DNA of 34,206 nucleotides from Candidatus Margulisbacteria bacterium GWF2_35_9 (GCA_001783275.1 MFRH01000023.1:9335-43540), one strand, 5' to 3'; shown: positions 1-34,206, counted from the stretch's first letter. A program made the numbers and translations. Notes: a model not told the origin generated them from the sequence alone.

Positions 1-94
1 GAGTAAAAACACTCCATTTATAAATTTAAAAGGGCAGGGAAAAGCCATTAAGACAATTATTAATGGCAAAATTATTTGGCAGGAGAATTTGTAA
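1..94 (+). CDS. pyrC: Dihydroorotase, C-terminal end (partial)
   Basis: The frame starting at base 2 is open to a TAA at 92-94 and encodes 30 residues beginning SKNTPFINLKG and containing TIINGKIIW. Both pieces are characteristic of the extreme C-terminus of the class I dihydroorotases (PyrC of the Bacillus type), where SKNTPF is followed by a beta-strand ending in NGK. The enzyme cyclises carbamoyl-aspartate to dihydroorotate in pyrimidine synthesis. The stop codon lies one base before the carA start, so the two genes are almost certainly co-transcribed and translationally coupled. The rest of the gene lies outside the window. The call rests on the short tail plus the pyrimidine neighbour. 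Confidence 0.8.
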   Translation, partial: SKNTPFINLKGQGKAIKTIINGKIIWQENL

Positions 95-95
95 T

Positions 96-1232
96 ATGAA
101 TAAGCAGAATAGCGCAGTTTTATTATTAGAAGATGGTAGAAAATTTGTTGGCAGGAGTTTTGGATATCATGGGGAAGTTTTGGGTGAAGTTGTTTTTAAT
201 ACAAGTATGAGTGGATATCAAGAAATCTTAACGGATCCTTCCTATAAATATCAGATCGTAAATATGACATATCCGATGATTGGCAATTATGGTGTTAATT
301 CAGATGATGTTGAATCTGAAAAGGTTCAGGTAAGTGGCTTTGTTGTAAAAGAATACAGTAAGGTTTATTCAAACTATAGAGCAACCGGTAATTTAGGTGA
401 TTATTTAGAAAAACATAAGGTATGTGGAATTGAGGGTATTGATACTCGAGCATTAACAAAACATATTCGTGATAGAGGTGCAATGAGGGGGATAATATCG
501 TCTATCGATTTAGACCAAGATAGTTTATTAAAAAAAGTGTTGGCTTCTCCACAAATGAATGGAATGGATTTAGTTAAAGACGTAAGCTGCAAATCTGCAT
601 ACAGTTTTGAAGAGAAATCAAACATAAGTTTATTGGCTTATGATACTGTTTCGGAAAGAGCTAAGTTTAATGTCGTGGTTTATGATTATGGGGTTAAACG
701 AAATATTTTGAGAAAGCTAAATGATAGAGGCTGTCATTTAACTATTGTTCCTGCTAATACTTCATATAAAGACGTGATTGAAAAATACAAACCGGATGGT
801 GTTTTCTTATCTAATGGCCCTGGAGATCCAGCAGCCGTAACTTATGCCATTGAAAATATTAAAGGTCTTTTAGAGGAAAATATTCCACTCTTTGGAATTT
901 GTTTAGGTCATCAGCTTCTGGGTATTGCCTCTGGAGCAAAAACTTACAAACTTAAGTTCGGTCATCGTGGTGGTAATCAACCTGTAAAAAATTTAAAAAC
1001 AGATCGGGTTGAAATTACGTCTCAAAATCATGGGTTCTGTGTTGATATGAAAACAGCGAAAGATAATATTGAGGTAACGCATGTTAATTTAAATGATCAT
1101 ACAATGGAAGGAATTCGGCACAAGGAAAAACCGGCATTTTCAGTTCAATATCATCCAGAATCTGCTCCAGGCCCTCATGATAGCGATTATTTGTTCGATG
1201 AATTTATTAAGTTAATCAAAGCCAATAAGTAA
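96..1232 (+). CDS. carA: Carbamoyl-phosphate synthase small (glutaminase) subunit
   Basis: This 378-residue protein hydrolyses glutamine and passes ammonia to the large subunit CarB for carbamoyl phosphate synthesis (pyrimidines and arginine). Residues 1-130 are the CPSase small-chain domain. The class I glutamine amidotransferase domain follows, with SNGPGDP, the nucleophile Cys269 in GICLGHQ, and His353/Glu355 in QYHPES, numbering that matches the E. coli enzyme. Length is normal for the family. I chose ATG 96 because AGGAG at 81-85 lies ten bases upstream; the earlier in-frame ATG at 63 lies inside the pyrC tail and has no ribosome site. carB does not follow; xseA does, so the large subunit must be encoded elsewhere. 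Confidence 0.95.
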   Translation: MNKQNSAVLLLEDGRKFVGRSFGYHGEVLGEVVFNTSMSGYQEILTDPSYKYQIVNMTYPMIGNYGVNSDDVESEKVQVSGFVVKEYSKVYSNYRATGNLGDYLEKHKVCGIEGIDTRALTKHIRDRGAMRGIISSIDLDQDSLLKKVLASPQMNGMDLVKDVSCKSAYSFEEKSNISLLAYDTVSERAKFNVVVYDYGVKRNILRKLNDRGCHLTIVPANTSYKDVIEKYKPDGVFLSNGPGDPAAVTYAIENIKGLLEENIPLFGICLGHQLLGIASGAKTYKLKFGHRGGNQPVKNLKTDRVEITSQNHGFCVDMKTAKDNIEVTHVNLNDHTMEGIRHKEKPAFSVQYHPESAPGPHDSDYLFDEFIKLIKANK

Positions 1233-1259
1233 GCTATGTGTGTACTCTGTAAGTAATAA

Positions 1260-2375
1260 ATGACAGATAAGGTATTTACAGTAACCGAGATAACTAAGTA
1301 CTTAAAACTAATCGTTGATAATGATGAATTCCTCCAAAACATCTGGATTAAAGGGGAGGTTTCAAATCTTCGGGAGTATCGATCTGGTAATCAACTCTAT
1401 TTTACATTAAAGGATGACTCTGCTCAAATAAGCTGTGTTATTTTTGCTTCGAATCGTTTAGGGTTTGATTTAAAAGATAATATGGAGGTTATAACTCGGG
1501 GCAAATTGTCTATTTATGAAAAAAGAGGGGTTTACACATATCAGGTTCAATATATTGAGCCTGCCGGCATTGGTGCACTTGCGATTGCTTTTGAGCAACT
1601 TAAGCGTAAACTTCAGGACGAAGGACTATTTAGTTCTGAGTACAAGAAGCAGATTCCTATGTATCCAAAGTCTGTGGGTGTTATAACATCTCCAACTGGA
1701 GCAGCGTTACATGATGTTGTCGCTACGATCAGAGGACGTAACCCATCTGTTCAAATATTTATTGTTCCTACAGTGGTGCAGGGGAAGAATGCGGCACCCA
1801 GTATTGTGGCTTCTATCGAGCTTTCCAATAAACTTGGAAGTCTAGACGTACTTGTTTTGGCAAGAGGTGGTGGAAGTATTGAAGAATTGTGGGGCTTTAA
1901 TGAGGAAATAGTGGCACGTGCAATATTTAATTCTAAAATTCCAATCATATCAGCAGTCGGGCATGAAGTTGATTTTACAATATCAGATTTTGTTGCGGAT
2001 GCTAGAGCAGCTACACCAACATCGGCTGGCGTAATGGTTTCTCTACCCAAAGAAGAATATTTGCAGCAAATGGTTTCAATCTCTGATAAGCTGAAACATC
2101 TACTTTTAAGCAAAGTACAAGAACAGAATATGTTGATAGCGGATTTAAGCTTTTCTTTAAAAAGTAGTATTAAAAATATCATAAATAATAAAAAACAGTT
2201 TTTAATTATGCTTCAGTCAAAGTTAGAATCTTTAAATCCTCAATTATTTATTAAAAAAGGATATGTTATGGTGAAAAAAAGTTCCAATTTTGTAAAAAGC
2301 GCAACACAATTAAATCACTCTGATAAAATTACTCTTAGATTTTTCGATGGTGAAGTTGATGCCATTGTTATTTAA
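1260..2375 (+). CDS. xseA: Exodeoxyribonuclease VII large subunit
   Basis: This 371-residue protein is the catalytic subunit of exonuclease VII, which degrades single-stranded DNA from both ends in repair. Residues 1-100 form the OB-fold nucleic-acid-binding domain (VTEITKYLK...IWIKGEVSN). Catalytic-domain motifs follow: GVITSPTGAALHD, ARGGGSIEELW, and AVGHEVDFTISDFVADARAATPTSA. The protein is about 80 residues shorter than the E. coli and B. subtilis enzymes (roughly 450). The shortening is in the C-terminal coiled coil that binds XseB, although the closing GYVMVKK segment is still present. No xseB lies next to it. It begins 27 bases after carA with no obvious Shine-Dalgarno sequence, so translation may depend on the upstream gene. 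Confidence 0.93.
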   Translation: MTDKVFTVTEITKYLKLIVDNDEFLQNIWIKGEVSNLREYRSGNQLYFTLKDDSAQISCVIFASNRLGFDLKDNMEVITRGKLSIYEKRGVYTYQVQYIEPAGIGALAIAFEQLKRKLQDEGLFSSEYKKQIPMYPKSVGVITSPTGAALHDVVATIRGRNPSVQIFIVPTVVQGKNAAPSIVASIELSNKLGSLDVLVLARGGGSIEELWGFNEEIVARAIFNSKIPIISAVGHEVDFTISDFVADARAATPTSAGVMVSLPKEEYLQQMVSISDKLKHLLLSKVQEQNMLIADLSFSLKSSIKNIINNKKQFLIMLQSKLESLNPQLFIKKGYVMVKKSSNFVKSATQLNHSDKITLRFFDGEVDAIVI

Positions 2376-2540
2376 TTGTGACTAGCGGGTCAGTAAATAT
2401 TTAAATTAAGCTATAGATAACATGACAGTTGGTTTATAAATTGAAATGTACTATTCGTTAATAAAAAACACCAAATGAAAATATATCGAAAAAAATAATT
2501 GAAAAACAACGTGTCTCTTATCCTATAAGGTTTATGTCGG

Positions 2541-2559
2541 GTTTTCTGTAAAGAAAAAC
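2541..2559 (+). terminator. Weak hairpin, possible xseA terminator
   Basis: GTTTTCT pairs with AGAAAA(A)C around a GTAA loop with one bulged A. A T-rich but broken tract (CGCCTGTTTATTTTC) follows. The stem is mostly A-T pairs, so termination would be inefficient at best. Confidence 0.3.
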
Positions 2560-2639
2560 GCCTGTTTATTTTCATGGCTAAAAAGATCGTTGAGATAATG
2601 CAACTCTCTTGCCGATATATTGATGTAGGCTTTTACTTG

Positions 2640-2667
2640 TTGATATATTGCTAAGAAGTGCTAGAAT
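2640..2667 (+). promoter_or_regulatory. Sigma-70-type promoter with extended -10, surface-protein operon
   Basis: TTGATA (2640-2645) is followed after 16 bases by TAGAAT (2662-2667), with a TGC extended -10 element directly before it (2659-2661). Transcription would start about 25 bases before the strong GGAGG ribosome site (2691-2695) of the next gene. Confidence 0.65.
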
Positions 2668-2701
2668 AAGTAAACGTCAAAAAATATACAGGAGGAAAGC
2701 A

Positions 2702-5700
2702 ATGAAGATTCGGTCAATTGTGTTAGCAGTGTTAGTATTGTGTTCAATGGTTTTTTCATCAACTATTCAAGATTTAAGAGTTACAAATATTAGTTATAGT
2801 AAAGGTGATGTATCATGGATTAGTGCTGGTTCAGAAACTGGTACCGTTACTATAGTTGGTGGAGCTTTAGCAGGGACGGTATTTACCGATTCCAGAGCTG
2901 GAAATCATTTAATCCATTACATAGAGCTAACAGGACTTAACCCTCAGACTTCCTATACTTTTCAAGTGAACTCAGGCGGAACAACTCAGACGATGACATT
3001 TACTACAGGTAAAGTTATTTCTATATTCCCTACACCTGGAGATGAGCTTAATGTCAGTTTATATACAGAAGGTATCAGTGGTTGGACAAAAGTAACATCT
3101 GATACTCTATGTGTGATGTATCTTGAGGATGCAAATGGTAGCGGCAACAATGGTAAGTCTGCAACAAGAAGTCTTATGGCAAAAATTGATACTTATGAAA
3201 CCTATATACAGGTCGTTAAAGGAAACTTCCTTACAAATGCGTTAGATAATTATTTCAATTATAGCGCGACGGATGTTTTAGTTATTAATTCTTATTCCGA
3301 AAATAATATGGTTCAACAATTACGAATACCATTATCTGTACCTTCTGCTCAAATTGTTATGGCCGATTCAGACTTTCCAATTATTGATAACTTTGAAAAG
3401 GGATCGATTATATCTTGGAATGTAGACCCTGCATCAAGTATGACAGCAATAATTACTTCAGATGCTTATTATGATAATTTTGCTATGAAATTATCAGCAC
3501 CAAGCTCTTCAACGTATTATTCAGGGTATGCATCAAAATATATTGGTGGTGGACAAAATGTGGATTGGGGACAATATAACTATATTAAATTGGTTGTAAA
3601 AAATGTGGGGAATATTGGAACTAAACTTAGAATTGATATTTATGAAAATGATAATGTGGGGACGTACGCTTCAAGTAGTGGTTATGATGTCAATAAAGGT
3701 AGTTATACCGATGTTTTTGAAGTCTCTCTTAATTTAGTAAAGAAAGATGCCTGGAAAGAAATATATATTCCGATTAATACAAATTTAGCCAAAGATAGTA
3801 GTATCGGTGGGGATGGTAAATTTAATCCTGACCAGCTATTTATTGGAAACAAACTTTACCCGGGTGGAGTTATGGTCGGATTTAGTTTGGCATCTACAGA
3901 AGCAAACGGTAGTGTTGCTGTTCTAATTGATAATATAGAATTAGTTCAGAGTATGTCTGGCCCTGACGTAGATGAGGACGGAATGCTAGCTTCACTTGAA
4001 GGACCAGCAGGTCTTAGTGACAGTGTTTCTAATGATGCGTTGTTAGATGCAGATCATGATGGGTTAACAAATTACAACGAATTATTATTTGGAACAGACT
4101 TAAATGTGGCGAATCAATTTCCAATTATTGATAATTTTGAAGGATATGGTTACACGTGGATCCCAACTCCTGTAGGTTTTACTGCAGCAATTGCTAATAC
4201 AACGGATGTATCAGTTATTTATAATGGGGCAAAATCTATGGAAGTATCTGGTGTTGCATCTGCTTATTATGCAGGTTATATGTCTGCATGGACACAAGAC
4301 GGTTCAATGGATTGGAATAGTTCTTATAAGAGTATGAAGTTTGTTGTCAAGAATCTTGGACAAATCGGAGATAAGATTAAGATCCAGATTCAGGATAATG
4401 ATTTCGGTCTTGGAACAGATGTATGGGAATTTGAACAAGTAATTAACAATACAAATACATGGCAATATTTTACAGTGCTTCTTAATAAGTTTGTTGATAC
4501 AAATCTAGGAGTAGGCGATGATGTCTTTAATCCAGCTCCAAGTGGAGATGTTGGTGGTGCAAATATTATTGGTTTTGCATTTAACAGTAGAACATCAGCT
4601 GGACAGGTTCATATGTATTTAGATAACATTCTACTTACAACTGTTCCAACTTCAGATGACACAGATGGTGACGGTTTGCCAAATGCATGGGAAGTCCAGT
4701 ATGGCTTAAGTGCAAATAGTGCATCAACTCCTTTTGGATCTGCAGATGATCTAGATAGCGACGGATTCTCAAATTTAGATGAGTACGCATATAATCTGTT
4801 GCCAAATGTTGCGGATTTATTCCCAAATCTATTAGATTTCCAAGGAACAACGAATATTAGTGCTACATCATGGGATGTTAAAGCGTTTACAACAGCTCAA
4901 ATTAGCAATGGTGGAGTCAGATTGTCTGGCACAGCAAGTAACTATTATGCCGGTTATTTTAGCAAGTATGTTGGAAACTATCTATTTGATTGGACTCCAT
5001 ATACATACATCAAGCTAACAATCCGAAACAATGGTCAAGTGGGTGACAACCTGTCTTTGAGAATCGTAGATAATGATAATGCGAATTATTCAGTTGATGC
5101 GAATTCAGATGACGGATTTAAAGTAGATATTACTTTAGGAAGCACTGGGACACTGGATTATTATATCCCGATACCTGCAATGCTTGATGAATCAGCAGCC
5201 TCTGGTGATAATATACAGAATTTTACTCCTGTTCCATCCAGATATCCGGGAGTGGCATTTATTGGTTTAGCGTTTAATTCAGTAACGAAGAACGGTGTTG
5301 TCGATGTGTTCATTGCGGATATGCAATTAACGAATGTTGTGTACTATACAACGGATGTTGATAGCGACTACTTGCCGGATGAATGGGAAAGATTGTATGG
5401 TTTAAGCGTTAATTCAGCAGCTGGTATTAATGGTCCTGCCGGAGATAAAGATGCTGACAATATGCCGAATTTGATTGAGTATCATAACTTTACCAGCCCA
5501 TTATTAGCTAATGGTCAGTTAATTGATACAGATGGTGATGGAATGCCGAATAACTGGGAAACACGTTTCGGACTTAATCCATTGGTAAATGACGCAGTTG
5601 GTGACTTGGATAGCGATGGTTTGAATAACTATACTGAGTATTTGGTTGGTTCATCACCAGTATCTGTAAATAGTACAACTTATACTGATACAACAGGCGA

Positions 5701-6340
5701 CGGAATTCCGGATTACTGGTTAATCGCTTATGAATTGAATCCTGCTACAAATTATAGTGGCGTAGACTCAGATGGTGATGGAAAAACAAACTTGCAAGAA
5801 TATCAGGCAGGGACAAATCCAAATGATGCAAGAATTGCAATTCATGTCGGATGGAACTTGATCTCTATCGGAATTACCGGAAACAAAGTAAGTGAAGTTG
5901 TAGCATCAATGAATGCCCAATTCGGTGGCGGAGCAAATATTGTAAAAGTGTACTATCATGATAATGCTACCAAAGCATGGAAGAGCTATCCGGGTGATGA
6001 TCCAGTTCTATCATATGGTGAAGCAATATGGGTAAATTCTTCAGTGAATGGTAACTATTTACCAGCTGGACAAACAGTTGCATCTCATACTTATAACTTC
6101 ACTCAGGGTTGGAATAGCTTTGGGAAAACAATTGGTCAGGTCTATACTGTTCAGGAATTAGCAAGTGAAATCAGAACCAAAGGTGGAGACATCACTCGAG
6201 TTTACAAACTAGAGAATGGTTCATGGAAGTTCTTTAATTGTGAAACAGGAACAGGTGATACGTTTAACATTGATAAGTTTGGAGGATTCTTTGTTCAGTT
6301 CGGTTCTGCAGGAACATTTAACTGGACACCAGTAAAGTAA
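2702..6340 (+). CDS. Very large secreted modular protein: Fn3-like, three CBM-like domains, ten DxDxDG repeats
   Basis: This 1212-residue protein has a signal peptide (MKIRSIVLAVLVLCSMVFSS). ATG 2702 is chosen because GGAGG lies six bases upstream and the signal peptide starts there. An Fn3-like domain (about 22-105) comes first. Three related beta-sandwich modules then start near residues 223, 472 and 706. Each begins FPIIDNFE or a similar sequence and ends in IDNI/ADMQL, resembling CBM11/galactose-binding folds. They are separated by thrombospondin-3/EF-hand-like calcium motifs such as DTDGDGLPNAWE and DLDSDGFSNLDE: ten in all, in five pairs. Residues 1043-1212 hold two copies of a GWNLISIG / GWNSFGKT module. 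It is probably exported to the cell surface and bound to glycan or protein. No catalytic motif is recognised. It is the first gene of an operon with the next two. Confidence 0.8.
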   Translation: MKIRSIVLAVLVLCSMVFSSTIQDLRVTNISYSKGDVSWISAGSETGTVTIVGGALAGTVFTDSRAGNHLIHYIELTGLNPQTSYTFQVNSGGTTQTMTFTTGKVISIFPTPGDELNVSLYTEGISGWTKVTSDTLCVMYLEDANGSGNNGKSATRSLMAKIDTYETYIQVVKGNFLTNALDNYFNYSATDVLVINSYSENNMVQQLRIPLSVPSAQIVMADSDFPIIDNFEKGSIISWNVDPASSMTAIITSDAYYDNFAMKLSAPSSSTYYSGYASKYIGGGQNVDWGQYNYIKLVVKNVGNIGTKLRIDIYENDNVGTYASSSGYDVNKGSYTDVFEVSLNLVKKDAWKEIYIPINTNLAKDSSIGGDGKFNPDQLFIGNKLYPGGVMVGFSLASTEANGSVAVLIDNIELVQSMSGPDVDEDGMLASLEGPAGLSDSVSNDALLDADHDGLTNYNELLFGTDLNVANQFPIIDNFEGYGYTWIPTPVGFTAAIANTTDVSVIYNGAKSMEVSGVASAYYAGYMSAWTQDGSMDWNSSYKSMKFVVKNLGQIGDKIKIQIQDNDFGLGTDVWEFEQVINNTNTWQYFTVLLNKFVDTNLGVGDDVFNPAPSGDVGGANIIGFAFNSRTSAGQVHMYLDNILLTTVPTSDDTDGDGLPNAWEVQYGLSANSASTPFGSADDLDSDGFSNLDEYAYNLLPNVADLFPNLLDFQGTTNISATSWDVKAFTTAQISNGGVRLSGTASNYYAGYFSKYVGNYLFDWTPYTYIKLTIRNNGQVGDNLSLRIVDNDNANYSVDANSDDGFKVDITLGSTGTLDYYIPIPAMLDESAASGDNIQNFTPVPSRYPGVAFIGLAFNSVTKNGVVDVFIADMQLTNVVYYTTDVDSDYLPDEWERLYGLSVNSAAGINGPAGDKDADNMPNLIEYHNFTSPLLANGQLIDTDGDGMPNNWETRFGLNPLVNDAVGDLDSDGLNNYTEYLVGSSPVSVNSTTYTDTTGDGIPDYWLIAYELNPATNYSGVDSDGDGKTNLQEYQAGTNPNDARIAIHVGWNLISIGITGNKVSEVVASMNAQFGGGANIVKVYYHDNATKAWKSYPGDDPVLSYGEAIWVNSSVNGNYLPAGQTVASHTYNFTQGWNSFGKTIGQVYTVQELASEIRTKGGDITRVYKLENGSWKFFNCETGTGDTFNIDKFGGFFVQFGSAGTFNWTPVK

Positions 6341-6353
6341 TAGGATTAAAAAT

Positions 6354-9300
6354 ATGAAAAATATACTACAAAAAGTATTAGTTTCGGTTTTAACCTTAGT
6401 CATCTTTGGGAGTGCCTTTGCTGGCACTCCTAAGGGTGTTGTAACAGCAGACATGACGTCAAGCGGTTTTACTGTTCTTTGGTATTCAGAGAACAGTGAG
6501 TCAGGATATATTAAGTTCGGTTCCAATCAATCAAGTGTGAATACAATTGTTTATGATGTAAAGGGTAGTGCTTATACTGGTAAGCTTCATAAAGTTGAAG
6601 TTTATACAGGTTTACCGGGAGTTGGTGTTATCAATTCTCAGACTAGTTATTATTTTTCAGTTTTTTCAGGTGGTACTCAGGATAATAATTTTGGAAGTTA
6701 TTACATAGTTAAAACCTGTCCAGTAGAATCAATTCCGTTTCCTCCTAATCTTGGTCAGGAAATTGATATTACTCATATTTATAAATATTTATCATTAAAT
6801 TCTGTTGCGAACGATGTAATTGTGCTCGTTAAAGCAACAAAATCTGGGGTGACAAGTTTAAAAAATGATATTCTTTATCATCCGACATCAACTAATTCTT
6901 TATATGAAAGAACGATTAAATTTGCTAACTTTAAGAAAACAGATGGTACTTATTTTGATACATTATCAAGTGCCGATAAACTAACATTTGAAGCTTGGTC
7001 TGCGAATGACGGATTTATCAGTAATTTAATTGTGAATGCAGCAAGTGGATCAACACTTGATATTACATTAAATAGAACAATATTTGAAACGACAACAATT
7101 AATGATACAACACCTCCTGCAAATGTCACTTCTGCATCTGCTACAGCTGGTGTTGGCAACGTTGTCCTTGCTTGGACTCCTTCTATCAGTTCAGATAACC
7201 TAGGAACACGAATTGTTCGAAGTACGACAGGTTATCCTACAACGATAACGAATGGGGTTACTATTTATTCTCAAAACGGCAGTTCAACTGTAGATGTTAA
7301 TTTAATAATCGGAACAAAATATTACTATCGACTATTTGCATATGATAATAATGGAAATTATTCTTCAGGGGTTACCTTATCGGCAACTCCAATTCCAGCA
7401 ACTGTTACTGCAAGTATTGGTGTAATGTTGGATAATTTTGAAGATGGAGATACTCAGAATAAGTTTGGTCATTATTGGTATACATTCAATGATACTGGCA
7501 ATGGAGGAAACTCAGTTGTTGCTATGCAGATCAATGCACTGGATGCGGCAAATGGAACAACCGTTTCAAATCGTGTGAATTATACTTTAGGTAATAATAT
7601 TTATGCTGACAGATTTGCTGCTGTTGCAACAGATGTTACCGCTAATTCAGCTGAACTTAATATGAGCCAATATTCAGGACTTGTGTTTTATGCCAAAGGA
7701 AGTGGCAATCAAATGAATGTTGTATTACGATCAGGCATCGTCACAGATAATGATGATTTTGTTTATACTATAAACACAACCAGTGATTGGGTAAGATATA
7801 TCATTCCATTTACTAGCTTCTCACAAAGTGGATGGGGTGCTCCAAAGAGTATCCTTGGTGCATTAACGCAGATGAAGGCAGTGCAATTTAAAGCGTCTTC
7901 AAAAGTAAGTGGAGAAAATGGCTGGTATAGAATAGATGAAGTGAGTTTTACAACTTCAAATATTCCAACGGATAATACTCCTCCGGCAAATGTTACTGGA
8001 GTTTCCAAAGTGGTAAATCCGACGAGTGTTGCTTTAAGTTGGACTTCTTCTACTAGTCCGGACAATGCAGGAACTCGAGTTGTTAGAAGTACAACAACGT
8101 ATCCAACTACGGTAACGGCTGGAGCTACCATTTATAATAGTAATGGTTCAAGCTATACCGATAGTTCAGTTTCAACTGGTGTGACTTACTATTACACATT
8201 ATTTGCTTATGATTACAGTCTAAATTATGCATCTGGTGTAACTGTATCAGCGATTCCGACAGCGACGGTTGTTATACCTTCTAGTGGAAATATATTCGAA
8301 AATTTTGAAGATGCAAATTATCAGAATAATTGGAAATATTACTGGTATACATTTTCCGATGTATTAAACAATGGTGGTAACTCAATTGTCACAATGCAGG
8401 TTACAAATGCAGATGCTGCAAACGGTACGACCTATTCAAATCGAGTAGATTACACATTGGGTGGTGCTTATCAGTATCGATTTGCTGGATTGGGTGCAGA
8501 TGTTACAGCTAATACAGCTGAACTGAATATGAGTCAATACACTGGCGTTGAATTCTTTGTAAAAGGCAATGGTAAACAATTATCTGTTGTACTGAAATCG
8601 GGCGAGGTTGTAGATGACGATGATTTTACTTATACAATCAACAGTACGCCTGGTTCTTGGACAAAATACACAATAGCGTTTACGGATTTTGCTCAAGCAG
8701 GATGGGGTTCATCAAAGAGCATTGCAAATGTATTGAATAAAATGAAGGCGATTCAGTTTAAAGCCTCCTCTCAAGCAAGTGGAGAAACAGGTTGGTATAG
8801 AGTAGATGAAATCAATTTTATCAATAATGATGTTACAGCTCCGGTTGCACCAACGGGTGTTAGTATAAGCGTATTAAATGATAATCCTGTTCAATTTAAG
8901 ATCAATTGGACTCCGTCTGTTAGTTCTGACAATGTTGGTACTCGAGTTATTAGAAAAACAAGCGGTTATGCAGTAAATGAGAGTGACGGGGCATTTATTT
9001 ATCAAGGATCAGCAAGTTTCTATAACGATAATATGAGCCCATTAACCAAAAATGTAACTTACTACTACACATTATTTGCTTATGATGGTGCTGGTAATTT
9101 TTCAGTGGGAGCTAAAAAGCAAGTAATCTTAACCGATACTGGTCTTCAAGCTGCCATGAATGTAAGTACCAATTTTAAATTGGTAAATACATCGGGTGTC
9201 AGCTCAAATGTGTATAATAATGATTATGTGGATGGACAAGTGACGATTGCTGTTTATGTAACTGTAACGCCACCATCATCAAATCAATTGATTAGCTTAA

Positions 9301-9791
9301 ACATCACAGGAGCGGTATCAAAGACCATCACGTTTAATGCGACTTCAACATTTAACATTGTGCTTGTGAGTGTTCAGTTAACTCAAAATACAAACACACT
9401 TACGTTCCAAGCAGAAGATTCACTCGGTAATTTATCGATAGCCAGAAGTCTTACAGTAAGAGTTGCGGTTAATGAATCCGTTGCACTGAAAGCTGGCAGT
9501 CAGATTCTTCCATATCCGGCGCCTTATAATCCTGATAATGGAAACTTAACGGTCGCTTATGAGTTGAATCAGGCAGCCAATTTAAAGATGTATATTTATA
9601 ACATCGCTGGTCAGCTAGTTTATAAAGATACATTCCTTGCAAATGGCGTTGGCGGCAGTGTTGGCTATAACACCGTTACCGTTACAAACACAAGCTCGTT
9701 TGGTTCTAAGTGGGCGAATGGCGTTTATATTATTCGACTGGTTTCAAGTAACAAAATTGTTGGTACAGGCAAGTTCCTGGTAATAAAATAA
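6354..9791 (+). CDS. Large secreted modular protein: Fn3 domains, two CBM-like domains, T9SS/FlgD-like C-terminal domain
   Basis: This 1145-residue protein has a signal peptide (MKNILQKVLVSVLTLVIFGSAFAG). An N-terminal Fn3-like domain (24-125) is followed by an unassigned region. Then three Fn3 modules (about 252-346, 541-636, 828-923; TPPANVT start, YYYxLFAYD near the end) alternate with two near-duplicate carbohydrate-binding-like modules (about 357-533 and 646-824; NFEDGDTQN, SGWGAPKS, GWYRIDEV). An Ig-like segment follows (926-1041). The C-terminus (1051-1145) has PYPAPYNPDNG, LKMYIYNIAGQLV and NGVYIIRLV...GKFLVIK. This is the pattern of T9SS type A sorting domains and of FlgD Ig-like domains. 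It starts 13 bases after the previous gene with AGGA at 6342-6345. Surface display is likely; no enzyme motif is seen. Confidence 0.8.
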   Translation: MKNILQKVLVSVLTLVIFGSAFAGTPKGVVTADMTSSGFTVLWYSENSESGYIKFGSNQSSVNTIVYDVKGSAYTGKLHKVEVYTGLPGVGVINSQTSYYFSVFSGGTQDNNFGSYYIVKTCPVESIPFPPNLGQEIDITHIYKYLSLNSVANDVIVLVKATKSGVTSLKNDILYHPTSTNSLYERTIKFANFKKTDGTYFDTLSSADKLTFEAWSANDGFISNLIVNAASGSTLDITLNRTIFETTTINDTTPPANVTSASATAGVGNVVLAWTPSISSDNLGTRIVRSTTGYPTTITNGVTIYSQNGSSTVDVNLIIGTKYYYRLFAYDNNGNYSSGVTLSATPIPATVTASIGVMLDNFEDGDTQNKFGHYWYTFNDTGNGGNSVVAMQINALDAANGTTVSNRVNYTLGNNIYADRFAAVATDVTANSAELNMSQYSGLVFYAKGSGNQMNVVLRSGIVTDNDDFVYTINTTSDWVRYIIPFTSFSQSGWGAPKSILGALTQMKAVQFKASSKVSGENGWYRIDEVSFTTSNIPTDNTPPANVTGVSKVVNPTSVALSWTSSTSPDNAGTRVVRSTTTYPTTVTAGATIYNSNGSSYTDSSVSTGVTYYYTLFAYDYSLNYASGVTVSAIPTATVVIPSSGNIFENFEDANYQNNWKYYWYTFSDVLNNGGNSIVTMQVTNADAANGTTYSNRVDYTLGGAYQYRFAGLGADVTANTAELNMSQYTGVEFFVKGNGKQLSVVLKSGEVVDDDDFTYTINSTPGSWTKYTIAFTDFAQAGWGSSKSIANVLNKMKAIQFKASSQASGETGWYRVDEINFINNDVTAPVAPTGVSISVLNDNPVQFKINWTPSVSSDNVGTRVIRKTSGYAVNESDGAFIYQGSASFYNDNMSPLTKNVTYYYTLFAYDGAGNFSVGAKKQVILTDTGLQAAMNVSTNFKLVNTSGVSSNVYNNDYVDGQVTIAVYVTVTPPSSNQLISLNITGAVSKTITFNATSTFNIVLVSVQLTQNTNTLTFQAEDSLGNLSIARSLTVRVAVNESVALKAGSQILPYPAPYNPDNGNLTVAYELNQAANLKMYIYNIAGQLVYKDTFLANGVGGSVGYNTVTVTNTSSFGSKWANGVYIIRLVSSNKIVGTGKFLVIK

Positions 9792-9804
9792 GGAGGTGGA
9801 TCAA

Positions 9805-11661
9805 ATGAAAACACTAAAACATTCAGTATTGATAGTCGCTTTAATTTCTCTGACATTTGGACTTTTTGAGATTGATCCATCAATGTCAAAGACAAGTGCA
9901 AGAGCAGTCGGATTAAGTAACGCTTTTTCTGCGTTAGCAGATGATTATACTGCTTTATACTTAAATCCTGCTGGATTGATTCAGCTATCAAGTATGCAGT
10001 TTGGTATGATGCAGAACACCATGCTTGATTCGATTTTTTCACTAAACAGTGGTTTTGTATATCCTATGGAAAACATGACGCTGGCGATCGGTGGTAATTA
10101 TAGCGGAGTTAGTGGGATTCCTGTTACAGGTATCGATCCTTCAACTGGACGGATTATCAGCACAGGAAGCTCTGATTATTCAAATTTGGTTTTGACAATG
10201 GGATTAGCCTCAAAATTTAAAACTCCTATTACTAAGGGCGAAAATCTTTCATTGGGTATTACTGGAAAGTTAATGATGGAAAATGTCGGAGGAGGTTTAT
10301 CTGCCAATGGATCAGGTTTTAATGCAGATTTTGGTGCTTTGTACCAAGTGGATCCAGTTCTCAGCTTGTCATTAGTTTATCGTAACTTTTTGCCTTCTAC
10401 AATTCAATGGAATACAAATTCTAAATCAAATATGGAATATGGTATGAATGTTGGACTTAAGTATTCATTAATTGGCGAAAAAGAAGAAAACTTATTGTAT
10501 ATCAAAGGTCAATCAATGGACTTACTTGTGGATGTGGATGTTGTGAACCAATATAATAAAGTATTGCCAAAATATGCCTTAGAATACAAACCTTATACGT
10601 TTTTGGCATTAAGAGCAGGTATGGCTTTTTCTGAAGTTGCAAAAGATGCAATCAGTACAGAAACTATCCAGAAATATTCTCTTGGTTTTGGGATATACTA
10701 TCAAGGTCTTCATTTTGATTATGCGTATGTGATTGATCCAAATAACATTGATGGGAATAATTCTCATTATGTTTCAATGCTGATTGACATTTTTAATCCA
10801 AAAGAGGATAAGAGAGAAGATATTTCTTACATTAACTTAGATCGACCGAGTGATAAAATGGTGACTTACCAGAATATACAGAAGGTTGTTGGGACAGTTG
10901 CTCCGGATGTTGTGTCGGTTCAGGTAAATGAAAAGTTTATTCCTCTTAACGGTGATTATTTTAAAACAGATGTTGCCTTTGAGAATACTGGAAAACAGGT
11001 TATTCGAATTCGAGCTTATGGAAATGATCGAAAACTTTTAGGCTATCAAGATGTTCGGATTCTCTATCTTGAGAGTTTTAAAGATGTTTCAGAAAAATAC
11101 TGGGCAAAGAAATATATTGAAGAGCTTGCTACTACTAAGTTAATTAAAGGTTATCCAGATAAGACATTCGGTCCGAATAATATGGTAAAACGTTCAGAGT
11201 TTGCTGTTTTATTAGTTCGAACGAAGCAGTTAGAGTTAAGTAATTCTAATCAAGCTGACCCCGATGTATTTGTTGACGTTGCTAGTCATTGGGCTGCTCC
11301 TTATATTATGGCAGTTTATGATGCTGGTTTAATGTCGGGTGATCGAACACGACATTTTTATCCAAATCGAAGTGCAATTAGATCAGAAGTTGTATCCAGT
11401 CTAGTGAAAATGGATGGGTTGAGTTTGCCACTACGTACTCCTATTAGCAAGTTTGCGGATGTACCTAATAGTCATTGGGTGAATCCATATATTGATGTTG
11501 CGATAGCAAATGGCCTAGTTACAGGTTACCCAGATGGAACATTCCAACCGGATAGACAGGTTTCTCGTGCGGAGGTTGCTAAGTTTGTTTATAACAGTAA
11601 GTTAGGGCAGATCTTCATTAAAGATTTGTTTGATTGGTCTACTTACAAATATTCCAAATAA
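9805..11661 (+). CDS. PorV/UPF0164-like outer-membrane barrel with three SLH domains
   Basis: This 618-residue protein has a signal peptide. I chose ATG 9805 because AGGAGGTG at 9791-9798 lies six bases upstream; an in-frame ATG nine bases earlier lies inside that site. The motif ARAVGLSNAFSALADDYTAL...NPAGL directly after the signal peptide is the hallmark of PorV/PorQ/UPF0164 barrels, and residues up to about 330 have alternating beta-strand character. A small Ig-like segment (about 340-415) precedes three SLH domains (about 425-475, 487-539, 549-599), recognisable from FKDVSEKYW, GYPDKTFGPNNMVKRSEFA, FVDVASHWAAPYI, FADVPNSHW and GYPDGTFQPDRQVSRAEVAKF. SLH domains bind peptidoglycan or its secondary polymers, so the protein may tether the outer membrane to the wall. 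It is the last gene of the operon, before a terminator. Confidence 0.85.
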   Translation: MKTLKHSVLIVALISLTFGLFEIDPSMSKTSARAVGLSNAFSALADDYTALYLNPAGLIQLSSMQFGMMQNTMLDSIFSLNSGFVYPMENMTLAIGGNYSGVSGIPVTGIDPSTGRIISTGSSDYSNLVLTMGLASKFKTPITKGENLSLGITGKLMMENVGGGLSANGSGFNADFGALYQVDPVLSLSLVYRNFLPSTIQWNTNSKSNMEYGMNVGLKYSLIGEKEENLLYIKGQSMDLLVDVDVVNQYNKVLPKYALEYKPYTFLALRAGMAFSEVAKDAISTETIQKYSLGFGIYYQGLHFDYAYVIDPNNIDGNNSHYVSMLIDIFNPKEDKREDISYINLDRPSDKMVTYQNIQKVVGTVAPDVVSVQVNEKFIPLNGDYFKTDVAFENTGKQVIRIRAYGNDRKLLGYQDVRILYLESFKDVSEKYWAKKYIEELATTKLIKGYPDKTFGPNNMVKRSEFAVLLVRTKQLELSNSNQADPDVFVDVASHWAAPYIMAVYDAGLMSGDRTRHFYPNRSAIRSEVVSSLVKMDGLSLPLRTPISKFADVPNSHWVNPYIDVAIANGLVTGYPDGTFQPDRQVSRAEVAKFVYNSKLGQIFIKDLFDWSTYKYSK

Positions 11662-11674
11662 TATAATGAATAAT

Positions 11675-11699
11675 GAGGGGTGAGTGAATCTCACTCCTC
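11675..11699. terminator. GC-rich hairpin after the SLH barrel gene
   Basis: GAGGGGTGAG pairs over ten bases (one G-T) with CTCACTCCTC around a TGAAT loop, 14 bases after the stop codon. An A run rather than a T run follows on this strand. It is probably a 3'-end-stabilising or auxiliary hairpin paired with the true terminator just downstream. Confidence 0.55.
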
Positions 11700-11709
11700 A
11701 AAAAAATGC

Positions 11710-11744
11710 AAAAAAAAGGAACACAATCTGTGTTCCTTTTTTTT
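11710..11744. terminator. Bidirectional Rho-independent terminator
   Basis: Eight A bases, GGAACACA, loop ATC, TGTGTTCC and eight T bases form a perfect hairpin with a T run in both directions. It separates the plus-strand surface operon from the convergent minus-strand small acidic gene. Confidence 0.9.
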
Positions 11745-11764
11745 ATAAATTGTTTATTTAATTT

Positions 11765-11989
11765 TTAATCCATGTCGAATGAATCGTCATCCATGTCTAT
11801 TTCAATGTCGTATTCCTGTTCTACAAAGGCTGAGTTATGTGCTGCGTTATCAAGATACGAACTACTATGCCAGCTATGATTTGAGGCATCTTCTATTTCT
11901 TGAACCACTATTTTATCTTCCATCTCTTTGCAGTATGCACAGGATAATTTATGAATACCATGTTTGCAGCTTAATAATTTATCACTCAC
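11765..11989 (-). CDS. Small acidic Cys/His protein, function unknown
   Basis: This 74-residue protein starts at GTG (11989-11987), with GGAGG nine bases upstream (12003-11999 on the minus strand) and a TATAAT box at 12026-12021. The N-terminus contains C8-x-H10-x2-H13-x3-C17-x2-C20 (SCKHGIHKLSCAYCKE), which looks like a small zinc-binding knuckle. The rest is strongly acidic and ends in IEIDMDDDSFDMD. I do not recognise a family. The good ribosome site, the -10 box and the terminator beyond its stop support a real gene. A protein or nucleic-acid adaptor role would be a guess. Confidence 0.65.
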   Translation of the reverse strand: MSDKLLSCKHGIHKLSCAYCKEMEDKIVVQEIEDASNHSWHSSSYLDNAAHNSAFVEQEYDIEIDMDDDSFDMD

Positions 11990-12020
11990 GTATCATTACC
12001 TCCAAATTTTATTATTTAGT

Positions 12021-12026
12021 ATTATA
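12021..12026 (-). promoter_or_regulatory. -10 box for the small acidic gene
   Basis: A perfect TATAAT reads on the minus strand, about 32 bases before the GTG start. No good -35 hexamer lies at the usual distance, so only the -10 element is claimed. Confidence 0.45.
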
Positions 12027-12054
12027 CCTTGAAATTAAATATTGATATATGTAT

Positions 12055-12498
12055 TTATTCTATTATTGCATTTGTAAATAGAACATCATCACTTTCTTCA
12101 TTAAGAAGAACAAGGCCTTTACTTGTATTCCAGTCCCAGTTTTTAATACGATTAGGACCATTTGAGTAAATAACATAAAAGGGTTCATTCCCTGGCTTTT
12201 TTAATACGATCTCATATCCATAAGCTGCTCGGTCTGTGTTGAATGGATCTTTAGGCAGCTTATCTATATATCGTGTGTCTGAGGTCATCAATTCATCTAA
12301 TGTGTCTGGATATCGATTATCATGGCTTCTGAAAAAACTTTCTACTGCCATTTGTAATGTTCCAATATCTCCTTCAGCTTTTACCAGCCATGCTTCATTT
12401 TGGTATCCTCGAAATGATGGTACGAGTATCCCTGCAAGAATAGCGAGAACAGTCATAACTATGAGGAGTTCGATTAGGGTAAATCCTTTTTTAATCAT
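12055..12498 (-). CDS. Type II secretion major pseudopilin-like protein (GspG-like)
   Basis: This 147-residue protein has a class III prepilin leader, MIKKG|FTLIELLIVMTVLAILAGILVP: Gly at -1, methylatable Phe at +1 and Glu at +5, followed by the hydrophobic assembly helix. The C-terminal domain has the GspG pattern: YPDTLDELM, LPKDPFNTDRAAYGYEI, YVIYSNGPN. GspG forms the pseudopilus that pushes substrates through the outer membrane, and a prepilin peptidase encoded elsewhere would process it. No other secretion genes lie nearby, so it could instead be a type IV pilin-like minor subunit. The ribosome site is weak (AAAGG about 11 bases upstream). Its position next to the surface-protein operon would suit a role in export, but this is inference. 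Confidence 0.85.
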   Translation of the reverse strand: MIKKGFTLIELLIVMTVLAILAGILVPSFRGYQNEAWLVKAEGDIGTLQMAVESFFRSHDNRYPDTLDELMTSDTRYIDKLPKDPFNTDRAAYGYEIVLKKPGNEPFYVIYSNGPNRIKNWDWNTSKGLVLLNEESDDVLFTNAIIE

Positions 12499-12517
12499 CG
12501 ATTAATCAACCTTTATT

Positions 12518-12547
12518 ATCATATCTAAGATAGGCTTACTATATCAA
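12518..12547 (-). promoter_or_regulatory. Promoter for the pseudopilin gene
   Basis: On the minus strand TTGATA (12547-12542) is followed after 18 bases by TATGAT (12523-12518). Transcription would begin within about 15 bases of the ATG, giving a very short leader. Confidence 0.5.
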
Positions 12548-12602
12548 AAAATGCCTTATATTAAAAGAGGATAAATACTGATGGATAATATGTGCTTTTT
12601 TA

Positions 12603-12643
12603 AGTAAAAATACTACTTGCGTTGACTATAAAAGTAATTACTT
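12603..12643. promoter_or_regulatory. Paired AGTA/TACT inverted repeats at the V-ATPase promoter
   Basis: AGTA-N4-TACT (12603-12614) lies just upstream of the -35 box. AAGTAATTACTT (12632-12643), a perfect 12-base palindrome, lies between the -35 and -10 boxes. The shared half-sites and their placement suggest a repressor operator, but AT-rich palindromes also arise by chance. No regulator is known to match. Confidence 0.3.
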
Positions 12644-12650
12644 ATATAAT
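12622..12650 (+). promoter_or_regulatory. Sigma-70-type promoter of the V-ATPase operon
   Basis: TTGACT (12622-12627), a 17-base spacer and a perfect TATAAT (12645-12650). A leader of about 65 bases ends in GAGGAGGG (12711-12718) before the ATG at 12723. Confidence 0.75.
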
Positions 12651-12722
12651 TTATTTAAAATCGGGGACACTTTTACACACATAAATTGTAGAAATTTACA
12701 TGCTAGGCATGAGGAGGGAATT

Positions 12723-13301
12723 ATGGAAGTCCAACTAGATAAATTAATTGAAAGAATAAAAAATGAGGGGATAGATTCTGCTAATGGTCATGCAAATGAA
12801 ATAATAGAAAAAGCCAGAATGGAAGCGGTCTCTATTATTGAAAAAGCAAAGAGTGACGCTGAGGAAATGAAAATAAAATCTAAGAAAGAATCCGAAAATT
12901 TTCAAGTTAATACTGAAAATTCGATACGACAGGCTTCGAGGGATACAGTATTGGTTCTTAGAAATAAAATTCTTGAAATGTTCGATAAAGCGCTTAGTAA
13001 ACAAGTATCAATTGCGTTTAATGAAGCGTTTATGAAAGATTTAATTCTTAAAATCGTGAGCAATTGGACTGAAGGAAAAAATATTGAAGTGGTGGCTGGT
13101 TCAATTGATGTAGAAAAACTTAAACAAATGCTGGTTGGTGAGCTAAAACGCGATGCAATTGTTAAACTTGATAATAAGATTGGCAGTGGCTTTAGAATTA
13201 GTGTTCAAGGTGATAGCATTAGTTATGATATTACAGATGAAGCTATCATCGAGGCATTGAAAGTATTTTTAAATCCGAAGATAGCAGAATTATTGGGGTA
13301 G
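12723..13301 (+). CDS. atpE: V/A-type ATPase subunit E (peripheral stalk)
   Basis: This 192-residue protein has the family architecture: a charged N-terminal coiled coil (about 1-90, with AxxIIEKAxxEAxxIIEKAKSDAEEMK) and a compact C-terminal alpha/beta domain (about 100-190) ending SISYDITDEAIIEALKVFLNPKIAELL. Subunit E forms the peripheral stator stalk that holds the A3B3 head against the membrane sector. It is the first gene of a seven-gene operon. The start is supported by GAGGAGGG four bases upstream. The E-first order matches spirochaetal and chlamydial operons. The symbol follows V-ATPase naming and does not mean the F-type c subunit. Confidence 0.85.
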   Translation: MEVQLDKLIERIKNEGIDSANGHANEIIEKARMEAVSIIEKAKSDAEEMKIKSKKESENFQVNTENSIRQASRDTVLVLRNKILEMFDKALSKQVSIAFNEAFMKDLILKIVSNWTEGKNIEVVAGSIDVEKLKQMLVGELKRDAIVKLDNKIGSGFRISVQGDSISYDITDEAIIEALKVFLNPKIAELLG

Positions 13302-13305
13302 TTAA

Positions 13306-13812
13306 ATGGATAAGTATTATTATTTTGCAGCTCAATTACCAGGATTGATGTTCCAACAAAAAGAAAACATTCCTTCTATGATTTTTTTTAAGGAAGAAGC
13401 TGCTAAATGGCTTACTAAAGAAGATTTAAACATTCTAATGTCGGTCGATATAAACAATATAATGCAAAAGACTGGGTTTAAAATATTAGCTGAGTGTACT
13501 CAATTTGAATATGATTTAAGGAGCGAGCTAGCAAAATATCGTCAATCTGTTCATGAGGATTTTGAATATAAAATCAATTTGTTTCCTATGTCATTCATCA
13601 AAGAAGGAAATCCACTGGAAGTAGAATTACGGCTGTTAAAATACCGATGGGATTTTTATGAGGAAAAGCAGTTTGGCCATTATTCAGATATGACATATTT
13701 GGTTCTATACCATATGAAATTACAGGTTTTATGGAGAATTGAGTCATTTAATAAGGAAATAGGGCGGGGAAAGTTTCTAAATACATGCATGGTAGAACTG
13801 GCTGCTGCTTGA
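13306..13812 (+). CDS. DUF2764-family protein of the V-ATPase operon
   Basis: This 168-residue protein begins MDKYYYFAAQLPGLMF and sits between subunits E and A, four bases after E. A protein of this length, position and YYFxAxLPxL start is the DUF2764 member found in V-ATPase operons of spirochaetes, Chlamydiae and Bacteroidetes. It is soluble, with no signal peptide or membrane segment. It carries a repeated theme of acidic and aromatic helices (EFDYDLRSELAKYRQ, EVELRLLKYRWDFYEE). Its biochemical role is not established. In operons that lack subunit C it may take a stalk or coupling role, which is inference. The family call rests on context and on the N-terminus. Confidence 0.75.
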   Translation: MDKYYYFAAQLPGLMFQQKENIPSMIFFKEEAAKWLTKEDLNILMSVDINNIMQKTGFKILAECTQFEYDLRSELAKYRQSVHEDFEYKINLFPMSFIKEGNPLEVELRLLKYRWDFYEEKQFGHYSDMTYLVLYHMKLQVLWRIESFNKEIGRGKFLNTCMVELAAA

Positions 13813-13866
13813 GCAAAATAATATAAGTCAACACAAATAAGGGTTGTCTGTATTGAGGAGATAAAT

Positions 13867-15606
13867 ATGAGTACAAAAGGTAAGATAAATTCAATTAACG
13901 GTAACATGATAACAGTCATAGTAGATGGTCCGATTATTCAGAATGAACTTGGATTTGTTGTTCGAGGAGCTGAACGACTAAAGGCAGAAGTTATTAAAAT
14001 TACGGGTGATACTGCTTTTATGCAGGTTTATGAAATGACAAAGGGGCTAAAGATAGGTGATATAGTTGAATTTAGTGGAGAAATGCTATCTGTTCAGCTT
14101 GGGCCTGGAATTCTTTCTCAAGTGTATGACGGTCTACAGAACCCTTTGCCTGCTTTAGCAGAGGCTCATGGATTCTTTTTACCTAAAGGAGTAGTGTTGG
14201 ATGCAATTGATTTTAATAGAAGATGGCATTTTACTCCGTCCGTTAGTCAGGGAGATCAAATTTTAAAAGGTATGGCAGTAGGCAGTGTTCCAGAAGGAAT
14301 GTTTAAGCATATGATTATGGTTCCCTTTAATTTTAATGGGGAATATACAGTTGATTGGGTTGCAAATGAGGGCGATTATTGCGTGAAAGATCCAATCGCA
14401 GGGATTAAGGATTCAAAAGGGCATGTTACTCAGATTACTATGACGTTTGAATGGCCCGTGAAGGTTCCCATTAAAGCTTATGCGCAAAAGCATGTGCCGG
14501 TTGAACCGATGACGACTAAAGTAAGAATTGTTGATACTTTTTTCCCAATATCTAAAGGTGGAACATATTGTATTCCTGGGCCATTCGGAGCTGGAAAAAC
14601 TGTTATGCAGCAAATTACCAGTCGTTATGCAGAAGTTGATATTGTTATTATTGCTGCTTGTGGTGAAAGAGCTGGAGAAGTAGTTGAAACGCTTCGCGAG
14701 TTTCCTGAATTAATAGACCCTCGTACTGGAAAATCGTTAATGGAGAGAACCATTATTATTTGTAATACTTCTTCCATGCCAGTTGCAGCAAGAGAAGCAT
14801 CGGTTTATACGGCAGCAACATTGGGTGAGTATTATCGACAAATGGGATTAAATGTATTGTTACTTGCTGATTCTACTTCCAGATGGGCACAAGCCATGCG
14901 TGAAGTTTCAGGTCGTTTAGAAGAAATCCCAGGAGAAGAAGCCTTCCCAGCCTATTTAGAGTCTCGAATAGCAGAATTCTATGAGAGAGCAGGATATGTG
15001 GAACTTCATGATGGCCGATTTGGTAGTATGACGATTGGCGGAACAGTATCTCCAGCCGGAGGAAACTTTGAAGAGCCTGTAACACAGGCAACGTTAAAAG
15101 TTGTTGGTGGATTCCATGGCTTATCCAGAGAACGCTCAAATGCCAGAAAATTTCCTTCAATTGATCCCTTAGATAGTTGGTCCAAATATAAAGGAATTAT
15201 TTCTTCGGAAAAAGTAAAACAAGCGCATACAATTTTAAGTAAAAGTAATGATGTCCATCAAATGATGATGGTTGTTGGAGAAGAAGGAACGTCTGTTGAC
15301 GATTTTGTAACCTATTTGAAAGGTGACCTGTTGGATTCAGTTTACCTTCAACAGAACGGATACGATCCAGTTGATGCGGCCTGTGCTCCAGATAGACAAT
15401 CATATGTGTTTGACGTTATATACAAAATTATTATGGATTCTTATGTGTTTAATAATAAAGATGATGCACGTTCGTTTTTCGTAAAATTAAGACAGTATTT
15501 CATTGATTGGAATTATATTGAATTTAAAACGGATAAATTTAATGAGCAGGAAAATCAAATTGTGAATCATATAAAACAATCGGTTGCTCAAGAAGAGACA
15601 ATATAA
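13867..15606 (+). CDS. atpA: V/A-type ATPase catalytic subunit A
   Basis: This 579-residue catalytic subunit hydrolyses or makes ATP at the A-B interface. Visible motifs are the N-terminal beta-barrel ([13 protein letters not shown]), the family-specific insertion of about 110-200, the Walker A loop GPFGAGKT (238-245), [51 protein letters not shown] (Walker B region) and [15 protein letters not shown]. Length and motif order are normal. It starts 54 bases after the DUF2764 gene, with TGAGGAG upstream of the ATG. The B subunit gene follows after 31 bases. The genes in between and the order support the spirochaete/chlamydia-type complex. Confidence 0.97.
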
Positions 15607-15637
15607 ATTAAATAAAAAGAAAAGGACAAGAGAGCGA

Positions 15638-16933
15638 ATGAAAAAAGTATATAATAAAATTCTAAGTATCGTTGGTAATGTCATAACTGTTCGAGCTGAG
15701 GATGTTGCCTATGAGGAACTTGCGGAAGTGACGACATCTAGAGGCAAAACGCTTGCTCAGGTTATCAAATTGGAGGCGGATTTAGTTTCATTACAGGTGT
15801 TTTCAGGTTCAAAAGGTGTTTCAACAGATGATGAGGTTCGCTTTCTTGGCCATCCTATGCAAGTGACATTTTCTGAAAATATGTTAGGTAGAGTATTTGA
15901 TGGTTCAGGTCAGCCAAGAGATAAAGGGCCTTCCTTGACTGATAATATGATTGAAATAGCAGGTCCGTCAGTTAATCCTTCCAAACGAATAATTCCAAAA
16001 CGGATGATTCGAACCAATATTCCGATGATTGATGTATTTAACTCTCTGGTTGTTTCTCAAAAATTGCCGATATTTTCTGTATCTGGTGAGCCCTATAATG
16101 AACTTCTTGCCAGAATTGCGTTGCAAGCGGAAGTAGATATGATTGTTCTGGGTGGAATGGGATTAAAGTTTGATGAATATATGTATTTTAAGAATGAGCT
16201 TGAAAAAGGTGGCGCATTGAACCGATCGATATTTTTTATGCATACAGCATCTGACCCAGTTGTTGAGGGTTTGATGGTTCCTGATTTGTGTTTAGCTGTT
16301 GCTGAAAAATTTGCTTTAGCAGGAAAAGATGTTTTGGTTCTTTTAACTGATATGACTAACTTTGCAGATGCAATGAAAGAAATTGCAATTACGATGGAAC
16401 AGGTTCCATCCAATCGTGGTTATCCTGGTGACTTGTATTCACAGCTTGCATCTCGTTATGAAAAAGCGGTTGACTTTGACAATGCTGGGTCAATTACGAC
16501 CTTAGCCGTTACAACCATGCCAGGTGATGATGTCACTCATCCAGTCCCTGATAATACTGGGTATATTACAGAAGGTCAGTTTTATTTAAGGAATGGTCGA
16601 ATTGAACCTTTCGGGTCTTTAAGTCGATTGAAGCAACAGGTAAATGGCACAACAAGAAAAGACCATCGAGCTATTATGGATGGAATGATTCAATTGTATG
16701 CTCAGTATCTTGAAGCTGAAGAAAAGAGATCCATGGGATTTAGAATGACGGATTGGGATAGTAAACTTTTAAAATATGGTAGTCAATTTGAGGGAACAAT
16801 GATGGACTTAACATTAAATATTCCTCTCGAAGATGCTTTAGATAGAGGCTGGGAGATATTAGCGGATTGTTTTACAAAGGAAGAAACTGGTTTCCGATCC
16901 GAGCTTATCGAAGAGTTTTGGCCGACGAAATAG
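15638..16933 (+). CDS. atpB: V/A-type ATPase subunit B
   Basis: This 431-residue non-catalytic nucleotide-binding subunit alternates with A in the head ring. It has YEELAEV near the start, [19 protein letters not shown], a degenerate P-loop ([19 protein letters not shown]) as expected for [17 protein letters not shown], and [19 protein letters not shown] chose ATG 15638, preceded by AAGGACAAGAGAG; the frame stays open upstream into the end of atpA, but those residues (a lysine/arginine-rich tract) are not part of the family. This is the homologue of archaeal AtpB/NtpB, not the F-type a subunit. Confidence 0.96.
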
Positions 16934-16942
16934 AGCGAGAAG

Positions 16943-17554
16943 ATGGCAAAGATTAGATTAACAAAAAATGAGTATAAAAAGCAAAAGGATTCGCTAAAGC
17001 GATATCAGCGATATCTTCCGACATTAGAGTTGAAGAAAACACAATTGCTTGTTGAAATTCGTAGAATTCAGGATTCTATCGATCGTATTGAGAATGAAAT
17101 CGATATTCTTGAAAAAAATATTAATAGTTGGGTTGACTTATTTTCCGAGGATATTGATCTTCGAACTCTTTTTGAGATAAAAGAAATTAACCGATCTATT
17201 GGAAATATTGCCGGTAGTGATATCGAATTATTTGACGGAGTGGTATTTGAGAACAAACCCTATGATTATACACAGTATCCTTTATGGGTAGATCGTGGGG
17301 TTGTGGTTGTAAAGCAAATTATGGAGCTAAAGATTGAGCAGGACATTTTGCATAAACAACAAGAAATAATTAAAGAGGAATTGCGGGTTACCATTCAGCG
17401 TATAAACCTGTTTGATAAGGTTATGATCCCAAAATCTAAGAACAATATTAGAAAAATTAAAATATATCTGGGAGATATGGATACGGCTGCGGTGGTTCGT
17501 GGGAAGATTGCAAAAACAAAGGTTGAAAAGAAAAAAATGGAGAGAGCCGCATGA
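16943..17554 (+). CDS. atpD: V/A-type ATPase subunit D (central rotor shaft)
   Basis: This 203-residue protein has the expected long N- and C-terminal helices that make the antiparallel coiled coil of the central shaft: residues 1-60 (LTKNEYKKQKDSLKRYQRYLPTLELKK...) and 125-203, with a small middle domain. In the complex it turns inside the A3B3 head and transmits rotation to the K ring. It begins nine bases after atpB and overlaps subunit I by four bases (ATGA), so translation is coupled. Length is typical of the family. No subunit F or C gene accompanies it. Confidence 0.9.
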   Translation: MAKIRLTKNEYKKQKDSLKRYQRYLPTLELKKTQLLVEIRRIQDSIDRIENEIDILEKNINSWVDLFSEDIDLRTLFEIKEINRSIGNIAGSDIELFDGVVFENKPYDYTQYPLWVDRGVVVVKQIMELKIEQDILHKQQEIIKEELRVTIQRINLFDKVMIPKSKNNIRKIKIYLGDMDTAAVVRGKIAKTKVEKKKMERAA

Positions 17555-19323
17555 TTATTCCAATGGAGAAAGTAACCCTTTTTACAATCAAGACGCAGGT
17601 TTCGTCTGTTTTACACCAGTTGAGGAAACTTGGGGTTATTCATGTTGAGCAGATTAAGACTCCCTTATCTGCAAATGTTGGGACATTAGAAGATGAAATT
17701 ACGGATGTCAAAAATGCGTTAAGTCTTCTAAAAATGTATCCAGACATGAAAATGTTATCAGAGATTGACGATGTAACAAGTGCTGTTGAAGAAGTGCTAA
17801 TGCTAGATGATGAACGAACAGATCTGGAAAGAAAAAAAGAGTCATTATTAAAGCAGCAAGAGTGGTACAACGAATGGGGGAAAGTGTCATTAAATAGTAT
17901 AAAACATCTTGAGGAATCTGGTTTTTACGTCAAATTATATCAGGCACCTCGATCATTTATGGATAAAAATAAAGATAATCCCAATTTATTTGTTGTTAAT
18001 GAGGGAAAATTTGATTTAAAACTTGCTTTGATTAGTCGATCTCTTGAAGAAAAACTAGAGTTAAAAGAGGATCATCTCCCTGAAATGGAGTTCAAACAAG
18101 TTGAATCCGAATTAATTAGAGTTACACATAAAATCGATCGTATAGAAAGTGATTTTAAAGTCAGTGTTCAGTATGTAAATACTTTTGAAAAGTATCAAAA
18201 TCAATTAGTAAAACAGCTCGAGTTTGAAACTATCCGATTTGGAATGGGAGAAGAAGGTCTTCTTTGTTACATAAGAGGATATGTCCCGGTAGATCAGGTT
18301 AAAAAGATCAAAGAATATTGCGACACAAATGATTGTGGTTATATGTTTGAAGCGTGTACGGAGGAGGACAACCCTCCTGTACTAATAAAAAACAAGAGAT
18401 GGATAAACATTATCGCTCCTGTATTTAAATTTATGGGAACTGTACCCAATTATAATGAATTTGATATCAGTATGTGGTTCTTACTGTTTTTCGGTCTGTT
18501 TTTTGCAATGTTAATTGGTGATGCAGGTTATGGCGTGTTATTTGTAGTCCTGACATTTTTTGCAAGAAAAAAGTTTAAAAATGCTCCATCCGAACCTTTT
18601 TTCTTAATGTATGCGATGAGTGGTGCGACTATTTTCTGGGGAGCCATTACAGGGACTTGGTTTGGGGTTGAAAAAATAGCTCAATTACCAGTATTTAGTT
18701 CTCTGATTATTCCTTCAATTTCAAGTTTTGGAGTGGATAATAAAGAAAATATTATGCATTTATGTTTTTTTATTGGGGCTGTTCATTTAAGCATTGCACA
18801 TTTACTGTTGGCTTTCAGAGCCCGTAAATCTTTGCGTGCATTGGGGCAGATTGGTTGGGTAGGTATTGTCTGGGGACTTTATTTCGTTGCCCATCTTTTA
18901 GTCCTAAGTCAGCCGATTCCAATGATTGGGAAAGGGGCATTAATTATTGGCTTTAGTCTTGTTATTCTATTTGCAAATGCTCAGAAAAACATGGTGAAGG
19001 GTGCGTTGCTTTCTCTTTCGAATATTCCATTAAGTGCTATCAGTACTTTTTCAGATGTGGTATCTTATGTTCGATTATTTGCAGTTGGTTATGCCTCGGT
19101 TGTTGTTGCCGTGAGTTTTAATAATATGGCGATGGGAATCGGTTTTGGAAGTGTGTTTGCAACCTTGGGGGCTGTTTTTATACTTGTGATTGGCCATGGA
19201 CTTAATATAATATTAGGAGCAATGGCATTAATTGTTCATGGAGTACGACTTAATATGTTGGAATTTTCAGGTCATTTAGGAATGGAATGGTCTGGTAAAG
19301 AGTATGAACCATTTAAGGAATAA
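17551..19323 (+). CDS. atpI: V/A-type ATPase membrane subunit I (subunit a)
   Basis: This 590-residue stator membrane subunit conducts ions past the rotor. Residues 1-300 are the soluble arm, with long helices and the typical start MIIPMEKVTLFTIK; the remainder holds about seven or eight membrane helices. The first membrane helices contain the family signature LLFFGLFFAMLIGDAGYGVLF. The essential arginine is Arg508 in SDVVSYVRLFAVGYA, and the last helix includes IGHGLNIILGAMALIVHGVRLNMLEFSGH. The protein is slightly short, as are spirochaetal and chlamydial forms. It overlaps atpD by four bases and is followed by the K subunit after 17 bases. Confidence 0.95.
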   Translation: MIIPMEKVTLFTIKTQVSSVLHQLRKLGVIHVEQIKTPLSANVGTLEDEITDVKNALSLLKMYPDMKMLSEIDDVTSAVEEVLMLDDERTDLERKKESLLKQQEWYNEWGKVSLNSIKHLEESGFYVKLYQAPRSFMDKNKDNPNLFVVNEGKFDLKLALISRSLEEKLELKEDHLPEMEFKQVESELIRVTHKIDRIESDFKVSVQYVNTFEKYQNQLVKQLEFETIRFGMGEEGLLCYIRGYVPVDQVKKIKEYCDTNDCGYMFEACTEEDNPPVLIKNKRWINIIAPVFKFMGTVPNYNEFDISMWFLLFFGLFFAMLIGDAGYGVLFVVLTFFARKKFKNAPSEPFFLMYAMSGATIFWGAITGTWFGVEKIAQLPVFSSLIIPSISSFGVDNKENIMHLCFFIGAVHLSIAHLLLAFRARKSLRALGQIGWVGIVWGLYFVAHLLVLSQPIPMIGKGALIIGFSLVILFANAQKNMVKGALLSLSNIPLSAISTFSDVVSYVRLFAVGYASVVVAVSFNNMAMGIGFGSVFATLGAVFILVIGHGLNIILGAMALIVHGVRLNMLEFSGHLGMEWSGKEYEPFKE

Positions 19324-19340
19324 AAAAAAGGAGGGATAAA

Positions 19341-19781
19341 ATGATTGAAGGTTTAGGAGATATGGGGTTTTCGTTAGCATTTGCAGCAATAGGGTCTGCA
19401 CTGGGAACAGGAGTTGCTGGTATGGCGGCAATAGGTGCTTGGAAAAAGGCATTCGCAGCAAATAAAGTAGCGCCATTTATACTTATTGCGTTTGTTGGTG
19501 CACCACTTTCGCAAACGATTTACGGAATGATTCTTGGTGGATCCATTCGAGCCGCTAACTTACCATCCAGCATGTATGTGTATCAAATGATTTTAGGTGC
19601 TGTCGCAGGACTTGCAATGGGCGTAAGTGCGTTTTATCAGGGCAAAGCTGGAGCAAGAGCTGCTGATGCGTTAGCAGAAACAGGCAAAGGGTTTGGAAAC
19701 TACATTATGGTTCTGGGCGTAATTGAAACTGTTGCTCTATTCGTTATGGTATTTGCTGGTATGGCAATTCCAAAAGGATAA
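19341..19781 (+). CDS. atpK: V/A-type ATPase proteolipid subunit K, possible Na+ type
   Basis: This 146-residue rotor-ring subunit has four membrane helices in two hairpins. Gly-rich helix 1 is IGSALGTGVAGMAAIGAW, helix 2 contains GAPLSQTIYG, helix 3 precedes YQGKAGARAADA and helix 4 contains the ion-binding Glu129 (VLGVIETVALFVMVFAG). Only the second hairpin has the acidic residue. Ser57-Gln58, Gln100 and Glu129 correspond to Thr64-Gln65, Gln110 and Glu139, the Na+ ligands of Enterococcus hirae NtpK. This suggests Na+ rather than H+ transport, but that is inferred from alignment by eye. A strong ribosome site (GGAGGG) precedes the ATG. It is the last gene of the operon. Confidence 0.93.
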   Translation: MIEGLGDMGFSLAFAAIGSALGTGVAGMAAIGAWKKAFAANKVAPFILIAFVGAPLSQTIYGMILGGSIRAANLPSSMYVYQMILGAVAGLAMGVSAFYQGKAGARAADALAETGKGFGNYIMVLGVIETVALFVMVFAGMAIPKG

Positions 19782-19791
19782 TAATTTAAAT

Positions 19792-19826
19792 ACGGTTAAT
19801 TCGCATAATATTTGTGAGTTAACCGT
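19792..19826. terminator. Long hairpin after the V-ATPase operon
   Basis: ACGGTTAATTCGCA pairs with TGTGAGTTAACCGT over 14 positions, including two G-T pairs, around a seven-base loop. It starts ten bases after the K subunit stop. The following bases are TAAAACTAG, without a T run, so it may act as an mRNA 3' stabiliser or processing site rather than an efficient terminator. The next gene starts 29 bases later. Confidence 0.5.
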
Positions 19827-19855
19827 TAAAACTAGCTACTAAAGGATTTGTACTT

Positions 19856-20263
19856 TTGTATACTTTCAGATTCGAATGGAATGAGTCACATGGTGTTGGT
19901 AATGACATCCTTGATGATCAACATAAACAGTTAATCGGCATTATGAATGACTACTACTTTTCTATGATTCAAGGGAAAGGTGATATAAAGGCAAAAACTT
20001 ATCTCGAACAGTTGTTAGCATTTGCAGCGTCTCATTTTGCCTATGAAGAGGAATATCTTGCTGGTAAAGGTTATCCTGATCTAAAAAACCATAAAGAAGA
20101 GCATGATTCCTTTATTTGCAGTATTAAAGACTTCTTAAGGGTAGCCAGTACCCCTACTATCAGTCTTCCAATAGATATGTTAAAATTTATAAAGAAATGG
20201 GAGCAACAACACATGCTTCTAACCGATAAAAAATATGCAGAGTTTATAAGCCATCGCTTCTAA
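19856..20263 (+). CDS. Bacteriohemerythrin
   Basis: This 135-residue oxygen-binding di-iron protein has all seven expected iron ligands in a four-helix bundle: His23 (DDQH), His60 and Glu64 (HFAYEEE), His79 and His83 (HKEEH), and His119 and Asp124 (HMLLTDKKY). No extra domain is present, so it is a stand-alone soluble protein used for oxygen sensing, scavenging or delivery in microaerophiles and anaerobes. The start codon is TTG at 19856, supported by AAAGGA nine bases upstream (19841-19846); there is no in-frame ATG near it. It lies downstream of the V-ATPase hairpin and may share readthrough transcription. Confidence 0.93.
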   Translation: MYTFRFEWNESHGVGNDILDDQHKQLIGIMNDYYFSMIQGKGDIKAKTYLEQLLAFAASHFAYEEEYLAGKGYPDLKNHKEEHDSFICSIKDFLRVASTPTISLPIDMLKFIKKWEQQHMLLTDKKYAEFISHRF

Positions 20264-20295
20264 TCATAAAGGAAGTTTGAGTTAAACAAAATACA

Positions 20296-20913
20296 ATGTA
20301 TTGTACATATTGCGATAAATTAGTTTCAGAAAAGATGGCAATACGAAGAAATTTTTGTCCTTATTGCGGACGACGATTAAATTGGTTTGGCATTCCTGAA
20401 GTTTCTTTAAGTAAACCAATTCTTCAGGCGATATTAAAGAGAAAAAACTTTCTGGTTCGACAGCGCTTACAAAATATCAATGAATTCTATTTCAAGGAAA
20501 ATGAAACAGAAATACCCTTATTAGAACTTCAAGATGCTTTGTTAATAAATCCTGATAATTTAAAAGCGCGTTTTCAACTGGTGTTATATTATATTGAGAG
20601 AAAACGACTGGACAAGGCCAAAGAAGAGTTAACAATAATATTAACAAAAGAACCGAAAAATGTGGATGCCCTTTTTCAGAGAGCTAATGTTGCAGTTGAA
20701 GAAGAAGAATTTGAAATTGCGATAAACTATTGTAACGAAATATTGAAAATAGAACCCAAAAACTTGAGCGCTATGTACAATCGAGCGACTGCATATTACT
20801 TCATAGGGGATTTCCAACAAGCACTATCGGAATTCAGAAAAATTCTCGTCTTTGAACCTGAAAACGAAGATGTCCTAAAGGCAGTTTATGAATTAGCAGC
20901 CAAACTGAATTAG
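20296..20913 (+). CDS. Zinc-ribbon protein with TPR repeats
   Basis: This 205-residue cytosolic protein begins with a rubredoxin-like zinc ribbon (Cys3-x2-Cys6 and Cys21-x2-Cys24 in MYCTYC and FCPYCGRR). A linker leads to at least three or four tetratricopeptide repeats (about 75-200) with hallmark patterns such as [32 protein letters not shown] and [26 protein letters not shown]. TPRs bind proteins, so an adaptor or assembly role is likely, but the partner is unknown. ATG 20296 is the only plausible start after an in-frame TGA at 20278. It has no close ribosome site; the nearest AAAGGAAG ends 20 bases upstream. It lies 32 bases after the hemerythrin gene, perhaps in the same transcript. Confidence 0.75.
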
Positions 20914-20921
20914 ATTTTATT

Positions 20922-20950
20922 TTTACAAACTTAACTCTCTAAGTTATACT
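20922..20950 (+). promoter_or_regulatory. Promoter of ispF-cysS-thiE
   Basis: TTTACA (20922-20927), 17-base spacer, TATACT (20945-20950), about 45 bases before the ispF ATG, which has CGGAGAA as its ribosome site. Confidence 0.6.
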
Positions 20951-20995
20951 TATTTAGAAGTTTTTAGAGTATTTATTTATCGGAGAATAACTGTT

Positions 20996-21466
20996 ATGTA
21001 TCGAGTTGGAAATGGAATTGATGTTCATCAGTTAGTTATAGATCGAAAACTCATTTTAGGAGGAGTCGATATCCCTTTTAAAAAAGGCCTTTTGGGTCAT
21101 AGTGATGCAGATGTATTAGTTCATTCAATCATTGATGCGTTATTAGGTGCTGCTGGTAAAGGCGTGATAGGGGAACACTTTCCTGATACGGATCAAACAT
21201 ACAAGGACATAAGTAGTTTACTGCTCCTTAAAAAAACAAAGAATATAATTGATGGATATGTAATTGTGAATATTGATGCAACAATTCTGGCAGAGAAACC
21301 AAAACTTCAATCCTATTTCCCCCAGATGATAAAAAATATTTCAAGGGTTTTAGTCATCGATGATTCCCAAATAAATATTAAAGCAACAACAACTGAGCAG
21401 TTGGGTTTTGTGGGCAGAGAGGAAGGAATGGCCGTTTATACGACAGTGCTGTTGAAACTGAAATGA
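20996..21466 (+). CDS. ispF: 2-C-methyl-D-erythritol 2,4-cyclodiphosphate synthase
   Basis: This 156-residue enzyme of the MEP isoprenoid pathway cyclises CDP-ME 2-phosphate with loss of CMP. Metal ligands Asp9 and His11 (GIDVHQL) and His43 ([18 protein letters not shown]) are present, as are IGEHFPDTD and the C-terminal signature [19 protein letters not shown]. Length is standard. It overlaps cysS by four bases (ATGA), a coupling also seen in Firmicutes, where ispD/ispF and cysS are neighbours. No ispD is adjacent here. Confidence 0.96.
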
Positions 21467-22803
21467 TCCAAGTTTATAATAATTTAATCCATAAAAAAAC
21501 AGAGTTTAAATCACTCAAAAAAGACACTGTTAACATGTATGTATGTGGAGTTACTGTATATGACTTATGCCATATTGGACATGCCAGAGCCTATGTTTCT
21601 TTTGATATAATTCGAAGATATTTGGAATATCGTGGTTATAAAGTGAAATATATCCAAAATTTTACGGATGTTGATGATAAAATAATTAATCGAGCCATTG
21701 AGAATAAAGAAGATCCATTAGATTTGTCGACACGAATGATCGATGAATATTTTTTAGACATGGATGCCATTAATATTAAACGAGCTGATATTTACCCTAA
21801 AGTGACGACTCATATTCCAGAGATTATCAGTTTTATTGAAAAGCTGATAAAGAAGGGATTGGCCTATTCGGTTGATGGGGACGTATATTATGATGTTCGT
21901 AAATTTAAAGATTATGGAAAACTTTCCAATCGAAAATTGGCGGATATGCAGGCGGGAGCGAGAGTTGATATTAATGATAAAAAGGTTTATCCCCTTGATT
22001 TTGCATTGTGGAAAGCAGAGAAGGAAAATGAGCTGTCTTGGGATAGCCCTTGGGGAAAAGGAAGGCCAGGTTGGCATATTGAATGTAGTGCTATGAGTAT
22101 GAAATATCTGGGCGCCACCTTTGATATTCATGGTGGTGGCCATGATTTGATTTTCCCTCACCATGAAAATGAGATTGCTCAAACAGAAGGATTAACTGAC
22201 AAGCCGATGGCTAATTACTGGGTACATAATGGTTTTGTTCGAATTAATGATGAAAAAATGAGTAAATCTTTGGATAATTTTTTTACGATTCGTGAAGTGT
22301 TAAAACAGGTAGACCCTATGGCACTTAGATTGTTTTTTTTAATGACCCACTATCGAATGCCAATCAATTACTCTGATACGGATATAATAGAGACAAGTAA
22401 AGCATTAAGCAGAATTTCACACTCACTTACGCTGAATGATTTAAAAGACGATGCCGTTGATGTAGAGACCTATAGGCAAGAGTTTGTCTCGGCAATGGAT
22501 GATGACTTTAATACAGCGCGTGCGCTAGCAGTTGTGTTTGATTTAGTAAAGCAACTTAACAAAACACTCAATATAAACTATCAAATTTTATTAAAAGAAC
22601 TCTTGTCTGTTCTTGGAATCAAAATAGAACAGAAAGAAGAATCTATTCCTAAAGAAATTATTGCACTTGCTGAAAAAAGACAACAAGCACGAATAGATAA
22701 AAACTGGGCAAAATCCGATGAATATAGAGACCAGATTTCTGCAGCCGGTTTTGCAGTGAAAGATAGTAAAGATAGTTTCGAAATTATTAAGATTAATGCC
22801 TAA
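21463..22803 (+). CDS. cysS: Cysteinyl-tRNA synthetase
   Basis: This 446-residue class I aminoacyl-tRNA synthetase charges tRNA-Cys. The HIGH motif is at 37-40 (LCHIGHAR) and KMSKS at 265-269. The catalytic zinc ligands Cys28, Cys208 (WHIEC), His233 and Glu237 (FPHHENE) agree with the E. coli enzyme. The C-terminal anticodon-binding helices (DALIR-type) follow and end in [20 protein letters not shown]. Length is near the usual 460. It overlaps ispF by four bases at its start and thiE by eight at its end. Confidence 0.97.
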
Positions 22804-23419
22804 GGTTTCTGCTAAGTTTGGTTTTTACGCAATCCTCACAAATCCAGTTATTGGTTATGAACCATTGGCAAAAGTTCTTGTTGAAGAGGCAGTTCCCTTT
22901 ATTCAGTTGCGTATTAAAAACGATAATCGTGAAAATACTTTGAGAATTGCGAAACGTATTTCAGCGATATGTTTTGGTACTCAAACAAAATTTATTATTA
23001 ATGACGATCCTCTGCTAGTTGTAGAAAGCGGTGCTGATGGGGTTCATCTTGGCCAGGATGATATGCCGTATGAACAGGCTAGAATGATCCTTGGACCGAA
23101 TAGAATCATCGGTTTATCCACCCATAATCCGGATCAAGTTAGAGAGGCTAATGAGCTTAAGCCTGATTATATTGGTATTGGCCCAGTATATGAGACGCCG
23201 ACGAAGCAGATTGCCGATCCGGTTCTTGGATTATCAGGATTAAAAGAAATGTTAGCGTTAACAAATTTACCGTCGATTGCAATTGGTGGGATTGATTTTT
23301 CAAATATTGAAGATGTGATGATCGCAGGAGCCAAAAATGTATGTGCTGTTCGATTAATTAATGAATCAAAAGAACCACACAAGGTTCTTAGCCAGCTGAA
23401 GCAACTTTTCCTAAACTAA
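22796..23419 (+). CDS. thiE: Thiamine-phosphate synthase
   Basis: This 207-residue TIM-barrel enzyme joins HMP-pyrophosphate and thiazole phosphate into thiamine phosphate. Family motifs are QLRIK, FIINDDPLLVVESGADGVHLGQDDM, IIGLSTHNPDQV, DYIGIGPVYETPTK and SIAIGGI. The ATG overlaps the cysS stop by eight bases, leaving no room for a TPP riboswitch or separate promoter. No other thiamine gene is nearby. An alternative is the TenI-type paralogue (aromatase), but the retained LGQDD and GPVYETPTK motifs favour ThiE. Its last nine bases overlap the 3' end of the convergent STAS-like gene. Confidence 0.88.
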   Translation: MPKVSAKFGFYAILTNPVIGYEPLAKVLVEEAVPFIQLRIKNDNRENTLRIAKRISAICFGTQTKFIINDDPLLVVESGADGVHLGQDDMPYEQARMILGPNRIIGLSTHNPDQVREANELKPDYIGIGPVYETPTKQIADPVLGLSGLKEMLALTNLPSIAIGGIDFSNIEDVMIAGAKNVCAVRLINESKEPHKVLSQLKQLFLN

Positions 23420-23767
23420 TGCTAAATAGTTTTTTGCTTCATCGACCGTATCAAATATCTTAAAATTTCGTCTGTATAATGTTGAGATAGTGTTTACTAT
23501 TATTTTTTTCATGCCTGAAATACCTACAAGAGCACTCGCTTTAATATAGGGTTTATTATGATTGGTAAAATCTTTGAATATTTCAGTCGTTTCATTAGTT
23601 AGGTCAACCTGACGTAAATCAGAAAGAGCCAGAACAGATTGTGGTGATTGAGTAGCTATTGTTTTTTTTGCTTCGCCAATCATTTTTTTTAACTGATCAA
23701 TTTCTCCCGGATATTCCATTAAAAAAATGTTTTTCCCTTTGTGATTAATAAATTGTGATCCGCTCAT
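23411..23767 (-). CDS. STAS-like (SpoIIAA-like) domain protein
   Basis: This 118-residue cytosolic protein starts at ATG 23767-23765, with AAGGAGA about six bases upstream; residues read further upstream in this frame have no support. The pattern of alternating strands and helices fits a STAS/SEC14-like fold: NIFLMEYPGEIDQLKKMIGEA, SVLALSDLRQVDLTNET, SALVGISGMKKIIVNTI and FKIFDTVDEAKNYLAL. A phosphorylatable Ser is not obvious at the anti-sigma antagonist position, so this is not a clear SpoIIAA. Small proteins of this type occur singly near regulators or polysaccharide genes. The specific function is unknown. It is transcribed from its own promoter and is convergent with thiE. Confidence 0.7.
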   Translation of the reverse strand: MSGSQFINHKGKNIFLMEYPGEIDQLKKMIGEAKKTIATQSPQSVLALSDLRQVDLTNETTEIFKDFTNHNKPYIKASALVGISGMKKIIVNTISTLYRRNFKIFDTVDEAKNYLALV

Positions 23768-23800
23768 GATTGTTCTCCTTAGATATGTGTTCTTTATAGT

Positions 23801-23828
23801 ATTATATTCGTAATTGTTCTCATGTAAA
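23801..23828 (-). promoter_or_regulatory. Promoter of the STAS-like gene
   Basis: On the minus strand TTTACA (23828-23823), 16-base spacer, perfect TATAAT (23806-23801), about 33 bases before the ATG. Confidence 0.65.
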
Positions 23829-23983
23829 GTAAGCACATATGTGATTTATATGCTGTTTGCATCAAACTTATAATCGAGAGTTGTTCATTAATAGACACAG
23901 ATATTATTATGAGCCAATATAGTTAAAAAAAATTAAAGAAATAATATAAGAATTAGAGTAAAATATAAAAAGGAGTTCTATAA

Positions 23984-25327
23984 ATGAAATTTAAAAATGT
24001 ATGGCCCTACTTATTGTTTTTCTTTATTATTTGCAGTTGGCCTTTTATATATTATCCACTGACTGACGGTGATATTTTACATTGGCTTCCCATTGCAAAA
24101 GAAATTCAAAGTAATTTTAATTTTTTAACCACAGTTTCTTTCGATCAGGCTCACGGTCCATTGTTGGTTTGGGGAAGCGGTATTTTTGCGAAAGTATTAT
24201 TTAACTCATTTTATGGTTATGCATTTTTTAATCTAGCTTTGGGTGTATTTGGCATATGGCTAACCTATTATTTCTCATATAAAATTTGGGAAAATGAATC
24301 CATCTCAAAACTCGCTTCTTTTATTATGTCGACTAGTTTAGCTTTCGTATATTTTGCACGTACTCCGATGTATGACCTACCGGCAACCGTTATGTATTTT
24401 GCTTTTACCGGTTTTTATTTGTTGTATGTTATCAAAAATAAACGTAAATATTTGCTTTTGGCATTATTGTTTGTGGGCCTTGGTTCATTATCGCGTTTTT
24501 CGATTGTTCTGGGTTTATCCGGTATTTATCTTGTGTCGATTAATATTATATATCGTCGTTCAATTGTGAAGTTGATAACAGATGGGGCCCTTGTGGTTTT
24601 ATCTCCGGTTCTTTTTAATGCCCCTTGGTTATATGGGCAGTACCTTGTTCATGGTAAAGAGTTTATGGATACTTTTATGATTGATAATTTTTATCGTTAC
24701 ATCAAAGAACCGGGAGAGGGAGCCAAAACCTATCATAATTACTATGTGTTTATTTTGTATGTTTTTTTTGGATTAATCCCGCATTCTTTTGTTGTCCTTA
24801 TATCTATTTTTCAAAAGAAAACATGGAGTAATATTATAAATAATAAAGTATATCAATCTTTATTTGCAGCATTTTTACCTTGTTTGATTGTGTTTTCTTT
24901 TTCCGGGCATGTGAAATTAGGAAGATATATTGCCTATGTATTTCCAATGTTAATACTATTTTTAAGTCATCATCTATTCGAATTTGATTTAATGAATGAA
25001 AAATGGAGGAAAAAAACATTGATAGCCACTTTATCTACATTGGTTTTGATTTGCATAACGTTTGGTCTACTAATTTATAAGTTTCCTAAAGAGTGTAGTG
25101 AAGCTCCTTTAATGGTTTTGGGTATTATCGGGGTTGTTTGCATACCTATTATTACTATGTTTATTATTATTCGAAATAACCATGAAAAATTTAGAGAAAA
25201 TGCCACAGCTTATTTATTGCCATTTTTATTGGTCCAATTATTGTTTTGGAGTATTCTAGCCTACGAGTCGGTGCATGCATCATTTTTAACATCAATACGA
25301 GACCGAGTTATTCAATCTATATATTGA
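23984..25327 (+). CDS. GT39/ArnT-like membrane glycosyltransferase
   Basis: This 447-residue integral membrane protein has about ten or more helices. A conserved acidic pair in the first extracytoplasmic loop (YYPLTDGDILHWLPIAKEI, Asp28/Asp30) and HGPLLVWGSG match the D-E...KPPLLYW pattern of GT-C enzymes of the dolichyl-phosphate-mannose-protein mannosyltransferase/ArnT family. FARTPMYDLPATVMYFAFTGFYLLY is another hallmark stretch. Such enzymes move a sugar from a polyprenyl phosphate to lipid A, protein or cell-wall glycan outside the membrane. It lacks the large C-terminal periplasmic domain of ArnT, so the acceptor is open. AGGAG precedes ATG 23984. It is monocistronic, and its stop codon overlaps the next promoter. 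Confidence 0.85.
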   Translation: MKFKNVWPYLLFFFIICSWPFIYYPLTDGDILHWLPIAKEIQSNFNFLTTVSFDQAHGPLLVWGSGIFAKVLFNSFYGYAFFNLALGVFGIWLTYYFSYKIWENESISKLASFIMSTSLAFVYFARTPMYDLPATVMYFAFTGFYLLYVIKNKRKYLLLALLFVGLGSLSRFSIVLGLSGIYLVSINIIYRRSIVKLITDGALVVLSPVLFNAPWLYGQYLVHGKEFMDTFMIDNFYRYIKEPGEGAKTYHNYYVFILYVFFGLIPHSFVVLISIFQKKTWSNIINNKVYQSLFAAFLPCLIVFSFSGHVKLGRYIAYVFPMLILFLSHHLFEFDLMNEKWRKKTLIATLSTLVLICITFGLLIYKFPKECSEAPLMVLGIIGVVCIPIITMFIIIRNNHEKFRENATAYLLPFLLVQLLFWSILAYESVHASFLTSIRDRVIQSIY

Positions 25328-25352
25328 CATTCGAATATACATATACTATAAT
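25324..25352 (+). promoter_or_regulatory. Consensus sigma-70 promoter of the thiol-redox operon
   Basis: Perfect TTGACA (25324-25329), 17-base spacer, perfect TATAAT (25347-25352). The -35 box overlaps the TGA of the preceding glycosyltransferase gene. ATTCGAAT (25329-25336), an eight-base palindrome just after the -35 box, is a possible operator for the adjacent ArsR protein. A promoter this strong usually needs repression. Confidence 0.85.
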
Positions 25353-25377
25353 AAATAAAAAGATTAAAGGATTGCAC

Positions 25378-25653
25378 ATGACAAAATATGAAAAGATAGC
25401 GGAGATATTGAAAGTTTTAGGGCATCCTGTTCGTTTGCAGATTGTGGAAGGTATTATATTGAACGAATGTAACGTTTCAAAAATACAAAAGAAAATGAAT
25501 CTGGCTCAAGCAACAGTTTCCCAACATATGTCGCTATTAAAGAGAGTGGGCGTTGTCGAGAATAAACGAAATGGCAATGAAGTATGCTATAGCGTTACAA
25601 ATGATTTTGTCAAAGATATTGTTGCTGCAATTAAAAAAGTAAAGGAGAAATAA
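25378..25653 (+). CDS. ArsR-family transcriptional regulator, possible thiol/redox sensor
   Basis: This 91-residue winged-helix repressor starts ILKVLGHPVRLQIVEGIIL, has the recognition helix in NLAQATVSQHMSLLKRVGVVENKR and the wing in NGNEVCYSV. ATG 25378 is chosen because AAAGGA lies six bases upstream and earlier codons fall in the promoter. Two cysteines are present, Cys31 just before helix 3 and Cys70 in the wing. The paired CxC metal site of CadC/SmtB (ELCVC) is absent. With thioredoxin and CcdA directly downstream, a thiol-redox input of the SqrR/BigR kind is plausible but is inference. The cysteine positions do not exactly match that subfamily. It probably represses its own operon. 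Confidence 0.85.
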   Translation: MTKYEKIAEILKVLGHPVRLQIVEGIILNECNVSKIQKKMNLAQATVSQHMSLLKRVGVVENKRNGNEVCYSVTNDFVKDIVAAIKKVKEK

Positions 25654-25655
25654 TT

Positions 25656-25976
25656 ATGGTTCAAGAAGTTACAGATCAGACGTTTCAAAAGGAAGTACTC
25701 GGAAGCGATAAGCCTGTGTTAGTAGATTTCTGGGCTCCATGGTGTGGGCCTTGTCGGATGGTTTCCCCTGTTGTAGAAGAAATGGAAGGAAAGTTTTCCG
25801 GGAAGCTGAAAGTGGTAAAAATAAATACGGATGATAATCAAAATACATCCATGAAATACCAGATTACCGGTATACCCTGTATGATCATTTTTAAGGGTGG
25901 AAAAGAAGTGAATCGTCTCGTCGGTTATCGGCCAGCAGATGCAATGGAGAAGGAATTAAATAAACTCCTTCCATAA
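25656..25976 (+). CDS. trxA: Thioredoxin
   Basis: This 106-residue cytosolic thioredoxin has the active site WCGPC (Cys30, Cys33) and the standard fold elements VLVDFWAPWC, VVKINTDDNQ and LVGYRPAD. The cis-proline is Pro74 in TGIPCMIIF; it is followed by Cys75 where most thioredoxins have Thr, giving a third cysteine next to the active site. It lies two bases after the ArsR gene, with AAAGGAGA as ribosome site, and feeds electrons to CcdA three bases downstream. Confidence 0.95.
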   Translation: MVQEVTDQTFQKEVLGSDKPVLVDFWAPWCGPCRMVSPVVEEMEGKFSGKLKVVKINTDDNQNTSMKYQITGIPCMIIFKGGKEVNRLVGYRPADAMEKELNKLLP

Positions 25977-25979
25977 TTT

Positions 25980-26663
25980 ATGGAAATCGTAAGTATATTA
26001 TTCGCAGTTGGTGCGGGGATAATTACTTTCTTATCCCCGTGTATGCTTCCTCTGATACCGGCATATCTTTCATTTATGACCGGTCTTTCAGCGGAAGACA
26101 TTTCAGATGAACATCATAAGCAAAATTTATTAATAAAATCTCTATTATTTGTATTAGGATTTACAATTATTTTCGTGAGTTTGGGAGCAACTGCCACTAT
26201 AATTGGTCAATTTCTTGAAAAATATTATAGAGTATTTCACCAGTTATCTGGAATTATTGTTGTAATATTCGGCTTGTTTATGGCTGAAATTATACATTTT
26301 AAACTATTTAATATCGAGAAAAAAATAAACTTTAAAAATAAGGGTAAGTCTAATTTAGCTGCCTTTATTTTGGGGCTAGTTTTTGCTTTTGGGTGGACAC
26401 CCTGTGTCGGTCCAATTCTGGCTAGTGTCCTCGTAATGGCAAGCTCACAATCTACTATTTATCAGGGTATTTTATTGTTGTTTTTTTATTCGATGGGGAT
26501 TGGATTACCCTTTGTTTTTTCCGCTGTTGCTATTTCTAAATTCTTTCATTTATTAAAAAAATACAAAAAGCACATGCATAAAGTAAAAATAATTAGTGGT
26601 ATAATCCTTATTATTATCGGTTTGTTAATTGTAACTGGGGTAATAAATACGTCAATCATTTAG
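25980..26663 (+). CDS. ccdA: CcdA-type thiol electron transporter
   Basis: This 227-residue membrane protein of the DsbD core/CcdA family has six helices. The redox cysteines are Cys21 in TFLSPCMLPLIPAYLSF (helix 1) and Cys142 in FGWTPCVGPILASV (helix 4), the two family signatures. It carries reducing equivalents from cytosolic thioredoxin across the inner membrane to exported thioredoxin-like proteins. The ATG is three bases after the trxA stop with no evident ribosome site, indicating translational coupling. The downstream TlpA-like gene is the likely acceptor. Confidence 0.94.
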   Translation: MEIVSILFAVGAGIITFLSPCMLPLIPAYLSFMTGLSAEDISDEHHKQNLLIKSLLFVLGFTIIFVSLGATATIIGQFLEKYYRVFHQLSGIIVVIFGLFMAEIIHFKLFNIEKKINFKNKGKSNLAAFILGLVFAFGWTPCVGPILASVLVMASSQSTIYQGILLLFFYSMGIGLPFVFSAVAISKFFHLLKKYKKHMHKVKIISGIILIIIGLLIVTGVINTSII

Positions 26664-26672
26664 GAGTGTGAC

Positions 26673-27173
26673 ATGATAAAAAAAATAGTAATTGTTCTGT
26701 TAGTTGTCTTCTCCAGTTTAGTTTTTGCCAAAGACGAGGTTATTCCTAATTTTCAGCTAAACAATCTATTGAATACGAAAGTGAGCCTTTATGAATTTAC
26801 TCAGGAGAAACAACTCACATTTTTATGTTTTTTTGCAACATGGTGTTCTTATTGTGAAAAGGATATCGTAGGGTTTGAAGAGTTAAATAAAAAATATCAA
26901 AACAAAAAAATTGGGTTTGTTGCGATATCATTTGATAAGAAAATCTCAACAGTAGAGACTTACGTCAAAGTTAAGAAGCTGACATATCCAGTTGTAATGG
27001 GAAATAGTAAAATTGCAGAATATTTTTCGATTCGAGGAATCCCAGTAACGGTTGTTCTCAATGAAAACAATGAGATAATCGATAAAGTTGTCGGCTATAT
27101 GGAATCCGCTTATTTTGAAGCGATTATTAATAAAAAACTAGGCGAATCTAAAAAGCATGATGAAATTAAATAG
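26673..27173 (+). CDS. Exported TlpA/ResA-like thioredoxin
   Basis: This 166-residue protein has a signal peptide or anchor (MIKKIVIVLLVVFSSLVFA). The AhpC/TlpA fold is seen in PNFQLNNLLNTKVSLYEF, FFATWCSYCEKDI (Cys58-x2-Cys61), VAISFDKK and RGIPVTVVL (cis-Pro124). An extra Cys52 lies on the preceding strand. Such proteins reduce exported thiols, for example haem-binding apocytochromes or lipoproteins, using electrons from CcdA. No cytochrome c maturation genes are in view. Its 3' end overlaps the next gene by 17 bases. Confidence 0.9.
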   Translation: MIKKIVIVLLVVFSSLVFAKDEVIPNFQLNNLLNTKVSLYEFTQEKQLTFLCFFATWCSYCEKDIVGFEELNKKYQNKKIGFVAISFDKKISTVETYVKVKKLTYPVVMGNSKIAEYFSIRGIPVTVVLNENNEIIDKVVGYMESAYFEAIINKKLGESKKHDEIK

Positions 27174-27906
27174 AATTATTATCATTTATAAGATCGTTGT
27201 CACTCTGATCTTTATCAGTATGTTTTGTTCATTTTTATTTTCTTTCAATTATAACCCTAGACGTTTTGAACTAATAGAAACAGCCAATAATCAGGTATCT
27301 TATCAAATAGAGTTAACCAATAGCTCAACGATTACTGAAAACGTTACCATTAACCTAAATTCATGGATAGTTAGTGATAATAAAGCGACCTTCTATCCGT
27401 TAACTGAGACATGGATTGTCCTTGATACAAGTAATATTAAGCTTCTTCCTGAGACAAGTACAACTGTGGGTTTTCGTTTAATTGTTCCTGATGTTTTGGG
27501 AGAAAAGCGCGCTGAAATTAATTTTAATACAATGATGGAAGGTAGTAATTTTACGTTAAGTCGGAGTATCCCTGTTTTTTTAATTGTGGGTGGAACTGAC
27601 TTGATTGATATTGAAATTACAAAAGTTTACGTTGCATTAACTGATGATGGGCATTTGCAAGTTTCAACAGTATTTCAAAACAATGGGAACATCCATATAC
27701 GACCGCGCGTTGAGTTTCGAATTACTGGAGAAGAGAATTGGATACGGATTGCCGATGATGTGCCCATATATCCTGAAAGCGAGCGAATTGTGTCTAAAGA
27801 ATTAGGTGCTGATGAATTGCTCGATGGTCGTGAAGTTGAAGTTCGTATGATGTATTATAATTCCCAAGGGGAAATAATAACAAAACACTATTTTTTCAGT
27901 ATTTAA
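27157..27906 (+). CDS. Exported protein with pilus-chaperone-like (PapD-like) immunoglobulin fold
   Basis: This 249-residue protein has an N-terminal membrane/signal segment (about 8-29). Residues 33-140 have the PapD N-domain pattern of beta-strands: RRFELIETANNQVSYQIELTNSS, NLNSWIVSD, ETWIVLDTSNIKLLPETSTTVGFRLIVPD, RAEINF. A second beta-rich half (about 150-249) follows. Proteins like this cap or fold surface subunits in the periplasm. No usher or pilin gene is adjacent. It overlaps the TlpA-like gene by 17 bases, and two consecutive ATG codons (27157, 27160) could serve as start. The link to the redox operon may reflect folding of exported proteins; the specific client is unknown. Confidence 0.6.
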   Translation: MMKLNRIIIIYKIVVTLIFISMFCSFLFSFNYNPRRFELIETANNQVSYQIELTNSSTITENVTINLNSWIVSDNKATFYPLTETWIVLDTSNIKLLPETSTTVGFRLIVPDVLGEKRAEINFNTMMEGSNFTLSRSIPVFLIVGGTDLIDIEITKVYVALTDDGHLQVSTVFQNNGNIHIRPRVEFRITGEENWIRIADDVPIYPESERIVSKELGADELLDGREVEVRMMYYNSQGEIITKHYFFSI

Positions 27907-28023
27907 TCCAGATTTAAATCTACTATTATTATAAAAACTACAAAATATTAAAAAATATAGGTGATAGTTATTTGATATTTTGGGCAAACTATATATACAA
28001 GATAAATAAAATGAGGGTATAAA

Positions 28024-29331
28024 TTGAAAATCGAAAATAGTATTAATAATTTAAGGGCAGTTCTACTAGCAGAACCGACTCAAAAAAATATGAAAACGGA
28101 TAGCCCCTTTCTTGCAGAAGCCACGAGAAAAAACATGGCAATGTTAAGTGAAAAAAATAGCATTAATACAGGGTTTTCGATTGAATATGATTACTATAAA
28201 AAGTTGGGGGAAGAGAATAAAGTATTCGATGCTTATAAACAGCTTGTTGATCTTATAGCGGAAATAAAAGATAAAACAAATTATACCAAGCCGATTGAGG
28301 ATCAAATTGTAGATGCCTATGCGTTAATAAAAAGCAAATATGAAATAAAGGCGAATCATAATCAGTTATTTGTTGAATCGTTGAAAAATAAGACATTGGA
28401 TTGCGATACGATGGCATTTGTTATTATTGCATTGGCAAATGAATTAAAACAAAAGGACTCGCGTTGGAATGATTTGGGGACTGTAAGTATATCTCGTCAT
28501 GTCTTACTTAATTATCGTGGGATCTATATCGATAATGGATACAAGCCGAGTGTTGAAGATTATATGAATGCACCGTTTAATCTTAATCCTCGAAATGCGA
28601 AAGAATTACTATCAAATGTAACTCCAAGTGACAAAACTCCATTGTTATTTCTCTTAAATGTGGGTAATGCTTATGCCGAGAAAAAAATGTATACAGAAGC
28701 GATTACAGGTTACACGAATGCACTTAAGATTGCTCCGAAAGATGTTTTGACGCTAAATAATCTGGGACTCGTTTATGCAGATATGGGCTATGCTAATCGT
28801 GATAGGGCCTATACGGAAAAAGCAATAAACTGTTTTAAAGATGTATTAAAGGAAGATCCTTATGATAAGGAAGCGTTACATAATTTAGCTAGTGTCTATA
28901 TTGATATGGGAAATTATTTTCAAGAGATTAACCAATTTGACGAGGCGTTAAACTGGTATGGGGAAAGTTTAAAGATTAATGATCGTGACAGTACTGCGTT
29001 GTTTAATATCGGGATGATCGATTTCAAAAAAGGTGATATTGATGGGGCTAAAAAAATGTTCGAAGAGGTAATTTTTATTGACCCTAAATCTGAACGTGCC
29101 CAATATATGCTGGGATATTCTTTGTTCACCAAAGGTGATTTGGATCTGGCAATAAGAGTATTTGAAAATGTATTGAAAATCAATCCAAAAAAAGCAAATA
29201 CTTGGTACATGCTCGCAGAGATATATAATAAAAAAGGCAATATCAGTAAAGAAAAAGAGTTTATAAGGAAAGCGTTAGATATAGATCCCAGGCATAAAGG
29301 GGCTCTCAAACTTCAAAATGCTTTAAAATAA
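28024..29331 (+). CDS. Transglutaminase-like domain fused to TPR repeats
   Basis: This 435-residue protein starts at TTG 28024, with GAGGGT five bases upstream. Residues 1-110 are helical and charged. A transglutaminase-like core follows: Cys127 (TLDCDTMAFVIIALANEL), His159 (VSISRHVLLNYRG) and Asp170 (IYIDNGY) line up as a Cys-His-Asp triad. From about 202 to the end there are five or six TPRs (LLNVGNAYAEKKMYTEAITGYTNALKIAPKD and similar). No signal peptide is seen. The triad could belong to a peptidase, amidase or crosslinking activity, or be non-catalytic as in SirB1-type proteins; the TPRs would recruit a partner. I know of no named family with exactly this layout. It is probably monocistronic. 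Confidence 0.7.
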   Translation: MKIENSINNLRAVLLAEPTQKNMKTDSPFLAEATRKNMAMLSEKNSINTGFSIEYDYYKKLGEENKVFDAYKQLVDLIAEIKDKTNYTKPIEDQIVDAYALIKSKYEIKANHNQLFVESLKNKTLDCDTMAFVIIALANELKQKDSRWNDLGTVSISRHVLLNYRGIYIDNGYKPSVEDYMNAPFNLNPRNAKELLSNVTPSDKTPLLFLLNVGNAYAEKKMYTEAITGYTNALKIAPKDVLTLNNLGLVYADMGYANRDRAYTEKAINCFKDVLKEDPYDKEALHNLASVYIDMGNYFQEINQFDEALNWYGESLKINDRDSTALFNIGMIDFKKGDIDGAKKMFEEVIFIDPKSERAQYMLGYSLFTKGDLDLAIRVFENVLKINPKKANTWYMLAEIYNKKGNISKEKEFIRKALDIDPRHKGALKLQNALK

Positions 29332-29458
29332 AAAAGTTAATCCTTTTCTTCCTCCTAATAAATGCTAGTAATACATCGTAAGTTAGTCGTAAAATTTTCA
29401 TTTTTTTAAGTAGAGAGTCAACATATAAATTATCTTTTCTGTTTAATTAATAGTTAAA

Positions 29459-29472
29459 GTGAAAATATTCAC
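29459..29472. promoter_or_regulatory. Rex-type operator 1 (upstream, imperfect)
   Basis: The core GTGAAAATATTCAC is identical to that of operator 2, within the imperfect context AAAGTGAA-N4-TTCACCAA. The cores are 84 bases apart, eight turns of the helix, so two Rex dimers could bind on the same face. Confidence 0.65.
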
Positions 29473-29538
29473 CAAAAACTGAAAATATAGAAAATAACAC
29501 TGGAAAATAAAAATAGCTCATGATAATATTATTATTAG

Positions 29539-29560
29539 TTTAGTGAAAATATTCACTAAA
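29539..29560. promoter_or_regulatory. Rex-type operator 2, perfect 22-base palindrome
   Basis: TTTAGTGAA-N4-TTCACTAAA is a perfect inverted repeat with a 4-base centre, 18 bases before the rex ATG. It resembles the Rex consensus of other bacteria (TTGTGAANNNNTTCACAA). Position and form indicate autoregulation of rex-serA by NADH/NAD+. Confidence 0.8.
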
Positions 29561-29577
29561 TAATCAGGAGAAGGTAT

Positions 29578-30186
29578 ATGAGTTTATCAAACAACACAAT
29601 TGAGAGAATTTGCCGAATTTATGGATACCTAGAATACCTAGAAAAAAACAATATTGAATACGCTTCTTCCAAAGAATTTGCAGGGATTGTCGGGACAACG
29701 GATTACTCTGTTCGAAAAGATATTAGTAGCTTGGGCCTTACTGGATTCAGCCGTCGGGGATACGCGGTGAAGTTGTTAAAGGATCAATTAGGTGAGAAAC
29801 TAAAACTTTCTAGAACGATTAAAACTTGTATTGTCGGTCTTGGAAAGTTGGGTACCGCAATACTCGATTATGAATCCTTTCGTGATGATGGTTTTAATAT
29901 GGTAGCTGGTTTTGATAGTAGTATTAACAAAATTGAGCGGATTCACACTCCCATTGAGGTGTTTCCTGTTGGCCAACTGGAAGATATTGTTAAACAACGT
30001 AGTATCGAGCTTGGAATCATTGCTGTTCCGCCAGTGGCCGCTCAAGATATCGCAGATAAATTAATAAAAGGAGGTGTTAAGGGCATATTGAATTTTTCTC
30101 CGGTACGGATTGCTGTTCCAGAGGAAATTGTGTTACACAATATGGATTTTACAGCTGCACTCAGGTTTGTTGCGGCTCGTTTCTAA
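29578..30186 (+). CDS. rex: Redox-sensing transcriptional repressor Rex
   Basis: This 202-residue dimeric repressor is released from DNA when NADH rises. The N-terminal winged helix (about 8-62) contains ASSKEFAGIVGTTDYSVRKDISSLG (VRKD 45-48) and the wing SRRGYAVKLL. The NAD(H)-binding Rossmann domain has CIVGLGKLGTAIL (GLGKLG 87-92), then GIIAVPPVAAQDIADKLIKGGVKGILNFSPVRI. The C-terminal domain-swapped helix (LRFVAARF) ends the protein. The ribosome site AGGAGAAGG precedes ATG 29578. Two palindromic operators lie directly upstream. serA follows after 25 bases, so both genes are probably repressed together. Confidence 0.95.
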   Translation: MSLSNNTIERICRIYGYLEYLEKNNIEYASSKEFAGIVGTTDYSVRKDISSLGLTGFSRRGYAVKLLKDQLGEKLKLSRTIKTCIVGLGKLGTAILDYESFRDDGFNMVAGFDSSINKIERIHTPIEVFPVGQLEDIVKQRSIELGIIAVPPVAAQDIADKLIKGGVKGILNFSPVRIAVPEEIVLHNMDFTAALRFVAARF

Positions 30187-30211
30187 TTTTAAAAAAGGGA
30201 GAGGTGCGTGT

Positions 30212-31384
30212 ATGTATAAAATATTAAAACTAAATAAGATTGCAACTGAGGGATTATCAATATTTCCGATTGATGATTATGAAACTGGAACGGAAATTGC
30301 AAATCCGGATGCCATACTTCTTAGAAGCTTTGATATGCATGAAATGAAATTGCCAGCTTCTTTATTGGCGGTTGGAAGAGCCGGTGCTGGAGTGAATAAT
30401 ATTCCGATTGATAAATGTGCCGAAAAGGGGATTGTTGTATTTAATTCACCTGGAGCAAATGCCAATGCGGTTAAAGAACTTGTTCTTGCTGGGTTGTTTT
30501 TAGCATCTCGTGATGTGTTTTTAGGTCTGGAATATGCTCAATCCATAAAAGGGAAGGGTGACGAAGTTCCAGCATTAATTGAGAAAAATAAGGGTAATTA
30601 TGCCGGGATTGAAATTTCCGGAAAAACCTTGGGTGTTATTGGCCTTGGAAAAATTGGTGTTATGGTTGCAAATGCTGCTGAAGCACTCGGCATGAAGGTA
30701 ATTGGATTTGACCCATTTATTTCTGTAGAGTCTGCTTGGGGCCTATCCCGAGATGTTGAACGTGCAGGTGGTCTGGATGCCTTGTTAGCAAAATGTGATT
30801 ACTTGTCTCTACATACACCTCTGAATGATTCAACTAAAGGGATGTTTAATGATGAAAAGTTCAAAATAATGAAAAAAGGTGTCCGAATTCTCAATTTTTC
30901 TCGAGGTGGGATTGTAAATAATGATGCACTTCTAAAAGCGATCGGGAACGATACCGTTTCCAGATATGTAACGGATTTTCCAGATGATGAGCTATTAGGT
31001 AACAACAAAATAATTGCGATTCCTCATTTAGGTGCATCTACAGATGAAGCGGAAATCAATTGTTCAGTTATTGTGTCACATCAACTCAAGGACTTTTTAG
31101 AAAAAGGAAATATCGTGAATTCTGTTAATTATCCAGATGCAAAATTGGATACAAATTCACCGTATCGCTTGCTTGTCATGAACAAGAATGTTCCGAAAAT
31201 GGTTGGCCAGATATCCACTATACTAGCAGATGCCAATGTGAATATTGTGGAAATGCTAAACAAGAGTAAAGGTGATTATGCCTATAATATTATAGACATG
31301 GAAAATGAATTGAATGAAAAAACAATTAAAGCTCTTTATGATATCAAAGGTGTTGTAAAAGTTCGTTTCATAAAAATGAAATAA
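30212..31384 (+). CDS. serA: D-3-phosphoglycerate dehydrogenase with ACT domain
   Basis: This 390-residue NAD-dependent enzyme makes the first committed step of serine synthesis. The substrate domain has GRAGAGVNNIPIDKCAEKGIVVFNSPGANANAVKEL; the Rossmann motif GLGKIG is at 144-149; catalytic residues are Arg231 (FSRGGIVNNDAL) and His272 (IPHLGASTDEAE). The last 70 residues form an ACT domain (LLVMNKNVPKMVGQISTILADANVNIVEML), the usual serine-feedback site. ATG 30212 is chosen for GGGAGAGGTG upstream. It is co-transcribed with rex, so its expression would follow cellular NADH. No serB or serC is nearby. Alternative: another 2-hydroxyacid dehydrogenase, but the motifs and the ACT domain favour SerA. 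Confidence 0.92.
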   Translation: MYKILKLNKIATEGLSIFPIDDYETGTEIANPDAILLRSFDMHEMKLPASLLAVGRAGAGVNNIPIDKCAEKGIVVFNSPGANANAVKELVLAGLFLASRDVFLGLEYAQSIKGKGDEVPALIEKNKGNYAGIEISGKTLGVIGLGKIGVMVANAAEALGMKVIGFDPFISVESAWGLSRDVERAGGLDALLAKCDYLSLHTPLNDSTKGMFNDEKFKIMKKGVRILNFSRGGIVNNDALLKAIGNDTVSRYVTDFPDDELLGNNKIIAIPHLGASTDEAEINCSVIVSHQLKDFLEKGNIVNSVNYPDAKLDTNSPYRLLVMNKNVPKMVGQISTILADANVNIVEMLNKSKGDYAYNIIDMENELNEKTIKALYDIKGVVKVRFIKMK

Positions 31385-31396
31385 GATTATTTACTG

Positions 31397-31424
31397 AAGG
31401 GGGAGAGAAATCTCCCTCTTTTTT
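31397..31424 (+). terminator. Rho-independent terminator of rex-serA
   Basis: AAGGGGGAGA pairs with TCTCCCTCTT (one G-T) around a GAAA tetraloop, followed by a T run ending at 31424. It lies 12 bases after the serA stop. Confidence 0.9.
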
Positions 31425-31544
31425 AAGACCTCTCTGCCTCATCAAGTTTTCCGTCTCACATTGCCAGATTGGGTAATAAAATGTTTAATAAACCTATCTC
31501 TCGGGAATACTGTATTGTATTATAGTATTAATGGAGGATAAAAG

Positions 31545-31970
31545 ATGAAAAAAATATTAATATATCTTCTAGGAATAATCTATTTCCCAATGGCAATAAT
31601 CTGGTCTATTCTTTTTGGAATAATTATTGGCATACTTGGGAAAATGCTTTCTAATTTTTTGGATTATAAATTCTTAGTTAAAAGCTATCTAAGAGACTGG
31701 AAATATTACCCTCAAAAAAGCTACAAGCAATATATCCATATGCTGGCTAAAGAAAGAACAAAAGATAAGTTCGATCCATTTGTCATCACCGCCATTATTA
31801 ACGACACAAAGTATCTTCATCCAAAAGAACCATTTCCATCTTTTATGATACTCGTACTCACTATGTGGCATCTGTTCATGTTGCCGTTTCGTTGTGCAAA
31901 AGGGTTGATCGATGGCCCTATCATTATTTTTGAAAGTTGTAGAGACATTTGGGAAAAGATGATACGTTAG
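31545..31970 (+). CDS. Small inner-membrane protein of unknown function
   Basis: This 141-residue protein has two hydrophobic helical stretches: 4-36 (ILIYLLGIIYFPMAIIWSILFGIIIGILG) and about 100-115 (FMILVLTMWHLFMLPF). The segment between them (about 45-95) is charged and Tyr/Lys-rich. A strong ribosome site (GGAGG, 31533-31537) precedes the ATG, supporting a real gene. I recognise no family. It sits between the serA terminator and a response-regulator gene, with 37 bases to the latter; a sensor-accessory role is only a contextual guess. Confidence 0.6.
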   Translation: MKKILIYLLGIIYFPMAIIWSILFGIIIGILGKMLSNFLDYKFLVKSYLRDWKYYPQKSYKQYIHMLAKERTKDKFDPFVITAIINDTKYLHPKEPFPSFMILVLTMWHLFMLPFRCAKGLIDGPIIIFESCRDIWEKMIR

Positions 31971-32007
31971 ATTATATTTGTTAACATAGAGTTGAAAGGA
32001 GAGTCTG

Positions 32008-32511
32008 ATGGCACAGGAAAAAACATTAATAATGGTGGTAGAAGATGAAGTGATACAAGCTCAATATATTGCTGAAACCATAGTGGCAACAAATAGTTAT
32101 ACTCCTGTTATTGCAAATAATGGCTTACAAGCTTTTGAATTAATCAAAAATAATAAAACCTTTTTTGGTTTTGGAGAAAATAAAATAAAGGCGATACTCT
32201 TAGATATAAACATGCCGGAAATGAATGGAATTGAATTTTTGGAAAAGTTAAGAGCCATGGAGAAAAAGAATACTTTCTCGAGATTTACTCCGGTGATTGT
32301 TATCACTGCCCATGAAGAGCCAGAATATATTGAAGATGCAACACATCCGGTAAAAGGAATGGTTGCTGCATATTTAAAGAAACCCTTTAATGAAACTGAG
32401 TTAAAGGATTTGCTGGATAAAATATTGCAAAATATGGACGCAGAAAATCTAATAGAAGAAACCAGAAAAGAGAGTTATAAAAGAGTCGAGCAACTTAAAA
32501 GCAAAAAGTAA
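32008..32511 (+). CDS. Stand-alone response-regulator receiver protein
   Basis: This 167-residue protein is a CheY-like receiver domain with phosphoacceptor Asp66 (ILLDINMPEMNG), acidic Glu12/Asp13 (VVEDE), Thr100 (VIVITAHE) and the conserved Lys125-Pro126 (YLKKPF). A charged tail (about 135-167, IEETRKESYKRVEQLKSKK) follows, with no DNA-binding or enzymatic output domain. It must act by protein contact or as a phosphorelay intermediate. No partner kinase is complete in the window; the nearest candidate is the truncated membrane protein at the right edge. The ribosome site AAAGGAGAG precedes the ATG. Confidence 0.93.
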   Translation: MAQEKTLIMVVEDEVIQAQYIAETIVATNSYTPVIANNGLQAFELIKNNKTFFGFGENKIKAILLDINMPEMNGIEFLEKLRAMEKKNTFSRFTPVIVITAHEEPEYIEDATHPVKGMVAAYLKKPFNETELKDLLDKILQNMDAENLIEETRKESYKRVEQLKSKK

Positions 32512-32569
32512 TTTTTTATAACGATTAGTTTCTTAAATATCAATAACTACAAATTCTTGCCATAATGAG

Positions 32570-32575
32570 TATAAT
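32570..32575 (+). promoter_or_regulatory. -10 box upstream of the alpha-oxoamine synthase gene
   Basis: A perfect TATAAT lies 70 bases before the ATG. The -35 position (TACAAA) is a poor match, so only the -10 is claimed. It would make the synthase and the membrane protein separately controllable from the response regulator. Confidence 0.4.
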
Positions 32576-32645
32576 GTAAGTATTAAATGCAATTTTTGCT
32601 GTATAAGTACGATATATTAGTATCAATCTAATATAGGGGAAAAGC

Positions 32646-34016
32646 ATGGGAAAACAAAAATTAGAGAATGATTTAAAAAGACAAACAATTTTAGGAAATC
32701 CAGATATTCAAGTTAAACAAAACAATAATAATCAAGAATCAATTCAAGACTTATTAGATGATAATATACCAATTGGTTTATTACATTTAGCTTTATATAA
32801 AAACGGTATAGGTAGTTTAAGTGAAAAAAGTTCTTGGATTAGTAAAGCAATTCAAGACCAAAAAAATAAGGGTTTATTCCCTTATGATCGATACATAAAA
32901 AATGGAAGCAATATTTCTGGACTTATTGTAGATGATGTAACAAATAAGGAAAAAGAATGTGTTATATGGACAAATAACCTTTATCTTGGATTAAATCGGG
33001 ATGAAAGAGTAATTAAAGCAACAAATGAAGCAACTATTAAATATGGTACAGGAAGTGGAACCTCAGCATTATCTGGTGGTTTCTGTGAATTACATGAGGC
33101 CCTAAGAAATAAACTAAAACAAGTTACAGGGAAAGAAGATGCCATAATATTTAGTACAGGTTTTACAACAAATTTTGGCGTTATAAGTTCTATTGCCTCA
33201 AACGGAGACCTTATATTATTCGATCGTGATTGTCATGCAAGTATTATTAATGGCGCATCTTTTTCAAATGCAGAAATGAGAAGTTTTAAACATAATGATG
33301 TCATTGATTTAGAGAAGAAAATTAAAAAATATTCGGCATCAAAAAACAATATATTTGTATTAATAGAAACAGTTTATTCTATGACCGGAGAAGAGGCTCC
33401 TTTAAAAGAGATCGTTGATTTAAAAAATAAATACGATTTTTATTTATATACTGATGAAGCACACTCATTTGGCTTGTATGGGGATAAGTTTAGTTCATAT
33501 TCCAAATATAAAGGACTATCAGATAATGTTGATTTTGTAATGAGTACTTTTTCTAAGACGACTGCATCCATTGGTGGTTTTGTTTCAGCAAAAAAAGAGT
33601 TTATTGATTATATAAAAACTAAATCAAGTCCCTACTTATTTCAAGCTACTTTACCCCCAGCCACTGTTGCAACTATTTTAAGTACGATTGAAATTGTTGA
33701 TCAAGAACCGGAACATAAGCGTAATTTATGGAGGAATACTAAATATATTAGATCAAGATTGAAAAATCTGGGGTTTAATCTTGGTGATGGGACAAGTCCA
33801 GTTATTTCGATTTATATTCTAGATCCGAATATTTTAGGGAATGTTTGTAAAGAAATGTATAATGAAGGTATTTTTACAAACTGGGTAGCATATCCTATGG
33901 TTAGTATAAATAAGGGGCGGCTCAGATTGCTAGTAACAGCCAGACACTCTAAAACGCAATTAGATAAAACAATAAAGGTTTTAGAACTTTTAGGTAATAA
34001 ATATAAAATTATATGA
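32646..34016 (+). CDS. Alpha-oxoamine synthase family PLP enzyme (BioF/KBL/CqsA-like)
   Basis: This 456-residue PLP-dependent enzyme condenses an acyl-CoA or acyl thioester with an amino acid with loss of CO2. Family motifs: GTGSGTSALSGGFCELHEALRNKL, His197 stacking on PLP (FDRDCHASIING), Asp270 (YTDEAHSFGLYG) and Schiff-base Lys304 (STFSKTTASIGGFVSAKK). It is about 60 residues longer than BioF, KBL or CqsA (near 390), because of an N-terminal extension of mostly polar helices (1-65). No biotin or threonine-catabolism gene is nearby. It overlaps the next membrane-protein gene by four bases. Family confidence is high; the substrate is unknown. Autoinducer synthesis, sphingoid-base-like lipid synthesis or 2-amino-3-ketobutyrate cleavage are all possible. 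Confidence 0.85.
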   Translation: MGKQKLENDLKRQTILGNPDIQVKQNNNNQESIQDLLDDNIPIGLLHLALYKNGIGSLSEKSSWISKAIQDQKNKGLFPYDRYIKNGSNISGLIVDDVTNKEKECVIWTNNLYLGLNRDERVIKATNEATIKYGTGSGTSALSGGFCELHEALRNKLKQVTGKEDAIIFSTGFTTNFGVISSIASNGDLILFDRDCHASIINGASFSNAEMRSFKHNDVIDLEKKIKKYSASKNNIFVLIETVYSMTGEEAPLKEIVDLKNKYDFYLYTDEAHSFGLYGDKFSSYSKYKGLSDNVDFVMSTFSKTTASIGGFVSAKKEFIDYIKTKSSPYLFQATLPPATVATILSTIEIVDQEPEHKRNLWRNTKYIRSRLKNLGFNLGDGTSPVISIYILDPNILGNVCKEMYNEGIFTNWVAYPMVSINKGRLRLLVTARHSKTQLDKTIKVLELLGNKYKII

Positions 34017-34206
34017 TCACGATTTTTGTTTTATTATCAAGGATTTCACCTCTAATTGCCACCATTATAAATATAATTATTGGGTTCCTTGTTCTTTTAA
34101 AAAGCAAGAATAAACAACAAGGTATTTGGTTTTTCCTATTTAATCTATTGCTCTCTATTTGGTCTTATAGTTGTTTTATACAAAGTACTTTCAATAATCA
34201 ATATTT
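34013..34206 (+). CDS. Multi-pass membrane protein, probable 7TM sensor N-terminus (partial)
   Basis: The frame from ATG 34013 is open to the end of the window (64 codons). It encodes MITIFVLLSRISPLIATIIN and onward: a first membrane helix to about residue 26, a basic KSKNKQQG turn and a second helix (GIWFFLFNLLLSIWSYSCF). The layout, with a helix, basic loop, then a Trp/Ser-ending second helix, is that of N-terminal 7TM sensor regions of histidine kinases and diguanylate cyclases. It starts in the ATGA overlap with the alpha-oxoamine synthase stop, so both are translated together. The output domain lies beyond the edge; a transporter or acyltransferase cannot be excluded. Confidence 0.55.
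   Translation, partial: MITIFVLLSRISPLIATIINIIIGFLVLLKSKNKQQGIWFFLFNLLLSIWSYSCFIQSTFNNQY

Follow-up and report, generated by a model that had tools for sequence, protein, structure and literature searches.

Known signal synthases include the alpha-oxoamine synthases (AOS) CqsA and LqsA, KAS III-like enzymes (PqsD, PpyS and DarB) and LuxI-fold acyltransferases. To our knowledge, quorum-sensing systems of the Cqs, Lqs and Phc kinds have been described in proteobacteria. In CqsA/CqsS of Vibrio and LqsA/LqsS/LqsR of Legionella an AOS-family enzyme is encoded beside a membrane sensor kinase. The genes cqsA/cqsS and lqsA/lqsS are cognate pairs, and the lqs locus also carries a stand-alone response regulator, lqsR, which is convergent with lqsS (PMC3376566). 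In the Phc system of Ralstonia the signal is a 3-hydroxy fatty acid methyl ester: PhcB is the methyltransferase that makes methyl 3-hydroxymyristate, PhcS is a sensor kinase, PhcR is a protein with a receiver and a histidine kinase, and PhcQ is a receiver lacking a DNA-binding site (PMC8578825).

The locus described here lies at the end of the window, the whole stretch of DNA analysed (34,206 bases), which corresponds to bases 9335-43540 of contig C23 (43,540 bases) in a genome of 2.35 Mb, 100 contigs and 87% completeness. The last base of the window is also the end of the contig. Genomes, contigs and loci are given below as G, C and L numbers, the window genome being G000. Three genes follow one another on the plus strand: a receiver-only response regulator at 32008-32511 (167 aa, Response_reg E 7e-18), an AOS at 32646-34016 (456 aa, Aminotran_1_2 E 1e-46, PLP lysine Lys304) and, at 34013-34206, the initial 64 codons of a sensor of HisKA_7TM type, assigned from its similarity to proteins of C14 and G005 and cut by the contig end. 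Re-reading of the ORFs and domain searches confirmed these calls and coordinates as first annotated, including the position of the regulator, which has no output domain, just upstream of the synthase. The four-base overlap reported between the synthase and the membrane protein is exactly ATGA (34013-34016), the synthase stop and the sensor start sharing these bases as they do in the related locus of G051, and translational coupling of the two genes through this overlap is likely. Two other features of the window may be recorded. A small membrane-like protein of 141 aa (31545-31970), with no Pfam or NCBIfam match, lies between a PGDH-like gene and the receiver, and a gene cluster at 12723-19781 reads, from its ORF translations, as a V/A-type ATPase.

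The arrangement resembles that of the Cqs and Lqs loci, with an AOS-family enzyme beside a membrane sensor, and includes a stand-alone regulator as lqs does. It differs from both in its synthase, which belongs to a separate N-extended clade nearer by score to serine palmitoyltransferase (SPT), and in its type of sensor, which is HisKA_7TM by the domain assignment of its relatives; the receiver differs from LqsR in being without the long extra regions described for that protein. The correspondence with Phc is one of architecture. An enzyme, a kinase, a receiver-histidine-kinase protein and a receiver-only protein are found there as in G005 and the window, the receiver-HATPase protein of G005 being PhcR-like and the window receiver PhcQ-like, although the window enzyme is an AOS and not a PhcB-type methyltransferase.

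The reading we lean towards, with a little better than even confidence, is that the locus encodes one pair of synthase and 7TM receptor-kinase for an acyl-derived signal, the hydrophobic product of the enzyme being detected by the co-translated kinase, which signals to the receiver. This reading is based on the gene order, the overlap, the domains of the relatives, the intact residues at the catalytic, phospho-acceptor and receiver sites and the repeated finding of this gene order; the product, ligand binding, phosphotransfer and secretion are putative steps proposed from sequence. The AOS would condense an acyl thioester with an amino acid (or a SAM-like amine) by PLP chemistry, giving a hydrophobic alpha-amino-ketone or a derivative of one. 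This product, made by the cell itself or by its neighbours, would bind the 7TM domain of the co-translated sensor, which would shift its kinase/phosphatase activity (as judged from relatives carrying HisKA/HATPase_c) and pass phosphate to the stand-alone receiver. Because the receiver has no output domain, it would work through contact with other proteins or as part of a phosphorelay. Such a module would work like CqsA/CqsS, LqsA/LqsS/LqsR and PhcB/PhcS/PhcR/PhcQ, with another receptor domain and another branch of synthase. Elsewhere in the phylum the same 7TM kinases are paired with many other, mostly acyl-modifying, enzymes.

Family and phylogeny of the synthase

The window enzyme has the PLP fold and the conserved Lys, Asp and His of the AOS superfamily, retaining PLP Lys304, Asp270, His197, His273 and Arg427. 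It matches every AOS model, each below its cut-off. The SPT models score best, with 342 bits for the Bacteroidota-type NF047600 (cut-off 640) and 327 bits for NF047599 (cut-off 500), so that neither curated SPT cut-off is reached; the KBL, BioF and ALAS models give 304, 302 and 236 bits. With the LqsA/CqsA-type model NF005526 the score is 188 bits against a cut-off of 428, which places the enzyme outside that family, and it is 23% identical to CqsA, whose reference sequence was checked against PDB entries. The closest solved structure, both by profile (341 bits) and by fold, is the SPT of Sphingobacterium (3a2b / 8guh), which has the same PLP lysine, Asp and His and 36% identity but is without such an N-terminal extension. 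In the window enzyme the extension covers about residues 1-66 (32646-32843), the family models beginning at ~residue 60-100, and residues 1-37 are predicted to be disordered (model pLDDT under 50).

This form of the AOS was found at E < 1e-230 in 4 of the 74 genomes of the phylum, the next best match being at 1e-99. Its nearest relatives found outside the phylum are on plasmids of Rhizobium rhizoryzae (44%) and Photobacterium damselae (38%); both genes (L084 7974-9260 and L085 7995-9302) are solitary, with no sensor nearby. One of these plasmids is phage-plasmid-like (holin, lysozyme, ParA). Among 296 Nitrospirota and 396 Bacteroidota genomes there was no close relative above ~370 bits, where the clade's plasmid members score ~700. 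A contig search with the single AOS protein returned only two distant AOS, the viral contigs searched gave no match, and the phage records gave weaker matches only, largely KBL/BioF where annotated.

In a tree that included CqsA, SPT, BioF, KBL and ALAS, the six AOS comprising the phylum form and the plasmid relatives group as a single clade with an SH-aLRT support of 99, placed in the SPT-like half. CqsA lies on a long separate branch outside this clade, and the window AOS is outside the BioF, KBL and ALAS groups. The initial annotation had suggested a longer, unrelated branch: the separate clade stands, and the attempt to place it firmly beside CqsA or SPT failed, AU tests rejecting neither its union with CqsA (p 0.44) nor that with Bacteroidota SPT (p 0.28). 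We take the window AOS on these phylogenetic data to be a distinct N-extended branch of the family, with a deep position that the AU tests do not settle. No bio, tdh or hem genes were recognised beside it, in agreement with the earlier remark that no biotin or threonine genes explain the enzyme. A grouping with BioF or KBL among genes of the matching pathway, named in the same annotation as evidence against a signalling role, is likewise not what was found, the tree placing the enzyme outside these groups and no such pathway genes being recognised next to it.

These data bear directly on whether the locus is a true alpha-hydroxyketone quorum-sensing system, in which the AOS would make a CAI-1/LAI-1-like ketone from the substrates of CqsA. 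An AOS-family enzyme, a sensor and a receiver are together as in lqs (PMC3376566), and a sister relation to CqsA is compatible with the AU test. Against this are the score to the LqsA/CqsA-type model, far under that to SPT, the low identity to CqsA, the place of the enzyme in the SPT-like half of the tree and the HisKA_7TM type of the sensor. We regard this explanation as improbable, and the specific assignment of the module to the alpha-hydroxyketone type in the initial annotation is not supported.

The sensor, the receiver and their recurrence beside AOS genes

The 64 residues of the window sensor alone give no significant Pfam or NCBIfam match. They share 63% identity with the N-terminus of a 548-aa HisKA_7TM protein encoded on contig C14 of the same genome and align with the start of a 790-aa 7TM kinase of G005 (33%, E 2e-11), which has HisKA_7TM (26 bits, just below the Pfam cut-off) and HATPase_c. 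Against Pfam HisKA_7TM (PF16927), full-length relatives reach the cut-off or come near it, complete sensors of related loci match this domain, and kinase regions are seen in the counterparts from G005, G051 and G019. The window protein is thus supported as the start of a HisKA_7TM-type sensor, which bears out the original description of its first 64 codons as resembling a 7TM sensor; the relatives found are of sensor type, where a transporter or lipid enzyme would have spoken against a signalling locus. Because the C14 relative is without an ATPase domain, we infer the kinase nature of the window sensor and do not read it directly.

An AlphaFold model of the C14 7TM domain (L080 5117-5836; 57 relatives) has seven helices with a pLDDT of 93 and predicts a beta hairpin between helices 4 and 5. 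Its top PDB matches in Foldseek are GPCRs, all weak (best E 5e-4), with TM about 0.4-0.6 and rmsd 5-8 A, and the predicted domain weakly resembles GPCRs in overall topology. In L100, L101, L103, L104 and L106, from several genomes, a 7TM protein, mostly of ~540 aa, overlaps the start of what reads as recO, possibly a different, housekeeping use of the 7TM domain.

The window receiver keeps the receiver Asp (D66), Thr (T100) and Lys (K124) and belongs to a subfamily marked by an insert around 'NKTFFGFGENKIKAILLDI'. This subfamily has 66 members in 32 genomes, and 31 of the 66 have a 7TM kinase gene no more than 3.5 kb away, in most cases in convergent orientation. Members are also found beside AOS genes in G030, G051 and G019, that of G030 being 36% identical to the window receiver.

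The earlier suggestion of a synthase, a membrane sensor and a receiver acting together is supported by repeated synteny. In G000 (the window), G005, G019, G038 and G051, five members of the phylum, a 7TM sensor gene comes immediately after that of an AOS, and the same receiver subfamily accompanies the pair in G000, G019 and G051. In G005, of the same order, the genes run receiver-HATPase, orthologous AOS and 790-aa 7TM kinase, with 3 nt between the last two. This kinase is the sole HisKA_7TM gene at E <= 1e-5 in 1.8 Mb, and its position 3 nt behind the N-extended AOS indicates that the adjacency of synthase and sensor is not due to chance. In G051, from another family, the gene of a 398-aa AOS shares 4 nt with that of a 649-aa 7TM kinase and a receiver-only gene is convergent; in G019, which belongs to the family of G051 and not to that of the window, the AOS is likewise followed by a 7TM kinase and a convergent receiver. 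In G038 two bases separate a 556-aa AOS from the 7TM protein that follows it, whose end is SpoIIE-like (L041 9816-11912, assigned by reading the sequence), and three divergent 7TM/kinase genes lie beside the pair. G030 has an AOS followed by a receiver and then the contig end. The synteny of G051, G019, G038, G030 and G005 therefore indicates that different branches of AOS have repeatedly been joined to the same families of sensor and receiver. Where the scan of the phylum covered BioF/KBL-like AOS loci, it found no 7TM neighbour. In the L041 protein the 7TM domain is joined to an apparent SpoIIE-type phosphatase in place of a kinase.

The linkage also weighs on another explanation of the enzyme, an SPT-like step in membrane-lipid synthesis that happens to lie beside an unrelated two-component gene pair. 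That its best family and structure matches are SPTs would agree with this, as would the solitary relatives, namely the AOS of G002, beside which no sensor was found, and the two plasmid genes. That AOS genes of different branches repeatedly overlap 7TM sensor genes or lie close to them, in five genomes of the phylum, argues the other way, no other sphingolipid-type genes were recognised beside the window AOS, and we consider the explanation very improbable. For the signal reading, the same solitary genes count as points against it, together with the lack of an output domain in the receiver, the truncation of the sensor at 64 residues and the presence, ahead of some 7TM kinases, of enzymes not known as signal synthases.

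Biosynthetic enzymes ahead of HisKA_7TM kinases

The AOS is one of many enzymes found in this position. We surveyed 104 distinct HisKA_7TM genes of the phylum, taking the same-strand gene that ends close to the sensor start, and 78 of them have such a gene. Acyl-thioester enzymes account for 34 of the 78: seven KAS III, two KAS II, four AOS (the window excluded), six NAD_binding_4 reductases, five hotdog thioesterases, four LuxD-type acyltransferases (with methyltransferase domains), four acyl-reductase-like proteins and two aldehyde dehydrogenases. In a broader sense 54 of the 78 are biosynthetic, the classes added being methyltransferases, other PLP enzymes, HAD, NRPS, PKS-DH, PlsC, FeeM-like GNAT, HMG-CoA reductase and a hydrolase; a few classes (e.g. 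KAS II, PlsC and the C34 HAD) were assigned by reading the sequence. As a control, 10 genes upstream of non-7TM kinases in the window genome comprised response regulators, HDOD, MCP, Crp, NMT1, TPR, NlpC and one 2-hydroxyacid dehydrogenase, that is, no acyl-thioester enzyme and one biosynthetic enzyme. The differences correspond to Fisher p values of 0.005 (34/78 against 0/10) and 0.0005 (54/78 against 1/10). Both tests count orthologues as if they were independent, which they are not, and both use a small control set taken from a single genome.

The window genome itself contains three further clusters of 7TM and enzyme genes, on C14, C15 and C34, located by searches. On C14 (L080 466-8654) the genes, all on one strand, encode an HTH-receiver protein, a 672-aa 7TM kinase (containing a masked stretch), the 548-aa 7TM protein, a thioester reductase and, preceded by this reductase, a 787-aa 7TM kinase. 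On C15 (L147 2381-9079) an NRPS lies 10 nt ahead of a 7TM kinase, and on C34 (L148 15-3557) a HAD-like hydrolase and a PlsC-like acyltransferase abut one. Strong 7TM matches were also found in 38 of 118 Nitrospirota genomes, where the genes abutting the best kinases upstream encode a LuxD-type acyltransferase-methyltransferase, an ALDH, a methyltransferase, an HMG-CoA reductase and an acyl-reductase-like protein. Thus, in the phylum and in Nitrospirota the gene immediately ahead of a HisKA_7TM kinase habitually encodes a biosynthetic enzyme.

Among the enzymes encoded upstream, six are methyltransferases or resemble them and carry the PhcB motif KP[LMH]G[YF]xGD; no specific NCBIfam name was found for them. 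One matches (E 5e-27) a Paraburkholderia methyltransferase whose gene, on a Paraburkholderia graminis plasmid (L229 5434-9809), is followed after 1 nt by a kinase and then by two receivers, a layout like that of phcBSRQ.

The main rival to the signal reading is metabolic feedback, in which the 7TM kinase would sense an intracellular or membrane lipid intermediate and regulate lipid metabolism, the enzyme being its target or a pathway neighbour and not the producer of a signal between cells. General lipid and isoprenoid enzymes (KAS II, KAS III, thioesterases, HMG-CoA reductase) are indeed among those upstream, and no exporter or quorum regulator adjoins the AOS loci read. NAD synthase and QueC are also encoded ahead of HisKA_7TM kinases, and we know of no role for these two or for HMG-CoA reductase as signal synthases. 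Feedback accounts less readily for enzyme families that change between loci around a constant receptor and receiver, for the LuxD-like and PhcB-motif enzymes among them, and for several enzyme-7TM pairs within one genome. We judge it unlikely, though a serious contender.

Returning to a self-made signal, pairs of synthase and 7TM receptor-kinase apparently form a large and undescribed family of lipid-derived signal-receptor modules. In the literature searched, outside which many subscription papers fall, HisKA_7TM is named only as a sensor domain, and no account of its pairing with acyl enzymes was found. We propose more tentatively, at somewhat less than even odds, that the HisKA_7TM kinases form a large class of bacterial receptors whose signals are made by the bacteria themselves and derive mostly from fatty acyl groups. 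Each kinase would be coupled in translation to a synthase of its own, from one of a dozen enzyme families, and provided with a dedicated receiver, so that a genome with several pairs would have several chemical channels. If true, the neighbouring enzyme would point the chemist to the ligand of each kinase, and we know of no ligand for any of them. Dozens of receptors in uncultured phyla would become testable by co-expression of two genes, quorum-sensing-like chemistry (the products of AOS, KAS III, methyltransferases and acyl-reductases) would extend beyond proteobacteria, and synthases would have been swapped around one type of receptor. Signalling by synthase and sensor is already known, and the enzyme repertoire around the 7TM kinases is the more surprising part.

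A short motif, NPDIQV, within the N-terminal extension of the window AOS (32697-32714) also occurs in the N-terminal part of unrelated proteins from the same order. The pattern NPD[IV][KQ][IVM] has 23 matches in seven same-order genomes and its reverse none, so that it is enriched in the order of the window organism, and many matches sit 10-45 residues from the protein start; sites include L148 (near 87-103), L116, L150, L261, L269, L272, L273, L277 and L283. We rejected NPD[IV][KQ] as a docking tag specific to 7TM partners, the motif being present also on proteins with no detected 7TM neighbour, and it is perhaps a docking or sorting tag. In G036, two apparently unrelated proteins encoded before 7TM kinases (L192 1352-2509 and L195 1720-2481) have identical first 26 residues (MQTEEQNSVTQIQDIQEIANKPVIKA).
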